52,365 bases of DNA from Eximiradius proteiniborus. Lineage in GTDB: Bacteria > Bacteroidota > Ignavibacteria > Kapaibacteriales > UBA2268. Below the pieces are notes generated by a model, which ran no database searches, was not told where the DNA came from, and worked only from the letters and a program-made list of their open reading frames with translations. The translations under genes and the position numbers were made by a program. The stretch is from the NCBI GenBank assembly GCA_026415495.1, contig JAOAGZ010000009.1, forward strand, positions 1 through 52,365, given 5' to 3'. This document shows, piece by piece, positions 1-52,365 of the stretch (position 1 is its first letter; every line of letters starts with the position of its first letter).

Positions 1-201
1 GGGATATTACGACTGAGCGAAGGAATTGATCGTCGACGCAAGCAGTATGTCCAAGACGTAAATATTAGTATTAAAGGTAGAACGGTCGTTATTCAATTAA
101 TTCCTGCAAGTAACGAATCTTACGATATAGAAGTATGGGGGGCAAATCGTAGAGTTAGTTTGCTTGAAGAATCATTAGGAATTAGCATAAAAATTGAATG
201 A
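1..201 (+). CDS. Ppx/GppA-family exopolyphosphatase, C-terminal fragment (5' cut by window edge)
   Basis: Frame 1 is open from the first base to the TGA at 199-201, giving the last 66 residues of a protein. The fragment contains LRLSEGIDRRRKQ followed by a ferredoxin-like strand region with DIEVWGANRR near the end. This pattern is typical of the C-terminal HD-type domain of Ppx/GppA exopolyphosphatase/pppGpp phosphatases, where the 'LR.ADGLDR' helix precedes an 'L..WGA.R' segment. Family members hydrolyse inorganic polyphosphate or pppGpp. The catalytic ASKHA ATPase-like domain would lie outside the window. A second, shorter Ppx/GppA protein lacking this C-terminal domain lies at 18349-19272. 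Identification rests on the C-terminal pattern only. Confidence 0.65.
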   Translation, partial: GILRLSEGIDRRRKQYVQDVNISIKGRTVVIQLIPASNESYDIEVWGANRRVSLLEESLGISIKIE

Positions 202-298
202 TCAAGAATTAGCATCTTATTTGAAAAATATCTTTTTGAAGTTATTTTTTTTAATTTTATTTTGCCATACTTTTCAGGATTAATTTGACAGGTATTTT

Positions 299-778
299 AT
301 GCCCGCAACGGTTTATCAGAGGCTTTGCTTAAAAAAGGAATCATTTAGTAGAAAAGATTTGCGAAGAATTGCAAACTGGATTAATTCTATATATACTAAA
401 AAATTCACAGAAGAACTGCCAAAAGTAGAACAGCGAGAAGGAGACAGACTGTTTATGGTATATCTTTATCCTGATGAAATGATACCCATTATGGATAATA
501 TTATAGAAAAATTTTATAAGCAAAAAGAATATATTGCCAAAAAACATTCGAATTATTTAAAATCTCTTAAAAATAAAGATGAGAAACAATTTGATAAACA
601 AAAAAATTCCGATCGAAAATTGAAAGAAAGGAAAATAAACAACAAATTTACAAAAAAAACTTATGATAATAATAAAGAAAAAATTGAACAAGTAAAGTCA
701 CACAAAATTGAAATTCCAACTGTTACAACATTAAGAAAGCGTAAAACTTCTCCACAGACAATAGATAGAAAAGAATAA
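299..778 (+). CDS. Hypothetical protein with Lys-rich C-terminal tail
   Basis: This 159-residue protein is not recognised. The first 80 residues look like a small folded helical domain (for example SRKDLRRIANWINSIY and YPDEMIPIMDNIIEKF). Residues from about 85 to the end are very rich in Lys, Asn, Asp and Gln and are probably disordered and strongly basic. There is no signal peptide or membrane segment. It starts 97 bases after the Ppx-type gene and runs in the same direction, with no clear Shine-Dalgarno at the ATG. It converges with the leftward flagellar cluster with only 2 bases between stop codons. The basic tail would suit RNA or DNA contact, but nothing proves it. Confidence 0.6.
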   Translation: MPATVYQRLCLKKESFSRKDLRRIANWINSIYTKKFTEELPKVEQREGDRLFMVYLYPDEMIPIMDNIIEKFYKQKEYIAKKHSNYLKSLKNKDEKQFDKQKNSDRKLKERKINNKFTKKTYDNNKEKIEQVKSHKIEIPTVTTLRKRKTSPQTIDRKE

Positions 779-780
779 GA

Positions 781-1065
781 CTAAAATTTTCCGTCAAAAA
801 TAATACCTTTTGATATTTGAATATCCTGAAGCTTTCCATTTCGATTAAATACTACGTGCTTTTCAATCTGATTTGAATTTTCAGGAAACATTTGCTTAAA
901 AAAGTTTCGTTCTGTTTTTGTGATAATTTCTTGACCATTATTTGCATTAGCCAACTGATTTTGCTTTATATTGTTTCTTCTTAAAGCAATATCATTATTA
1001 TTAAGTTGTTCTTCAATACTTGTCGAATAGACGTCTCTATATTTATTCAGTAAATTAACTTTCAT
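781..1065 (-). CDS. Small unknown protein at the end of the flgBC cluster
   Basis: This 94-residue protein follows flgC in the same direction, at the place where fliE often sits. It is not FliE: the conserved C-terminal pattern of FliE (VMIA..KA, then RNK..eAYqeIM) is absent. The N-terminal half (residues 1-45) is polar and probably unstructured. The C-terminal half contains TERNFFKQMFPE, then VFNRNGKL and a terminal KGIIFDGKF. The alternation of a short helix with a Gly-containing strand and a final 'G..fD' suggests a small conserved domain. Context implies a flagellar role such as a chaperone or assembly factor, but that is inference only. Confidence 0.65.
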   Translation of the reverse strand: MKVNLLNKYRDVYSTSIEEQLNNNDIALRRNNIKQNQLANANNGQEIITKTERNFFKQMFPENSNQIEKHVVFNRNGKLQDIQISKGIIFDGKF

Positions 1066-1130
1066 AAAAATTCAAAGTATAATTCAACATCATATTTATC
1101 GGCAAAAAGAACAAAAACTTAAATTTCACA

Positions 1131-1616
1131 TTATATTTCAAGCGAATTTCGTGCCACATTTTTTGCAGCAGTAATCACACCTGTATTAGCTTCAAAACCA
1201 CGTTGAGCAGAAATCATTTCTACCATTTCGGTAACTATATTAACATTAGGATAATGAACATAGCCTTGTTCGTCTGCATCAGGATGAGTCGGATCATAGA
1301 CTAATCTATCGGGGGAATTATCTCGGGCTGTCCGAGCTTTTAGAACACTGTAATCAGGTGGGTAAGTGCCCTGTCGAGCATTAGGAGCGTGATCTGGACT
1401 TGTTCGTTTTAATTCGATTTGTTGCTGCACTTCTTCTTCGAATGGGCTTCCGGGAATAGCGCGTACAACAACAACTTCTCTTTTATAAGGCTTGCCATCA
1501 ATACCTTTTGTAGTATTTGCATTTGCAATGTTATTAGCAACAGCAGATAGTCGCATACGTTGAACGCTCATCCCTTGACCACTTATTGCAAATGAAGCGA
1601 AAATGTTTTCTGGCAT
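1131..1616 (-). CDS. flgC: Flagellar basal-body rod protein FlgC
   Basis: FlgC is a proximal rod subunit of the flagellar basal body and is exported by the flagellar type III apparatus. The 161-residue product is slightly longer than the usual ~135-150. The N-terminal rod signature is clear (MSVQRMRLSAVANNIANANTT, residues 16-36). The C-terminal rod/hook helix (NIVTEMVEMISAQRGFEAN) carries the motif expected of axial proteins, which form a coiled coil from both termini. The middle contains the flagellar insertion with HPDADEQGYVHYPNVN. A strong Shine-Dalgarno (AGGGGAGAG) stands five bases before the ATG. It lies 15 bases after flgB, so the two are co-transcribed. Confidence 0.95.
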   Translation of the reverse strand: MPENIFASFAISGQGMSVQRMRLSAVANNIANANTTKGIDGKPYKREVVVVRAIPGSPFEEEVQQQIELKRTSPDHAPNARQGTYPPDYSVLKARTARDNSPDRLVYDPTHPDADEQGYVHYPNVNIVTEMVEMISAQRGFEANTGVITAAKNVARNSLEI

Positions 1617-1631
1617 AATTACTCTCCCCTA

Positions 1632-2060
1632 TTAAACATTTTGTGCCGGATTACCAGTTATTGCAGAAGAAAGACCTCTAAAAAATCGCGCCATTTGTTG
1701 CGAGACAAACTGAAATCTAATTTGATTTTTTGCTAATTCGGACATTTCTTTGTCAATATTTACATGAGTTTCTCCTGAAAAGTAAATTTCTGGTTCGGGA
1801 ATTGGAGTAGGACTAATTTCTCCTTCGACTTCATCAGGAGATTTGCCAATTGGAATATGTTTTTCGTCTGAACCGCTTCCTTTGAGAACAACATCTTGTC
1901 TTTGGAACAGTTCTTCGAATTTCACCATTTCAGGTCTATAATGAGGTGAATTAACGTTAGTAATGTTTTTCGAAATAGTCCTTAGTCTCAATGCATATGC
2001 ATCAAGTGCTCTATTCATTAACGGGACACGATTCTTAAATAAATGATTATTAAATATCAT
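1632..2060 (-). CDS. flgB: Flagellar basal-body rod protein FlgB
   Basis: FlgB is the membrane-proximal rod subunit that follows the MS ring/FliE. The 142-residue protein has the axial-protein N-terminal pattern (LDAYALRLRTISKNITNVNSPHYRP) and the C-terminal helix (EMSELAKNQIRFQFVSQQMARFFRGLSSAI) that together build the rod coiled coil. I chose the ATG at 2060. A TTG at 2072 would add four residues but has no better ribosome-binding site. It is the first visible gene of the leftward flagellar run flgB-flgC-small protein. The rest of the flagellar regulon is outside the window. About 170 bases without a gene separate it from uvrA upstream. Confidence 0.93.
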   Translation of the reverse strand: MIFNNHLFKNRVPLMNRALDAYALRLRTISKNITNVNSPHYRPEMVKFEELFQRQDVVLKGSGSDEKHIPIGKSPDEVEGEISPTPIPEPEIYFSGETHVNIDKEMSELAKNQIRFQFVSQQMARFFRGLSSAITGNPAQNV

Positions 2061-2214
2061 TTTATTACTCAAAATAATAAAACTAAAAAATTATGAACAA
2101 ATGAAATGCCAAGAGTTGAGGAATAACAGAGCGATTTTCTAAGTTAATTAATGAAAAGAGCTTACAAACGATATAAATTTAACTGATCAATAAAAAAAAT
2201 GAAGAATTATAAAC

Positions 2215-2241
2215 AATGGTTAATTTTATACATCAACCATT
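2215..2241 (-). terminator. Weak hairpin at the uvrA stop
   Basis: The arms AATGGTT (2215-2221) and AACCATT (2235-2241) form a seven-pair stem around the uvrA stop codon with a 13-base loop. Only a poor U-rich run (GTTTATAA) follows in the leftward direction, so this is at best a weak terminator. Confidence 0.3.
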
Positions 2242-5115
2242 TAGTTCTTTTTCTAAATATAGCCAAGTATAGCCTTTTTTCAATTCCACAATTTGTTCAG
2301 GAGAGCCTGCGGCTATTATTTGACCACCATTTTCTCCGCCTTCTGGACCTAAATCAATAACCCAGTCGGCTGTTTTGATCACATCGAGATTGTGTTCGAT
2401 TACAATCACAGTATTGCCTTTATCAACTAATTTATGAAGAAGTTCGAGCAATATTCGAATATCTTCGAAATGTAATCCAGTAGTCGGCTCGTCGAATAAA
2501 TATAAAGTTTTGCCAGTGCTAATTTTGGACAGTTCGGTTGCAAGTTTCACACGTTGAGCTTCGCCACCGGACAAAGTAGGAGCTTGCTGTCCAAGCTTCA
2601 CATAACCAAGTCCGACATCAATAAGAGTTTGTAGCTTATGTCTGATTTTAGGTATTTCATTGAAAAACAGCAAAGCTTCATCGACTGTCATATCAAGGAC
2701 ATCAGCAATAGATTTATTTTTGTATTTAACCTGTAATGTTTCATCATTATATCGTTTGCCGTTGCAGGTGTCGCAAATAACATAGACATCAGGGAGAAAG
2801 TTCATTTCAATTTTCTTCAATCCAGCACCTTCGCAATCTTCGCATCTTCCGCCTTTAACATTGAAGGAAAAACGCCCAGGTTTGTATCCTCGAATTTTTG
2901 CTTCCGGCAAAATGGAGAAAAAATCTCTAATCAAAGTAAAAAGTCCAGTGTAAGTAGCTGGATTTGAACGTGGTGTGCGACCAATTGGCGATTGATCTAT
3001 TTCAATAACTTTGTCAATATATTCCAATCCTTCAATTTTTTCGTATGGAAGCACCTTATTTTTGGTTTTGTAAATATAATTGGAAAGCAATGGATACAAA
3101 GTTTCATTAATCAATGTAGATTTACCGGAACCACTCATACCTGTAATGCAAATAAATAACCCAAGCGGTATTTCCAAAGTAACATTTTTCAAGTTGTTTC
3201 CTTTTGCACCGAATAATTTGATAAACTTACCATTAGGTTGTCTACGTTCATTCGGTATTTCAATTCTATTAATTCCTTTAATATATTTTGCTGTAAGTGA
3301 ATTACTAAACTTACCATTTTTTGAAAGTTTCAATTCTTCAATGTTTGCTGATACCACCAATTCACCTCCGTGAATGCCGGCTCCGGGGCCTAAATCAATT
3401 ATGTAATCGGATTGCTCAATCATTGATTTATCGTGTTCGACTACAATCACAGAATTGCCTAAATCTCTTAACTTTTTAAGCGAGTTGATTAATTTATAGT
3501 TGTCGTGTTGGTGCAACCCGATACTTGGTTCATCTAACACATACATTACACCGACGAGTTGGGAACCAATTTGAGATGCTAATCGAATGCGCTGTGCTTC
3601 ACCACCAGATAAAGTCTTAGAGGAACGTCCCAAAGTTAAATAAGATAAGCCGACATTTTCTAAGAATTCAAGTCGGGTAATAATTTCTTTAATTACTGTA
3701 TTTGCAATAATTTCATTTCTATTGTCGATATGATTTGTTAAGTCTTTGAAAAATGAGAGTGCTTTGGGAATATTCCACTGAATAATATCTTTAATACTTT
3801 GATTGTTTATGAGAACATTAATACTTTCTATTTTTAATCTACTTCCTTCGCAAACGTTGCAGGTTCTGTATTGCATCACATCTTCGAGCTGAGCAGAACT
3901 AAGCCCGGCTATATTAGTTCTTAATGTTTTTATCATTTCGAATAAATTGTTAAGAGTTGGAATAATTCCCTCAAAGATATTTAGATTATAGCCTTTATGT
4001 GTTTTAGAATTTTTTTGGAAAAGTTCGTATTTTTCATAAAGAAGGAATTTTTTTTCACTTTCTTTGAGTTCATTCCAAGTTTTTTTTATTGATATATTAT
4101 TTTCATAACAAACAGCAACCAATGCTGAATAAAGTTTTTCGGATTCATTTTTATTAAATATTGCTAATGCCCCTTCTTCTATTGATTTATCAGGATGAAT
4201 AACAACAGTATCTTCATATGCAGAATAAATTTCACCAATGCCGTTGCAATTAGGGCAGGCACCATAAGTGGAATTAAAAGAAAAACTATTGGGCGATAAT
4301 TCCTGAAATGAACGACCACAAGAGGGACAAGTATTGTGAATTGAATAAAGTTCGTCAGAGCTGAAAACACCATCACCGTAATTGATTATTAATACACCAT
4401 CACCATATTGCAATGCTAAATCACAAGACTGTGATAGTCTGAAATAAGAATCTTCATTTACAGTTAGTCTATCAATTACAACGTCAATATCGTGTTGTTT
4501 ATAACGTTGCACACCAGAAATATCTGATAAATTTATTATTTCACCATTAATTCGAACCTTTAAAAATCCATTAGCAATTAACTGTTGAAAAAGTTCTTTA
4601 TAAATACCTTTCCTACCTCTGACAACCGGAGCAAGAATGGTTATTTTTTGATTATTAAACTTGCTGAGAATACTATTTTTGATTTGTTCATCTGTTTGTT
4701 TTTTAACAGGTATATTGCAACTTGGGCAGTATTGAGTTCCGAGTTTAGCAAATAACAATCTTAAATAGTCGTAGATTTCTGTAACTGTTCCAACCGTTGA
4801 GCGAGGATTGTGAGGAATAGTTTTTTGTTCAATTGAAATAGCAGGAGATAGTCCTTCAATTAAATCAACATCAGGCTTTTTCATTACACCGATAAATTGC
4901 TTAGCGTACTGAGACAAGCAATCAACATAACGTCTTTGTCCTTCGGCATAGAGAGTATCAAAGGCTAAAGTAGATTTCCCAGAACCGGATAAGCCTGTAA
5001 TTACAACTAATTTCTCTCGTGGAATATCTAATGAAATATTTTTTAAGTTATGTTCTCGGGCACCGCGAATTATAATATCTTTTAATTCATCATCTATTCT
5101 TGTTTGTTTTCTCAT
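2233..5115 (-). CDS. uvrA: Excinuclease ABC subunit UvrA
   Basis: UvrA recognises bulky DNA lesions and loads UvrB in nucleotide excision repair. The 960-residue product is full length for the family (~940). Two ABC ATPase modules are visible: Walker [10 protein letters not shown] near residue 40 and GMSGSGKST in the second half, with signatures [12 protein letters not shown] and [12 protein letters not shown] followed by DEPSIGLH and DEPTTGLH. Zinc-finger cysteine pairs are present ([13 protein letters not shown] with CPNCNG, CEDCEG with CDTCNGK). I chose the ATG at 5115. An upstream TTG at 5142 would add nine residues not typical of UvrA. It lies 83 bases downstream of coaE. An inverted repeat AGTAT-N5-ATACT lies just upstream of the start (5122-5136). 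Confidence 0.97.
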
Positions 5116-5198
5116 AAAAACAGTATAAAAAATACTAAACAATCAAATAATTTGAGAAAGACGAAAGTATTGACATACTATTATTATTTGCTCTCAAA

Positions 5199-5807
5199 TT
5201 AAAGAGATGCTTTAATAATATTCAGCACTAAGGAAGTTGATTGCTTCAGGTCGTCAATTGAACCATTATTTTTAATTGTAAAGTCGGCAAGTGCTTCTTT
5301 TTTTTGGATTGGGATTTGCGAGTTAATTCTTTTTAAAGCATCCTCTTCTGATAGATTATGTCTTTGCATAGCACGTTGAATTTGAATATTTGGCTCGCAA
5401 GAAACACAAATAATGTAATCGAATCCATCTTCCAAAGCTGTTTCAAAAATCAAAGCACTTTCAACAAAGACTAATTGATTACCACTTTTTACTAATTCGT
5501 AAAGGCGGTTTTCCATTAGTTCTATTACTTTGGGATGAACAATTCTATTCAGCACATCTAATTGTTCAAGATTACTGAATACAATACTACTTAAATATTG
5601 GGTATTAATCGAATTATCGTCTTTATAAGCATCGCGACCAAAACTATCTATAATTGCATTGATAACTTCTTTATCATTGCTCATTAATTCTTTTGCTAAT
5701 AAATCTGTATAAATTACCGGATAGCCCTCGTCTTCGATGAATTTGGCAGCTGTTGTTTTACCAGTGGCAAAACCACCAGTAATTGCGACAATTAAATGCT
5801 TATTCAT
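5199..5807 (-). CDS. coaE: Dephospho-CoA kinase
   Basis: CoaE phosphorylates the 3' hydroxyl of dephospho-CoA, the last step of coenzyme A synthesis, in the cytoplasm. The 202-residue length is typical. The P-loop is near the N-terminus (ITGGFATGKTTAAKF), followed by the substrate-binding region (VIYTDLLAKELM) and the lid-region arginines (IQRAMQRHNLSEEDALKRINSQIP). The start ATG overlaps the end of the upstream histidine kinase gene by eight bases, which indicates translational coupling and a shared transcript. Confidence 0.94.
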   Translation of the reverse strand: MNKHLIVAITGGFATGKTTAAKFIEDEGYPVIYTDLLAKELMSNDKEVINAIIDSFGRDAYKDDNSINTQYLSSIVFSNLEQLDVLNRIVHPKVIELMENRLYELVKSGNQLVFVESALIFETALEDGFDYIICVSCEPNIQIQRAMQRHNLSEEDALKRINSQIPIQKKEALADFTIKNNGSIDDLKQSTSLVLNIIKASL

Positions 5808-7293
5808 TCATTATTCCTACTGGAAATGACACAATCATTTTGGTACCTTTGTTTTCCTGGCTTTCTACAATGATATTGCCTTTATGCAAATCAATAATCG
5901 ATTTAACAAGAGACAACCCAAGCCCAGTCCCTTGCACGCCAACTTTTTTTGCATTAGGTGTCCTGTAGAACTTTTGGAAAATAAAAGGAATTTGTTCTTT
6001 TGGAATTCCTATTCCATTATCTTCGACAATTAAAGTTGCTGAATTTTGGGAATAATTGAGAGATATTTTTATTTCACCACCATTTGGGGTATATTTAATT
6101 GAATTATCTATTAAATTTATAACAACTTGTTGAATTTTATTTTTATCGCCATCAATAAATACTTCACTCTGAATGTTCTTATATATTTTTATATTTTTTT
6201 CTTCTGCAACTATTTCCATATCTTCACAAATATCATTTACCACATCACTTAAATTAATCCTGGAATAGTTTAATGAGTGGTTGGAATTCTCAGACCTTGC
6301 TATTTCAAGAACAGTTGATACAACATTAGAAAGACGTATGACTTCATCTAAAGCACTTGCAACAACTTCCTGATAATCTTCTACTGTTTGAGCAGAATTC
6401 AGAGAAAGCTCTAATTCACCTCGAAGTATTGTCAGTGGAGTTTTAAGTTCGTGAGAAGCATCGTAAGCAAAGTTTAGAATTTGATTGTGTTTTTTCTGAC
6501 AAGCAGAATAGAGTTTATCCAAAGAATCGACGAAAAATTTAAATTCCTGTTTATTTCTGATCTCACTTAAATCAAAATTTTCTAATTGGCTCTCGGCAAT
6601 TCTATCTAACACTTCTTTTACTTTTTTTGTTTGGGAATGTCCAATAAATGATATGACAAACAGTAAAACAATTAAAGTTGCAGCAATTATAGGTATTCCA
6701 ATAACAAATATCTTGCGAATTTCGCTGAAAAATGCTTCAAAATGAGACAGAGAATACCCAATTGAAATATTTCCGATATCACATTTCATTAAAAATAATC
6801 TAAGTTTGCTGTTTTCGAAAGGAATGATAGTAAAGACAGTATCGCCAACCAAACCGGATAAATTTTGACGGAAAATAAACTTAGGAACAGTATCGTATTT
6901 TTCAATTTCTTTTGCATAAGTTTTGAGTTCTTTTAATTCCTCTTTGGAAGGAAGTATTGGTAAATCAAAATTGTTTAAATTACTACTTTTCCAAATAGTT
7001 GTGTTGTTTTTGCCATAAATCTGAATAAAGTATCTTTTTGGATTAAGGGAAATTGATTCGTGGATGTTTTTAAGGATTTCGAGATGTTTGAAATAATTGT
7101 CGGTATTAGGACTATTATTATCCTCTAAACTATAAATATTTATAAATTTTTCAACACTTTTAGCAGACAGATATAAATTGTTATCGAGATTATCATAAAA
7201 CCAATTTTCAATATAACGATAAATCCAGTAAGAAAAACCAGCCAAGGTAATAATCACAAAAGCACTATAAATAATTAGAAATTTATTTCTCAT
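5800..7293 (-). CDS. Membrane sensor histidine kinase
   Basis: This 497-residue two-component kinase has one membrane helix at residues 5-24, an extracytoplasmic sensor region of about 170 residues, a second helix at 195-217 and a HAMP-like linker. It continues with a HisKA domain carrying the phospho-acceptor His281 (DASHELKTPL). The HATPase_c domain shows the N box (NLIDNSIKY), G1 (DNGIGIP), F box and G2 (GTGLGLSL). The architecture resembles EnvZ/PhoR-type kinases, but the sensor region gives no ligand hint. No response regulator is adjacent: upstream is the divergent tamB and downstream are coaE and uvrA, so its partner must be encoded elsewhere. Confidence 0.92.
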   Translation of the reverse strand: MRNKFLIIYSAFVIITLAGFSYWIYRYIENWFYDNLDNNLYLSAKSVEKFINIYSLEDNNSPNTDNYFKHLEILKNIHESISLNPKRYFIQIYGKNNTTIWKSSNLNNFDLPILPSKEELKELKTYAKEIEKYDTVPKFIFRQNLSGLVGDTVFTIIPFENSKLRLFLMKCDIGNISIGYSLSHFEAFFSEIRKIFVIGIPIIAATLIVLLFVISFIGHSQTKKVKEVLDRIAESQLENFDLSEIRNKQEFKFFVDSLDKLYSACQKKHNQILNFAYDASHELKTPLTILRGELELSLNSAQTVEDYQEVVASALDEVIRLSNVVSTVLEIARSENSNHSLNYSRINLSDVVNDICEDMEIVAEEKNIKIYKNIQSEVFIDGDKNKIQQVVINLIDNSIKYTPNGGEIKISLNYSQNSATLIVEDNGIGIPKEQIPFIFQKFYRTPNAKKVGVQGTGLGLSLVKSIIDLHKGNIIVESQENKGTKMIVSFPVGIMNE

Positions 7294-7413
7294 AATCTAA
7301 TTTTCTCATTTTTGTTGCATAACAGAACAATAATTTTAGAAAGATATTTTTTTTAATTAATTTAAAAGTTGTGAAAATTAAAAATAAAATACTATTATTC
7401 AAAGTTTTGTTTG

Positions 7414-10400
7414 ATGAATAAAAGTCAAAGTAAAATAAAAAGATTTCTTATTTTATTAACTTACATTGTTTTATCAATACTTGTTTTATTGTCATTATTT
7501 ATTGTGTTTTTATCTTATAATTCTAATTTCCGACAATATATTATTTCTCAAATCACGGGCATTGTTAATACACAATTGCTCGCTACAATTGAGATTAAGG
7601 ACATACATTTAATCGGATTTGGCGGAATAAAGCTTGATGAAGTTAGACTTATTACACAGACTGATACACTTGCAGATGTGAGTAGCATATTAATTGATTT
7701 TTCTTTAAAATCTCTCCTTAAAAATAAGATATACGCAAGTAAAATTATTTTGAATGAACCCAACATAAAACTTTTAAGAAGAAAAAGTGACTCGACCTGG
7801 AACTATGATCGTATAGCAGAAGCATCAAACGACACTGAAAGCACTCAATCAAAGTTGCAAATAATCGCAAAGAGCATCCAAATAAAAAATGGGAAATTTT
7901 GCTACATCGATTCTCTTAAAACAAGTTCATACTCAATGAAATTTAATCCCGATAATTTAGTTTTATATGGTCTCGATTTAAGATGTAATTTTGAAGGGAA
8001 TTTATTAAAAAATTCCTTTAAAAGTAAAATTCATCATCTAAACGCTTTTGATGTTACATCTGGAATTGCGATTCAAAAATTGCAAGGAAATATTTCGATT
8101 GATACGAACTCTCTCGTTGCCGATAATCTGATTATCAATACAAATTACTTTAATGCAAATTCCCAGTTATCAATAAGAAACTGCAATCTATTATCAAGTG
8201 AAAGCAATCTTGAAAAAGCTAATTTACAATTAGAACTATATCTTTCAAATTATAACAACGATTTTATTAATCGATTTACGGATTTGCCATTGCAAGTATC
8301 AGGCAAACACGATATTCAGTTGAGTGCCGCCGGAACTTTTGAAATGCTTCAAATAAATGAACTCAATATTCTTACTGAAGACATTGAATTATATATGAAT
8401 GGTCAGATTCGTAGAATATTAGATGAACCCTCGTTTAATATTAACATTACTGATTCAAAAATTGATAAATTTTCTCTGAGCAAAATTCTTCCTGAAATTT
8501 CCAAGAAGTTGCCCGAATTTAAAAACTTATATTTAAGGAATATGTTGGTAAAGGGTAGCGGAGAACGAATTTTTTCCAACTTTGATATAAAAGTTGATAA
8601 TGGAGGCTTAGCAGGAAAAGCAGAACTAATATTGAATGAACCAATTCAATACAATATAAATATCTCTACAAATAACTTTGATTTGGCTTATGTAATCCCA
8701 GAAAAATCGGTTCAGGGAAATGTTAATTCTCAAATTGTAATTACTGGTAAAGGAACATCATTAAATGATTTAAATACATCTGTAAAAATAAACTTAAATA
8801 ATTCTTCTATTGAAGAAATTTATTGCAACAAATTAGAATTAATTGCTAATTACAAAAATAAAGACCTTGAAATTGACAGGTTATTTGTTCAATTCGAAAA
8901 TGATACAATGCGAAATAAAAGCATTAATATTACTGGTAATGCGAACCTTTCAAATTTAGAACAACCTGACTACAATTTTGCTGTTTCTATCAACTCATTA
9001 AATATAAAAAAGTTGTTGAAAAATGATGCATTGCCTGATTTAATTACATCTGAGATAAAAATACAAGGTAAAAACTTTGATATTGATGAAGCAATTGCTA
9101 ATATTAGCATAGATATAAAAAAAATAAAAAACGAGAAAGTTTCTTATAAACCTACCAAAATTAATCTGGATATTAATTCTATTGAAGATCACAGATTTTT
9201 TCATTTAACAAGTGATTTTGCTGAAATTAAATTAGATGGATATTTCTCAACTTTAAGTATTTTTAAAAATATTGGTAAACAATTTGAGTTTATCGGACAA
9301 AAATTAAGCAATGATATTTCATATTCTACTAAGTTTTATAAACCACAAGACACAGTTGAAATAAACTACTCGAAAATATTTCTTGATAGCAACAGCTATT
9401 TTGATGGATTTTTAAATCTTAAGGACTTATCTTTTTTAAATTTGTTTTCCTCTGGGATTGTCTTTTCTGGTTCTGTTTATTGCAAACTGAATTATTTGAA
9501 CAATTCTAGAAATTCTTATTTATCAGTTGATACGCTGAAAATAGATAATTTTAGTATTTATGACAATGACTTATATTTCTCGATTACAAATTCTAATCTA
9601 AATTTGGTGTATAACGTTAATGTTGATAGTCTGCATAACCCATTTTTATCTTATATCGAAGCAGAATTCCATTCTGACAGTTCAGTTTCCATTAACAAGA
9701 ATCTACTTAGTAATTCAAAAATTAATGTATATTATGCAGAACAAATGCTTAATTATAAAATTGAAACAGACTACAATATTAGCTATTCGCTTTTTTCGTC
9801 GGGTGCTATCGATTTCTCTACAAAATTTGTTACTATTACTGCTGATAGTTTAGCAATCAAATATAAAGAGCAATTATGGACAAACAGAAGAAATATACAG
9901 TTTACGATTGCTGATAACTTTATCAATATTGACAATTTTCAAATTGAGCGAAAGGGCTTTGAGAAATTGATGTTATCGGGAACAATACTAAATAACAGTG
10001 CGGAGAATTTAACTTTAACATTATCCGACTTAAATTTAAATGAAATATATCACTTGTTCGACCAGAAAATTCCTGTTGAAATTGATGGTATCGCGAATAT
10101 TTCAATTAATTGTGAGGGTAATTTATTAAATCCAAATATTTCAATAAATAGTAACATAGATAATCTAATTATTGATAAAAGTAAACTGGGTAATCTCAAG
10201 TTAGACTTAATAAGCACAAATGGAATTTTTCGAGGTAGTGCGAATCTGGTAAATCAATCGAGCAAGCCCATTGAAATATTTGTTCGTCAATTGCCTATTT
10301 ATTTAGGGACAGATACGACAAAAAAGATATTTGACGAAAAAAAATTATTTGAAATTGATTTATTTGCTAATCAATTATCACTTGCTCCGTTTGCAAAATT

Positions 10401-11871
10401 TGTTCCCAATATTTCTCAGTTGCAAGGCATTGCAAAAATCAATGCAAAAATCTTTGGATATTTACCTAATAATATTAATTATTCTGGAAACGCTGAAATT
10501 TCCGAAGGATATTTTATATTAGACAATACTAATATCGCGTACAGAGCTAATGCTCAAGTATCTTTCTCGAACAAGCTAATAAATATTGAAAAAGCTTTAT
10601 TGAGGAATACAAATAGAGATTTAAGAGATGGTAAAGCTGAAATCTCAGGATATGTGAGATTAAATGAAAACGGGATTGAATATATTGATATAAAAGCAAA
10701 TGCAGATAAAATATTAGTATTAAGCGATGCTTCAAAAAAATCATTACCTGATGTTTATGGCAATTTAGTTCTTGGTACAGAAGATGATTATATTAGGTTT
10801 TTTGGCACGATGCAGGAACCTAATATAGAAGGCAATGTCGTCATTATTAATGCAGAACTCAAAATGCCACAATCGCAAGGCAAACAGATAGTAAAGTCAA
10901 ATTTCACATATGAAATTAAAGATAGCAAACGCATATATAAATTATCAAATGTAACTGATACAACAAGTGTTGCCACAAACGTCAGAAATGATGAACCTGA
11001 TTTTATTGAATCATTAAATTTTGATGTAAAAGCAAAAATAAAGAATTTTTCATTGCTATTTGATATGGGTGCAATTGGAGAGGTATATGCTAAAATAGGG
11101 ACAAAAGATCCTTCAATACCTATTCGATACCTGAAAAATAGAAATGAACCTATGCCAAAGATATATGGAGGAGAACTGGAACTAAAAGAAGGTTCGACCG
11201 TGAAAATTTTCAGAACAATGGAAACAAAAGGTTATATTTCTTTTCCGACAGGCTCAATTGAAAATCCGACATTGGATCTGCAAGCAAAATATGATGGCAA
11301 ATACTCAGAGAAAAACACCACGAATTTTTTTACAGTATTTGTGTATATAACTGGGACAAAGGAAGAACCTAAAATAAAGCTTGATTATACATTAAACGGT
11401 AATTCACCAGTCGGAGACAGTAAGAAAATAGAAGAAGATGCTTTTATTCTTCTTGCTACTGGAAGACCAAGAGGAGTTCAAAGCACGAATAACACATTTG
11501 GAGTAGGGAATTTATTCGATGAAAGCATTAATATGGGAATTTCGCAACTTGCTTCAAAGTCGCTGACAGATTTGTTGCTTACAACGGGTGTAATACAGAG
11601 TGCAGATGTAAAATTTGAAGGTGAAGGAATCGAAACAGCCAAAGTCAATTTCAGTGGCTCAATATTTGGAATTGGGAATTGGACGATAGGTGGAAATATT
11701 TATGATTTTTCAAATCTTGAAATAAGTTTTGAAGTACCAATTTCTGTAAATTCGAAAGCATTTAATGATATTATCTTTCAAATTAGCCGTTCAACAAATT
11801 CGAACATTACTAATCAATTGCAGGATCAAAAAGATTTTGAAATGAAGATAAAATTAGGTGGAAGCTGGTAA
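7414..11871 (+). CDS. tamB: TamB-like translocation and assembly module protein
   Basis: TamB/YtfN-family (AsmA-like superfamily) proteins span the periplasm as a long beta-taco. They support outer-membrane protein insertion and lipid transport. The 1485-residue protein has an N-terminal membrane anchor (about residues 12-34) followed by a very long stretch of repetitive amphipathic strands. The conserved C-terminal DUF490 region has short motifs such as PKIYGGELELKEG and DEDAFILLATGRP-like sequence, and ends in LGGSW. I chose the ATG at 7414; a TTG lies immediately before it. No tamA/bamA gene is next to it. The rsmE start codon overlaps its stop (TAATG), so both are probably translated from one mRNA. 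Confidence 0.85.
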   Translation: MNKSQSKIKRFLILLTYIVLSILVLLSLFIVFLSYNSNFRQYIISQITGIVNTQLLATIEIKDIHLIGFGGIKLDEVRLITQTDTLADVSSILIDFSLKSLLKNKIYASKIILNEPNIKLLRRKSDSTWNYDRIAEASNDTESTQSKLQIIAKSIQIKNGKFCYIDSLKTSSYSMKFNPDNLVLYGLDLRCNFEGNLLKNSFKSKIHHLNAFDVTSGIAIQKLQGNISIDTNSLVADNLIINTNYFNANSQLSIRNCNLLSSESNLEKANLQLELYLSNYNNDFINRFTDLPLQVSGKHDIQLSAAGTFEMLQINELNILTEDIELYMNGQIRRILDEPSFNINITDSKIDKFSLSKILPEISKKLPEFKNLYLRNMLVKGSGERIFSNFDIKVDNGGLAGKAELILNEPIQYNINISTNNFDLAYVIPEKSVQGNVNSQIVITGKGTSLNDLNTSVKINLNNSSIEEIYCNKLELIANYKNKDLEIDRLFVQFENDTMRNKSINITGNANLSNLEQPDYNFAVSINSLNIKKLLKNDALPDLITSEIKIQGKNFDIDEAIANISIDIKKIKNEKVSYKPTKINLDINSIEDHRFFHLTSDFAEIKLDGYFSTLSIFKNIGKQFEFIGQKLSNDISYSTKFYKPQDTVEINYSKIFLDSNSYFDGFLNLKDLSFLNLFSSGIVFSGSVYCKLNYLNNSRNSYLSVDTLKIDNFSIYDNDLYFSITNSNLNLVYNVNVDSLHNPFLSYIEAEFHSDSSVSINKNLLSNSKINVYYAEQMLNYKIETDYNISYSLFSSGAIDFSTKFVTITADSLAIKYKEQLWTNRRNIQFTIADNFINIDNFQIERKGFEKLMLSGTILNNSAENLTLTLSDLNLNEIYHLFDQKIPVEIDGIANISINCEGNLLNPNISINSNIDNLIIDKSKLGNLKLDLISTNGIFRGSANLVNQSSKPIEIFVRQLPIYLGTDTTKKIFDEKKLFEIDLFANQLSLAPFAKFVPNISQLQGIAKINAKIFGYLPNNINYSGNAEISEGYFILDNTNIAYRANAQVSFSNKLINIEKALLRNTNRDLRDGKAEISGYVRLNENGIEYIDIKANADKILVLSDASKKSLPDVYGNLVLGTEDDYIRFFGTMQEPNIEGNVVIINAELKMPQSQGKQIVKSNFTYEIKDSKRIYKLSNVTDTTSVATNVRNDEPDFIESLNFDVKAKIKNFSLLFDMGAIGEVYAKIGTKDPSIPIRYLKNRNEPMPKIYGGELELKEGSTVKIFRTMETKGYISFPTGSIENPTLDLQAKYDGKYSEKNTTNFFTVFVYITGTKEEPKIKLDYTLNGNSPVGDSKKIEEDAFILLATGRPRGVQSTNNTFGVGNLFDESINMGISQLASKSLTDLLLTTGVIQSADVKFEGEGIETAKVNFSGSIFGIGNWTIGGNIYDFSNLEISFEVPISVNSKAFNDIIFQISRSTNSNITNQLQDQKDFEMKIKLGGSW

Positions 11872-12557
11872 TGGAATGTATTTATTTAACTGAATTATCG
11901 AAAAACTCACAAATCATTAAGATAACTGCTGATGAAGCTCGACATCTTAGAGCATTACGAATCAAAGATAATGAACATATTCTAATTACCAACGGTTCGG
12001 GATTAATCTGCAAAGCTTCTGTAATTCGTGAAAAAAAAGACGAGTATGTTGCCCAAATTATTAATTTTTTAGATGAAAATTATGGTGAGCTATCGAGAGA
12101 ACTTGCCTTAGGTGTTGGAATATTACAAGATAGGGAAAGATTTGAAATGATACTTGAAAAATCGGTAGAATTAGGTGTATCTCATTTTTTCCCTTTAATA
12201 ACAGATTATTCACAAAAAAAGTCGTTGAATTCATCACGACTTCAAGCGAAAGCAGTTTCAGCAATGAAACAATGCAAAAGGTCCCGATTACCAAAAATTT
12301 ATGAACCGCTTTCACTACAAGAAATATCAATGTTTCAATTTGAAAAAATAATTCTATCCGATGAAAATGGGGAAAAACCGAATTTGCCACAATTATGTAA
12401 ATCAGTTTTGCTTCTTGTTGGTCCCGAAGGTGGATTTTCCCAGAGAGAAATTGAGTATTTAAACAAATTAAACATAGAGAAATGGAAACTTGGTAACAGA
12501 CGTTTAAGAACTGAAACTGCTGCAATATCTGGTTTATCGTTATTAAGTATTTTTTAA
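11871..12557 (+). CDS. rsmE: 16S rRNA (uracil1498-N3)-methyltransferase RsmE
   Basis: RsmE methylates U1498 of 16S rRNA using S-adenosylmethionine. The 228-residue protein has the N-terminal PUA-like region (DEARHLRALRIKDNEHI) and a SPOUT fold with the knot signatures LLVGPEGGFSQREIE and LGNRRLRTETAAISGLSLL. Both motifs are diagnostic. The ATG overlaps the stop of tamB by one base. The 3' end overlaps the convergent DUF58 gene by 15 bases. Confidence 0.95.
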   Translation: MECIYLTELSKNSQIIKITADEARHLRALRIKDNEHILITNGSGLICKASVIREKKDEYVAQIINFLDENYGELSRELALGVGILQDRERFEMILEKSVELGVSHFFPLITDYSQKKSLNSSRLQAKAVSAMKQCKRSRLPKIYEPLSLQEISMFQFEKIILSDENGEKPNLPQLCKSVLLLVGPEGGFSQREIEYLNKLNIEKWKLGNRRLRTETAAISGLSLLSIF

Positions 12558-13391
12558 GTGGAAAACTCTTCTTTTCATTATTAAAAATAGTTTTCTGATA
12601 AAATCATCAATGCTTGATGTTTCAATATAATCAACACTTAATTCTTTTGCATATGAACTAATTTTCTTTTGTGGAATATTATTGGCAATCTTGTTCGTAT
12701 CAATATAAGTGATGCGACCTGTTTCGCTATCTTTGACTAAGAAAATAGCTTTATCGCATAGAATACTGGTTTGTTCCAAATTCACAACTATTGTATCAAA
12801 CTTTGTGCAGACAAGTTTGAGCAAATCGTAGTAATTTTCCGCCAAAAAGTCAGAAATAATAAAAACAAGTGTATTCTTTTTAAAACTTTTATAGAGAAAT
12901 TCAAGAGCTGAAGAAATATTTGTTTGTGTATTCCTAACTTTTTCATTAACAACTTTGTCTATTTGATAAGTAATTGATGGATTATTTTGAGGAACAGAAT
13001 AACTTTCCACTTTATCGGAAAAAGCTATGTATCCTAATTTATCACCATTGGAAAGAACAATATTTGACAACAACAATACAATATTTTCGAGCAATTTATT
13101 TTTGCTATTATTATCAAAAGATACAAAAACTGAAGGACTGACGTCAAAAACAATCACAACGTCTTGAAGCCGTTCTTCCGTAAAAACTTTTGTATGAATT
13201 TCAATATTTCGGGCAGTAACTCTACTATCAATATATCTGGCATCGTCGCCTTCTTCGTAAAGTCTTGACTGCAAATAAATTTGCCCTAAACCTTTGAAAG
13301 CAGTTTTATATGCTCCGAATAATTGAGATAATACCTGAGATTTAGGTTGAAATAAGAACCTGTTAAAATATTTGTTAATATCTGAAGACAT
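12543..13391 (-). CDS. DUF58 domain protein (von Willebrand A-like)
   Basis: DUF58 proteins usually work with a MoxR AAA+ ATPase, probably in folding or activating envelope complexes. The 282-residue protein carries the family signature GDDARYIDSRVTARN, in which the usual Trp after ID is Ser. A MIDAS-like DVSPSVF motif follows, within a vWA-type fold ending near SYAKELSVDYIE. No membrane segment is seen. Its usual moxR neighbour is not adjacent; a moxR gene lies about 37 kb away at 50038-50991. It sits eight bases downstream of the REC-PAS kinase gene on the same strand, so the two may share a transcript. Its end overlaps rsmE. Confidence 0.88.
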   Translation of the reverse strand: MSSDINKYFNRFLFQPKSQVLSQLFGAYKTAFKGLGQIYLQSRLYEEGDDARYIDSRVTARNIEIHTKVFTEERLQDVVIVFDVSPSVFVSFDNNSKNKLLENIVLLLSNIVLSNGDKLGYIAFSDKVESYSVPQNNPSITYQIDKVVNEKVRNTQTNISSALEFLYKSFKKNTLVFIISDFLAENYYDLLKLVCTKFDTIVVNLEQTSILCDKAIFLVKDSETGRITYIDTNKIANNIPQKKISSYAKELSVDYIETSSIDDFIRKLFLIMKRRVFHLKNT

Positions 13392-13399
13392 AAAATTAA

Positions 13400-14995
13400 T
13401 TAAGCATTAGAAGCAGGTAGCCAGATTGTAAACGTTGTTCCTTCATTTAATTTGCTTTCAACAGTAATCCGTCCATTATTTTTTTCGACAAAGTCTTTGC
13501 AAAGAATAAGCCCTAACCCTGTGCCTTGTTCGTTGTTAGTACCGGGAGTTGATTTAACAGCATCTATCCTAAAAATATTTTTGACAAAATCCTCGCTCAT
13601 ACCGACACCATTGTCTTTAACTTCAATTTTGACATAATTATCATTAGTTGAAACAGCATTTAGTTCAACCCGTCCCCCGAAATTTGTAAATTTTATTGCA
13701 TTAGACAATAAATTACGTATAACAGTATTAATCATATTAAGGTCGGCATAAACTACTAAGTTATCAGGCACATCACTTATCAGAGAAATATTTTTTTCTT
13801 TGGCAACGTTGGTAAATAATTCAAAGTTTTGAGATACAAGCAAAGACATTTCAAATTCAACAGGATTAAATTCTATTACGCCACGCTGTAATCGAGACCA
13901 TTGTAGTAAATTTTCGAGCAGTCTGTATAAATTTTTTGCAGAATTATATAAATCGACAGACATTTCACGGACTTCTTCTGAAGATAAATTTTCAAATTCC
14001 TGAACTAACAATTGTGAATATCCAATTAAGTTTTGAAAAGGACCTTTCAAATCGTGAGCAATGATTGAGAAAAACTTGTCCTTGCTTGCATTTAATTCTA
14101 TTAACTGCTCTTCGGATTCAAGTAATTTCGCATTAAGTTGCACAAGTTCAGAAGCATTTTGTTCAATAATTTCCTTATTGAATTGCATTTCTTCAATTAA
14201 TTTTTTCACTTGTTCTTCTGCTGTTATTTGTTCGGAAATGTCTCTAACGAAACAGCAATAAGAAATCTTTCCTGAATCAATCACCTTGCCTAAATATAAT
14301 TCAGCAGGAAAAACCTCTCCACCAGTTTTGCAAAGGTTCAACAAAAATTTTTTATAAAATAATTTATCTTCATCAATTTTCTTAATTTGAACTAATTCTT
14401 CGAAGAAAGTGGACTTATCGCGTTCATCAACAATCAAGTCAAAAAGTTTGCTTCCGATAATATTTTCAACTTTAAAAGAGAAAAGAATTTCTGAAGCTTT
14501 ATTGAAATAGTTTACCTCAAAATCTTCATTAAGATAGAAAATAGCATCTTTTGCATTATTAAAAATCAGCTCGTAGATTTTTATGTTATCTTCTAAAGTT
14601 TTAACTTTCTCAAGTTGTTCTCTTATTTTGAGATACCTTTTAATCTGATAATCAATTTGTACTTTTAGTTCTGAATGTGAAATATTTTTGGAAATAAAAC
14701 CATCAGGTTCGACAAGCAGGGCTCGTTCAACAATAGAATTTTCAGTATGAGATGTTAAGAAAATAATCGGGCAGTTATAGATTTTTTTAATTTTTGAAGT
14801 TGCTTCTATTCCGTCAATTTCACCTGCCAGTCTAATATCCATTAGTATTAAATCCGGACAAAAATCCATTACAAGTTTTAGAGCTTCTTCACCTGTAATG
14901 CAAGTTGCAGTAATGAAATTGTGTCTTTGAAGGAAAAAGCTTAATTGTTGTGCAATAATTTCATTATCTTCTACTATTAATATTTTGCGACTCAT
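13400..14995 (-). CDS. Receiver-PAS-histidine kinase hybrid
   Basis: This 531-residue cytosolic signalling protein begins with a receiver domain (phospho-acceptor Asp53 in LILMDIRL; residues 1-120). A PAS domain follows at about 140-255 (ending CCFVRDISEQ), then a coiled-coil linker, a HisKA domain (His314 in IIAHDLKGPFQNLIGYSQ) and HATPase_c (NLLSNAIKF, DNGVGMS, GTGLGLILCKDF). The receiver at the N-terminus suggests it accepts phosphate from another kinase and relays or tunes its own kinase activity. No membrane helices are present. It is the first gene of a short leftward unit with the DUF58 gene. Confidence 0.93.
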   Translation of the reverse strand: MSRKILIVEDNEIIAQQLSFFLQRHNFITATCITGEEALKLVMDFCPDLILMDIRLAGEIDGIEATSKIKKIYNCPIIFLTSHTENSIVERALLVEPDGFISKNISHSELKVQIDYQIKRYLKIREQLEKVKTLEDNIKIYELIFNNAKDAIFYLNEDFEVNYFNKASEILFSFKVENIIGSKLFDLIVDERDKSTFFEELVQIKKIDEDKLFYKKFLLNLCKTGGEVFPAELYLGKVIDSGKISYCCFVRDISEQITAEEQVKKLIEEMQFNKEIIEQNASELVQLNAKLLESEEQLIELNASKDKFFSIIAHDLKGPFQNLIGYSQLLVQEFENLSSEEVREMSVDLYNSAKNLYRLLENLLQWSRLQRGVIEFNPVEFEMSLLVSQNFELFTNVAKEKNISLISDVPDNLVVYADLNMINTVIRNLLSNAIKFTNFGGRVELNAVSTNDNYVKIEVKDNGVGMSEDFVKNIFRIDAVKSTPGTNNEQGTGLGLILCKDFVEKNNGRITVESKLNEGTTFTIWLPASNA

Positions 14996-15168
14996 AAATA
15001 AATATTATTATAGGTTTTACTCTTACATAGTAAATTAATATTTATATACGAGAAATACAATTTTTTTGTTTTTGTTTGAAATAGACAACGGTAAAAATTG
15101 ATAAATATATTTATTAAACAATCGTTTATATAGAATTTGGATGTATAACAATAAAATATTTTGAGGGT

Positions 15169-16329
15169 ATGGAAAAAAGAGACTATTATGAGGTATTAGG
15201 GATATCAAGAGATGCATCAATTGATGAAATTAAATCAGCATATCGCAAATTGGCTATGAAGTATCATCCTGATAGAAATCCCGGTAACCCTGATGCAGAG
15301 GAAAAATTCAAAGAAGCAGCTGAAGCATACGATGTCCTTAGCGACCCAGACAAAAGACAAAGATATGATACTTATGGTCATCGTGGACTTAGCAATAGCG
15401 GAACAGGTTTCTCCGGATATACGGATATTAACGATATATTTTCAAGATTCAGCGATATTTTCGGCGGAAGCATTTTCGACGATTTTTTTGGAACTTCAAG
15501 CAGGAGAAGGTCTCATAAAAGAGATATGGGCGAACGTGGTTCGGATTTGCGTGTGAGATTATCTCTAACACTTGAAGAAATCGCCAATGGAGTTGAAAAA
15601 ACGCTAAAAGTTAAAAAAATGGGTAGGTGTGAAACTTGTCAAGGCAGTGGAGCAAAATCTAACAGTGGATATGCAACATGTCCAACTTGTGGAGGAAGTG
15701 GAGAAATAAGACAAGTTTCACGTTCAGTTTTTGGTCAGTTCGTTAATATTTCAACTTGTCCGAATTGCGGTGGATATGGACAAGTAATAAAGGAAAAATG
15801 TGAAATTTGTAACGGTGATGGTAGAGTTACAGTCGAAGAAACTATTCAAGTGTCAATTCCTGCGGGAGTTGAAGAAGGTAATTATATCCCGTTGCGAGGC
15901 AAAGGAAATGCTGGAAGACGCAATGGACCATCCGGAGATCTAATTGTAGTAATTGAAGAAAAGCCTCACGATATTTTCACACGTCAGGGTGATAATATTC
16001 TTTATCCGCTCACTCTTAGTTTTCCAGAAGCAGCTTTGGGAGCAGAAATTGAAATACCTACAATTGATGGAAAAGAGAAAATAAAAATTAATCCCGGCAC
16101 TCAACCGGGAGCAACATTAATACTCAGAGGTAAAGGAATAAAGCGATTAAATTACGATAGCCGCGGCGATATGATTGTATTAATCAATGTGTATATTCCA
16201 ACGAAACTTAATGCAAAGGAAAAAGAATTGCTTAAAGAACTATCAAAATCTGAAAACATAACAGTGAAAGGAAAAAATAAGAAAAATAAAGACTTTTTCG
16301 AAAAAGTTAAAGATACATTTTTTAGTTAA
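15169..16329 (+). CDS. dnaJ: Chaperone protein DnaJ
   Basis: DnaJ is the Hsp40 co-chaperone that delivers substrates to DnaK and stimulates its ATPase. The 386-residue protein has the J domain with the HPD tripeptide ([10 protein letters not shown]). A Gly/Phe-rich linker follows, then four CxxCxGxG zinc-binding repeats ([32 protein letters not shown]) and the C-terminal beta domains. This is the complete type I layout. dnaK and grpE are not adjacent. GAGGGT lies almost directly against the ATG, so ribosome binding is not ideal. A strong hairpin follows the stop. Confidence 0.97.
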
Positions 16330-16347
16330 TAATCAATAATATCAAGT

Positions 16348-16389
16348 AAAAAAGGATGTCTTGCCATTTATGGTAAAACATCCTTTTAT
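16348..16389. terminator. Bidirectional terminator between dnaJ and the DHOD-like gene
   Basis: AAAGGATGT (16351-16359) pairs with ACATCCTTT (16378-16386). The stem is flanked by A-rich sequence on the left and a T-rich run on the right, so it can end transcription from both convergent genes. Confidence 0.8.
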
Positions 16390-16410
16390 TTTATAAAGCA
16401 AAAATAAATT

Positions 16411-17412
16411 TTACAAATTAGAGGTGGTCTTGCCAGCAAAATATTTCATAAATTGAGCTCTTTCGTATGCAGCAGGATCGGCAATTGCGCTTTGGCTCAG
16501 TTTACCTCTAAAATCATCAAGATTTGAGTATCCTTTTTCGTTCATCCATTTTTCAATAGTTGATAACATATCTGGCACTACATCAAAACCATTTTTGTAG
16601 AGTGTAGAAGCAATATGAACTACTTTAGCGCCGGCAAGCAGTTGCTTAATTAATCCTTCACCATCGTGAACACCTGTTGAAGCAGCAATATCACAACTAA
16701 TTCTATTGGACATAATACCAACCCAACGTAAAGAAATATGAATATCATTGGGAGTGCTATAAAGACTTGAAGGAATAATTTTCATCGAGTTAATGTCGAT
16801 ATTGGGGCTGAAAAATCTGTTGAACAAAGTAATTCCTGAAATACCAGTTTCAGAAAGTTTTTTTATCATATTTGCTAAATTGGTAAAGTAGTAGCTTATT
16901 TTAAGAGAAATAGGCAGTTTAGTACTTTCTTTGATTTTAGTAACGACATCAAAATACACTTTTTCATTTTGTTCACTGCTGTGATTAACATCAGAAGGAA
17001 GAACAAAAACATTTAGTTCAAGAGCATCGGCACCAGCTTCTTCAACTCTTTTCGCAAACAGTGTCCAATCATCAGCAGAAATACAATTGACACTTGCGAT
17101 AATCGGGACAGAAACTTGTTTCTTAGCTTGCTCAATCAAAAAAAGGTAGTTGGATACAGTATCTTCCATTTCATCAACAGAGAAAAAATCATAAATTTCG
17201 GGATACATAGTTTGAGGACGCTGAGCTTGGGCTAGACTAAGAGCCATTTCTGCAAGAATTTCTTCTTCAAAAATTGATTTTAATACTATTGCTCCAATAC
17301 CTTTTTCATCTAATTTTTTCAAATCTTCTAAAGAGTTAGTTAATCCACAGCTTCCAGCAACAATTGGATTACGAAGTTTAAGACCTAAATAGGTGGTTTG
17401 TAGATTTGCCAT
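16411..17412 (-). CDS. Dihydroorotate dehydrogenase-like flavoprotein
   Basis: The 333-residue protein has the FMN-binding TIM-barrel pattern of the dihydroorotate/dihydropyrimidine dehydrogenase superfamily. The N-terminal TTYLGLKLRNPIVAGSCGLT corresponds to the usual 'l.nPv..AsG' strand. EAGADALELNV and LKISYYFTNL occupy the places of 'GAd.lElN' and 'vKl.P.', and STGVHDGEGLIKQLLAGA and STLYKNG match the C-terminal phosphate-binding region. After LELNV, true DHODHs have a Cys- or Ser-bearing 'SCPN' loop; here the sequence is FVLPSDVNHSS. It is therefore a paralogue with an uncertain substrate rather than a safe PyrD assignment. It is monocistronic, with an AGAGGT ribosome-binding site upstream. 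Confidence 0.82.
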   Translation of the reverse strand: MANLQTTYLGLKLRNPIVAGSCGLTNSLEDLKKLDEKGIGAIVLKSIFEEEILAEMALSLAQAQRPQTMYPEIYDFFSVDEMEDTVSNYLFLIEQAKKQVSVPIIASVNCISADDWTLFAKRVEEAGADALELNVFVLPSDVNHSSEQNEKVYFDVVTKIKESTKLPISLKISYYFTNLANMIKKLSETGISGITLFNRFFSPNIDINSMKIIPSSLYSTPNDIHISLRWVGIMSNRISCDIAASTGVHDGEGLIKQLLAGAKVVHIASTLYKNGFDVVPDMLSTIEKWMNEKGYSNLDDFRGKLSQSAIADPAAYERAQFMKYFAGKTTSNL

Positions 17413-17570
17413 AAAAATACCTCTTGAAATAATAGGAAAAGTTGTAATTATAAACGAAAATAGTTTATTTCAAGTGTTAAAAAGAATGCTGAATAGTTTT
17501 TTTCTTTTAATGAAGTTGCTTTTTTTCTAATTTTGTATAAATATCATAATTTTTAAAAACAAAGATAAAT

Positions 17571-18365
17571 ATGGAAACCTTTTTATTATTCATTCATTGG
17601 AATGCTTCACCTGAAATATTACATATTGGCAATGTTGTTTTGCGTTGGTATGGATTGTTGTTTGCTCTTGGCTTTGTGGTTGGATATTTGATAATGCAAA
17701 AAATTTTTATAAAAGAAGGTAAAACTCAAAAAGATCTTGATGCTCTTACAGTTGCTATGGTATTGGGAACAATTGTAGGAGCAAGATTAGGACATTGTTT
17801 GTTTTACGAACCCAGTTATTATTTGTCGAACCCAGTAAAAATTATATATATATGGGAAGGAGGACTTGCAAGCCATGGAGGAGCAATAGGAATATTAACA
17901 GCACTCTATTTTTATATCAAGCGAAGACCGCATATGAATTTTTTGTGGCTTGTTGATAGACTTGTCATTGTAACTGCTTTGGCAGGAGGCTTTATTCGTC
18001 TGGGGAATTTTTTCAATTCTGAGATATATGGAGCACCTGCAAATATTCCGTGGGCAGTTATATTTGAGCGAGTAGATAGTATTCCACGCCATCCATCACA
18101 AATTTACGAGGCAATTGCATATTTTGCAACTTTCTTGATACTGTTATTAAATTACCGAAAAAGCAAAAATAATCTAAAAGAAGGTTATAACTTTGGACTA
18201 TTCTTAATATTAGTGTTTGGTTTTAGATTTTTCATAGAGTTTTTGAAAGCACCGCAGGTAGATTTTGAAACACAAATGGCACTAAACATGGGGCAAATAC
18301 TCAGTATTCCATTTATCCTATCAGGATTATATTTTATGTTGAGAAAACCTAAAAAATTGAACTAA
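17571..18365 (+). CDS. lgt: Prolipoprotein diacylglyceryl transferase
   Basis: Lgt transfers diacylglycerol from phosphatidylglycerol to the lipobox cysteine of prolipoproteins at the inner membrane. This is the first step needed by the many lipoproteins in this window. The 264-residue protein has about seven hydrophobic segments and the Lgt signatures: RWYGLLFALGFVVGY near the N-terminus, GGLASHGGAIG, RLGNFFNSEIYG and PRHPSQIYEAI. A TAATTTTG sequence at 17528-17535 fits a Bacteroidota-type -7 box, but no matching -33 element stands at the right distance. The 3' end overlaps the convergent Ppx/GppA gene by 17 bases. Confidence 0.96.
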   Translation: METFLLFIHWNASPEILHIGNVVLRWYGLLFALGFVVGYLIMQKIFIKEGKTQKDLDALTVAMVLGTIVGARLGHCLFYEPSYYLSNPVKIIYIWEGGLASHGGAIGILTALYFYIKRRPHMNFLWLVDRLVIVTALAGGFIRLGNFFNSEIYGAPANIPWAVIFERVDSIPRHPSQIYEAIAYFATFLILLLNYRKSKNNLKEGYNFGLFLILVFGFRFFIEFLKAPQVDFETQMALNMGQILSIPFILSGLYFMLRKPKKLN

Positions 18366-19272
18366 TTTTTTTGCTATCAAGTAATTTCTTAATAATTCCA
18401 TATCTTAGTCCGTAAGCACTAACAATTACTCTATCGGAATTAATTGCATTTAGTATTTCATACAAAATCAATGAGCCAGCGGGAAGTACATCCGCCCTTT
18501 TTTGTGGAATGTTGTATTTCAATTCAATTTCACGAGAAGACATTTTGAATAAATTATCGCTGATTGATTTAATTTTACATCTTAACAATTCATACTTGTG
18601 AATTTTTTCAATATCGAAATATTTCAAGTTCATATCAATTGATGCGAGTGCTGTTGCTGTGCCAGCAACAGCATAAACATTTCCCTGAAACTCTCCGATA
18701 CGCAAGTCTTTGATGCTTTCTAAAATATGGGTTTGCATAATTTCTATTTCTGATTTTTTAGCAGGATTATGTTTTAAAAAGCGTTCGGTTAAACGGACAG
18801 CACCTATTTCAGTAGAAATTCGATAATTGATTTGGTAGTTTTCTCCAAGAATTATTTCAGTGCTCCCACCACCTATATCGATAACCAAAGCTTCGTCAGG
18901 TGTTTCGATTGTCCCACAAAAGCTAAGTTCAGCTTCGACTTCACCAGAAACAATAATCACATCACAACCTAAGATTTTCTTGAAAAGCTGTAAAACTTCA
19001 AGGTTGTTTTTCGCAAGCCGCATTGACGAGGTACATACTGCAAGAGCAGAATCAACCTTATGCTTAGCCATTATTTGAGCATAATCTTTAAGAATTATTT
19101 CTGCCCGTCTAATAGCATTCTCAGAAATAAATCCAGTTTTATCGACATCTTCTCCAAGTCTTGCTATTGAATGCAGGTCGTCAAGAATGTCAAATTTTTG
19201 ACAATTATCTCCTTTTGCAATTGTCATTAAAATAGTGTTTGTGCCTATATCAATTCCAGCGTACGTGTTCAT
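18349..19272 (-). CDS. Ppx/GppA-family phosphatase (catalytic domain only)
   Basis: This 307-residue protein has the sugar kinase/Hsp70-like ATPase fold of exopolyphosphatase and pppGpp phosphatase: YAGIDIGTNTILMTIA at the N-terminus and LVIDIGGGSTEIILG near residue 120. It contains only the Ppx/GppA domain pair and lacks the C-terminal HD-type extension seen in the fragment at 1-201. The window thus carries two paralogues of different length. In related genomes the short form is often the sole GppA-like enzyme; whether it acts on polyphosphate or pppGpp cannot be told from sequence. It starts one base after the prmA stop on the same strand and probably forms an operon with it. Confidence 0.9.
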   Translation of the reverse strand: MNTYAGIDIGTNTILMTIAKGDNCQKFDILDDLHSIARLGEDVDKTGFISENAIRRAEIILKDYAQIMAKHKVDSALAVCTSSMRLAKNNLEVLQLFKKILGCDVIIVSGEVEAELSFCGTIETPDEALVIDIGGGSTEIILGENYQINYRISTEIGAVRLTERFLKHNPAKKSEIEIMQTHILESIKDLRIGEFQGNVYAVAGTATALASIDMNLKYFDIEKIHKYELLRCKIKSISDNLFKMSSREIELKYNIPQKRADVLPAGSLILYEILNAINSDRVIVSAYGLRYGIIKKLLDSKKISSIF

Positions 19273-19273
19273 A

Positions 19274-20119
19274 TTATTTTGCCCTTAAATGGATTGCAAC
19301 CCATTCATCTTCTTCTAATGTTTCAATATGTTCAAAATAATTTTGGCAATACTTCCCGATGAGATAATCTTTGTCATATTTCAAAATTCCGGAAAGAATT
19401 AAATGTCCTCTACGTTCTTTGAGCGCAGAATGAAATTTATCAATGGTTTTTTCAAGAATATTAAGAAACATATTGGCAACAATTCCATCGCAGCTTGGTA
19501 GATTAATTTCAAATATATCCTGCTGTTCAATAATATATTCTCCATCAATATCATTGAGCATAAAATTTTCACGAGCATTTAGAACTGACCACTCACCATA
19601 ATCGAAAGCATAAACTTTTGAAGCACCTAATTTTTTAGCTAAAATAGCTAAAACACCGGTTCCTGTGCCTGCGTCTATCCAAAAATCACCTGAGTGTACA
19701 TTTTTTGCCAACAACAAACAAACAAGCTTTGTCGTTGAATGTTGCCCTGTACCAAAAGACATTTTAGGATTAATGATAATTTTTATTTCTGTATCAAGTT
19801 GCTCGATTTTCCATTGAGGAGCAATACCAATCTTGTCATTTATTTTTATAATAGGAGTATTTTGCTCAATTTCTTCGTTCCAGTTTCTGTCTTCGATTAT
19901 TTCTTCGCTAATAATTTTAACTTCTGGAATATATTTCCTGAGTGCACTAAGCAGCTCAAATTTAATCTTATCATTCCAATTATCGATTTGGAAACATACA
20001 ATAATTTCATCGAATAATTCTTCTATTCCTTCAATGTTATAATTTTCTATTACGACATAGAAATATGGGAAAAATTCTTCCAACAGACTAAATTTAACAT
20101 TAATAAATTTTTTCAGCAT
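19274..20119 (-). CDS. prmA: Ribosomal protein L11 methyltransferase
   Basis: PrmA methylates ribosomal protein L11. The 281-residue protein has a variable N-terminal substrate-binding domain followed by a class I SAM-dependent methyltransferase fold. The conserved PKMSFGTGQHSTTKL segment and motif I DAGTGTGVLAILAKKLGA are both visible, with motif II near VYAFDYGEWSV and the post-motif CDGIVANMFLNIL. This combination is characteristic of PrmA. The ATG is at 20119. It is co-directional and almost contiguous with the Ppx/GppA gene downstream. Confidence 0.93.
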   Translation of the reverse strand: MLKKFINVKFSLLEEFFPYFYVVIENYNIEGIEELFDEIIVCFQIDNWNDKIKFELLSALRKYIPEVKIISEEIIEDRNWNEEIEQNTPIIKINDKIGIAPQWKIEQLDTEIKIIINPKMSFGTGQHSTTKLVCLLLAKNVHSGDFWIDAGTGTGVLAILAKKLGASKVYAFDYGEWSVLNARENFMLNDIDGEYIIEQQDIFEINLPSCDGIVANMFLNILEKTIDKFHSALKERRGHLILSGILKYDKDYLIGKYCQNYFEHIETLEEDEWVAIHLRAK

Positions 20120-20188
20120 AATAATCCAATAAAAATAATGTTGATACTACTATAAAATGAATTGATTGTACCACTAATACGCAAATAT

Positions 20189-20713
20189 ATGAAAATAACA
20201 GAACTAAATGAAAAACTAAAAAAAGTAAAATTATTAGCAATGGATGTGGACGGAACATTAACCGATGGAAGTTTATTTTATTCCGAAAACGGCGAAATTA
20301 TGAAACGTTTTTGTGCAAAAGATGGGATGGGAATAACTCTCTTGAATAAAGCCGGAATCACAAGTGCGATAGTAACAAGCGAAATTTCACAGATAGTTAC
20401 AAATCGAGCGAAAAAACTCAAAATCGAACACGTAATATTAGGTAGCAGGAATAAATTGCAAGCAATTAGAGATTTAGCAGAACAATTAGAAATAAGTTTA
20501 GAAGAAATAGCTTATATTGGAGATGATGTCAATGATTATTTTGCTTTGAAAGAGGTAGGTTTTTCTGCTTGTCCGCAAAATGCGAATGATATTATAAAGG
20601 AAACTGTGTATTATGTATGCAAAAATAATGCGGGCGACGGAGCCGTTAGAGAAATTTGCGATTTAATTTTGCTTTCACAAAATAAATCATTAATTTTAGA
20701 AGAGAACTGGTAA
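20189..20713 (+). CDS. kdsC: KDO-8-phosphate phosphatase (HAD family)
   Basis: KdsC removes phosphate from 3-deoxy-D-manno-octulosonate 8-phosphate in LPS inner-core synthesis. The 174-residue protein shows HAD motif I LLAMDVDGTLTDG, motif II VTSEIS and motif IV YIGDDVNDYFALK. The insertion-free small-cap architecture is typical of the C0 family. I chose the ATG at 20189; a TTG at 20162 would add nine residues not typical of the family. Its presence implies a KDO-containing LPS. It is followed after 23 bases by ytxH and may share the transcript. Confidence 0.9.
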   Translation: MKITELNEKLKKVKLLAMDVDGTLTDGSLFYSENGEIMKRFCAKDGMGITLLNKAGITSAIVTSEISQIVTNRAKKLKIEHVILGSRNKLQAIRDLAEQLEISLEEIAYIGDDVNDYFALKEVGFSACPQNANDIIKETVYYVCKNNAGDGAVREICDLILLSQNKSLILEENW

Positions 20714-20736
20714 TTTTCATTTCAAAGGAGGTCATT

Positions 20737-21168
20737 ATGGATTTAAAAAGTGAATATTCGAAAGGCTTCGTTGTAGGCGCAATAATTGGAGGAGTTGCTG
20801 GTGCAATTACAGCATTACTATTAGCTCCTAAAAGTGGAACAGAACTAAGACGCGACATCGCTGACACTTCTGCTGAACTTTACAGTAAGGCTGCAGACTA
20901 TTTAAAACAAATCGAAAAGAAAGCAGAAGAAAGCTTTACAAAAACAGTGAATGAAGGAAAGGTCAAAGCTGAGAGCATTATTGAAAGTGCCAAACAACAA
21001 GCACAAGAAATAATGAGCGGAGCTGAAAATATTCTTCAACAAGCGAAAGCAAAAGCTGTTGAAGCAAAAGAGACGGTTGCTCATAACTATGATGCTATTA
21101 AAGATGCTGCAAAGGCTGGGGCAGAAGCTTTCAAAGCTGAGCTAAAAGCATCTCGTGGTAATGAATAA
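20737..21168 (+). CDS. YtxH-domain membrane protein
   Basis: The 143-residue protein has the YtxH domain: GFVVGAIIGGVAGAITALLLAPKSG, a glycine-rich membrane-associated segment at residues 8-32, followed by LRRDI. The rest is a long amphipathic Ala/Lys/Glu-rich helix that probably forms a coiled coil. YtxH proteins are stress-related and poorly characterised. The ribosome-binding site is one of the strongest in the window (AAAGGAGGT at 20724-20732). It precedes a second membrane-anchored coiled-coil protein by 12 bases, so the two probably act together at the envelope. Confidence 0.85.
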   Translation: MDLKSEYSKGFVVGAIIGGVAGAITALLLAPKSGTELRRDIADTSAELYSKAADYLKQIEKKAEESFTKTVNEGKVKAESIIESAKQQAQEIMSGAENILQQAKAKAVEAKETVAHNYDAIKDAAKAGAEAFKAELKASRGNE

Positions 21169-21180
21169 ATAGGTGAGGTA

Positions 21181-21654
21181 ATGCTTACAGCATTAATCAT
21201 TGTTGCCATTTTAGCTGGCATAGCAATAATTTTTGCTGCATTGAGTATTATCGATGCAGTAAAATCTTATAAAATGTTGGCTGAAAATGCACAAAAAAAC
21301 CTTGATAAAATCACATCTGACTCAAACGAGTTAAAAACAAGATTAATTCAATCATTAGATGAATTATCTGTTGTTAAAAGTAAGCTAATAGTTTTGTTAG
21401 ATGAAGTTGTAGACTTGAAAAAAGATATTTCTACTTCTCTTCAAAGTGTGGATAGTTTAGCGAAAACAATAGACTACTCTGCACAAAACGTCGGTGAAAA
21501 AGTAGAAATTCTATTTAAGAAACTCGAACCTTTAGAAAATCTATCAAAAGCACTTTATTCGATGATAGCAAGCCCTGTTAATAATTCTATTACTTTTTTT
21601 AATGCAACAAAAAAAGCAATTAGCACTTTTACCGGTAAGTTATTTGGAAAATAA
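21181..21654 (+). CDS. Membrane-anchored coiled-coil protein (DUF948-like)
   Basis: The 157-residue protein has one N-terminal transmembrane helix (LTALIIVAILAGIAIIFAALSI, residues 2-23). The remaining part is helical with heptad-like spacing (MLAENAQKNLDKITSDSNELKTRL and later VDSLAKTIDYSAQNVGEKVEILFKKLE). The layout matches DUF948-type proteins, which often neighbour YtxH genes. Function is unknown. It is preceded by AGGTGAGG as ribosome-binding site. A strong terminator follows. Confidence 0.75.
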   Translation: MLTALIIVAILAGIAIIFAALSIIDAVKSYKMLAENAQKNLDKITSDSNELKTRLIQSLDELSVVKSKLIVLLDEVVDLKKDISTSLQSVDSLAKTIDYSAQNVGEKVEILFKKLEPLENLSKALYSMIASPVNNSITFFNATKKAISTFTGKLFGK

Positions 21655-21677
21655 TTTTAGGTTTTGTTGAAATTATG

Positions 21678-21702
21678 GGATGTCAGTTATTTACTGACAT
21701 CC
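21678..21702 (+). terminator. Intrinsic terminator after the kdsC-ytxH unit
   Basis: GGATGTCAG (21678-21686) and CTGACATCC (21694-21702) pair perfectly over nine bases with a seven-base loop, followed by TTGTTTAAT. Confidence 0.85.
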
Positions 21703-21750
21703 TTGTTTAATAAAAGATGACATTATTTATTACATTTTTTTTAGAATTTT

Positions 21751-22863
21751 ATGGAAGAATATTTCAGCCCTGATTTTTCAGAAGAATTATTAAAAAGCAA
21801 AATTCAGGAGTTTTCTGAATTTATTAATGCCGTTCCCGAAATTTATTTGATAATTGATAGCGAAAGAAGAGTTGTTTTCGCAAATAAAGCAATGTATGAG
21901 TTTTTCAAAGATAAGCAAACTTTGCAAGTAATTGGGAACAGACTTGGGCATTTGCTTAATTGCAGGCACGCCGCTGAATCAATATATGGATGTGGAACAA
22001 CAGAAACTTGTCAAACCTGTGGTGCTTTTAAAGCAATTGTTGAAAGTTTGCACGGAAGAAATGCTGTTTATGAATGCCGAATTGAGCAGTATGAAACCGG
22101 CGACGCACTGGATTTTAGAGTATGGGCAACTTCTTACAACAATAATGGTAAAGTTTACTCAATCTTAGCTTTATCAGATATTAGTGATGAAAAGCGGCGA
22201 CAGGCTCTTGAAAGAATTTTCTTTCACGATATTTTGAATACTGCTGGAGGTTTATATGGTATTGCCCAACTGTTAGATGATAACGTAGATGATTTTGAAG
22301 AATTTAAAGAAATAATAGTAAATTTATCTGAAAGATTAATAGAAGAAATTAACTCGCAAAAACTACTATTATCAGCAGAAAAAAATGAACTTCAAATATC
22401 TATTGATGAGATTAATACAAGAAAATTAGTTGAAGAAATAGCATCAACATATACAAAGAACTATCAAGTAAAAAATCGGAAAATTGATATTGATTCTAAG
22501 ACAGTAGAAATAAAAATCATTTCAGATAAAACATTGCTGCGCAGGGTACTTTTGAATATGCTGAAAAATGCAGTAGAAGCAACACCTGCTAACGGCACCA
22601 TTACGATCGGATGCACTGCTCTTGAGAATAAAGTTGAATTTTGGGTGCATAATCCAGTTTATATCCCTCGTGAAATTCAATTGCAAATTTTCAAGCGATC
22701 GTTTTCAACGAAAGGAGCCGGTCGAGGTCTTGGCACATACAGTATGAAATTACTAAGTGAAAGATATTTAAATGGTGAGGTATCATTTAGAAGTGATGAA
22801 GAATTAGGAACAGTTTTTACAGCACGGTACCCTATTGAAATAAAAAGAAACTACAATGTTTAA
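21751..22863 (+). CDS. Cytosolic PAS sensor histidine kinase with four-cysteine motif
   Basis: The 370-residue kinase has no membrane helix. Residues 20-145 form a PAS domain (ending ILALSDISDEKRR). Inside it lies a cysteine cluster: Cys71-Arg-His73-Ala, Cys81-Gly-Thr-Thr, Cys87 and Cys90-Gly. I recall similar C.HA...GCGT...C..CG patterns in PAS kinases of anaerobic delta-proteobacteria; no ligand is known to me. His159 in FFHDILNTAGG is the likely phospho-acceptor. HATPase_c motifs follow (NMLKNAVEATP, and a modified G2 AGRGLGTYSMKLL). No response regulator is adjacent. The start of the PstS-like gene overlaps its end by eight bases. Confidence 0.88.
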   Translation: MEEYFSPDFSEELLKSKIQEFSEFINAVPEIYLIIDSERRVVFANKAMYEFFKDKQTLQVIGNRLGHLLNCRHAAESIYGCGTTETCQTCGAFKAIVESLHGRNAVYECRIEQYETGDALDFRVWATSYNNNGKVYSILALSDISDEKRRQALERIFFHDILNTAGGLYGIAQLLDDNVDDFEEFKEIIVNLSERLIEEINSQKLLLSAEKNELQISIDEINTRKLVEEIASTYTKNYQVKNRKIDIDSKTVEIKIISDKTLLRRVLLNMLKNAVEATPANGTITIGCTALENKVEFWVHNPVYIPREIQLQIFKRSFSTKGAGRGLGTYSMKLLSERYLNGEVSFRSDEELGTVFTARYPIEIKRNYNV

Positions 22864-23686
22864 AAAATTCTTCATAATATTATTTACAATTTTACTATTA
22901 ACTTCTTGTAATTTTTTTCAGCCAAAAACTTCCGTAATTAGAATCAAGGGTTCCGACACAATGTTGGGACTTATTGAAATTCTTGCACGCGAGTATATGA
23001 AACTGAATCCAAATGTTGCAATTTATGTTGATGGAGGAGGCTCGAAAAATGGAATTGCTTCGCTTACCAGCAAAGAGATTGATATTGCGATGGTCTCTCG
23101 ATTGCTCACACCTAATGAAGTCGCGATGTTCGCAATGGAAAATCACTCTATTGGAATATCATACCTCATAGCAAAGGATGCAATCAGTATTTATATTAAT
23201 CCTGAAAATCCTGTGAAAGATTTTACAATAGATGAACTAAGAAGAATTTTCACTTGCAAAATAAATAACTGGAAAGAATTAGGTGGATTTGACCATGTGA
23301 TTAATCTACACATTAGAAATCCTAATTCAGGGACATATTATTATTTTCAACAAATCGTACTGAACGGGGAATCTTTCTGCCCAGCCGCCTCGTCGGAATC
23401 TAACACAAACAAATTAGTTGGGAAAATTGCTAAGGACAAATATGCTATTGGTTTTGGTGGTATTGGGTTTAATGATGGAGTTGCACACGCAAAAGTCAAT
23501 GGTATAGAACCCACAGAAGAAAACGTAAGAAAAGATTTATATCCATTAAGCAGATATTTACATTTTATTACATTGAAGCAGCCTGAAGGCGCAGTAAAAA
23601 GTTTTATTGACTGGACACTGAGCCATTATGCCCAATCGCTGATAAAACAATCCGGATATGTGCCAATCTGGAGCATTACTTATTAA
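22856..23686 (+). CDS. PstS-like phosphate-binding lipoprotein
   Basis: The 276-residue protein has a lipoprotein signal peptide (LLLTSC, acylated Cys18) and a PBP-like fold of the phosphate-binding family. IKGSDTMLGL near the mature N-terminus resembles the GSxT phosphate-binding loop, and RNPNSGTYYYF resembles the 'R.SGSGT' loop. KINNWKELGG is also typical. The Pst permease and ATPase genes are absent here, so it may be an orphan binding protein or part of a sensing system. It overlaps the PAS kinase by eight bases and its stop overlaps the start of the Ogg2 gene (TAATG), so the three genes are tightly coupled. Confidence 0.85.
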   Translation: MFKKFFIILFTILLLTSCNFFQPKTSVIRIKGSDTMLGLIEILAREYMKLNPNVAIYVDGGGSKNGIASLTSKEIDIAMVSRLLTPNEVAMFAMENHSIGISYLIAKDAISIYINPENPVKDFTIDELRRIFTCKINNWKELGGFDHVINLHIRNPNSGTYYYFQQIVLNGESFCPAASSESNTNKLVGKIAKDKYAIGFGGIGFNDGVAHAKVNGIEPTEENVRKDLYPLSRYLHFITLKQPEGAVKSFIDWTLSHYAQSLIKQSGYVPIWSITY

Positions 23687-24309
23687 TGAAGCAATTGCCA
23701 ATTGAATTAAAAGAACATTATCTCAAGAATTTTAAATTAATCCAACAGCGTTTGAGTGAATTTGCATCTATCCCTGTTGAAAATTATTTTTACGAATTAT
23801 GCTATTGCATCTGCACGCCGCAATCATCTGCCAGAAATGCAGAAAAAGTTGAAAAAAAACTTATTGAGATGGATTTTCTCAATCAAGATTTTAACCCTGT
23901 TGAATTATTAAGTAATAGAGAGCATTATATTAGATTTCATAATCAAAAAGCCCAAAGATTAATTGAAGCAAAAATGAAGTATCCCGAATTACTGGATATT
24001 TTACTCAGTTTGATTGATCCAACGGCAAAGCGGGAAAAAGTTGCAGAATTAATCAAAGGAATTGGCTATAAAGAAGCTTCACATTTTTTAAGAAACATTG
24101 GTTATAGAAATTTAGCGATAATAGATAGACATTTACTTAAAAATTTAATAAAATGCGGGGTAATTGAAAACATTCCAAAGTCGATCAATAAAGCAAAATA
24201 TTTAGAAATAGAAGAGAAATTCAAAGATTATGCTGAAAAAGTTAACATTGCACTTGATGAATTAGATTTACTTTTTTGGAGTTACGAAACAGGGATGATA
24301 TTAAAATAA
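23686..24309 (+). CDS. 8-oxoguanine DNA glycosylase/AP lyase, Ogg2 type
   Basis: The 207-residue protein belongs to the Ogg2 branch of the helix-hairpin-helix glycosylases. These remove 8-oxoguanine from DNA and nick the abasic site. The helix-hairpin-helix region reads IKGIGYKEASHFLRNIGYRNLAIIDRHLL, with the expected catalytic Lys129 and Asp147. Typical N-terminal sequence CYCICTPQSSARNAEKV is also present. No iron-sulfur cysteine loop is found, which separates it from endonuclease III/MutY. It is the last gene of the PAS kinase/PstS-like operon, an unusual context for a repair enzyme. Confidence 0.88.
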   Translation: MKQLPIELKEHYLKNFKLIQQRLSEFASIPVENYFYELCYCICTPQSSARNAEKVEKKLIEMDFLNQDFNPVELLSNREHYIRFHNQKAQRLIEAKMKYPELLDILLSLIDPTAKREKVAELIKGIGYKEASHFLRNIGYRNLAIIDRHLLKNLIKCGVIENIPKSINKAKYLEIEEKFKDYAEKVNIALDELDLLFWSYETGMILK

Positions 24310-24332
24310 AGGGTGTTCCGGAAGAACACCCT
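24310..24332. terminator. Bidirectional terminator between ogg2 and rpoZ
   Basis: AGGGTGTTC (24310-24318) pairs with GAACACCCT (24324-24332) over a five-base loop. In the leftward direction TTTATTTTA follows, so it serves rpoZ as well as the rightward operon. Confidence 0.82.
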
Positions 24333-24337
24333 AATAT

Positions 24338-24643
24338 TTATTGATTGTCGGTCTCTTTTGGTATTTCAAAAGTTAATTTACCTTCATAAATTTCTTTCAT
24401 AGCAAGGAATGTAGGCTTCGGAAGTTTATCAAAATCACGGCTAATAGAAATTTGGTCTAAATTTGCACCTTCAGATTCGTCAGTGTTTGGAATAATGTCT
24501 GCCATTTTATTGTTAAGTTCATTCTTGATATCGTCATTTATTTGTCTGGCTCGCATTCCCATTGCAACAATTGATTGATAAATTGAACCTTTTTCGGATT
24601 CTTTCATACGGACAACGACAGGATTGATAATGTATTTTTCCAT
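24338..24643 (-). CDS. rpoZ: RNA polymerase omega subunit (Bacteroidota-type)
   Basis: The 101-residue protein fits the omega/Rpb6 family: GSIYQSIVAMGMRARQINDDIK corresponds to the conserved 'niYeavvviakRArQin' helix. The C-terminus (PTFLAMKEIYEGKLTFE) matches the conserved 'pt..Al.Ei..Gki.' end. Omega helps assemble RNA polymerase and, in proteobacteria, forms part of a ppGpp site. A strong ribosome-binding site GGAGGG precedes the ATG. Just upstream is a 16-base palindrome (24650-24665). It is a single-gene unit and the 3' end faces the ogg2 operon. Confidence 0.8.
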   Translation of the reverse strand: MEKYIINPVVVRMKESEKGSIYQSIVAMGMRARQINDDIKNELNNKMADIIPNTDESEGANLDQISISRDFDKLPKPTFLAMKEIYEGKLTFEIPKETDNQ

Positions 24644-24649
24644 TTTCCC

Positions 24650-24704
24650 TCCATAAATTTATGGAATTAAAGATTACAAAAATAATACAAAAATAATTAA
24701 CAAA
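24650..24704 (-). promoter_or_regulatory. Candidate rpoZ promoter and palindrome
   Basis: Read leftward, TTTG (24704-24701) and TATTTTTG (24684-24677) resemble the Bacteroidota -33/-7 elements. The 16-base spacer is shorter than the usual ~20, and a second TATTTTTG lies at 24695-24688. A perfect 16-base palindrome TCCATAAATTTATGGA (24650-24665) stands between this and the ribosome-binding site and could be an operator. In such AT-rich DNA both signals can arise by chance. Confidence 0.35.
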
Positions 24705-24766
24705 AAACTTTTTTTATTGGAACGAATTAATAAATTTGCTTTTTAAACTAAAAGTGGCTAATCAAA

Positions 24767-25153
24767 ATGAAAAAACTATATTATTCAATTAGTGAAATTT
24801 CTAAAATATTAGACGAAGAACAATATATTTTAAGGTATTGGGAAAAAGAGTTTGATTTTTTGAAGCCACGTAAAAATCGTGCAGGAAATAGAATATATTC
24901 AGAAAAGGATTTGCAAACGCTAAAATTAATAAAATCCTTCATTCGTGAAGAAAAGTTAAGCGTTAAAGAAGCAAACAGTAAGCTGAAAAATCTAATAAAA
25001 TCAAATGAAATCGAGAAAGTTGTTTCCAAGTCCATTTACGAGGGCTCGGAACCGAATTCCACAAATAAAAAATCTAATAAAATTAATAAAGAATTGAAGC
25101 AAGAATTGCTTTCTGCTTTGCGCGATATGCTCAATTATCTAAAAAGTAGCTAA
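24767..25153 (+). CDS. MerR-family transcriptional regulator
   Basis: The 128-residue protein has an N-terminal MerR winged helix-turn-helix: YSISEISKILDEEQYILRYWEKEFDFLKPRKNRAGNRIYSEKD. The helix LKLIKSFIREEKLSVKEANSKL follows. The short Lys/Asn-rich C-terminus has no recognisable ligand-binding domain and no metal-binding cysteines. The pattern matches the small MerR proteins common next to housekeeping genes in this phylum group, whose targets are unknown. It is divergent from rpoZ and overlaps the convergent mtgA by four bases. Confidence 0.88.
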   Translation: MKKLYYSISEISKILDEEQYILRYWEKEFDFLKPRKNRAGNRIYSEKDLQTLKLIKSFIREEKLSVKEANSKLKNLIKSNEIEKVVSKSIYEGSEPNSTNKKSNKINKELKQELLSALRDMLNYLKSS

Positions 25154-25839
25154 GCTTTAGGTATTGCAACAGAATTCATACGTCCCATTATCCAAGCTAC
25201 TCTTCTATTTATATACGGAGTCGGACGGGCAGGCGACCATCGATGTGGATTTGGCAGAACAGCAGCCAAAAGTGCAGCTTCACGTTTTGTTAGATTTCGT
25301 GCACTTTTGCCCCAGAAATGTTGAGATGCAGCTTCAACTCCATACAAACCATCACCGAATTCAATAACATTAGCATATACTTCAATAATGCGCTTTTTGC
25401 CCCATATATTCTCAATCAGAATAGTAAAATACGCTTCCAAGCCTTTTCTAATGTAGTTTCGCCAGTGGTATAAAAAAGTGTTTTTGGCAGTTTGCATAGA
25501 AATTGTGCTTGCACCGCGTTTCTTTTTACCTTTGTGAATTTCATTATATCGTTTTGCAGCTTCAATAGCTTTGCGGTCAAAACCATCATGTCTCATAAAT
25601 TTAGCATCTTCGGCAGCAACTACGGCTCTGAAAAAATTTGGAGAAATATCTTCGAAGGCTACCCAATCTTGATTAATACCAACGAATTTTCCTTCGAAAA
25701 CGCCTTCAATTGTTCGTATTATCATAGCAGGAGTAATAAATGGATTAATCCATTTTGTCAGCACAACTGAAACAATTGAAGAAGCAAAAAACAGTGCTAT
25801 GCTGTAAAATAAATATTTGATGATTTTTTTGAACAACAT
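25150..25839 (-). CDS. mtgA: Monofunctional biosynthetic peptidoglycan transglycosylase
   Basis: MtgA (GT51) polymerises lipid II into glycan strands in the periplasm. The 229-residue protein has one N-terminal membrane helix (YLFYSIALFFASSIVSVVLT). The conserved GT51 motifs are all present: AAEDAKFMRHDGFD with the catalytic Glu, KKRGASTISMQTAKN, KKRIIEVYANVIEFG and AAQHFWGKSA-like sequence (ASQHFWGKSARNL). There is no transpeptidase domain. CAAAAATA at 25867-25874 (TATTTTTG leftward) is a possible -7 box. The end overlaps the MerR gene. Confidence 0.95.
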   Translation of the reverse strand: MLFKKIIKYLFYSIALFFASSIVSVVLTKWINPFITPAMIIRTIEGVFEGKFVGINQDWVAFEDISPNFFRAVVAAEDAKFMRHDGFDRKAIEAAKRYNEIHKGKKKRGASTISMQTAKNTFLYHWRNYIRKGLEAYFTILIENIWGKKRIIEVYANVIEFGDGLYGVEAASQHFWGKSARNLTKREAALLAAVLPNPHRWSPARPTPYINRRVAWIMGRMNSVAIPKA

Positions 25840-25897
25840 TTTTTCCCATTATCTCCATCCAAGTTACAAAAATAATAAATTGGACAGAGAAACACAC

Positions 25898-27154
25898 TTA
25901 TGTTTTTTGTTCTTTTTTACGAGCTGCCGGGAAAAGAATGTTATTCAGAATTAATCGATATCCGGGAGAATTTCTATGTAAATTTAAATCTGTTGGGGGA
26001 TCACCTACTGCGTGCTGGTAATCTTCGGGGTCGTGTCCTCCATACCAGGTAAAGAAGCCTTTGCCAATATTTCCATAAATATATTTGACTTCTTCGGTAC
26101 CTTCTCTTTTGCCAAGTATGACTACTTTGTCTTTTATCAAACTTTCTCTAAATGCAGTTGTTTGCCCTAAAAATCCTTTTATCACATTTACGTGATTTTG
26201 TGTAAGCATAGTTGGAACTGGATCGTATTTTGCAGAAAATTCGAAAAGAGTAAAGTAGTCAGCCTCTGGATTTTGTATCATAGTCGGACCAGTATCAATA
26301 TCGGAATGTTCGTAAATGTAAGGATCTAGAATTAATTTAAAGTTTTCGAATGCGAAAGTCTGGCTATAATCTAATTTTTCATTGGCTCTATGGTCGCAAG
26401 GGTCGCCATCAAACATTACTTCACAAATATCTACATTAAGAGCGGATAACGCGATATCGTAGGTATCAGTTGCGGAACACATAGCAAAAAGAAAACCGCC
26501 TTCTTGAACATACTTTTTTATAGCGAGAGCAACCTCTTTCTTCATCTCTGAAACTTTTCTGAAACCAAGTTTTTTCGCCATACTTTCGTTAATGGAAACT
26601 TGTTGGATGTACCAGGGAGCAGTAGCAAAAGCCGCGTAGAACTTGCCATACTGTCCAGTAAAATCTTCGTGATGAAGATGAAGCCAATCGTATTCTTTTA
26701 ATTTACCTGCCAATACTTCTTCGTCCCAAACCACATCGTATTTTACCTCGGCATATTCTAATGCAAGCCTAACTGCATCGTCCCAAGGAGCATTGCCGGG
26801 CTGAACGTATACAGCAATTTTTGGAGCTTTTTCAAGGCGAACAGCATCCATATTTACTCCTTCGGAACGAACATAGCTTAATATTTCATCGGCTTTTGAT
26901 TGGCTAATAGCCTCGAACGAAACACCTCGAATACGGCATTCTGTTGCAACCCTATCGTGATAATCCATCAAAAATGAACCGCCACGATAGTTTAACAGCC
27001 ATTCAGATTGAATTCCCTGATTGAGCGCCCAATAGACAAGACCATAAGCTTTTAGATGATTAGTTTGTGCTAAATCCATAGGAATCAGCATCACTTGGGA
27101 CTTAAGTGAAATTGCCGACAAGAATAGAATTATAATTACAGATATTTTTTTCAT
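25898..27154 (-). CDS. Secreted protein of the family often labelled asparagine synthetase B
   Basis: This 418-residue protein has a clear signal peptide (residues 1-19, ending LKSQ). The mature start VMLIPMDLAQTNHLKAYGLVYWAL is a hallmark I recall from Bacteroidota proteins annotated asparagine synthetase B. No AsnB glutaminase Cys2 or ATP pyrophosphatase loop is present, so that name looks wrong. Visible blocks include WLHLHHEDFTGQYG, GGFLFAMCSATDTYD (a strand-turn with Cys, like a type 1 glutamine amidotransferase elbow) and GKGFFTWYGGHDPEDYQH near the end. It is probably a periplasmic or surface enzyme of unknown substrate. An AAGGA ribosome-binding site precedes the ATG. It is transcribed alone. 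Confidence 0.7.
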   Translation of the reverse strand: MKKISVIIILFLSAISLKSQVMLIPMDLAQTNHLKAYGLVYWALNQGIQSEWLLNYRGGSFLMDYHDRVATECRIRGVSFEAISQSKADEILSYVRSEGVNMDAVRLEKAPKIAVYVQPGNAPWDDAVRLALEYAEVKYDVVWDEEVLAGKLKEYDWLHLHHEDFTGQYGKFYAAFATAPWYIQQVSINESMAKKLGFRKVSEMKKEVALAIKKYVQEGGFLFAMCSATDTYDIALSALNVDICEVMFDGDPCDHRANEKLDYSQTFAFENFKLILDPYIYEHSDIDTGPTMIQNPEADYFTLFEFSAKYDPVPTMLTQNHVNVIKGFLGQTTAFRESLIKDKVVILGKREGTEEVKYIYGNIGKGFFTWYGGHDPEDYQHAVGDPPTDLNLHRNSPGYRLILNNILFPAARKKEQKT

Positions 27155-27204
27155 TTTATTATTCCTTGAAATTATTACATTTTCAGTTTTTACTAATAAA
27201 TTAA

Positions 27205-27212
27205 TATATTTG
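27205..27212 (+). promoter_or_regulatory. Candidate -7 box upstream of maf
   Basis: TATATTTG fits the Bacteroidota -7 consensus TAnnTTTG, 32 bases before the maf ATG. No convincing -33 element is seen, so this is weak. Confidence 0.25.
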
Positions 27213-27243
27213 TTGTTTGTTTATCAATCAAAATTTTAATTTG

Positions 27244-27846
27244 ATGATTAAGATTTCAAAATTACTGAAAATCAATCAAAAAATTGTATTGGCATCGAAA
27301 TCACCTCGAAGAATAACACTTCTTAAAAATTTAGGCTTGGAATTTGACGTTATTCCATCAAAAATAGACGAAAATATAAGCGAGAAATTACAGCCTAATG
27401 AGTATGTTATTAAATTATCACGTCTAAAAGCTGAAAATGTGTCGTCTATGCTTGGTGGTGATGAAATAGTTATCGGAGCAGATACAACTGTATATTTAGA
27501 TGGAAATTATTTGCATAAACCAAAGGATTGCAATGAGGCTTTTGAAATACTAAAAAAGCTAAGTGGAAGAACTCATCAGGTTTATACAGGGATAACCTTG
27601 ATAAATAATTATTCACAAAAAATCATAAACGAATTTAGCAAAACTGATGTAACTTTCAGAGAATTGTCCGATGATGAGATTTATGCATATATTGAAAGCG
27701 GTTCTCCGATGGACAAAGCTGGTGCATATGGAATACAAGATGATTTCGGCGCAGTCTTTGTTCGTCATATAAACGGCTGTTATTATAATATTGTTGGGCT
27801 TCCGATTGAACTATTTTATAGAATGCTGAAAGAATCTTTGCAATGA
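27244..27846 (+). CDS. maf: Maf-family nucleoside triphosphate pyrophosphatase
   Basis: Maf proteins hydrolyse non-canonical or modified nucleoside triphosphates (dTTP/UTP-like) to the monophosphate. The 200-residue protein has the signatures LASKSPRRITLLKNLG at the N-terminus, then VIGADTTVYLDG, HKPKDCNEAFEILKKLSGRTHQVYTG and DKAGAYGIQD. All are canonical. I chose the ATG at 27244; the upstream TTG at 27217 lies in the leader. The last four bases overlap the start of the ABC permease gene (ATGA), implying translational coupling with an apparently unrelated protein. Confidence 0.95.
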   Translation: MIKISKLLKINQKIVLASKSPRRITLLKNLGLEFDVIPSKIDENISEKLQPNEYVIKLSRLKAENVSSMLGGDEIVIGADTTVYLDGNYLHKPKDCNEAFEILKKLSGRTHQVYTGITLINNYSQKIINEFSKTDVTFRELSDDEIYAYIESGSPMDKAGAYGIQDDFGAVFVRHINGCYYNIVGLPIELFYRMLKESLQ

Positions 27847-28715
27847 AACTATCAAAACATAACGGTTTCTACTTTTCTTTAGTTATTCCTTGGATAATCA
27901 TATTATTAGTTTTCTGGATATATCCTTTTCTTTGGTCTATTGTGTTAAGCTTCGGGGATTATAATTCTCTTTTGAACAATTTCAAATTAACTGGAATAAA
28001 AAACTATGAAACAATATTTAACGATAAACTATTCTGGAAAGCATTGAAAAACACCATTATTTTTACATTTGGAACTGTTCCGGTAACAACTTCATTGGCA
28101 ATTTTACTGGCAATATTTATTAATTCGAGAACGATAAAGTGGAAAAACTTTTTTAAGACTACGATTTTTATGCCATCTGTAACATCATTAGTAGTTATTT
28201 CATTGATATTTATGAACTTATACTCAAAAAAAGGATACATAAATTTAATATTAATGTCTCTTGGGTTACCTTATCCTCATAACGGGTGGCTTCAAAGCAC
28301 AGATTTTGCATTACCAGCAATTATGATAATGGATGTATGGATGTCTACCGGATATTATACTGTATTATTTTTAGCTGCATTGCAAGCAATTCCAGAGGAT
28401 TATTATGATGCCGCCAAGATAATGGGAGCTAATTCGTGGAAAACTTTTTGGAAAATCACACTTCCATCACTTCGTTCAATGTTGCTATTTATCATAGTAA
28501 TAAATACAATAAAATCATTCCAAGTATTTGTAGAAATATATGTAATGACGAAAGGCGGGCCAATTAATTCGACTACAACGCTTGTTTATTTAATATACAC
28601 TTATGCATTCGAAAAAACCAACTTAATGGGTTATGCCTCGGCAATTGCAATAGTATTATTTATTGTTTTAGCTATACTATCATTTGTTCAATTCAAACTT
28701 ATAAAAGAAAAATAG
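27843..28715 (+). CDS. ABC sugar-type transporter permease (MalF/UgpA-like)
   Basis: The 290-residue protein has six predicted membrane helices and the EAA loop EDYYDAAKIMGANSWKTFWKITLPSLRS, which contacts the ATPase. It matches binding-protein-dependent permeases of the MalF/UgpA class that import oligosaccharides, glycerol-3-phosphate or related solutes. The partner permease (MalG-like), ATPase and binding protein are not in the window. It is co-translated with maf and followed by a terminator. Confidence 0.92.
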   Translation: MKLSKHNGFYFSLVIPWIIILLVFWIYPFLWSIVLSFGDYNSLLNNFKLTGIKNYETIFNDKLFWKALKNTIIFTFGTVPVTTSLAILLAIFINSRTIKWKNFFKTTIFMPSVTSLVVISLIFMNLYSKKGYINLILMSLGLPYPHNGWLQSTDFALPAIMIMDVWMSTGYYTVLFLAALQAIPEDYYDAAKIMGANSWKTFWKITLPSLRSMLLFIIVINTIKSFQVFVEIYVMTKGGPINSTTTLVYLIYTYAFEKTNLMGYASAIAIVLFIVLAILSFVQFKLIKEK

Positions 28716-28742
28716 GCTGCCTTCAATAACGAAAACAGCCTA
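28713..28742. terminator. Bidirectional terminator between the permease and tlpA genes
   Basis: TAGGCTG (28713-28719) and CAGCCTA (28736-28742) pair over a 16-base interior that can pair further. T-rich sequence follows in the leftward direction (TTTTTC) and an A-rich run on the right. Confidence 0.7.
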
Positions 28743-28765
28743 TAAAAAACAATTTGCAATAACAA

Positions 28766-29410
28766 TTATTGTTTACCCATCATACGGTTAATTGATTGCA
28801 TAAATTCTGCTTTGGAACGGCCACCGACAATAGTTTCAAAAATGTTTCCATCTTTGTCGACAAGGAAAGTAGTCGGCACAGCCTGAATACCACCATAAGC
28901 ACCTGCTATCTTCATTCTATTAGGATTTCCTGATGGAACAACCACATTCAAATAATTTATTCCGTTAGCAGCAACAAACTCGGAAACGTTTTTACCAGCT
29001 GATTCAAAATCCGGTTGTCTTTCCAAAGCTACACCAATGACAACTAATTGATCTTTCAATTCTTTTTGAATTTCAATTATTTCAGGGATTTCGCGTCTGC
29101 AAGGTGGACACCAGGTTCCCCAGAAATTTAAAAATATATATTTTCCTTTTGCATAGTCTTTGATTGATACATTTTTATCAAGATTTTTATAGTAAAAATC
29201 CACTAACTTGTTTTCAGTTCGTTCACCTACTTCTGACAGCTCAAAAACACCGGGTGAGGATACTTCTTTTGAATTAACCTCTTGTATTTTTTGAACATTT
29301 TCAGTATTTTTAGGTTGGTTGTCTTTCTTTTGCTGAGTGCAAGCAGACTGTGAAAAAACAATAATAAAAGAGAAAGCAAGGATAAAGAAAAATCTTGTGT
29401 TGTTTGTCAT
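28766..29410 (-). CDS. TlpA-like thioredoxin-fold lipoprotein
   Basis: The 214-residue protein has a lipoprotein signal peptide (SQSAC, about residue 24) and a charged linker of about 50 residues. A thioredoxin fold follows with GTWCPPCRREIPE, the active CPPC pair, and the cis-Pro loop AVPTTFLVDKDG. TlpA/ResA-type proteins reduce or keep reduced disulfides in the periplasm, often for cytochrome c maturation. No such genes are next to it. An AAGGGG ribosome-binding site precedes the ATG. A 16-base AT-only palindrome (29423-29438) lies just upstream. Confidence 0.9.
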   Translation of the reverse strand: MTNNTRFFFILAFSFIIVFSQSACTQQKKDNQPKNTENVQKIQEVNSKEVSSPGVFELSEVGERTENKLVDFYYKNLDKNVSIKDYAKGKYIFLNFWGTWCPPCRREIPEIIEIQKELKDQLVVIGVALERQPDFESAGKNVSEFVAANGINYLNVVVPSGNPNRMKIAGAYGGIQAVPTTFLVDKDGNIFETIVGGRSKAEFMQSINRMMGKQ

Positions 29411-29583
29411 AAATAACCCCTTTAATTATTAATAATTATTGACGATATTATTACAAACATAAACGATTTGATATTAACAATTATTTTAAAATATTGCTAA
29501 AAAGAAATATAGTTGTTTATAAGTAAAATGTATGTTAATGGCATAATTATTGATTAAACAATATTAACAAAATTGGTAAAAGA

Positions 29584-30792
29584 ATGAGTAAGAACTATAA
29601 CATATATTTAATTGATGATGAAAAACAGATAGTATTTTCATTATTTAAAATAATCAATAAGTTATATCCCAATATTGATGTAAAATTATTTACAGATGCT
29701 ATAAATGCTTGGGAGTCATTAGTAAAAGAGGATAACACATCAATTGTTATCTGTGATTTAATAATGCCCGGAATGACTGGATTGCAATTGTTGAGAAAAA
29801 TTAAGACTATGGAAAATACAAAGAATTTTTATTTTATTGCTATGTCGTCGAGCATAGAACCTGAGGTCAATATAAAGACAATCCAGCAGGGAGCTGATGA
29901 TTTTTTAGTCAAGCCTTTTTCTGTAGATGTTTTTTTAGCAAAGGTGCGGGCAGCAATCAGAGTTGTCAAAATGCTAAACTCAGAAGAAGGATATAAAGAA
30001 AAGATGAGTGAATATGAAAAAGAGCTTGATAAAGCAGCAGAGACAATGCTCGAACAAATCAAAAGGTTTATTGAAATACGAATGCCAGAATTAGTGAAAA
30101 GAATACCAAGAATAATTGAAGCTTCTGAATTTATTGGAAAAGAATTATGCGATACCATGGAAGAAGTGGAGAATATAAAGAAAGCGGCAGAACTGTGTCT
30201 GTGTGGAAGAATTGGATTAAACGAAAAGATTGTTGAAGCACCGGCAATGACCAAAGGAATGGTAACAAGACCCGAAATGCTTGATATTCCGAAAAATTCT
30301 CGTGAAATGCTCACAAAAATACGAGGAACGGAAAATATTGAACCAATTATATATCATATTTATGAAAACTTTGACGGAACAGGATTCCCTGAAGGGAAGA
30401 AATCCTGGGAAATTCCTCTTGGTTCAAGAATTTTGCGGGTTGCCTTAGATTTTGAAGAAATGATGAAAAAGAATGCTGATAATCCGGCAAAAACACTTGA
30501 ACAAATGTTTATCGAAGCAAGAAGATTGTATGATCATAGAGTAATTACATTTTATGACCAATTCCTTGCTTCTAAAGAAGTATCGCGTGTTCTTGGTGTA
30601 AGAGGTAGAGAATATGTTGTGGCAATTCACGAGTTGGATGAAACAATGACCACAGCTCGCCATATTGTAACAGAATCGGGATTGATACTTGTTGCCCCGA
30701 ATGTTAATCTTAACGAAGAAAGAATCGAACGTATCAGAACAATCAACAGAACCGATCCAATATTAGGTAAAATTTATATTAGAAATAAGTAA
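29584..30792 (+). CDS. Response regulator with degenerate HD-GYP domain
   Basis: Residues 1-120 are a receiver domain with phospho-acceptor Asp58 (VICDLIMPG) and Lys110 (FLVKPF). A helical linker leads into a region that aligns with HD-GYP cyclic-di-GMP phosphodiesterases. AAELCLCGRIGL (201-212) stands where 'AALLHDIGKIG' is expected, and IYENFDGTGFPEG stands for 'HHERxDGSGYPxG', followed by IPLGSRILRVALDF. The metal ligands His-Asp and His-His are all replaced (Cys205, Leu206; Ile249, Tyr250), so phosphodiesterase activity is unlikely. A C-terminal module (HELDETMTTARHIVTESGLIL) follows. It is probably a binding or scaffold output domain. It is monocistronic. Confidence 0.88.
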   Translation: MSKNYNIYLIDDEKQIVFSLFKIINKLYPNIDVKLFTDAINAWESLVKEDNTSIVICDLIMPGMTGLQLLRKIKTMENTKNFYFIAMSSSIEPEVNIKTIQQGADDFLVKPFSVDVFLAKVRAAIRVVKMLNSEEGYKEKMSEYEKELDKAAETMLEQIKRFIEIRMPELVKRIPRIIEASEFIGKELCDTMEEVENIKKAAELCLCGRIGLNEKIVEAPAMTKGMVTRPEMLDIPKNSREMLTKIRGTENIEPIIYHIYENFDGTGFPEGKKSWEIPLGSRILRVALDFEEMMKKNADNPAKTLEQMFIEARRLYDHRVITFYDQFLASKEVSRVLGVRGREYVVAIHELDETMTTARHIVTESGLILVAPNVNLNEERIERIRTINRTDPILGKIYIRNK

Positions 30793-31368
30793 TTATTCCC
30801 AAACATAAACAAATTGAGCGTATACTCCACGTTTAGTATGCAATCCAATTCCAACTCCAATGTTATCAGACAAGTAATAATTAGCACCAGCGCCAAAAGC
30901 AATTCCTTGCGAATTTTCAACTTTATAGCTATATCTACCTAATATTTGACCTGTTGTATTAACTTGTTTTGCTAAAACTGAATCTTGCTGAGTGTAATAT
31001 CCAATACTTCCGAAAAAATTCCAAGGGAACATTTCATAATGAATAGCACCATCGAATGTAACTATTATTCCTGTGTGTTTCTCTTCGACAAAACCATTGG
31101 GCAAAGGTTGAGATGGATTAAGGTTTACTCCAACCGGCGGAACATTGGAATATTTTGGGATTTTATTTGCAAAACCGACAACTCCAATTGATAAACTGGC
31201 AAGCCAATATCGAAAACCGAAAGCCATACTAAGTCCATCACTTCCACCACCGAAATCAAGCATTAATCCTTTAAGCATTACATCTTCATTATCTGAAGGT
31301 TGAGCATTAGCAATATAATTGTGCGTAAAAAATGATACTATAAGTATTAAGGTAATAATTTTTTTCAT
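30793..31368 (-). CDS. Small outer-membrane beta-barrel-like protein
   Basis: The 191-residue protein has a signal peptide (MKKIITLILIVSFFTHNYIANAQ). The rest consists of alternating strands such as GLSMAFGFRYWLASLSIGVVG and SQGIAFGAGANYYLSDNIGVGIGLHTKRGVYAQFVYVWE, typical of porin-like OmpW/OmpA-type barrels. The last residue is Glu after an aromatic-rich final strand. Function unknown. I chose the ATG at 31368; a TTG at 31380 would add four residues before the signal peptide. It directly abuts the convergent response-regulator gene. Confidence 0.65.
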   Translation of the reverse strand: MKKIITLILIVSFFTHNYIANAQPSDNEDVMLKGLMLDFGGGSDGLSMAFGFRYWLASLSIGVVGFANKIPKYSNVPPVGVNLNPSQPLPNGFVEEKHTGIIVTFDGAIHYEMFPWNFFGSIGYYTQQDSVLAKQVNTTGQILGRYSYKVENSQGIAFGAGANYYLSDNIGVGIGLHTKRGVYAQFVYVWE

Positions 31369-31485
31369 TGCAGTACTCAATAAAGTTTTACAACAATTAT
31401 TTTCAATACATTGAAATTGTAATCTTACTAAAAATAAAGATTTTTTTGTAAATTGAATAATAATTTCAATAACTTTTGTTGTAAA

Positions 31486-32391
31486 ATGAAACGAGTAATG
31501 AAACGAGTATGTTTTTTTATTGTTATTTTTGTGTTAATAAATGCAAGTTCATGCACGAAAATTTCTTTTTCTTCTCAACAGAATAATTTCCTTGAAAATC
31601 ATAATACTTTTAAAAATGTTATTGCTATTTTACTTGAAAAAGGCGCTGATACAAATTTCATATATAGTCTGTTGTCAAATGGTAAAACCCAATTTAGTGA
31701 AAAGTATGTTAAAATAAATGTTACCGGATATTTAAGCAAAACTGATTATTCACACTTTTACAACAGCAGCTCGATTAACAGTGCAAAAGAGTTTATTGTA
31801 AAAAACCGCGAAATATTGGAACAGGCAGAAAGGCAATATTCAGTTCCAAAGGAAATTATTGCTTCAATTTTATGGATTGAAACAAGGTTTGGAAATTTTT
31901 TAGGCACACATCATATAGTTAGTGTGTTTTTATCGACAGCAATGTGCAATGAACAAGAAAACATCAAGTTAAATGAGAATGAAATCGAACTAAAATTCCC
32001 TGATGACAAGCTCAAACAAGATAGTTTGAAAATAGTTCTCAAAGAAAGGTCAGAAAGAAAATCTAATTGGGCAATTAACGAGATTTTGGCATTACAAACA
32101 ATGAAAAATCGTTACAATATTCCTATTGGAGATATATACGGTTCGTGGGCAGGAGCATTCGGAATTCCTCAGTTTTTACCATCATCTTTCGTAAAGTATG
32201 CAATTGATGGGAACAATGACGGTGTTGTTGATTTATTTAATTTATCAGATGCGATTTTTTCTGTAGCAAATTATTTAAAACAGCACGGATGGAATGAAAA
32301 TTTAAGTGAACAAAGAAAAGCAATATTTGCATACAATAATAGCACTGCGTATGTCGAAGCAGTGCTAAAACTTTCTGAATTTGCAAAATAA
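31486..32391 (+). CDS. MltB-like lytic murein transglycosylase, lipoprotein
   Basis: This 301-residue protein has an N-terminal lipoprotein signal (INASSC). The SLT_2/MltB catalytic domain carries the Glu in SILWIETRFGNFLGTH. It continues with YGSWAGAFGIPQFLPSSF, the family's 'GA.G..QFmPsS' block, and ends NNSTAYVEAVLKLSEFA. It cleaves the glycan strand between MurNAc and GlcNAc, forming anhydro-MurNAc. The 5' end is a perfect 12-base tandem duplication (ATGAAACGAGTA twice, 31486-31509), which gives two in-frame start codons, 31486 and 31498. No clear ribosome-binding site decides between them. Confidence 0.87.
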   Translation: MKRVMKRVCFFIVIFVLINASSCTKISFSSQQNNFLENHNTFKNVIAILLEKGADTNFIYSLLSNGKTQFSEKYVKINVTGYLSKTDYSHFYNSSSINSAKEFIVKNREILEQAERQYSVPKEIIASILWIETRFGNFLGTHHIVSVFLSTAMCNEQENIKLNENEIELKFPDDKLKQDSLKIVLKERSERKSNWAINEILALQTMKNRYNIPIGDIYGSWAGAFGIPQFLPSSFVKYAIDGNNDGVVDLFNLSDAIFSVANYLKQHGWNENLSEQRKAIFAYNNSTAYVEAVLKLSEFAK

Positions 32392-32468
32392 AAACCCCCG
32401 TAAAGGGGGCTTTGCGGCGTTTCCACCAAGTCAAAAGCTTAATTGGGGGGAATTAAGGCTTTCGACTA
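32391..32468 (-). ncRNA. Candidate structured 3' RNA element behind umuD
   Basis: Starting at the umuD stop, the leftward transcript can fold into three hairpins in a row. The first has a 16-pair stem (32467-32451 with 32444-32429, one G-U pair, one bulged C) and a loop of six C. The second is GGTG-GAAA-CGCC with a GNRA-type tetraloop. The third is the terminator CCCCC-TTTAC-GGGGG. The C6 loop is complementary to the terminator's G5 arm, so a kissing interaction would compete with the terminator. I do not recognise a known family. It may be a 3'-UTR element or a processed small RNA. Confidence 0.35.
32395..32415 (-). terminator. GC-rich terminator downstream of umuD
   Basis: In the leftward direction CCCCC (32409-32405), loop TTTAC and GGGGG (32399-32395) are followed by TTTTTATTTTG, a textbook intrinsic terminator. 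In the rightward direction no U-tract follows, so it serves umuD rather than mltB. Confidence 0.78.
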
Positions 32469-32876
32469 AACAGTTTTGATTGCTGAGCGAACAACTCCCC
32501 AGATTTTGAGATTGTCGTTTTCTCCAACAATTATTGGCAAATATTTTGGATTTTCGGAAATCAAAGCAACGCAATGTTCTTCAAGTTTTATTTTTTTAAC
32601 AACTAATTTTGCATTGATTTCTGCAACAACTATGTCGCCATCTTTAACTTGTTTATATTTATCAACTAGTAAAATATCACCGTTATTAATTGAGGCTCCA
32701 ATCATTGAATCACCTTTTACACGAATTAAAAAGCAACTCTCCGGATTATCAACCACATAGGAAGCAATATTGATATTACTGAAAGAAAATGTATAAGTGT
32801 TATTATAAGTATCATCACCAAATAGTTTAATATTGTGTTGTTTTTTTTCTACATCAAATTTTTCGAAAACCCTCAT
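32466..32876 (-). CDS. umuD: UmuD-like S24 peptidase
   Basis: UmuD is the translesion-synthesis accessory protein that self-cleaves on RecA filaments and joins UmuC as Pol V. The 136-residue protein has the LexA/UmuD peptidase core. Ser57 sits in VKGDSMIGASI and Lys94 in LVVKKI, 37 residues apart as in UmuD. No DNA-binding domain is present. The ATG at 32876 is chosen because GAGGGG stands directly before it; a TTG at 32936 and an ATG at 32915 are also in frame. The short N-terminus has no Cys-Gly or Ala-Gly cleavage site. No umuC is adjacent. Confidence 0.82.
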   Translation of the reverse strand: MRVFEKFDVEKKQHNIKLFGDDTYNNTYTFSFSNINIASYVVDNPESCFLIRVKGDSMIGASINNGDILLVDKYKQVKDGDIVVAEINAKLVVKKIKLEEHCVALISENPKYLPIIVGENDNLKIWGVVRSAIKTV

Positions 32877-32895
32877 TTTCCCCTCGTAAATAAAG

Positions 32896-32910
32896 ATACT
32901 ATCAGAGTAT
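32896..32910 (-). promoter_or_regulatory. Candidate operator upstream of umuD
   Basis: ATACT (32896-32900) and AGTAT (32906-32910) form a five-plus-five inverted repeat with a five-base spacer, about 20 bases upstream of the umuD ATG. The position would suit a LexA-type repressor, but the arms are short and AT-rich. Confidence 0.25.
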
Positions 32911-33005
32911 ATCATTTTTTGTGCCAATTTTTTCAAACCAGCAAAAAATCAAGGGAATTATTGGGAATATTTTGTTGAAATGATAAATAAGTTAAAGGAA
33001 GATTG

Positions 33006-33078
33006 AGCGAAAGACGAGACTCGAACTCGCGACCCCAACCTTGGCAAGGTTGTGCTCTACCAACTGAGCTACTTTCGC
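33006..33078 (-). tRNA. tRNA-Gly (anticodon GCC)
   Basis: The leftward sequence folds as a 73-base cloverleaf: acceptor GCGAAAG/CTTTCGC, D arm GCTC-AGTTGGTA-GAGC, anticodon arm CAACC-TTGCCAA-GGTTG and T arm GCGAG-TTCGAGT-CTCGT. The anticodon is GCC and the discriminator base is U, both right for glycine. The 3' CCA is not encoded (CAA follows). Confidence 0.96.
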
Positions 33079-33099
33079 TTTTTGCACAAAGAACTGGCA

Positions 33100-33131
33100 C
33101 AAAAATAACAAGCTTTTGGGAAATTAACAAA
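33100..33131 (-). promoter_or_regulatory. Promoter of tRNA-Gly (Bacteroidota-type)
   Basis: Read leftward, TTTG (33131-33128) is followed after 20 bases by TATTTTTG (33107-33100), a close match to the TTTG / TAnnTTTG promoter of Bacteroidota sigma factors. The tRNA 5' end lies 22 bases downstream, leaving a short leader. Confidence 0.55.
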
Positions 33132-33271
33132 AGTTTTTGCACCCTGAGAATGAACATTTTATGGAACATATACTATCTATTGTTATCTAAAGTCGCATTA
33201 AGCAAAAGTAAGGCAGAAAAATAAACTATTTTTCATATTAATACTTCTATATAGTAAAAGGAGTGATTTTT

Positions 33272-33646
33272 GTGCTTACAATTGAAAAACAAATATTAGT
33301 AGTTAATACTATTGTTGACTCACTTGAAGAACTCAACAAAATATTGAGAATGAACACAAAAATATCCGAACAAATTCATTCAACAATAGGGGAAATCCTA
33401 AAATTTATGGGAAAAGTGTTAAAGAATTTTCCTGAAATGCTTATTTCTAAAAAGAAGATTATGTACAATAAACAAGATATAATTTATTTTTACGATGAAA
33501 TGATGAAAGCCTGGCAAGTTTTTTTTGAAAATCCAGATAATTTTTTCAATTCTTATGAAACATTTTCGCTAATTTGGAAAGATTATCAAAAATTGTTAAA
33601 TAAACTTGAAAATAACGCAACTACAATATATATTTCACTGAATTAA
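33272..33646 (+). CDS. Small helical protein of unknown function
   Basis: This 124-residue protein is not recognised. It appears almost wholly alpha-helical, with a long N-terminal hydrophobic-heptad helix (IEKQILVVNTIVDSLEELNKIL). The Phe/Tyr/Trp-rich C-terminal half reads MMKAWQVFFENPDNFFNSYETFSLIWKDYQKLLNKL. No signal peptide or membrane helix is seen. The aromatic 'W..FF.NPD.F' pattern reminds me of phasin/PhaE-like PHA-granule proteins, but this is not strong enough for a call. I chose the GTG at 33272 because AAAGGAG (33256-33262) stands nine bases upstream; the GTG at 33263 abuts that site and is too close. It is 20 bases before the rhomboid gene and likely its operon partner. Confidence 0.7.
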   Translation: MLTIEKQILVVNTIVDSLEELNKILRMNTKISEQIHSTIGEILKFMGKVLKNFPEMLISKKKIMYNKQDIIYFYDEMMKAWQVFFENPDNFFNSYETFSLIWKDYQKLLNKLENNATTIYISLN

Positions 33647-33666
33647 GATAGGAGTGTCCTTAAAAA

Positions 33667-34632
33667 ATGAGTTATTATGGATTTAGAAGGTTTAGCTTAT
33701 TTCCTCCAGTCATAAAAACTATAATGCTAATAAATGTTATAGTTTTTATTGTGCAACATTTGATGTTATCAATTTTTACAATTGGTGGAGTGCCAGTTGA
33801 CAGGATAATTATTCACTTTTTTGCGTTGCAACCATTTTTCGATGGCTCTGATATTATTCCCAATAATGCATTCTATGTTTGGCAATTAATTACATATCAA
33901 TTTCTGCATGCTAATTTCTGGCATATTTTCTTTAATATGTTCGTATTATGGATGTTTGGAACAGAGCTCGAAGATGAATGGGGACAAGGTAAATTTTTAG
34001 CATTTTATCTTTTGTCAGGAATTGGAGCAGCAATCACACATTTAATTGTAAGCCCAATGCTCGGAACAATTGCACCAACTGTTGGAGCATCTGGCGCGAT
34101 TTATGGTATATTGTTAGCTTTTGGTCTCTCGTATCCTGATAGACCTATATATATGTTTCCATTTTTCATTCCAATAAAAGCTAAAATTTTTGTTATTGTG
34201 ATGATTGCTATTGAATTGATTTTTGGATTTTCCGTAAATGATCAGATAGCACGGTTTGCACATTTAGGTGGAGCGGCAACTGGCTTTCTCCTTTTAAAAT
34301 TTGGTGATAAACTAGGGATATATTCATTAGCAGAAAAATTGTTTAAGCGAAAAACACCCAAAAGATATGGTATCGATGATTATTTTTCGCAAAGAACCCA
34401 ATTTGATAGAGAACCTAAGGTTTATTCGTTCACGAATAAACCAGATAATTTTAATTATACGATTTACAAAGAAGAAACACCATCTTCAACAAAAATAGTA
34501 ATTACAATTAACGGCGAAAACATCACACAAAGCCAAATTGATGAGATACTTGATAAAATATCAGTCAGCGGATATCAGAGTCTTACAGAAAGAGAAAAAC
34601 ATATTCTTATTGAATTAAGCAAAAAGTTGTAG
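33667..34632 (+). CDS. Rhomboid-family intramembrane serine protease
   Basis: Rhomboids cut transmembrane substrates inside the lipid bilayer. The 321-residue protein has six membrane helices in the first ~210 residues. Ser142 in GASGAIYG and His199 in FAHLGGAATG form the dyad. HANFWHIFFNMFVLWMFG provides His86 and Asn90 for the oxyanion site. A C-terminal cytosolic tail of about 100 residues ends in QSLTEREKHILIELSKK, the small helical domain often seen after rhomboids of this phylum group. It overlaps nothing and is followed after two bases by ispG. Confidence 0.94.
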   Translation: MSYYGFRRFSLFPPVIKTIMLINVIVFIVQHLMLSIFTIGGVPVDRIIIHFFALQPFFDGSDIIPNNAFYVWQLITYQFLHANFWHIFFNMFVLWMFGTELEDEWGQGKFLAFYLLSGIGAAITHLIVSPMLGTIAPTVGASGAIYGILLAFGLSYPDRPIYMFPFFIPIKAKIFVIVMIAIELIFGFSVNDQIARFAHLGGAATGFLLLKFGDKLGIYSLAEKLFKRKTPKRYGIDDYFSQRTQFDREPKVYSFTNKPDNFNYTIYKEETPSSTKIVITINGENITQSQIDEILDKISVSGYQSLTEREKHILIELSKKL

Positions 34633-34634
34633 AA

Positions 34635-35690
34635 ATGCATTTCGAAAGAAAAATCACAAAAAAAATTAAAGTTGGCAAAATAGAAATAGGTGGTGGTTCA
34701 CCTATTTCCATTCAAACAATGACAAAAACAAGAACATCGGATACAGCTGCTACGTTGAAACAAATTGAGCAGGTAGCGCTGGCAGGCGCTGATATTGTGA
34801 GAGTAACTGTGAATGATGAAGAAGCAGCAAATTCAATGAAAGAAATTTGCAGGCTCTCCCCTATTCCAGTAGTTGCCGATATTCATTTTAACTATATATT
34901 TGCAATAAAATCGATAGAAGCGGGTGTAGCAAAAGTAAGAATTAATCCTGGGAATATTGGTTCAAGTGAAAGAATAAAGAAGGTGCTTGATGCTGCAAAG
35001 ATAAATGGTATTCCAATCAGGATTGGTGTAAACTCTGGCTCTCTGGAAAAAGATATATTGAATAAATATGGTCATCCAACAGCAGAGGCTCTGGCAGAAA
35101 GTGCTATGCGACACGTAAAGATAGCTAATGATTTTAATTTCGATGATATATGCATATCTGTCAAGTCTACAAGCGTCAAATTAACTATCGAAGCTTATAG
35201 ATTATTATCTGAAAAGACAAATTATCCGTTACATTTGGGAGTAACCGAAGCAGGAACATTCTTAAGTGGCACTATTAAATCTGCGGTTGGGGTTGGAAGT
35301 CTGCTTGCAGAAGGCATTGGCGACACAATCAGAGTATCATTAACTGACGATCCGGTCCGAGAAGTTGAAGTAGCACAAGAAATTTTGCAATCCCTTGAAC
35401 TAAAAGAAAAATACATTGAAATTATATCTTGTCCAACCTGCGGTAGATTGCAGGTTGATTTAATTCCAATAGCAAAACAATTGCAAGAACGTGTTCGTCC
35501 TATTAAGAAAAAGATTAAAGTGGCTCTGATGGGATGTGCGGTAAATGGACCTGGCGAAGCAAAAGAAGCTGATATTGGGGTTGCCTGTGGCAATGGTGAA
35601 GCTTTGCTTTTCAAAAATGGGGAAATATTAGGAAAAATTCCAGAAGAGAAAATATTAGATATATTAATAGAAGAAATTGAGAATTACTAA
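34635..35690 (+). CDS. ispG: 4-hydroxy-3-methylbut-2-enyl diphosphate synthase IspG
   Basis: IspG converts MEcPP to HMBPP in the methylerythritol phosphate route to isoprenoids, using a [4Fe-4S] cluster. The 351-residue protein has the TIM-barrel N-terminal domain (GGGSPISIQTMTKTRTSD, PVVADIHFNY, VRINPGNIG). The C-terminal domain carries cluster cysteines in IISCPTCGRLQVDL and MGCAVNGPGEAKEADIG. It is the bacterial type without the plant insertion. It lies two bases after the rhomboid stop, so co-transcription is likely. Confidence 0.96.
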   Translation: MHFERKITKKIKVGKIEIGGGSPISIQTMTKTRTSDTAATLKQIEQVALAGADIVRVTVNDEEAANSMKEICRLSPIPVVADIHFNYIFAIKSIEAGVAKVRINPGNIGSSERIKKVLDAAKINGIPIRIGVNSGSLEKDILNKYGHPTAEALAESAMRHVKIANDFNFDDICISVKSTSVKLTIEAYRLLSEKTNYPLHLGVTEAGTFLSGTIKSAVGVGSLLAEGIGDTIRVSLTDDPVREVEVAQEILQSLELKEKYIEIISCPTCGRLQVDLIPIAKQLQERVRPIKKKIKVALMGCAVNGPGEAKEADIGVACGNGEALLFKNGEILGKIPEEKILDILIEEIENY

Positions 35691-35705
35691 TAATAAAGGT
35701 GAAAT

Positions 35706-36161
35706 ATGCCTTTTAAAAACATTCTAATACCAACTGATTTCTTCGAGGGATTTGAAATAGCATTAGATTATGCAAAAAAAATTGCAGAATGTGGCAATTC
35801 TACTTTGCATATATTGCACGTCATTGAACCGTCGTTATATCCATCAGATATGGGATTCGGACACTTAAGTTATGTTGATTTAGAAAAAGAGCTAATTAAT
35901 AGCTCTAAAATTGAAATAGAGAAAATAGAAAAATCATTATCGGCAGAAAATTTCAAGGTAAAAACAGCAATACTTTTTGGGAGAGCTTCTGACCAAATAA
36001 TTGAATATGCAAAAAATAATAACATAGACATTATTTGCATCACGACTACCGGGAGAAGCTCGTTTGACAGGTTTATTTTTGGCAGCACAACTGAAAAAGT
36101 GCTACGCAAGGCAGAATGCCCTGTATTATCAATAAAAATTCCAGCAAAATCAAATGATTAA
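35706..36161 (+). CDS. Universal stress protein (UspA family)
   Basis: The 151-residue single-domain Usp has the N-terminal strand ILIPTDFFEGFEIALDYA. The nucleotide-binding loop TTTGRSSFDRFIFGSTTEKVLRKAECPVLSI matches the G-2x-G-9x-G(S/T) ATP-binding pattern, so it is probably an ATP-binding type Usp. These are small cytosolic dimers with a role in stress survival. It overlaps the start of the HAD gene by eight bases. Confidence 0.92.
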   Translation: MPFKNILIPTDFFEGFEIALDYAKKIAECGNSTLHILHVIEPSLYPSDMGFGHLSYVDLEKELINSSKIEIEKIEKSLSAENFKVKTAILFGRASDQIIEYAKNNNIDIICITTTGRSSFDRFIFGSTTEKVLRKAECPVLSIKIPAKSND

Positions 36162-36747
36162 AAACATCATCATTGACTTTGGAAATGTAATCTACAAAGT
36201 TGATTTGCTTGCAGCACATAAACAATTTTTTGAAATTGCGAAAAGCACGGGAATAATTCCTGATTTTAATATCATAAATACTATTATAGACAAATACGAA
36301 TGTGGGAAAATAAATACAGCTGAATTTAGGGACAACATTCGAGGTTTGCTTCATTGGGCTGCAACAGACGAAGAATTTGATTTTGTATGGAATAGTATAT
36401 TAATCGAACCGTTTGAATATTCCGAAGAAGCCATACATAAGCTATCTGAAAAATACAATTTATATCTGCTAAGCAATACAAGTCCCTTGCACTACGAAAA
36501 ATTCAGCAGTGGAATGAAACAAGTTTTTAATCGGTTCAACAAACTATATTTTTCATTTGAAGTAGGTTATAAGAAGCCGTCCGCCCAAATATACAAACAC
36601 ACTCTAATAGATGCACAAATAATCGCACAAGAAACAATATTTCTCGACGATATTCAAGATAATATTGACAAATTCTCATTATTAGGAGTTCAGGGAATTC
36701 GTATTTCTGAAAATTTCACCTTAAAAGATTTTGCTTTCAGTTTTTAA
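36154..36747 (+). CDS. HAD-family hydrolase (YihX-like)
   Basis: The 197-residue protein begins IKNIIIDFGNVIYKVDLL. This is the 'D[FL]GNV' form of HAD motif I, where the second aspartate is replaced, as in YihX-type sugar-phosphate phosphatases. Motif II lies in YLLSNTSPLHYEKF, motif III in EVGYKKPSAQIYKHT (Lys) and motif IV in IFLDDIQDNID. The helical cap domain between motif I and II fits subclass IA. Substrate is unknown. It overlaps the usp gene by eight bases. Confidence 0.87.
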   Translation: MIKNIIIDFGNVIYKVDLLAAHKQFFEIAKSTGIIPDFNIINTIIDKYECGKINTAEFRDNIRGLLHWAATDEEFDFVWNSILIEPFEYSEEAIHKLSEKYNLYLLSNTSPLHYEKFSSGMKQVFNRFNKLYFSFEVGYKKPSAQIYKHTLIDAQIIAQETIFLDDIQDNIDKFSLLGVQGIRISENFTLKDFAFSF

Positions 36748-36764
36748 TTTTTACATAATTTCAT

Positions 36765-36772
36765 TATTTTTG
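36765..36772 (+). promoter_or_regulatory. Candidate -7 box upstream of the SDR gene
   Basis: TATTTTTG fits TAnnTTTG, 26 bases before the SDR start. No clear -33 TTTG is seen at the correct distance. Confidence 0.25.
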
Positions 36773-36797
36773 TATTTATTTAATTGAAAATACAACT

Positions 36798-37550
36798 ATG
36801 ATTGCATTGATCACCGGAGCATCATCCGGAATTGGGAGGGCTTGTTGCTATGAATTTGCATCGAAAGGTGTAGATTTAATTATTTTAGCACGCCGTAAAG
36901 AAAAACTCAATGAAATTGCTTCAGATATCCCAAGTAAGTATCATGTAAAAGTGCTTTCCTATGTTTGTGATGTGAGGTATTTCCCGCAGGTGAAAGATAC
37001 CATAGATAGCTTACCGCCGGAATGGAAAGCAATTGATGTATTAATTAATAACGCTGGATTGGCAAGGGGATTAGAGAAAATTCAGGATGGGTTTATTGAA
37101 AAATGGGAAGAAATGATTGATACGAATATAAAAGGATTATTATATGTAACTCGTTGTGTGTTGCCGTTAATGATTGAAAGAAATTATGGAGATATTATTA
37201 ACATTGGTTCAATTGCAGGACACGAGGTTTATCCCGGTGGTAATGTTTATTGTGGCACAAAATTTGCTGAACGTGCTATCTCAAAAGGAATGACAATTGA
37301 CACTAATGGGTATAATATTCGTGTATGTAGTATAGATCCCGGTATGGTTGAAACTGAATTTTCGTTAGTAAGATTTGATAATGATGCTGAACGTGCTGCA
37401 AATGTTTACAAAGGACTTGAAGCACTGAATGGAGAAGATATTGCTCGAATTGCATATTTCATTGTGCAGCAACCACGTCATGTGAATATACAAAACATTG
37501 TGTTGACACCGACACAGCAGGCAACTGCAACTATTGTTTCAAGGAAATAA
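36798..37550 (+). CDS. Short-chain dehydrogenase/reductase (YdfG-like)
   Basis: The 250-residue oxidoreductase has the Rossmann nucleotide-binding motif TGASSGIGRAC, the structural motif NNAG, and the catalytic Tyr-x3-Lys (VYCGTKFAERA) after IGSIAGHE. The ending (ARIAYFIVQQPRHVNIQNIVLTPTQQA) is typical of YdfG-like enzymes that use NADP(H) on 3-hydroxy acids or serine. Substrate is not known here. It is followed after 20 bases by an M20 peptidase in the same direction. Confidence 0.94.
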   Translation: MIALITGASSGIGRACCYEFASKGVDLIILARRKEKLNEIASDIPSKYHVKVLSYVCDVRYFPQVKDTIDSLPPEWKAIDVLINNAGLARGLEKIQDGFIEKWEEMIDTNIKGLLYVTRCVLPLMIERNYGDIINIGSIAGHEVYPGGNVYCGTKFAERAISKGMTIDTNGYNIRVCSIDPGMVETEFSLVRFDNDAERAANVYKGLEALNGEDIARIAYFIVQQPRHVNIQNIVLTPTQQATATIVSRK

Positions 37551-37570
37551 TAATAATTTTGAAGGATATA

Positions 37571-38941
37571 ATGGAAGAGTTATTAAACTTTATTGAATGC
37601 AACCAAGAAAAGCATTTAGAACAACTAAAAGAGTTTTTAAAATTAAAAAGTATTAGTTCTGAGCCAGAATACAAAGAAGAAGTACGGCGAACAGCAATGT
37701 GGCTCAAAATACATTTATCGAAAATTGGTTTCGAGAAAACTCAGATTTTTGAAACAAAGGGACATCCAATCGTATATGCAGAATGGCTTGGAGCAGGTCC
37801 TAATGCTAAAACAGTATTAATTTATGGTCATTATGACGTTCAACCTGTAGACCCGATTGAAGAATGGAATACTCCCCCATTTGAGCCTACCGTAATTGAC
37901 GGCAAATTATATGCACGAGGAACAGCAGACGACAAAGGACAGATTTTTGCTCATATTAAAGGAATTGAGGCACATTTCCAGACTTATGGGAAGCTACCTG
38001 TTAATGTGAAATTGCTTATTGAAGGTGAAGAAGAAGCTGGAAGCGGAAATTTAGATGAATTTATTGAAAATAACAAAGAACTATTAAAATGCGACACAGT
38101 TTTGATCTCTGATACCGAATGGTATACCTTTGGACTGCCTTCAATTTGTTATGCCCTACGCGGTATTTCTTTTGTTGAAGTAAAAGTAATTGGTCCGAAC
38201 CGTGATTTGCATTCTGGTTCTTATGGTGGTGCAGTAGATAATCCAATTTTTGTTTTAGCAAAAATGCTAACTATGCTTAAAGATGAGAGGGGCAAGATCA
38301 TAATACCCGGATTTTATGATGATGTAATAAAAGTTAGCGAAGAAGAACGAAAGCATTTCAAAAATCTTCCATTTTCCGAAGATGAACTTAAAAAAAGTAT
38401 TGAAGTAGAAGAATTGTCTGGCGAAATTGATTTCAGCGTTTTAGAAAGAATTTGGATAAGACCGAGCATAGATGTTAATGGAATAAAAGGCGGATATATT
38501 GGCGAAGGTATGAAAACAATCATTCCATCGGAGGCATCTGCTAAAATATCAATGAGACTTGTTCCAAATCAAAATCCTCAGGATATAACTGAAAAGCTTT
38601 CGAAATATTTAATTTCAATTGCTCCTAAAAGCGTAAAAGTTATCGTAAACCCTGCACATGGGGGCAATCCTGTTATTACTCCAATTGACAGCCCAGGAAT
38701 AAAGGCAGCAGTAAAAGCTTTGGAAGTAGCTTTTAACAAAAAACCAGTATTTATGAGAGAAGGTGGTTCTATTCCGGTTACTGACACTTTCTCGAAAATG
38801 TTGGGGGCTCCACCTGTATTAATGGGACTTGGATTGCCAGATGATAATATTCACGCACCAAATGAAAAAATTAACTTAGAAAACTTTTTTGGTGGAATTA
38901 AAGCATCTGCTGTATTTTTATGCGAATATTCAAAATTGTAA
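37571..38941 (+). CDS. M20-family metallodipeptidase
   Basis: The 456-residue protein is an M20 zinc peptidase: IYGHYDVQPVDPIEEW holds the first metal His and Asp, RGTADDKGQ the bridging Asp, and LLIEGEEEAGSGN the catalytic Glu pair. The dimerisation (lid) domain is visible around VIGPNRDLHSGSYGG. It resembles the bacterial dipeptidases and carnosinase-like enzymes acting in the cytosol. I chose the ATG at 37571 with GAAGGA just upstream; a TTG at 37559 is also in frame. A strong terminator follows. Confidence 0.95.
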   Translation: MEELLNFIECNQEKHLEQLKEFLKLKSISSEPEYKEEVRRTAMWLKIHLSKIGFEKTQIFETKGHPIVYAEWLGAGPNAKTVLIYGHYDVQPVDPIEEWNTPPFEPTVIDGKLYARGTADDKGQIFAHIKGIEAHFQTYGKLPVNVKLLIEGEEEAGSGNLDEFIENNKELLKCDTVLISDTEWYTFGLPSICYALRGISFVEVKVIGPNRDLHSGSYGGAVDNPIFVLAKMLTMLKDERGKIIIPGFYDDVIKVSEEERKHFKNLPFSEDELKKSIEVEELSGEIDFSVLERIWIRPSIDVNGIKGGYIGEGMKTIIPSEASAKISMRLVPNQNPQDITEKLSKYLISIAPKSVKVIVNPAHGGNPVITPIDSPGIKAAVKALEVAFNKKPVFMREGGSIPVTDTFSKMLGAPPVLMGLGLPDDNIHAPNEKINLENFFGGIKASAVFLCEYSKL

Positions 38942-38968
38942 AAAGGCTATTAATAATTTTAAAATTTG

Positions 38969-38998
38969 GGTGATTGAATAGTGTCAATCACCTTTTTT
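38969..38998 (+). terminator. Intrinsic terminator after the M20 peptidase gene
   Basis: GGTGATTG (38969-38976) pairs with CAATCACC (38985-38992) and is followed by six T. Confidence 0.88.
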
Positions 38999-39082
38999 AT
39001 TGATTACATAAGAAAAAATAAAACATACATATGATTTTATCGTCAATTTTAAATTATAGTTATTGATTTGATGAAGCAGTAA

Positions 39083-40882
39083 ATGAAAAAAATGGTAATA
39101 TTCATATTAATTGTTGTTACTCAAAATTATTTATTAGCTCAAACTGCCTTTGAGCAAAGATTGCGGCTTGCGGAAACATATGAGAAAAGTGGAGATATTA
39201 ATAATGCTGCAAGAATTTATGAAGAATTGTATAAAGAGAACAGCAACAATCAAGTAGTCTTTGAGGGATTGGTGAGAAATTTCATTTCACTAAACAGATA
39301 TAGCGAACTACTTCAATATGTTAAGAATAGATACGACAAACAAAAAGACATCATCAATTCAAGCATTTATGCTGAGCTCTTATGGAGAACAGGCAATACA
39401 AATGAAGCGAACAAAATTTGGGATAAAGCAATAAGTGATTATTCACAAAACCCTCTTGTCTATGAACAGATTTCAAATTCTATGATACAGATGAGGTTAT
39501 TTGATAAAGCAATTTCAGTATTAAAGCAAGGACGGAATAATTTAAACAACAAAGTTATTTTTTCCGACAATTTAAGCAAACTATATATTGCCATTGGGGA
39601 TTACCGTAATGGTTTAACAGAGATTTTATCTCAATTTCAAGTCAATTGGAATTTGGCAATTACACAAGGTAGAATTTATGCGCTATTAATAAATGATGAA
39701 GCAGAAAAATACATTTTAAATGAACTGAAAAAATTTGCCAACAATAACAGTGAAAATATTATTGCTCAGGAGTTACTTGCTTGGTATTATCGCACTACTA
39801 ATAAGTTAGAGCAAGCACTTGAACTATTCAGAAATATCGATAGATTAAAGAAAGCAAACGGGGCAGAAATATTAAGATTTGCTGAGGAATGCCGTCGAGA
39901 CGGTCAGTTCGATGTAGCTATGAAGGCTTATGGCATTGTAATAGATTTAGGGAAAAATCACCCTTTAATTCATTCTGCTTGGTATGGTTACGCAAGAACA
40001 CTCGAGCAAAAGATAATGTCGCAAAAACAAATGTCCAAAGAATCTGCCAATGAGTTAATTGCAAAATATAAAAGTATAATAAAAGAATTTCCTAATACAC
40101 AGCAGGCATTAGAAAGTAGATTGAGAATTGCTTATATATTATCGAACTACCTAAAAAATCATGAAGAAGCTATCAAGGAATTGAATGCTGCAATTTCTGA
40201 GCGACCAAGAACAAGCATTGCCGCATCTGCAACTATTGATCTGGCAAATATCTACATTAATCTTGAAAAATTTGAAGATGCCAAAATTATGCTTAGTAAT
40301 TTCATTAATAACAATGCAAGTAATTTTCAAAGTTTAACCAATAAAGCACAATTTCTAATCGCAGAAATTTCTTTTTTCAACGGGCAATTAGATACTGCAC
40401 TAAAACAATACGCAAATTTGATAATAGTTCCAGAAACTGATATTGCTAATGCATCCCTTAATAGAATCGTATTGATTGAACAAAATAAACAATACACAAA
40501 GGCACTGTCAAGTTTCGCTCGGGCTGAATTCGAGGAACGAAGGAATAATCTAAAAGAAGCTATAGAATTGTATTCAAATACTGCTAATTTATCATCTGGA
40601 ACTGATTTATTTGAATTAGCTTTAAAAAAGAAAATTGAGATAGAATATCTTAGTGAAGACTATCAATCGGTAATAAAAACAGCTGATTATCTTTTGGAAA
40701 AAGTACCAGATTCAATTTACGGAGATTTTGCACTTTTAAGAAAAGCTGATTCTTTAGTATTTATAAATAACAAGCAAGATGCTTTGAATTTATACACAGA
40801 AATTTTGTCGAAATTTCCTCTTTCAATTTATTTACCCGAAATTAGAGAAAAAATTAAAAGTTTAAGAAATGAACCATTATAA
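39083..40882 (+). CDS. Secreted tetratricopeptide-repeat protein
   Basis: The 599-residue protein has a signal peptide (MVIFILIVVTQNYLLAQ) and then many degenerate TPR units, e.g. GDINNAARIYEELYKENSNNQ, TNKLEQALELFRNIDRLKKAN and NNLKEAIELYSNTANLSS. It ends with NNKQDALNLYTEILSKFPLSIYLPEIREKI, a tol-pal/BamD-like repeat. TPR proteins of this type usually act as envelope scaffolds. It overlaps the downstream phosphodiester glycosidase gene by 14 bases, so the two are probably partners. Confidence 0.87.
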   Translation: MKKMVIFILIVVTQNYLLAQTAFEQRLRLAETYEKSGDINNAARIYEELYKENSNNQVVFEGLVRNFISLNRYSELLQYVKNRYDKQKDIINSSIYAELLWRTGNTNEANKIWDKAISDYSQNPLVYEQISNSMIQMRLFDKAISVLKQGRNNLNNKVIFSDNLSKLYIAIGDYRNGLTEILSQFQVNWNLAITQGRIYALLINDEAEKYILNELKKFANNNSENIIAQELLAWYYRTTNKLEQALELFRNIDRLKKANGAEILRFAEECRRDGQFDVAMKAYGIVIDLGKNHPLIHSAWYGYARTLEQKIMSQKQMSKESANELIAKYKSIIKEFPNTQQALESRLRIAYILSNYLKNHEEAIKELNAAISERPRTSIAASATIDLANIYINLEKFEDAKIMLSNFINNNASNFQSLTNKAQFLIAEISFFNGQLDTALKQYANLIIVPETDIANASLNRIVLIEQNKQYTKALSSFARAEFEERRNNLKEAIELYSNTANLSSGTDLFELALKKKIEIEYLSEDYQSVIKTADYLLEKVPDSIYGDFALLRKADSLVFINNKQDALNLYTEILSKFPLSIYLPEIREKIKSLRNEPL

Positions 40883-42239
40883 TCACAATAGATTGAGATA
40901 TTTTATATTTTTTTTCTTTATAGCACTTTTATTAGCAAATTATCAATCTCTTGAAGCAAAAAAGAAGAAAAAAGTTACTAAGAAATGCCCACCAATTTCA
41001 CACACGTTTATTCAGGATACTATTCTCGGCGAAGGAATATATTTTCAAAGAGCAATAGTCGATTATAATTGCAATAAGCACGACACCTATATCATAAAAG
41101 CACATTTGAAAGAATGTAATTGTACTCCAACTGTTATAAAAGCAAAAGAGAATATTATCGGATTAGATAAATTACAAAACATCATTCAATATTATGATTC
41201 TTTGTATAAAGATAATATTTATGGGGCGGTAAATGCTAATTTTTGGCGAGCATATAGCAATTTCCCGATTGGTCCAGTTGTGATTAACGGTGAAATCATT
41301 CAACTTCATAGTTACAAAGAATGGAGTTCTATTTTTTTTGATGCATTGGGTATTCCATTTATAGACAATTTTAAAATTTCAGGCGAATTAATATTAAACA
41401 AGAAAAACAAATTTAAAATTCAAGACGTAAATAGAAGAACAGATTCAACGGGAATAGTAATATACAATAAATATAGTGGTTCGCAAATTCCTGCAATAAA
41501 TACTCAAAAAATTGAAGAAATCATTGCTCAAATAAAAGAAAATTCTGAAGAAGTTATATATAACGATTCTACAGAGGCAGAATTCAACCTTGAAACAATG
41601 AAAGAAGAATATATTAAGACAGAATTACTGAATTCAATTGAATTTGCGACCCCCAAAATTAGTGTAGAATATTTAAATGAGCCATCCATTAATTCTGAAA
41701 TTATTTGTAAAGTTATTGAGACTGGCTCTAACGTGATGAGTGTGCCAAAGAATGGCTGTATAATTTCGTTGGGACAGGATTTTATAATGAGGGAATTGCC
41801 AAATGTTGGAGATACAATAAAACTTAAATTTTTCACAAATGTTCATAAAAAGCAAATTTTCACAGATGGAGTTTGTGGCACACCTCGATTAGTTCGTAAC
41901 GGGATTGCTGAGCACGAAGCGGTAAAGGAAGGTTCGAAAAGTAAAAGATTCATTCAAAAGAATTTGCCAAGAACTGCAATTGGTTACAACAAGAAAAGAG
42001 ATATTCTATATTTTGTTGTCATCAAACCGACTAATCAATCAGAAAAAACAAGTGGAGCTAATTTAGCGTCATTATCCAAAATAATGAAATATATTGGTTG
42101 TTATGATGCAATGAATTTAGATGGCGGTGGTTCGACAATAATGGTAATAGACGGAAAAAATGTAATAAATAAGGAAAATCCCTATTCCTCACGGAGAATA
42201 TCCGTGGGAGTAGGGATCAAAAGTATAGGCAATAATTAA
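40869..42239 (+). CDS. Phosphodiester glycosidase (NAGPA-domain) protein
   Basis: The 456-residue protein has an N-terminal membrane or signal segment (YFIFFFFIALLLANYQ). The C-terminal half has the NAGPA-domain pattern: GVCGTPRLVRNG, then PRTAIGYNKKRDILYFVVI and the signature AMNLDGGGSTIMVIDG with NPYSSRRISVGVGI at the end. Known members remove terminal alpha-GlcNAc from phosphodiesters in lysosomes; bacterial ones act on surface polymers or exopolysaccharide. The first 170 residues include the EGIYFQRAIVDYN segment also typical of this family. It is co-transcribed with the TPR gene and convergent with fadD. Confidence 0.85.
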   Translation: MNHYNHNRLRYFIFFFFIALLLANYQSLEAKKKKKVTKKCPPISHTFIQDTILGEGIYFQRAIVDYNCNKHDTYIIKAHLKECNCTPTVIKAKENIIGLDKLQNIIQYYDSLYKDNIYGAVNANFWRAYSNFPIGPVVINGEIIQLHSYKEWSSIFFDALGIPFIDNFKISGELILNKKNKFKIQDVNRRTDSTGIVIYNKYSGSQIPAINTQKIEEIIAQIKENSEEVIYNDSTEAEFNLETMKEEYIKTELLNSIEFATPKISVEYLNEPSINSEIICKVIETGSNVMSVPKNGCIISLGQDFIMRELPNVGDTIKLKFFTNVHKKQIFTDGVCGTPRLVRNGIAEHEAVKEGSKSKRFIQKNLPRTAIGYNKKRDILYFVVIKPTNQSEKTSGANLASLSKIMKYIGCYDAMNLDGGGSTIMVIDGKNVINKENPYSSRRISVGVGIKSIGNN

Positions 42240-44044
42240 TCTTCGTTATACATTCGATTAATGATTTCAGCGTAATTTCTTTCGACAATATGTCTTTTTA
42301 TACTCATTTTAGGGCTTAGTTCACCATTTTCTACACTGAAAGGTTTGCTAAGCAGTGAAAATTTTCTAATTTTTTCGAATTTAGATAAATCTTTTTGATA
42401 AAAATCAATTTCTTTCTTGATGTGTTGAATAATTTTCTCATTAACTATAAGTTCTTCTTCGCTATTATATGGTATACCGAGGTCGGAAGCCAATTGTTTA
42501 AGTTGTTCGAAATTTGGTGTAAGCAAAGCAGTACAATATTCTCTTCTCTCACCTATAAGAACGCACTGGTCAATGTATTTGCTTTGAGAAAGAAGATTTT
42601 CAATAGGTTGAGGTGCAATATTTTTGCCACCACTCGAAACAAAAATATTTTTCTTTCTGTCAGTAATTTTTAAATTTCCTTTTTTTGTAAAAACAGCAAT
42701 GTCGCCTGTATAAAGCCAGCCATCTGCATCAATTGCTTCTTGTGTTGCTAATTCATCTTTCCAATATCCTTTCATTACATTAGGTCCTCTAACTAAAATT
42801 TCACCGTCATCAGCCAGCACAACATCGACATTATCTAATGGCGTTCCGATAGTCCCTAACTCCGGGTTATCCTCTCTATTAAAAGAGACTACGGGGGAAG
42901 CTTCAGTTAGCCCGTAACCTTCGTAAACTTTGATGCCCATAGCCCAGAAGAATTCCGCTACATCGAGCGGTAATGCTGCGCCACCTGAAACCATTCTGCT
43001 AAGCCTACCACCAAGCTTTTCACGTAACTTGGAAAAAACAAGTTTATCAGCTAAATTATACTGTGTTTTTAAAATTGGGTTATTTTTGTTATTCAAACTA
43101 CTTCTAACATATTTAACTCCAACAGAAACCGCCCAGTTAAACATTTTTTTCTTTATTGGAGATTCTTTGTCCATTGCGAAATAGATTTTTTTCTTAATTG
43201 TTTCCAACAATTTAGGAACTGTTGTCATAAAAGTAGGTCGCACTTCTTTTATGTTGGAAGCAACAGTATCAATGGATTCAGCTAAAACAATTTCCGATCC
43301 ACCAACAAAAAATGCATAAAAGCCAGCAGTACGTTCGTAAGCATGGCACAAAGGCAAATAAGATAGAGAGACATCGCTACTAACATCCCCACCAAATGCT
43401 TTTAGTGATGCAAGCGCATTAGAAACTACATTTTTGTGAGAAAGCATAACACCTTTGGGGTTGCCAGTAGTGCCACTTGTATAAATTATTGTCAGCAAAT
43501 CATCTTCATTAACTTTGTTGCAACAATCAAATACTATTTCATCTCTTTCTTGTTTATTACGAAGAGATGCTCCGCGCTCAATAAGTTCTGAAATAGATCG
43601 CACAAAGACATTTTTCTTTTCATAATCATCATTCATTACAATAATATGTCTCAATGAAGAAATATTATCTTTAAATTCCAGAACTTTTTTAAGCTGGAAA
43701 TTATTAGAGACAATTATTGCTGAAACTTCGCTATGTGAAAAAATGTATTCTTCTTGCTTTGCAGTAAGAATCGGGAAAATTGGGACATCTATTGCACCAA
43801 TAAGTGATATTGCAAAAGAAGAAATAATCCATTCGATACGATTTTCCGATGCAATCCCTATTCTATCACCTTTATGAATACCAAGCTCCATAAAAGCAAG
43901 AGCCAAACTAAAAACCTTATCTCTTAGCTGGTCATAATTTAAAGCAATCCATTCGTCATTTTTTTTATATCGAAAGCAAACTTTAGTATTTCCCCATTTA
44001 TCACAAGTTTTGTTGAACATTTCAGGAATTGTTAGATATTTCAT
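42236..44044 (-). CDS. Long-chain fatty acid-CoA ligase (AMP-binding)
   Basis: The 602-residue enzyme activates fatty acids with ATP and CoA. The ATP/AMP signature TIIYTSGTTGNPKGVMLSH, the acyl-adenylate motif EGYGLTEASPVV, WLYTGDIAVFTKKGNLKITDRKKNIFVSSGGKNIAP and the C-terminal Lys region KMSIKRHIVER are all present. It resembles long-chain acyl-CoA synthetase FAA1/FadD15-type proteins without a membrane helix. It starts 16 bases after the lplA stop, consistent with an operon. The last four bases overlap the convergent glycosidase gene. Confidence 0.94.
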   Translation of the reverse strand: MKYLTIPEMFNKTCDKWGNTKVCFRYKKNDEWIALNYDQLRDKVFSLALAFMELGIHKGDRIGIASENRIEWIISSFAISLIGAIDVPIFPILTAKQEEYIFSHSEVSAIIVSNNFQLKKVLEFKDNISSLRHIIVMNDDYEKKNVFVRSISELIERGASLRNKQERDEIVFDCCNKVNEDDLLTIIYTSGTTGNPKGVMLSHKNVVSNALASLKAFGGDVSSDVSLSYLPLCHAYERTAGFYAFFVGGSEIVLAESIDTVASNIKEVRPTFMTTVPKLLETIKKKIYFAMDKESPIKKKMFNWAVSVGVKYVRSSLNNKNNPILKTQYNLADKLVFSKLREKLGGRLSRMVSGGAALPLDVAEFFWAMGIKVYEGYGLTEASPVVSFNREDNPELGTIGTPLDNVDVVLADDGEILVRGPNVMKGYWKDELATQEAIDADGWLYTGDIAVFTKKGNLKITDRKKNIFVSSGGKNIAPQPIENLLSQSKYIDQCVLIGERREYCTALLTPNFEQLKQLASDLGIPYNSEEELIVNEKIIQHIKKEIDFYQKDLSKFEKIRKFSLLSKPFSVENGELSPKMSIKRHIVERNYAEIINRMYNED

Positions 44045-44060
44045 TTTTTACTCTCGTAAA

Positions 44061-45041
44061 TTAGAACATTGCAGAAAGAATATCATTTTGATTAATATTA
44101 AAGAAGAAATCATCTAAATTAAAATGGCTTAAAACTTGTTTTACCTGATCTTCCCTATGTTGAATAGAAACGAATGCCTCTTCGATTTCAGAAATATCTC
44201 TATGAGTGAAGAAATCGCCATAAAATCTTAATCTTTGAATTATGCCGTTTTCAACGAACATAGAAACTTCGAGAGTGCCGCCTTCGGTTCTCACAGATTT
44301 GGAGAAATTATATTCAGGAGAATAGCCAAAATTCCATTCCCAAGTGGAATATTTATTTTCAACTAATTGGTTGATTTTTTGGATGTCTTCATCAGTTATT
44401 TCATAAATTTGAGCATCTTCATACATTTCAAGTATATGATTAAACACAAGATTGATGAATTCAAGCACAGTCAGAGGCGCCTGCAAATGTTCAGAAACAT
44501 TGGTAACTCTACTGCGGACAGATTTGACTGCTTTATCAGTATATTTAACATCTTTTACATTTAGAGCTTGGGTTAAATCCGACATTTTAGCTGAAAATAA
44601 AATAGTTCCGTGATGGAGAATTCTATTTTTATAGACGTGTTCGGCATTACCCGAAAATTTTTTCCCATCTATTGTTAAATCATTTCTACCTTCAAATTTT
44701 GCATTAACACCTAATTTGAGAAGAATATCTAAAATAGGTTGCACGTATTTTCTGAAATCTACAAGTTTTTCGCTTTCGCCTGTTTCAATAAAAGTAAAAT
44801 TAATGTTACCTAAGTCGTGAAAAACTGCTCCACCACCAGTCATACGGCGAACAACTTTAATGTTGTTTTCCTTTACGTAGTCATAATTAATCTCGGCAAG
44901 TGTGTTTTGATGTTTTCCGACAATAATAGCAGGCGAGTTTCTCCAAAGCATAAAAATATTTTCATTAAAATTATTGAAAAAGTATTCTTCCGCAGCGAGA
45001 TTGAAGTATGGTTCAGTTGAATTATTAAGAATACAAAGCAT
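44061..45041 (-). CDS. lplA: Lipoate-protein ligase A
   Basis: LplA attaches free lipoate, via lipoyl-AMP, to E2 and H-protein lysines. The 326-residue protein has the conserved catalytic core (RRMTGGGAVFHDLGNINFTFI), the substrate lysine region KFSGNAEHVYKNRILHHGTILF, and an accessory C-terminal domain (about residues 245-326). The ribosome-binding site GAGG lies five A before the ATG. A strong hairpin (45042-45080) would bury this site. It lies between ribD (upstream) and fadD (downstream). Confidence 0.93.
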   Translation of the reverse strand: MLCILNNSTEPYFNLAAEEYFFNNFNENIFMLWRNSPAIIVGKHQNTLAEINYDYVKENNIKVVRRMTGGGAVFHDLGNINFTFIETGESEKLVDFRKYVQPILDILLKLGVNAKFEGRNDLTIDGKKFSGNAEHVYKNRILHHGTILFSAKMSDLTQALNVKDVKYTDKAVKSVRSRVTNVSEHLQAPLTVLEFINLVFNHILEMYEDAQIYEITDEDIQKINQLVENKYSTWEWNFGYSPEYNFSKSVRTEGGTLEVSMFVENGIIQRLRFYGDFFTHRDISEIEEAFVSIQHREDQVKQVLSHFNLDDFFFNINQNDILSAMF

Positions 45042-45080
45042 TTTTTCCTCAATTTTTTCAATAAAAACAATGAGGAAAAA
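45042..45080 (-). promoter_or_regulatory. Hairpin that can hide the lplA ribosome-binding site
   Basis: In the leftward mRNA TTTTTCCTCA (45080-45071) is perfectly complementary to TGAGGAAAAA (45051-45042), whose GAGG is the lplA Shine-Dalgarno. The 19-base interior holds a smaller stem TTTTT-ATTG-AAAAA. No U-tract follows, so it is not a terminator. The fold would block translation start. Whether a ligand or protein changes it is unknown. Confidence 0.5.
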
Positions 45081-45119
45081 CGATTAAAGAATGAAATTAT
45101 TTAAAACCTTATAAATCTA

Positions 45120-46217
45120 TTAATTAACTGTATATAAAGCGTGAATATCTTGACCACAGTTAGACAAAGCTTTCAATTTTAATTTAAACGATTCTTTTAA
45201 ATAATTTATCTTATATTTATCAAAAGAATGAATACCATTGCCTATTATGATAGGAGCAATAAAAAGATGAAGTTCATCTATCATTTGAGACGCAGCAAAA
45301 TTCGAAAGGAGTTCAGCACCACCTTCCACTAAAATTGAAGAAATACCAAGTTCAGTGAAAGCATATAAGGCACTGGGAATATTTAATTTACCAGTATCAT
45401 TTACTTCAACAGGAACAAGCTTAATCCCCGCCAATTTAAGAGTATCCGCTTTTCTTGTTTGCAGGGAATTTGGACTACAACATACATAGGTATATTCACG
45501 ATAATCTTCCTGGAAAATATTTAAATTTAATGGTAAAGTAAGATCTGTATCAAATACAATTCGTTTCGGATTAATGCCTTCAATATCTCTAACTGTCAGC
45601 AAAGGATTGTCTAATAAAGCAGTTTTTTTACCGATGGCTACAGCATCAACCTCGTTTCGCAAAATATGAACTTTACGACGACTTTCTTCGGAAGTAATCC
45701 ATTTTGATTCACCTCGATTTGTTGCTATACAACCGTCAAGAGATTGTCCAACTTTAGCAATAACATAAGGCAAACCTGTATTCATTTGTTTTGAAAAAAA
45801 TCTATTTATCCATTTGCATTCTTCTTCTAATACACCAACTTCGACTTCAATACCTGCATCCTGCAGTTTTTGAATGCCAGAACCAGAGACATCAGGATTT
45901 GGGTCAATCATACCAACTATGACTTTAGAAAACCGCTTTTCAATAATTAAATCAACACAAGGTGGAGTTTTGCCGTAGTGCGAGCAAGGTTCTAAATTCA
46001 CTACCAAAGTGCACCCTTCGAATGAATCGCGATTTGCATTATGGATAGCCATCACTTCTGCGTGAGGTCCGCCGAATTCTTCGTGCCATCCCTCGGCAAT
46101 TATTTGACCATTTTCGACAATAACACATCCAACGCGTGGATTAGGGCTAACCTTGCCAGTTCCTCTCAGAGCAAGTTCAATTGCTCTTTTCATCGCTGAT
46201 TTGTCTGTAAAAAACAT
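45120..46217 (-). CDS. ribD: Riboflavin biosynthesis deaminase/reductase RibD
   Basis: RibD deaminates and then reduces the pyrimidine intermediate in riboflavin synthesis. The 365-residue protein has an N-terminal zinc deaminase domain (FGGPHAEVMAIHNA, then LEPCSHYGKTPPCVDLIIE) at residues 40-95. The C-terminal NADPH-dependent reductase domain begins at about residue 150 (VIAKVGQSLDGCIAT) and contains SILVEGGAELLSNF. Both functions are complete. It starts two bases after the lipoprotein gene stop and lies 78 bases upstream of lplA. Confidence 0.96.
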   Translation of the reverse strand: MFFTDKSAMKRAIELALRGTGKVSPNPRVGCVIVENGQIIAEGWHEEFGGPHAEVMAIHNANRDSFEGCTLVVNLEPCSHYGKTPPCVDLIIEKRFSKVIVGMIDPNPDVSGSGIQKLQDAGIEVEVGVLEEECKWINRFFSKQMNTGLPYVIAKVGQSLDGCIATNRGESKWITSEESRRKVHILRNEVDAVAIGKKTALLDNPLLTVRDIEGINPKRIVFDTDLTLPLNLNIFQEDYREYTYVCCSPNSLQTRKADTLKLAGIKLVPVEVNDTGKLNIPSALYAFTELGISSILVEGGAELLSNFAASQMIDELHLFIAPIIIGNGIHSFDKYKINYLKESFKLKLKALSNCGQDIHALYTVN

Positions 46218-46219
46218 AT

Positions 46220-46957
46220 CTATTCCAAATAAATTGTTTTAACGATTGATAAATGATTAGGTTGCAATGGTAGAACAAAATTTACTAAATAATCACCGCT
46301 TGATAATTCATTTCCCCAATTGTCAATTCTATTCCATTCAATCGAATAATATTGATATTCATACTTTTCTTTCGGCAATAATTCACCCACAACAGTCAAA
46401 TAGTTTTTGTTAAAGTTTGAGTTCCAAATTAATTTCCCTTTTTTGTCGGATATTTCAATTCTCAATCTCTCGGAACCCGGAAAATAAAGATGTTCTTCTC
46501 TATCTTGCAATTTTATCAAAAATAATCCAAACTCATATCCAGAAGTCGTTTTCTTAGCAACTGGCAAAAGAACAAAATTATCATTCAAAAACTTCTTATC
46601 ATCAAATATAATGCGATTCTTTTTTAGAATAAAGGAATTTTTTTCATAAAGAGATGAATTAATTTTTAATATTGAAAACTCTGTAATATCAAATGATTTG
46701 CTTTTCGGTAGAACTGAATAGTTTGGAGTATAAACAAAAGATTGATTATCCGGAAGATGGAAAGTTTTCTGATGAATTGTAGAAGGATAGTCTTCAGAAA
46801 AATATGATTTCCAATATAAGATAACTGAATAAGTTTCAGTAGAATCAAGAAAATAATAATTATCTTGAAACTGTTGAGAATTTGGTATGGAGCAACAGCT
46901 TTGCAACAGGAATTCTAAAAAACACAGAATAATAATATTGAATTTTAACAACCTCAT
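46220..46957 (-). CDS. Hypothetical lipoprotein
   Basis: The 245-residue protein has a lipoprotein signal peptide (CFLEFLLQSCCSIP, acylated Cys near residue 21). No domain is recognised. The mature part is rich in beta strands with Tyr, Asn and Ser, e.g. GYEFGLFLIKLQDREEHLYFPGSE and IWNSNFNKNYLTVVGELLPKEK. The ending GDYLVNFVLPLQPNHLSIVKTIYLE looks like a FlgD/Ig-like strand pair. I chose the ATG at 46957 because the upstream extension to 47035 does not look like a signal peptide. It is the first gene of the leftward run with ribD, lplA and fadD. Confidence 0.7.
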   Translation of the reverse strand: MRLLKFNIIILCFLEFLLQSCCSIPNSQQFQDNYYFLDSTETYSVILYWKSYFSEDYPSTIHQKTFHLPDNQSFVYTPNYSVLPKSKSFDITEFSILKINSSLYEKNSFILKKNRIIFDDKKFLNDNFVLLPVAKKTTSGYEFGLFLIKLQDREEHLYFPGSERLRIEISDKKGKLIWNSNFNKNYLTVVGELLPKEKYEYQYYSIEWNRIDNWGNELSSGDYLVNFVLPLQPNHLSIVKTIYLE

Positions 46958-46995
46958 AATAAAAGTATCGGTATTTCGAAAAAAATCTAAAGAGA

Positions 46996-47027
46996 AAACG
47001 TGAAGATAACATATTATCTTCACGTTT
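46996..47027 (-). terminator. Strong terminator after the M16 peptidase gene
   Basis: AAACGTGAAGATAA (46996-47009) pairs with TTATCTTCACGTTT (47014-47027) over 14 bases with a four-base loop, followed by TCTCTTTAG in the leftward direction. It separates the M16 gene from the lipoprotein-ribD run. Confidence 0.82.
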
Positions 47028-47042
47028 ATCTCCAAGTAAAAA

Positions 47043-49976
47043 CTAATAGTTAAAAATTTCTTTTAAAGAAAGTTCTTTTATTTCACCAATTTGTCGCAAT
47101 ACATTATAATCAAGTGAACTTTTGTTAGCTAAAATTAAAAAGATATATTTCTTATTCTTAATATGTGTGTTAAAGAAATCATCTAATTCATTGATAGACA
47201 TAGTTTTAGTTTTTTCATAAATATCTTTTCTAATATCGTAGTTAATACCTTTATCTTTGTTGGATAAATAAGTCCAGAAAATAGAAGCTTTGGTAATTCG
47301 TTCGGATTCAATTTTTCTCATTACTCCAGTTTTTGATTGTTCAAATTGTGCAGTCGCTTTTGGCATATCATTCAGAAGCGAAACAAGTGCATCAGTTGCT
47401 ATTTTCAATTTATCAGGCTGTGTGCCTACAAAACCAAATACAAAATGTGAAAGATCGGGTTTTGCAGGAGTTGAAAAAGCAGAGAAAGCAGAATATGCAA
47501 GAGCGCGAGCCTCACGAATTTCCTGAAATACAATTGAAGAAAGACCACCGCCAAAGTATTCTCCAAAAATCCTTGAATAAGGCAATAAGTTTTTATCGAA
47601 TTTGCAATCTTTCGACATAAAAAGTACGTTTGATTGCACCATATCATAATCTACAACAAAAACATAATTTTTATCAAAGTTTCTTTCTTTGTAAGAAATT
47701 GGTTTTGGATAATCTTTGAGCTTATTAAATTCAAACTTATGAATTTTTTCTATAGCTTTTTGAGCAAATTCAGCATCTTTGCCATAGTAAAATATGTAGT
47801 GCTTGTAGCTTAATAAATTTTTGATAATATCTGTGAGTTCTTTGGGATTAATTTTGCGAAGCTCTTCTTCGGACAAAATGTTTGTGAATGGGGATTTGCC
47901 ATCATACATTGCATAAGAAAACATTGCTCCCCATAAAATCGAATTTTTGTCAAGTTTAGCATCATTTCGAGATTTAATAATTCCATCAACAAAATCATTG
48001 TATATTTGTTGGTCGGGTTTAGCATTGGCTAGAGTGTGTTCGAGAAGCTCTAAACCTTTCTCCAAGTTTTGTTTTAGTCCACTAATAGAGATGTAACTTC
48101 TGTCATCGGAAGTGGAAACACTTAGATTAATACCAAGTTTGTAGAATTCTTTGCTTAAATCTTGAGGTGAATATTTAGTTGTACCAATGTAAGGTAAGTA
48201 ATCAACAGCTAATTCTGTTTTTAGATCGTGATTTTTACCCATATCAAGAATAAAAGAAAGCTGGAAGAAGTCATTAATTTTATTTTGAATATAATTGAAT
48301 TCTATTCCGTTTAATAGTTTTTTGCGTATAATATCTTTGTCGAAATCAAGGAAAACAGGTTTAAGTGGTGCCACTTCCATAGCCATAACTTTTTTATAAA
48401 AAGCAGATTGGGCATCTCTATTCATTTGAACAGGTGTAATTTCAGGTTTTTCCACTTTAACAATATTTTCATCTTTTCCTATTCTTTTGAACACACATAC
48501 ATAATTATCTTTGTAGTATTCATTTGCAAACTTAACAATATCCTGTTTAGTAATTTTTTCGAGTTCTTTGATAAAAGTATAATATTTCAACCAGTCTTCT
48601 TTCATAGTAAAGCTAATAGCAAAAGTATGTGCAATTCCATTCGTCTCTTCTGCTCTCATTCTCGATAGTTTGATATTATTTATTATTGCTTCAATTAGCC
48701 AATCATCAAATTCACCTTTTTTAATTTTTTCAATCTCGGCTAAAATCAATTGCTTTAATTCTTCCAGTGATTGTCCTTCTCTTGGTGAAGCAGAGATACT
48801 GTGTACTGAATAATCAATGTTTTTATCCAAGTAAGTAGAAGCACCTAATACTTTCTGCGATTTGATTAAATCTAAATCCATAAGTCCGGCTTTACCATTA
48901 CTTAATATCTGGTCGAGAATATATGCTTTCATCAACTCAGGATCGTTATATCCCATTAACCTATAACCAAGAACCAAAAATTCCGGTTGAGGACCGAAAA
49001 CTTCTTTTAATATTGGCTTAGTGATTGGATCTTCTTTAGGATGCTGAATAACCGGAGGATTGCCTTTTTTTAGTTTTCCGAAATATTTATCAACGAGTTG
49101 AATAGTTTGTTCAAAGTCCAAATCACCAGAAAGGCTCATTGCCATATTATTAGGAACATAAAAATTATTGAAATAGTTATGAATATTTACCATAGAAGGA
49201 TTTTTGAGATGTTGTGGATTTCCAATGACTGTTTGGGTACCATAAGGATGCTTTTTGAACATAGCAGAATTGAATGCTTCTTCGACGCGAGCTTCATCTT
49301 CGTCTTGATACATATTAAATTCTTCGTATACCGTTTCGAGTTCAGTATGGAATAGTCGTAAAACTAATTCACCAAATCTTTCACTTTCAATCGTAAGCCA
49401 ACGTTCAAGTTCGTTTGCAGGAATGTCATTTATATATACAGTTCTTTCGGTAGAAGTATATGCATTTGTGCCTTTAGCACCAATTCCGGAAACCATTTTA
49501 TCGTATTCGCTCGGAATAGCATACTGAGCAGCAATTTGGGAAACGCTATCAATCATTCTGTATATACGTTTTTTTTCGGAAGGATTATCTGTTGCTCGGT
49601 GAAGTTCGAACAACTTAGAAATCTCATCCAATAAAGGTTTTTCTTTGTCCCAGTTGGCTGAACCGATTTTTGATGAACCTTTGAACATCATATGTTCAAG
49701 ATAGTGTGCAAGTCCGGTAGTCTCTTTTGGATCATAAGTGGAACCGGCACGAACGGCAATATAAGTTTGAATTCGTGGTTCATCCTTCAATTGCCTCAAA
49801 AACACAGTAAGACCATTATTTAAAGTATAAATTCGGCAATTAAGATGATCGCCTTCGACATATTTGTATTCGTATCCATTCTTATCTTTGGCGAACTTCC
49901 ATTGATATTGAGCAAAGGCAATATTAGTAAAAACAAAAAGGACAAGAAAAGAAAACACAAAAGAAAACTTTTTCAT
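47043..49976 (-). CDS. M16-family zinc metallopeptidase (two-domain, secreted)
   Basis: The 977-residue protein has a signal peptide (SFVFSFLVLFVFTNIAFAQ) and the M16 inverted zinc motif HYLEHMMFKGS (HxxEH). The distal Glu ligand is in ETVYEEFNMYQ. A second, inactive M16 half follows from about residue 500. The layout is that of periplasmic pitrilysin-like peptidases of Bacteroidota, which form a clam-shell that degrades peptides. It follows moxR by 61 bases on the same strand and ends at a strong terminator. CAAAAATA at 50012-50019 may be its -7 box. Confidence 0.94.
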   Translation of the reverse strand: MKKFSFVFSFLVLFVFTNIAFAQYQWKFAKDKNGYEYKYVEGDHLNCRIYTLNNGLTVFLRQLKDEPRIQTYIAVRAGSTYDPKETTGLAHYLEHMMFKGSSKIGSANWDKEKPLLDEISKLFELHRATDNPSEKKRIYRMIDSVSQIAAQYAIPSEYDKMVSGIGAKGTNAYTSTERTVYINDIPANELERWLTIESERFGELVLRLFHTELETVYEEFNMYQDEDEARVEEAFNSAMFKKHPYGTQTVIGNPQHLKNPSMVNIHNYFNNFYVPNNMAMSLSGDLDFEQTIQLVDKYFGKLKKGNPPVIQHPKEDPITKPILKEVFGPQPEFLVLGYRLMGYNDPELMKAYILDQILSNGKAGLMDLDLIKSQKVLGASTYLDKNIDYSVHSISASPREGQSLEELKQLILAEIEKIKKGEFDDWLIEAIINNIKLSRMRAEETNGIAHTFAISFTMKEDWLKYYTFIKELEKITKQDIVKFANEYYKDNYVCVFKRIGKDENIVKVEKPEITPVQMNRDAQSAFYKKVMAMEVAPLKPVFLDFDKDIIRKKLLNGIEFNYIQNKINDFFQLSFILDMGKNHDLKTELAVDYLPYIGTTKYSPQDLSKEFYKLGINLSVSTSDDRSYISISGLKQNLEKGLELLEHTLANAKPDQQIYNDFVDGIIKSRNDAKLDKNSILWGAMFSYAMYDGKSPFTNILSEEELRKINPKELTDIIKNLLSYKHYIFYYGKDAEFAQKAIEKIHKFEFNKLKDYPKPISYKERNFDKNYVFVVDYDMVQSNVLFMSKDCKFDKNLLPYSRIFGEYFGGGLSSIVFQEIREARALAYSAFSAFSTPAKPDLSHFVFGFVGTQPDKLKIATDALVSLLNDMPKATAQFEQSKTGVMRKIESERITKASIFWTYLSNKDKGINYDIRKDIYEKTKTMSINELDDFFNTHIKNKKYIFLILANKSSLDYNVLRQIGEIKELSLKEIFNY

Positions 49977-50037
49977 AGGACACCTAAAAAGATGATGATA
50001 GAAATAAAGAACAAAAATAACAAAAAACCAACACTTA

Positions 50038-50991
50038 TTATGGAATATTTGTTGAATTTATTATTTCATCAATAATGCTTTCATTCGTTTTCCCATCAGC
50101 CAGAGCTTCGAAAGTAAGCCCTATGCGGTGGCGAAGAACATCGCGAGCAAAATAGATGATGTCTTCTGGAAGCACGTAGTTTCTACCTTCAATAAGAGCC
50201 AACGCACGCCCTAATTTAATAAGTGCGATTGTTGCTCTTGGTGAAACAGAAAAACTCAGTAACCGGGTAAAAGAATCTTCTCTTGTGGAATGGACTAATG
50301 AAGCAGCAAACTTAAAAATCTTTTCATCAATGAAAACTTTTTGAATTTCTTTTTTTAAAAATTCCAACTCATCTAATGAAATAATGGATTTTGAAATAAA
50401 GACTTCATTATTCAAAACTTTTTTTGTTATCTTAATTTCAGTATGAATATCCGGATAATTAATCAGAACTTTCATAATAAATCTATCGGCTTGAGCTTCT
50501 GGAAGCCTATAAGTGCCTTCTTGCTCGATAGGATTTTGAGTGGCAAGAACCCAGAAAGGAGTTGGCAAGGGATATGTATCCTCGCCAATTGTTACCTGGC
50601 GTTCCTGCATTGCTTCGAGCAAAGCAGATTGAACCTTTGCAGGAGCTCTGTTGATTTCATCTGCTAAAATAAAATTAGCAAATAGAGGACCTTTTCGGGT
50701 AATAAAATCGTTTAGCTTAACGTTATAGACCAAAGAACCTGTAATATCCGATGGCATAAGATCGGGGGTAAACTGTATTCGAGAAAAGGAGCAAGAAACA
50801 GCTTCAGAAAGTGTTTTGACAAGAGTTGTTTTCGCAAGACCCGGCGGACCTTCAATTAATAGGTGTCCGTCGCAAAGCATAGCCGCAATAGATTTTTTGA
50901 TAACTTCTTCTTGCCCAACAATAACTGTATTGACAGATTTAATAAGACTATTGATAAGATAATATGCTTTGTCTGAGATTATTTCTTGCAT
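50038..50991 (-). CDS. MoxR-family AAA+ ATPase
   Basis: MoxR proteins are AAA+ chaperones that usually act with DUF58/vWA proteins in envelope processes. The 317-residue protein has Walker A GPPGLAKTT, Walker B ILADEINRAP, the arginine finger region QNPIEQEGTYRLPEAQADRF and the C-terminal lid with VSPRATIALIKLGRALALIEGR. It lies two bases after trmH, so they are co-transcribed. The only DUF58 gene in the window is far away at 12543-13391. Confidence 0.95.
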   Translation of the reverse strand: MQEIISDKAYYLINSLIKSVNTVIVGQEEVIKKSIAAMLCDGHLLIEGPPGLAKTTLVKTLSEAVSCSFSRIQFTPDLMPSDITGSLVYNVKLNDFITRKGPLFANFILADEINRAPAKVQSALLEAMQERQVTIGEDTYPLPTPFWVLATQNPIEQEGTYRLPEAQADRFIMKVLINYPDIHTEIKITKKVLNNEVFISKSIISLDELEFLKKEIQKVFIDEKIFKFAASLVHSTREDSFTRLLSFSVSPRATIALIKLGRALALIEGRNYVLPEDIIYFARDVLRHRIGLTFEALADGKTNESIIDEIINSTNIP

Positions 50992-50993
50992 AA

Positions 50994-51539
50994 TTAATAT
51001 TTCTCTATTTCTCGGAAAATTTTAACAGCTTCAAAAATGGCTATACCAGCTGCAACACTTACGTTTAGAGAATGTTTCACTCCAAACATAGGAATTTCAA
51101 TTGCATCATCGCAAAGGGCTAAAATTTCGTCGTCAATACCTGTGATTTCATTCCCTAATACAATGCAGCAAGGATAATCGTTAGAATTCAATGAAGAATA
51201 TAGTCTTTTTTTATCGGTAAGTTCTAACGCAATCACTTTATAACCATCGTTTTTAATTTTCTCTATTGCTTTGAGAGAATTTTTGATGTATTCCCAAGGA
51301 ACGCTTTCAGTTGCTCCCAATGCAGTTTTATCAATTTCGGGTCTTGGTGGAGAGGGAGTAAATCCAGTAATATAAATTTTTTCAACAAGTGCGGCATCGC
51401 AAGTTCGAAAAATTGAGCCAACATTGTATAAACTTCTTATATCATAAAGCATTACAGAAATTGGGTGGCGTTTGATACTTTTTGCAGTTTCAAGTGTTAT
51501 TCTTTCTTGAAGTATTTCATTATGTAAAAGTTTTTTCAT
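50994..51539 (-). CDS. TrmH/SpoU-family RNA 2'-O-methyltransferase
   Basis: The 181-residue SPOUT methyltransferase has the motifs HPISVMLYDIRSLYNVGSIFRTCDAA (motif 1), IVLGNEITGIDDEIL (motif 2) and EIPMFGVKHSLNVSVAAGIAIFE (motif 3). Members methylate ribose of tRNA or rRNA; target not known here. I chose the ATG at 51539, which starts the conserved part. A longer reading from 51647 would add 36 residues unlike the family and would overlap the divergent gene. It is the first gene of the trmH-moxR-M16 run. Confidence 0.92.
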   Translation of the reverse strand: MKKLLHNEILQERITLETAKSIKRHPISVMLYDIRSLYNVGSIFRTCDAALVEKIYITGFTPSPPRPEIDKTALGATESVPWEYIKNSLKAIEKIKNDGYKVIALELTDKKRLYSSLNSNDYPCCIVLGNEITGIDDEILALCDDAIEIPMFGVKHSLNVSVAAGIAIFEAVKIFREIEKY

Positions 51540-51602
51540 AAGATAAAACAAATATTTTGGGAATATATCGTTTATATTTTCAATATAACAAAGAGGTACC
51601 AA

Positions 51603-52365
51603 ATGAAAAAATATATATTTATCTTTTGTATTATCCCAATATTCCAACTATATTCACAAGAACTCATTAATACCGAAGGAAAGGATTTTTGGCTAACTTT
51701 TTTACCAAATTATCATAATACGAAAACAATTAATGAAACAGATTCGCTTTATATTTTTGTGTCAGCCCAGAAACCCACAAAAGGGGAAATAATATATAGA
51801 AACATAAATGGTGCTCTTCGCTCTAAAAAATTTGAAATTACAGACCCATCTGTTGTTTACACATTTGCAGTATCATTTTTCAATTATGAGCTTCAAGGAT
51901 TTAACAATAGTGGAACAATTGATACTAACAACCAGTGTGAACGAGCAGCAAATCAATATTTCAGAGTTGTTACGGAGGAAAATGTAACTGTTTATGCACT
52001 TAATCAAGCAAATTTGACAAGCGAAGCGTTTCTTGTTTTGCCTTCAAACGTATTAGGAAATGAATATTATATTCTGACATACAACTCGGACGGTAAGATG
52101 AATTTTTTTAATCAGGTAATAGGAACAAGCACACCATCTCAATTTACTGTTTTGGCAATAGAAGATAGCACATTAGTAGAAATAAAGCCATCGGATGCAA
52201 CTTATAAAAATGGCATCAATAAGCAGAAAGTTTGGTTAAATGCCGGCGAATCATATCTCGTTCAAGCAAGAATTTCAACAAGCAATACAAATCGTGATTT
52301 GACAGGTAGTTATGTAAAATCTACAAAACCTATTGCAGTATTTGCCGGGCACCAAAGAGCAACAA
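51603..52365 (+). CDS. IgGFc-binding-type surface protein, 5' part (cut by window edge)
   Basis: The reading frame is open from the ATG at 51603 to the window end (254 codons). A signal peptide (YIFIFCIIPIFQLYSQ) leads into GKDFWLTFLPNYHN, and IAVFAGHQRAT closes the visible part. These blocks (an N-terminal GKDFW.tF.PN and a later '.v.aGh') are typical of the IgGFc-binding N-terminal domain found in large secreted proteins of Bacteroidota relatives. The remainder, often with repeats and a sorting tail, lies outside. AGAGGT precedes the ATG. Confidence 0.75.
   Translation, partial: MKKYIFIFCIIPIFQLYSQELINTEGKDFWLTFLPNYHNTKTINETDSLYIFVSAQKPTKGEIIYRNINGALRSKKFEITDPSVVYTFAVSFFNYELQGFNNSGTIDTNNQCERAANQYFRVVTEENVTVYALNQANLTSEAFLVLPSNVLGNEYYILTYNSDGKMNFFNQVIGTSTPSQFTVLAIEDSTLVEIKPSDATYKNGINKQKVWLNAGESYLVQARISTSNTNRDLTGSYVKSTKPIAVFAGHQRAT

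Follow-up and report, generated by a model that had tools for sequence, protein, structure and literature searches.

A hairpin over the ribosome-binding site of T4 lysozyme (gene e) blocks translation from read-through mRNA, an arrangement that requires a transcript start site inside the hairpin. Other leaders that occlude the Shine-Dalgarno site include translational riboswitches and fourU RNA thermometers, and one fourU leader lost its heat induction once two G-U pairs opposite the site had been exchanged for G-C pairs (PMC10586365). Structure in the start region is documented, in general terms, as lowering initiation (PMC6847099), and standby binding of ribosomes on an unpaired leader is documented in PMC3936740. 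Here we characterize a hairpin in the leader of lplA, the lipoate-protein ligase gene of an uncultured genus of Kapabacteria, which we read, with moderate confidence, as a putative genus-limited static brake on translation initiation and not as a switch. A limited literature search found no earlier description of an lplA leader hairpin.

Genomic Context of lplA

The window, a 52,365-nt stretch from Eximiradius proteiniborus, is a single contig from an assembly (G000) of 2.2 Mb and 83% completeness. The following genes surround the hairpin:

45120 to 46217, minus strand: ribD, 5′ neighbor of lplA (TIGR00326, 327.9 bits vs. a cut-off of 156.35)
44061 to 45041, minus strand: lplA, lipoate-protein ligase of 326 aa (TIGR00545, 430 bits vs. 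a cut-off of 280; PF21948 and PF10437)
42236 to 44044, minus strand: AMP-binding acyl-CoA ligase (fadD-like), 3′ neighbor of lplA (PF00501)

Since all three genes lie on the minus strand, the relevant hairpin RNA is the reverse complement of the sequence as numbered. The fadD-like ligase met no NCBIfam equivalog cut-off among the 25 matches listed. The gap between ribD and lplA measures 78 nt, with 39 nt from the ribD stop codon to the stem. Our genus sample consisted of the four available genomes (G000-G003), all from one uncultured genus and including that of the window. The order ribD, lplA, acyl-CoA ligase and a single LplA match were found in each of the four. Among 110 lplA loci from two lplA searches, a set in which several genomes occur twice, some matches are distant and flanks reach 1.5 or 2.5 kb unless cut short by a contig end, only the four genus genomes have ribD next to lplA.

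Elsewhere in the window, a terminator-like hairpin of 14 pairs with a T-rich tail (46996-47027, minus strand) follows the gene at 47043-49976, which, judging by its motif, is presumably an M16-like peptidase. For the gene after it, the ORF tool's TTG start at 47035 probably lies too far upstream: an ATG at 46957 opens a lipoprotein-like signal.

Structure of the Leader Hairpin

The leader of lplA contains four elements, listed from 5′ to 3′ in the RNA:

45081 to 45087, minus strand: TTAATCG directly 5′ of the stem, invariant in four species and unpaired in the model
45071 to 45080, minus strand: 5′ (left) arm TTTTTCCTCA, read from 45080 to 45071, with 9 of 10 columns invariant in four species
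45052 to 45070, minus strand: loop with an optional inner stem, 19 nt (18 nt in three relatives)
45042 to 45051, minus strand: 3′ (right) arm TGAGGAAAAA, holding the GAGG Shine-Dalgarno site and an A-rich spacer up to the ATG

An earlier note on this DNA had described a perfect 10-pair stem at 45042-45080, and both the bases and the stem (45080-45071 with 45051-45042) are as it stated. The GAGG of lplA begins at -9, inside the right arm, and the ATG (45041-45039, minus strand) follows the stem immediately. The start itself appears secure; no in-frame ATG, GTG, or TTG lies upstream within the stem in the ORF list of the window, and homologs at loci L005, L006, L008, L009, and L010 begin at the same methionine. 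The note was also right that the hairpin is not a terminator: an intrinsic terminator was rejected because no U-run follows the stem (the right arm is succeeded by ATGCTT), and the element was absent from a terminator scan.

The 50-nt piece from 45085 to 45036 was predicted to fold at -12.3 kcal/mol (z -3.76), with one of 200 dinucleotide shuffles equally stable. In a 130-nt context the stem was kept in the minimum free energy (MFE) structure and, minus one end pair, in the centroid, the total energy of that longer piece being ordinary (z -0.80; 40 of 200 shuffles equally good). The leaders of G000-G003 gave fold energies of -12.3, -8.5, -12.7, and -13.2 kcal/mol, respectively, and predicted mean pairing of the AGGA tetramer of 0.98, 0.78, 0.98, and 0.97. 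Freeing GAGG at 37°C would cost 7.7-10.8 kcal/mol across the four species, modeled as ensemble energy differences. The inner 5-pair stem of the earlier note was recovered in the G000 MFE structure, one of its pairs being U-G, but is not kept in register among the relatives: one pair falls at a gap in three of the four sequences and another is broken in two. The hairpin over the lplA Shine-Dalgarno site is thus confirmed as sequence, and its fold is predicted.

Use of Shine-Dalgarno Sites in the Genus

Published Bacteroidia ribosomes do not use Shine-Dalgarno sites, according to PMC9976891, and we therefore tested their use in this genus. The sample comprised 268 ORF-based ATG genes from ~398 kb of G003, with starts that are guesses (ATG only, at least 120 aa). 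AGGA, GGAG, or GAGG stood at -16 to -4 in 88 of the 268, as compared to nine in the control interval from -40 to -28, and the position profile peaked at -9 to -12. The Shine-Dalgarno site is used in this genus. The 16S matches in G000 end at model position 707, short of the 3′ end of the 16S rRNA, and no 16S match was found in G001-G003. Both the predicted pairing of the site and the use of such sites by the genus bear out the statement that the stem covers the lplA Shine-Dalgarno site.

Transcripts Expected to Carry the Hairpin

The Bacteroidota-type -7 element has the consensus TAnnTTTG, as given in PMC6847099. This motif is enriched 20-80 nt upstream of G003 genes, and in the window it is carried by upstream regions such as those of the genes at 24338-24643, 25150-25839, 36798-37550, and 47043-49976. 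The genus combines the motif with Shine-Dalgarno use, a mix unlike that of published Bacteroidia. With a -7 model built from 62 G003 sites, the best match in the lplA leaders fell at -77/-78 in all four species, directly after the ribD stop codon:

45112 to 45119, minus strand: candidate lplA -7 element, TAGATTTA in G000, TAGATTTG in G001, and TTAATTTG in G002 and G003

Its scores ranged from 4.9 to 9.9, against 90th and 95th percentiles of 5.7 and 6.7 for shuffled sequence and a median of 3.0 and 75th percentile of 8.7 for real genes; the G000 match (4.9) falls inside the shuffled range. Since this candidate promoter lies 5′ of the hairpin, both ribD read-through transcripts and those from an lplA promoter would carry the structure. 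For a transcript start inside the hairpin, the only promoter matches within the loop, at -25, are weak (scores of -5.3 to 1.5).

Frequency of Comparable Stems

The lplA leader had the most stable fold of the 88 Shine-Dalgarno genes sampled in G003 and was alone in having a Watson-Crick stem of at least four pairs over the tetramer. Among shuffled G003 leaders, stems of at least four Watson-Crick pairs over the site arose in 223 of 5,280 and stems of at least 10 in two of 5,280; when lplA's own upstream sequence was shuffled, stems of at least 10 arose in 13 of 20,000. The shuffles, like the Fisher test reported below, were chosen after the hairpin had been seen, and their figures describe a pre-selected site. 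For a single window, a perfect stem over the site is well beyond chance, and the 223 shuffles set against lplA alone suggest that Watson-Crick stems over the site may be avoided at other genes. When G-U pairs were allowed, stems of at least 10 over the site occurred in five of the 88 genes (lplA included) and in 35 of 1,760 shuffles; by this looser measure, therefore, the lplA stem is less special. Pairing probability of the site averaged 0.54 over the 88 genes, with at least 10 other genes reaching 0.94. An altered lplA leader lacking the CCTC complement, intended as an unpaired control, still paired the site at 0.98 (-8.6 vs. -12.3 kcal/mol) and was not a clean control. In a genome this rich in A/U, predicted pairing probability does not by itself set lplA apart. 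After that of lplA, the most stable start-region fold shared by three species belongs to the gene at 21181-21654 (plus strand) of the window, at -10.5, -11.1, and -11.1 kcal/mol.

These figures bear on a possible, if somewhat doubtful, explanation in which the hairpin is accidental: a U-rich leader in the ancestor of the genus would have had CCTCA opposite TGAGG, and the stem would have persisted by descent with little effect on expression. Arithmetic from the shuffles, taking ~550 such genes, yields ~0.2-0.4 perfect stems expected per whole genome, a rate that leaves room for such an accident. Against it, lplA ranks first in leader stability within the syntenic window in G000 (of 48 genes, hand-picked from the ORF list with no trained gene caller), G003 (of 44), and G002 (of 35), and the other sampled genes with a site all lack a Watson-Crick stem over it. 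Moreover, regardless of how it arose, a perfect stem there should be a physical obstacle to initiation.

Conservation within the Genus

A stem pairing the site is present in all four genus genomes, with 9-10 contiguous pairs in three and an internal A-A mismatch in one. Eight of the 10 pairs never vary, and the other two are each broken in one species: in G001, a T to A change at 45076 breaks one pair, and in G002, a T to C change at 45051 opens the pair that closes the loop. No two-sided change occurs in the 10 pairs, and hence no covarying pair was found among the four aligned leaders. The 78-base gap contains 16 variable columns, of which 11 fall in the 39-base 5′ segment (all within 45088-45118), one in the 10 bases of the left arm, three in the 19 of the loop, and one in the 10 of the right arm. 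The left arm (1/10) did not vary significantly less than the 5′ segment and loop together (14/58; Fisher one-sided p 0.30). The two broken pairs with no compensatory change, and the unexceptional conservation of the left arm, are consistent with an accidental stem. In addition, when random substitutions were made at six of the 45 free sites of the G000 leader, a fold of -12 kcal/mol or better was kept in 26% of trials, and persistence of the stem over this divergence is therefore weak evidence. The stem has been kept, but four close species cannot show selection.

Conservation is not confined to the paired bases, also taking in TTAATCG on the 5′ side and a portion of the loop. Such conservation of unpaired flanking bases, together with the presence of a candidate promoter in the ribD-lplA gap, could be accommodated if the inverted repeat and its flank were an operator or promoter part in the DNA and the RNA stem were incidental. 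We regard this as quite improbable, as the arms lie 28-29 bp apart from center to center with a 1-base indel between species, a geometry not expected of a rigid dimer site; at -77/-78 the candidate -7 element is outside the stem and the match in the loop is weak; and the block occurs once per genome, no second exact copy having been found in the genus genomes. As for the loose 6-pair pattern TTCCTC-GAGGAA, 53 of 54 family genomes contain it, which marks it as common background.

Distribution outside the Genus

The nearest lplA outside the genus (L007/L083) encodes an LplA 73% identical over 266 residues and keeps GGAG, but lacks the stem. Loss of the stem in relatives that retain the site, which the earlier note had singled out as evidence against its proposal, is accordingly seen at this distance and not within the genus. 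Among 78 lplA leaders (of 80 loci, L071 having no start at the match and L117 being too short), nine have a Shine-Dalgarno tetramer; three of these are the genus, and none of the six others has the hairpin. A covariance model of the four sequences, applied with strict filters, recovered the element in four of 54 family genomes, all from the genus. On 74 sources, from which lplA loci L019-L030 and L111-L128 were excluded, it gave seven matches, five of them weak and the remaining two being the element and its complement strand. Weak matches in or just before lplA starts occurred at L006 (E 0.11), L101 (E 0.41), and L109 (E 7.1); in that of L006, four of the 10 pairs are non-standard, including those at the Shine-Dalgarno site. 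In the leaders and genomes examined, the hairpin thus appears to be genus-limited and to occur at lplA only, a restriction that is also in keeping with an accidental origin.

Lipoate Metabolism and Possible Regulation of lplA

LipB was found in none of the four genus genomes, and neither was LipA above its cut-off (two matches of 21-22 bits vs. a 310-bit cut-off), in a search that excluded LipM, LipL, and LipS1/LipS2-type enzymes and in which two of the four assemblies are only ~80% complete. By comparison, 2-oxoacid dehydrogenase E2 and GcvH-type proteins were found in all four. With these acceptors present, one LplA in each genome, and neither LipB nor an above-cut-off LipA, LplA therefore seems to be the only route of lipoyl attachment, and the genus looks, from its gene content, like a lipoate scavenger that depends on LplA. 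Sole-route status lends appeal to the notion of a regulated lplA but does not count as evidence for it.

The idea in question is that lplA would be held off until a trans factor (a protein, small RNA, or helicase) or a ligand opens the hairpin, for instance in response to lipoate supply. Besides the gene content just described, in which LplA is the only lipoyl-attachment enzyme found beside its E2 and GcvH-type acceptors, it draws on a stem strong enough to require help in opening and on the conserved block that reaches past the paired bases. Nonetheless, we consider it unlikely: no aptamer-like structure is seen, the block has a single exact copy in each genus genome, and visual inspection shows no obvious upstream sequence that could pair with the left arm instead. 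A riboswitch of known family was rejected in particular, since Rfam gave three matches at the lplA region, all far below gathering scores and outside the ribD-lplA gap, and over the whole window only a tRNA reached threshold. A narrower form of the idea, in which a trans factor or small RNA reads the TTAATCG-stem-loop block, opens the lplA switch, and so tunes the ligase to lipoate supply in lipoate-scavenging Kapabacteria, strikes us as improbable.

An RNA thermometer that opens on warming is hardly credible. Its appeal lies in an architecture like that of fourU leaders, with a U-run opposite the Shine-Dalgarno region. However, the G000 pairs over the site are all Watson-Crick, three of them G-C, and in each of the four species GAGG is predicted to remain paired at 0.95 or above as far as 70°C, with which constrained ensembles agree. 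Regulation by temperature, which the earlier note had offered as an example, is thus not supported by the model, and its suggestion of a metabolite fares no better, with no Rfam family and no covariation. Its broader proposal that the hairpin regulates lplA translation is plausible as far as a lowered output goes, but finds no support as regards a regulatory switch.

A Proposed Static Brake on Initiation

The static brake remains our preferred reading. In the lplA mRNA leader, a hairpin of 10 pairs would enclose the Shine-Dalgarno site along with the spacer as far as the start codon. It would form on ribD read-through transcripts and, judging by the position of the motif, also on those from a candidate promoter at about -77. 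The 30S subunits would have to open the hairpin, or wait at the unpaired U/A-rich stretch upstream as a standby site. Initiation at lplA would then be slow and largely independent of ribD translation, the ribD stop lying 39 nt before the stem; for the same reason, translational coupling to ribD was judged unlikely. A leader peptide also looks unlikely: by eye, a 1-nt indel between species throws the short TTG frame across the loop out of register. The effect would be to hold down, statically and in this genus only, the output of a catalytic enzyme presumably needed in small amounts. On the other hand, the benefit of slowing the sole lipoyl-attachment gene found is not obvious. A real brake would provide a clear case of an occluded start site, acting on that sole gene, in a lineage related to the Bacteroidota that, unlike published Bacteroidia, does use Shine-Dalgarno sites, and it would be relevant mainly for modeling expression in uncultured Kapabacteria.

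Comparison with Known Systems

Like fourU RNA thermometers, the lplA leader has a U-run paired with the Shine-Dalgarno region. In contrast to them, its stem is perfectly Watson-Crick, with three G-C pairs over the site and no G-U weakness, and is predicted to remain unmelted at growth temperatures. As in the gene e type, the lplA hairpin would block translation from read-through mRNA; the best lplA promoter match, however, lies 5′ of the hairpin, so that both transcripts would fold. Translational riboswitches share with lplA the occlusion of a Shine-Dalgarno site in an mRNA leader, whereas the lplA leader has no visible aptamer or Rfam match and spans just 39 nt from the ribD stop codon to the stem. 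The resemblance extends to Shine-Dalgarno-sequestering leader hairpins at large, in that the lplA stem likewise covers the Shine-Dalgarno site and spacer of one gene, is likewise free of a terminator U-run, and is predicted to slow initiation. It differs from them in being known from sequence alone and, in the data examined, from one genus and at lplA only. In sum, the lplA hairpin belongs to an ordinary, familiar class of elements, encountered here at a new location.
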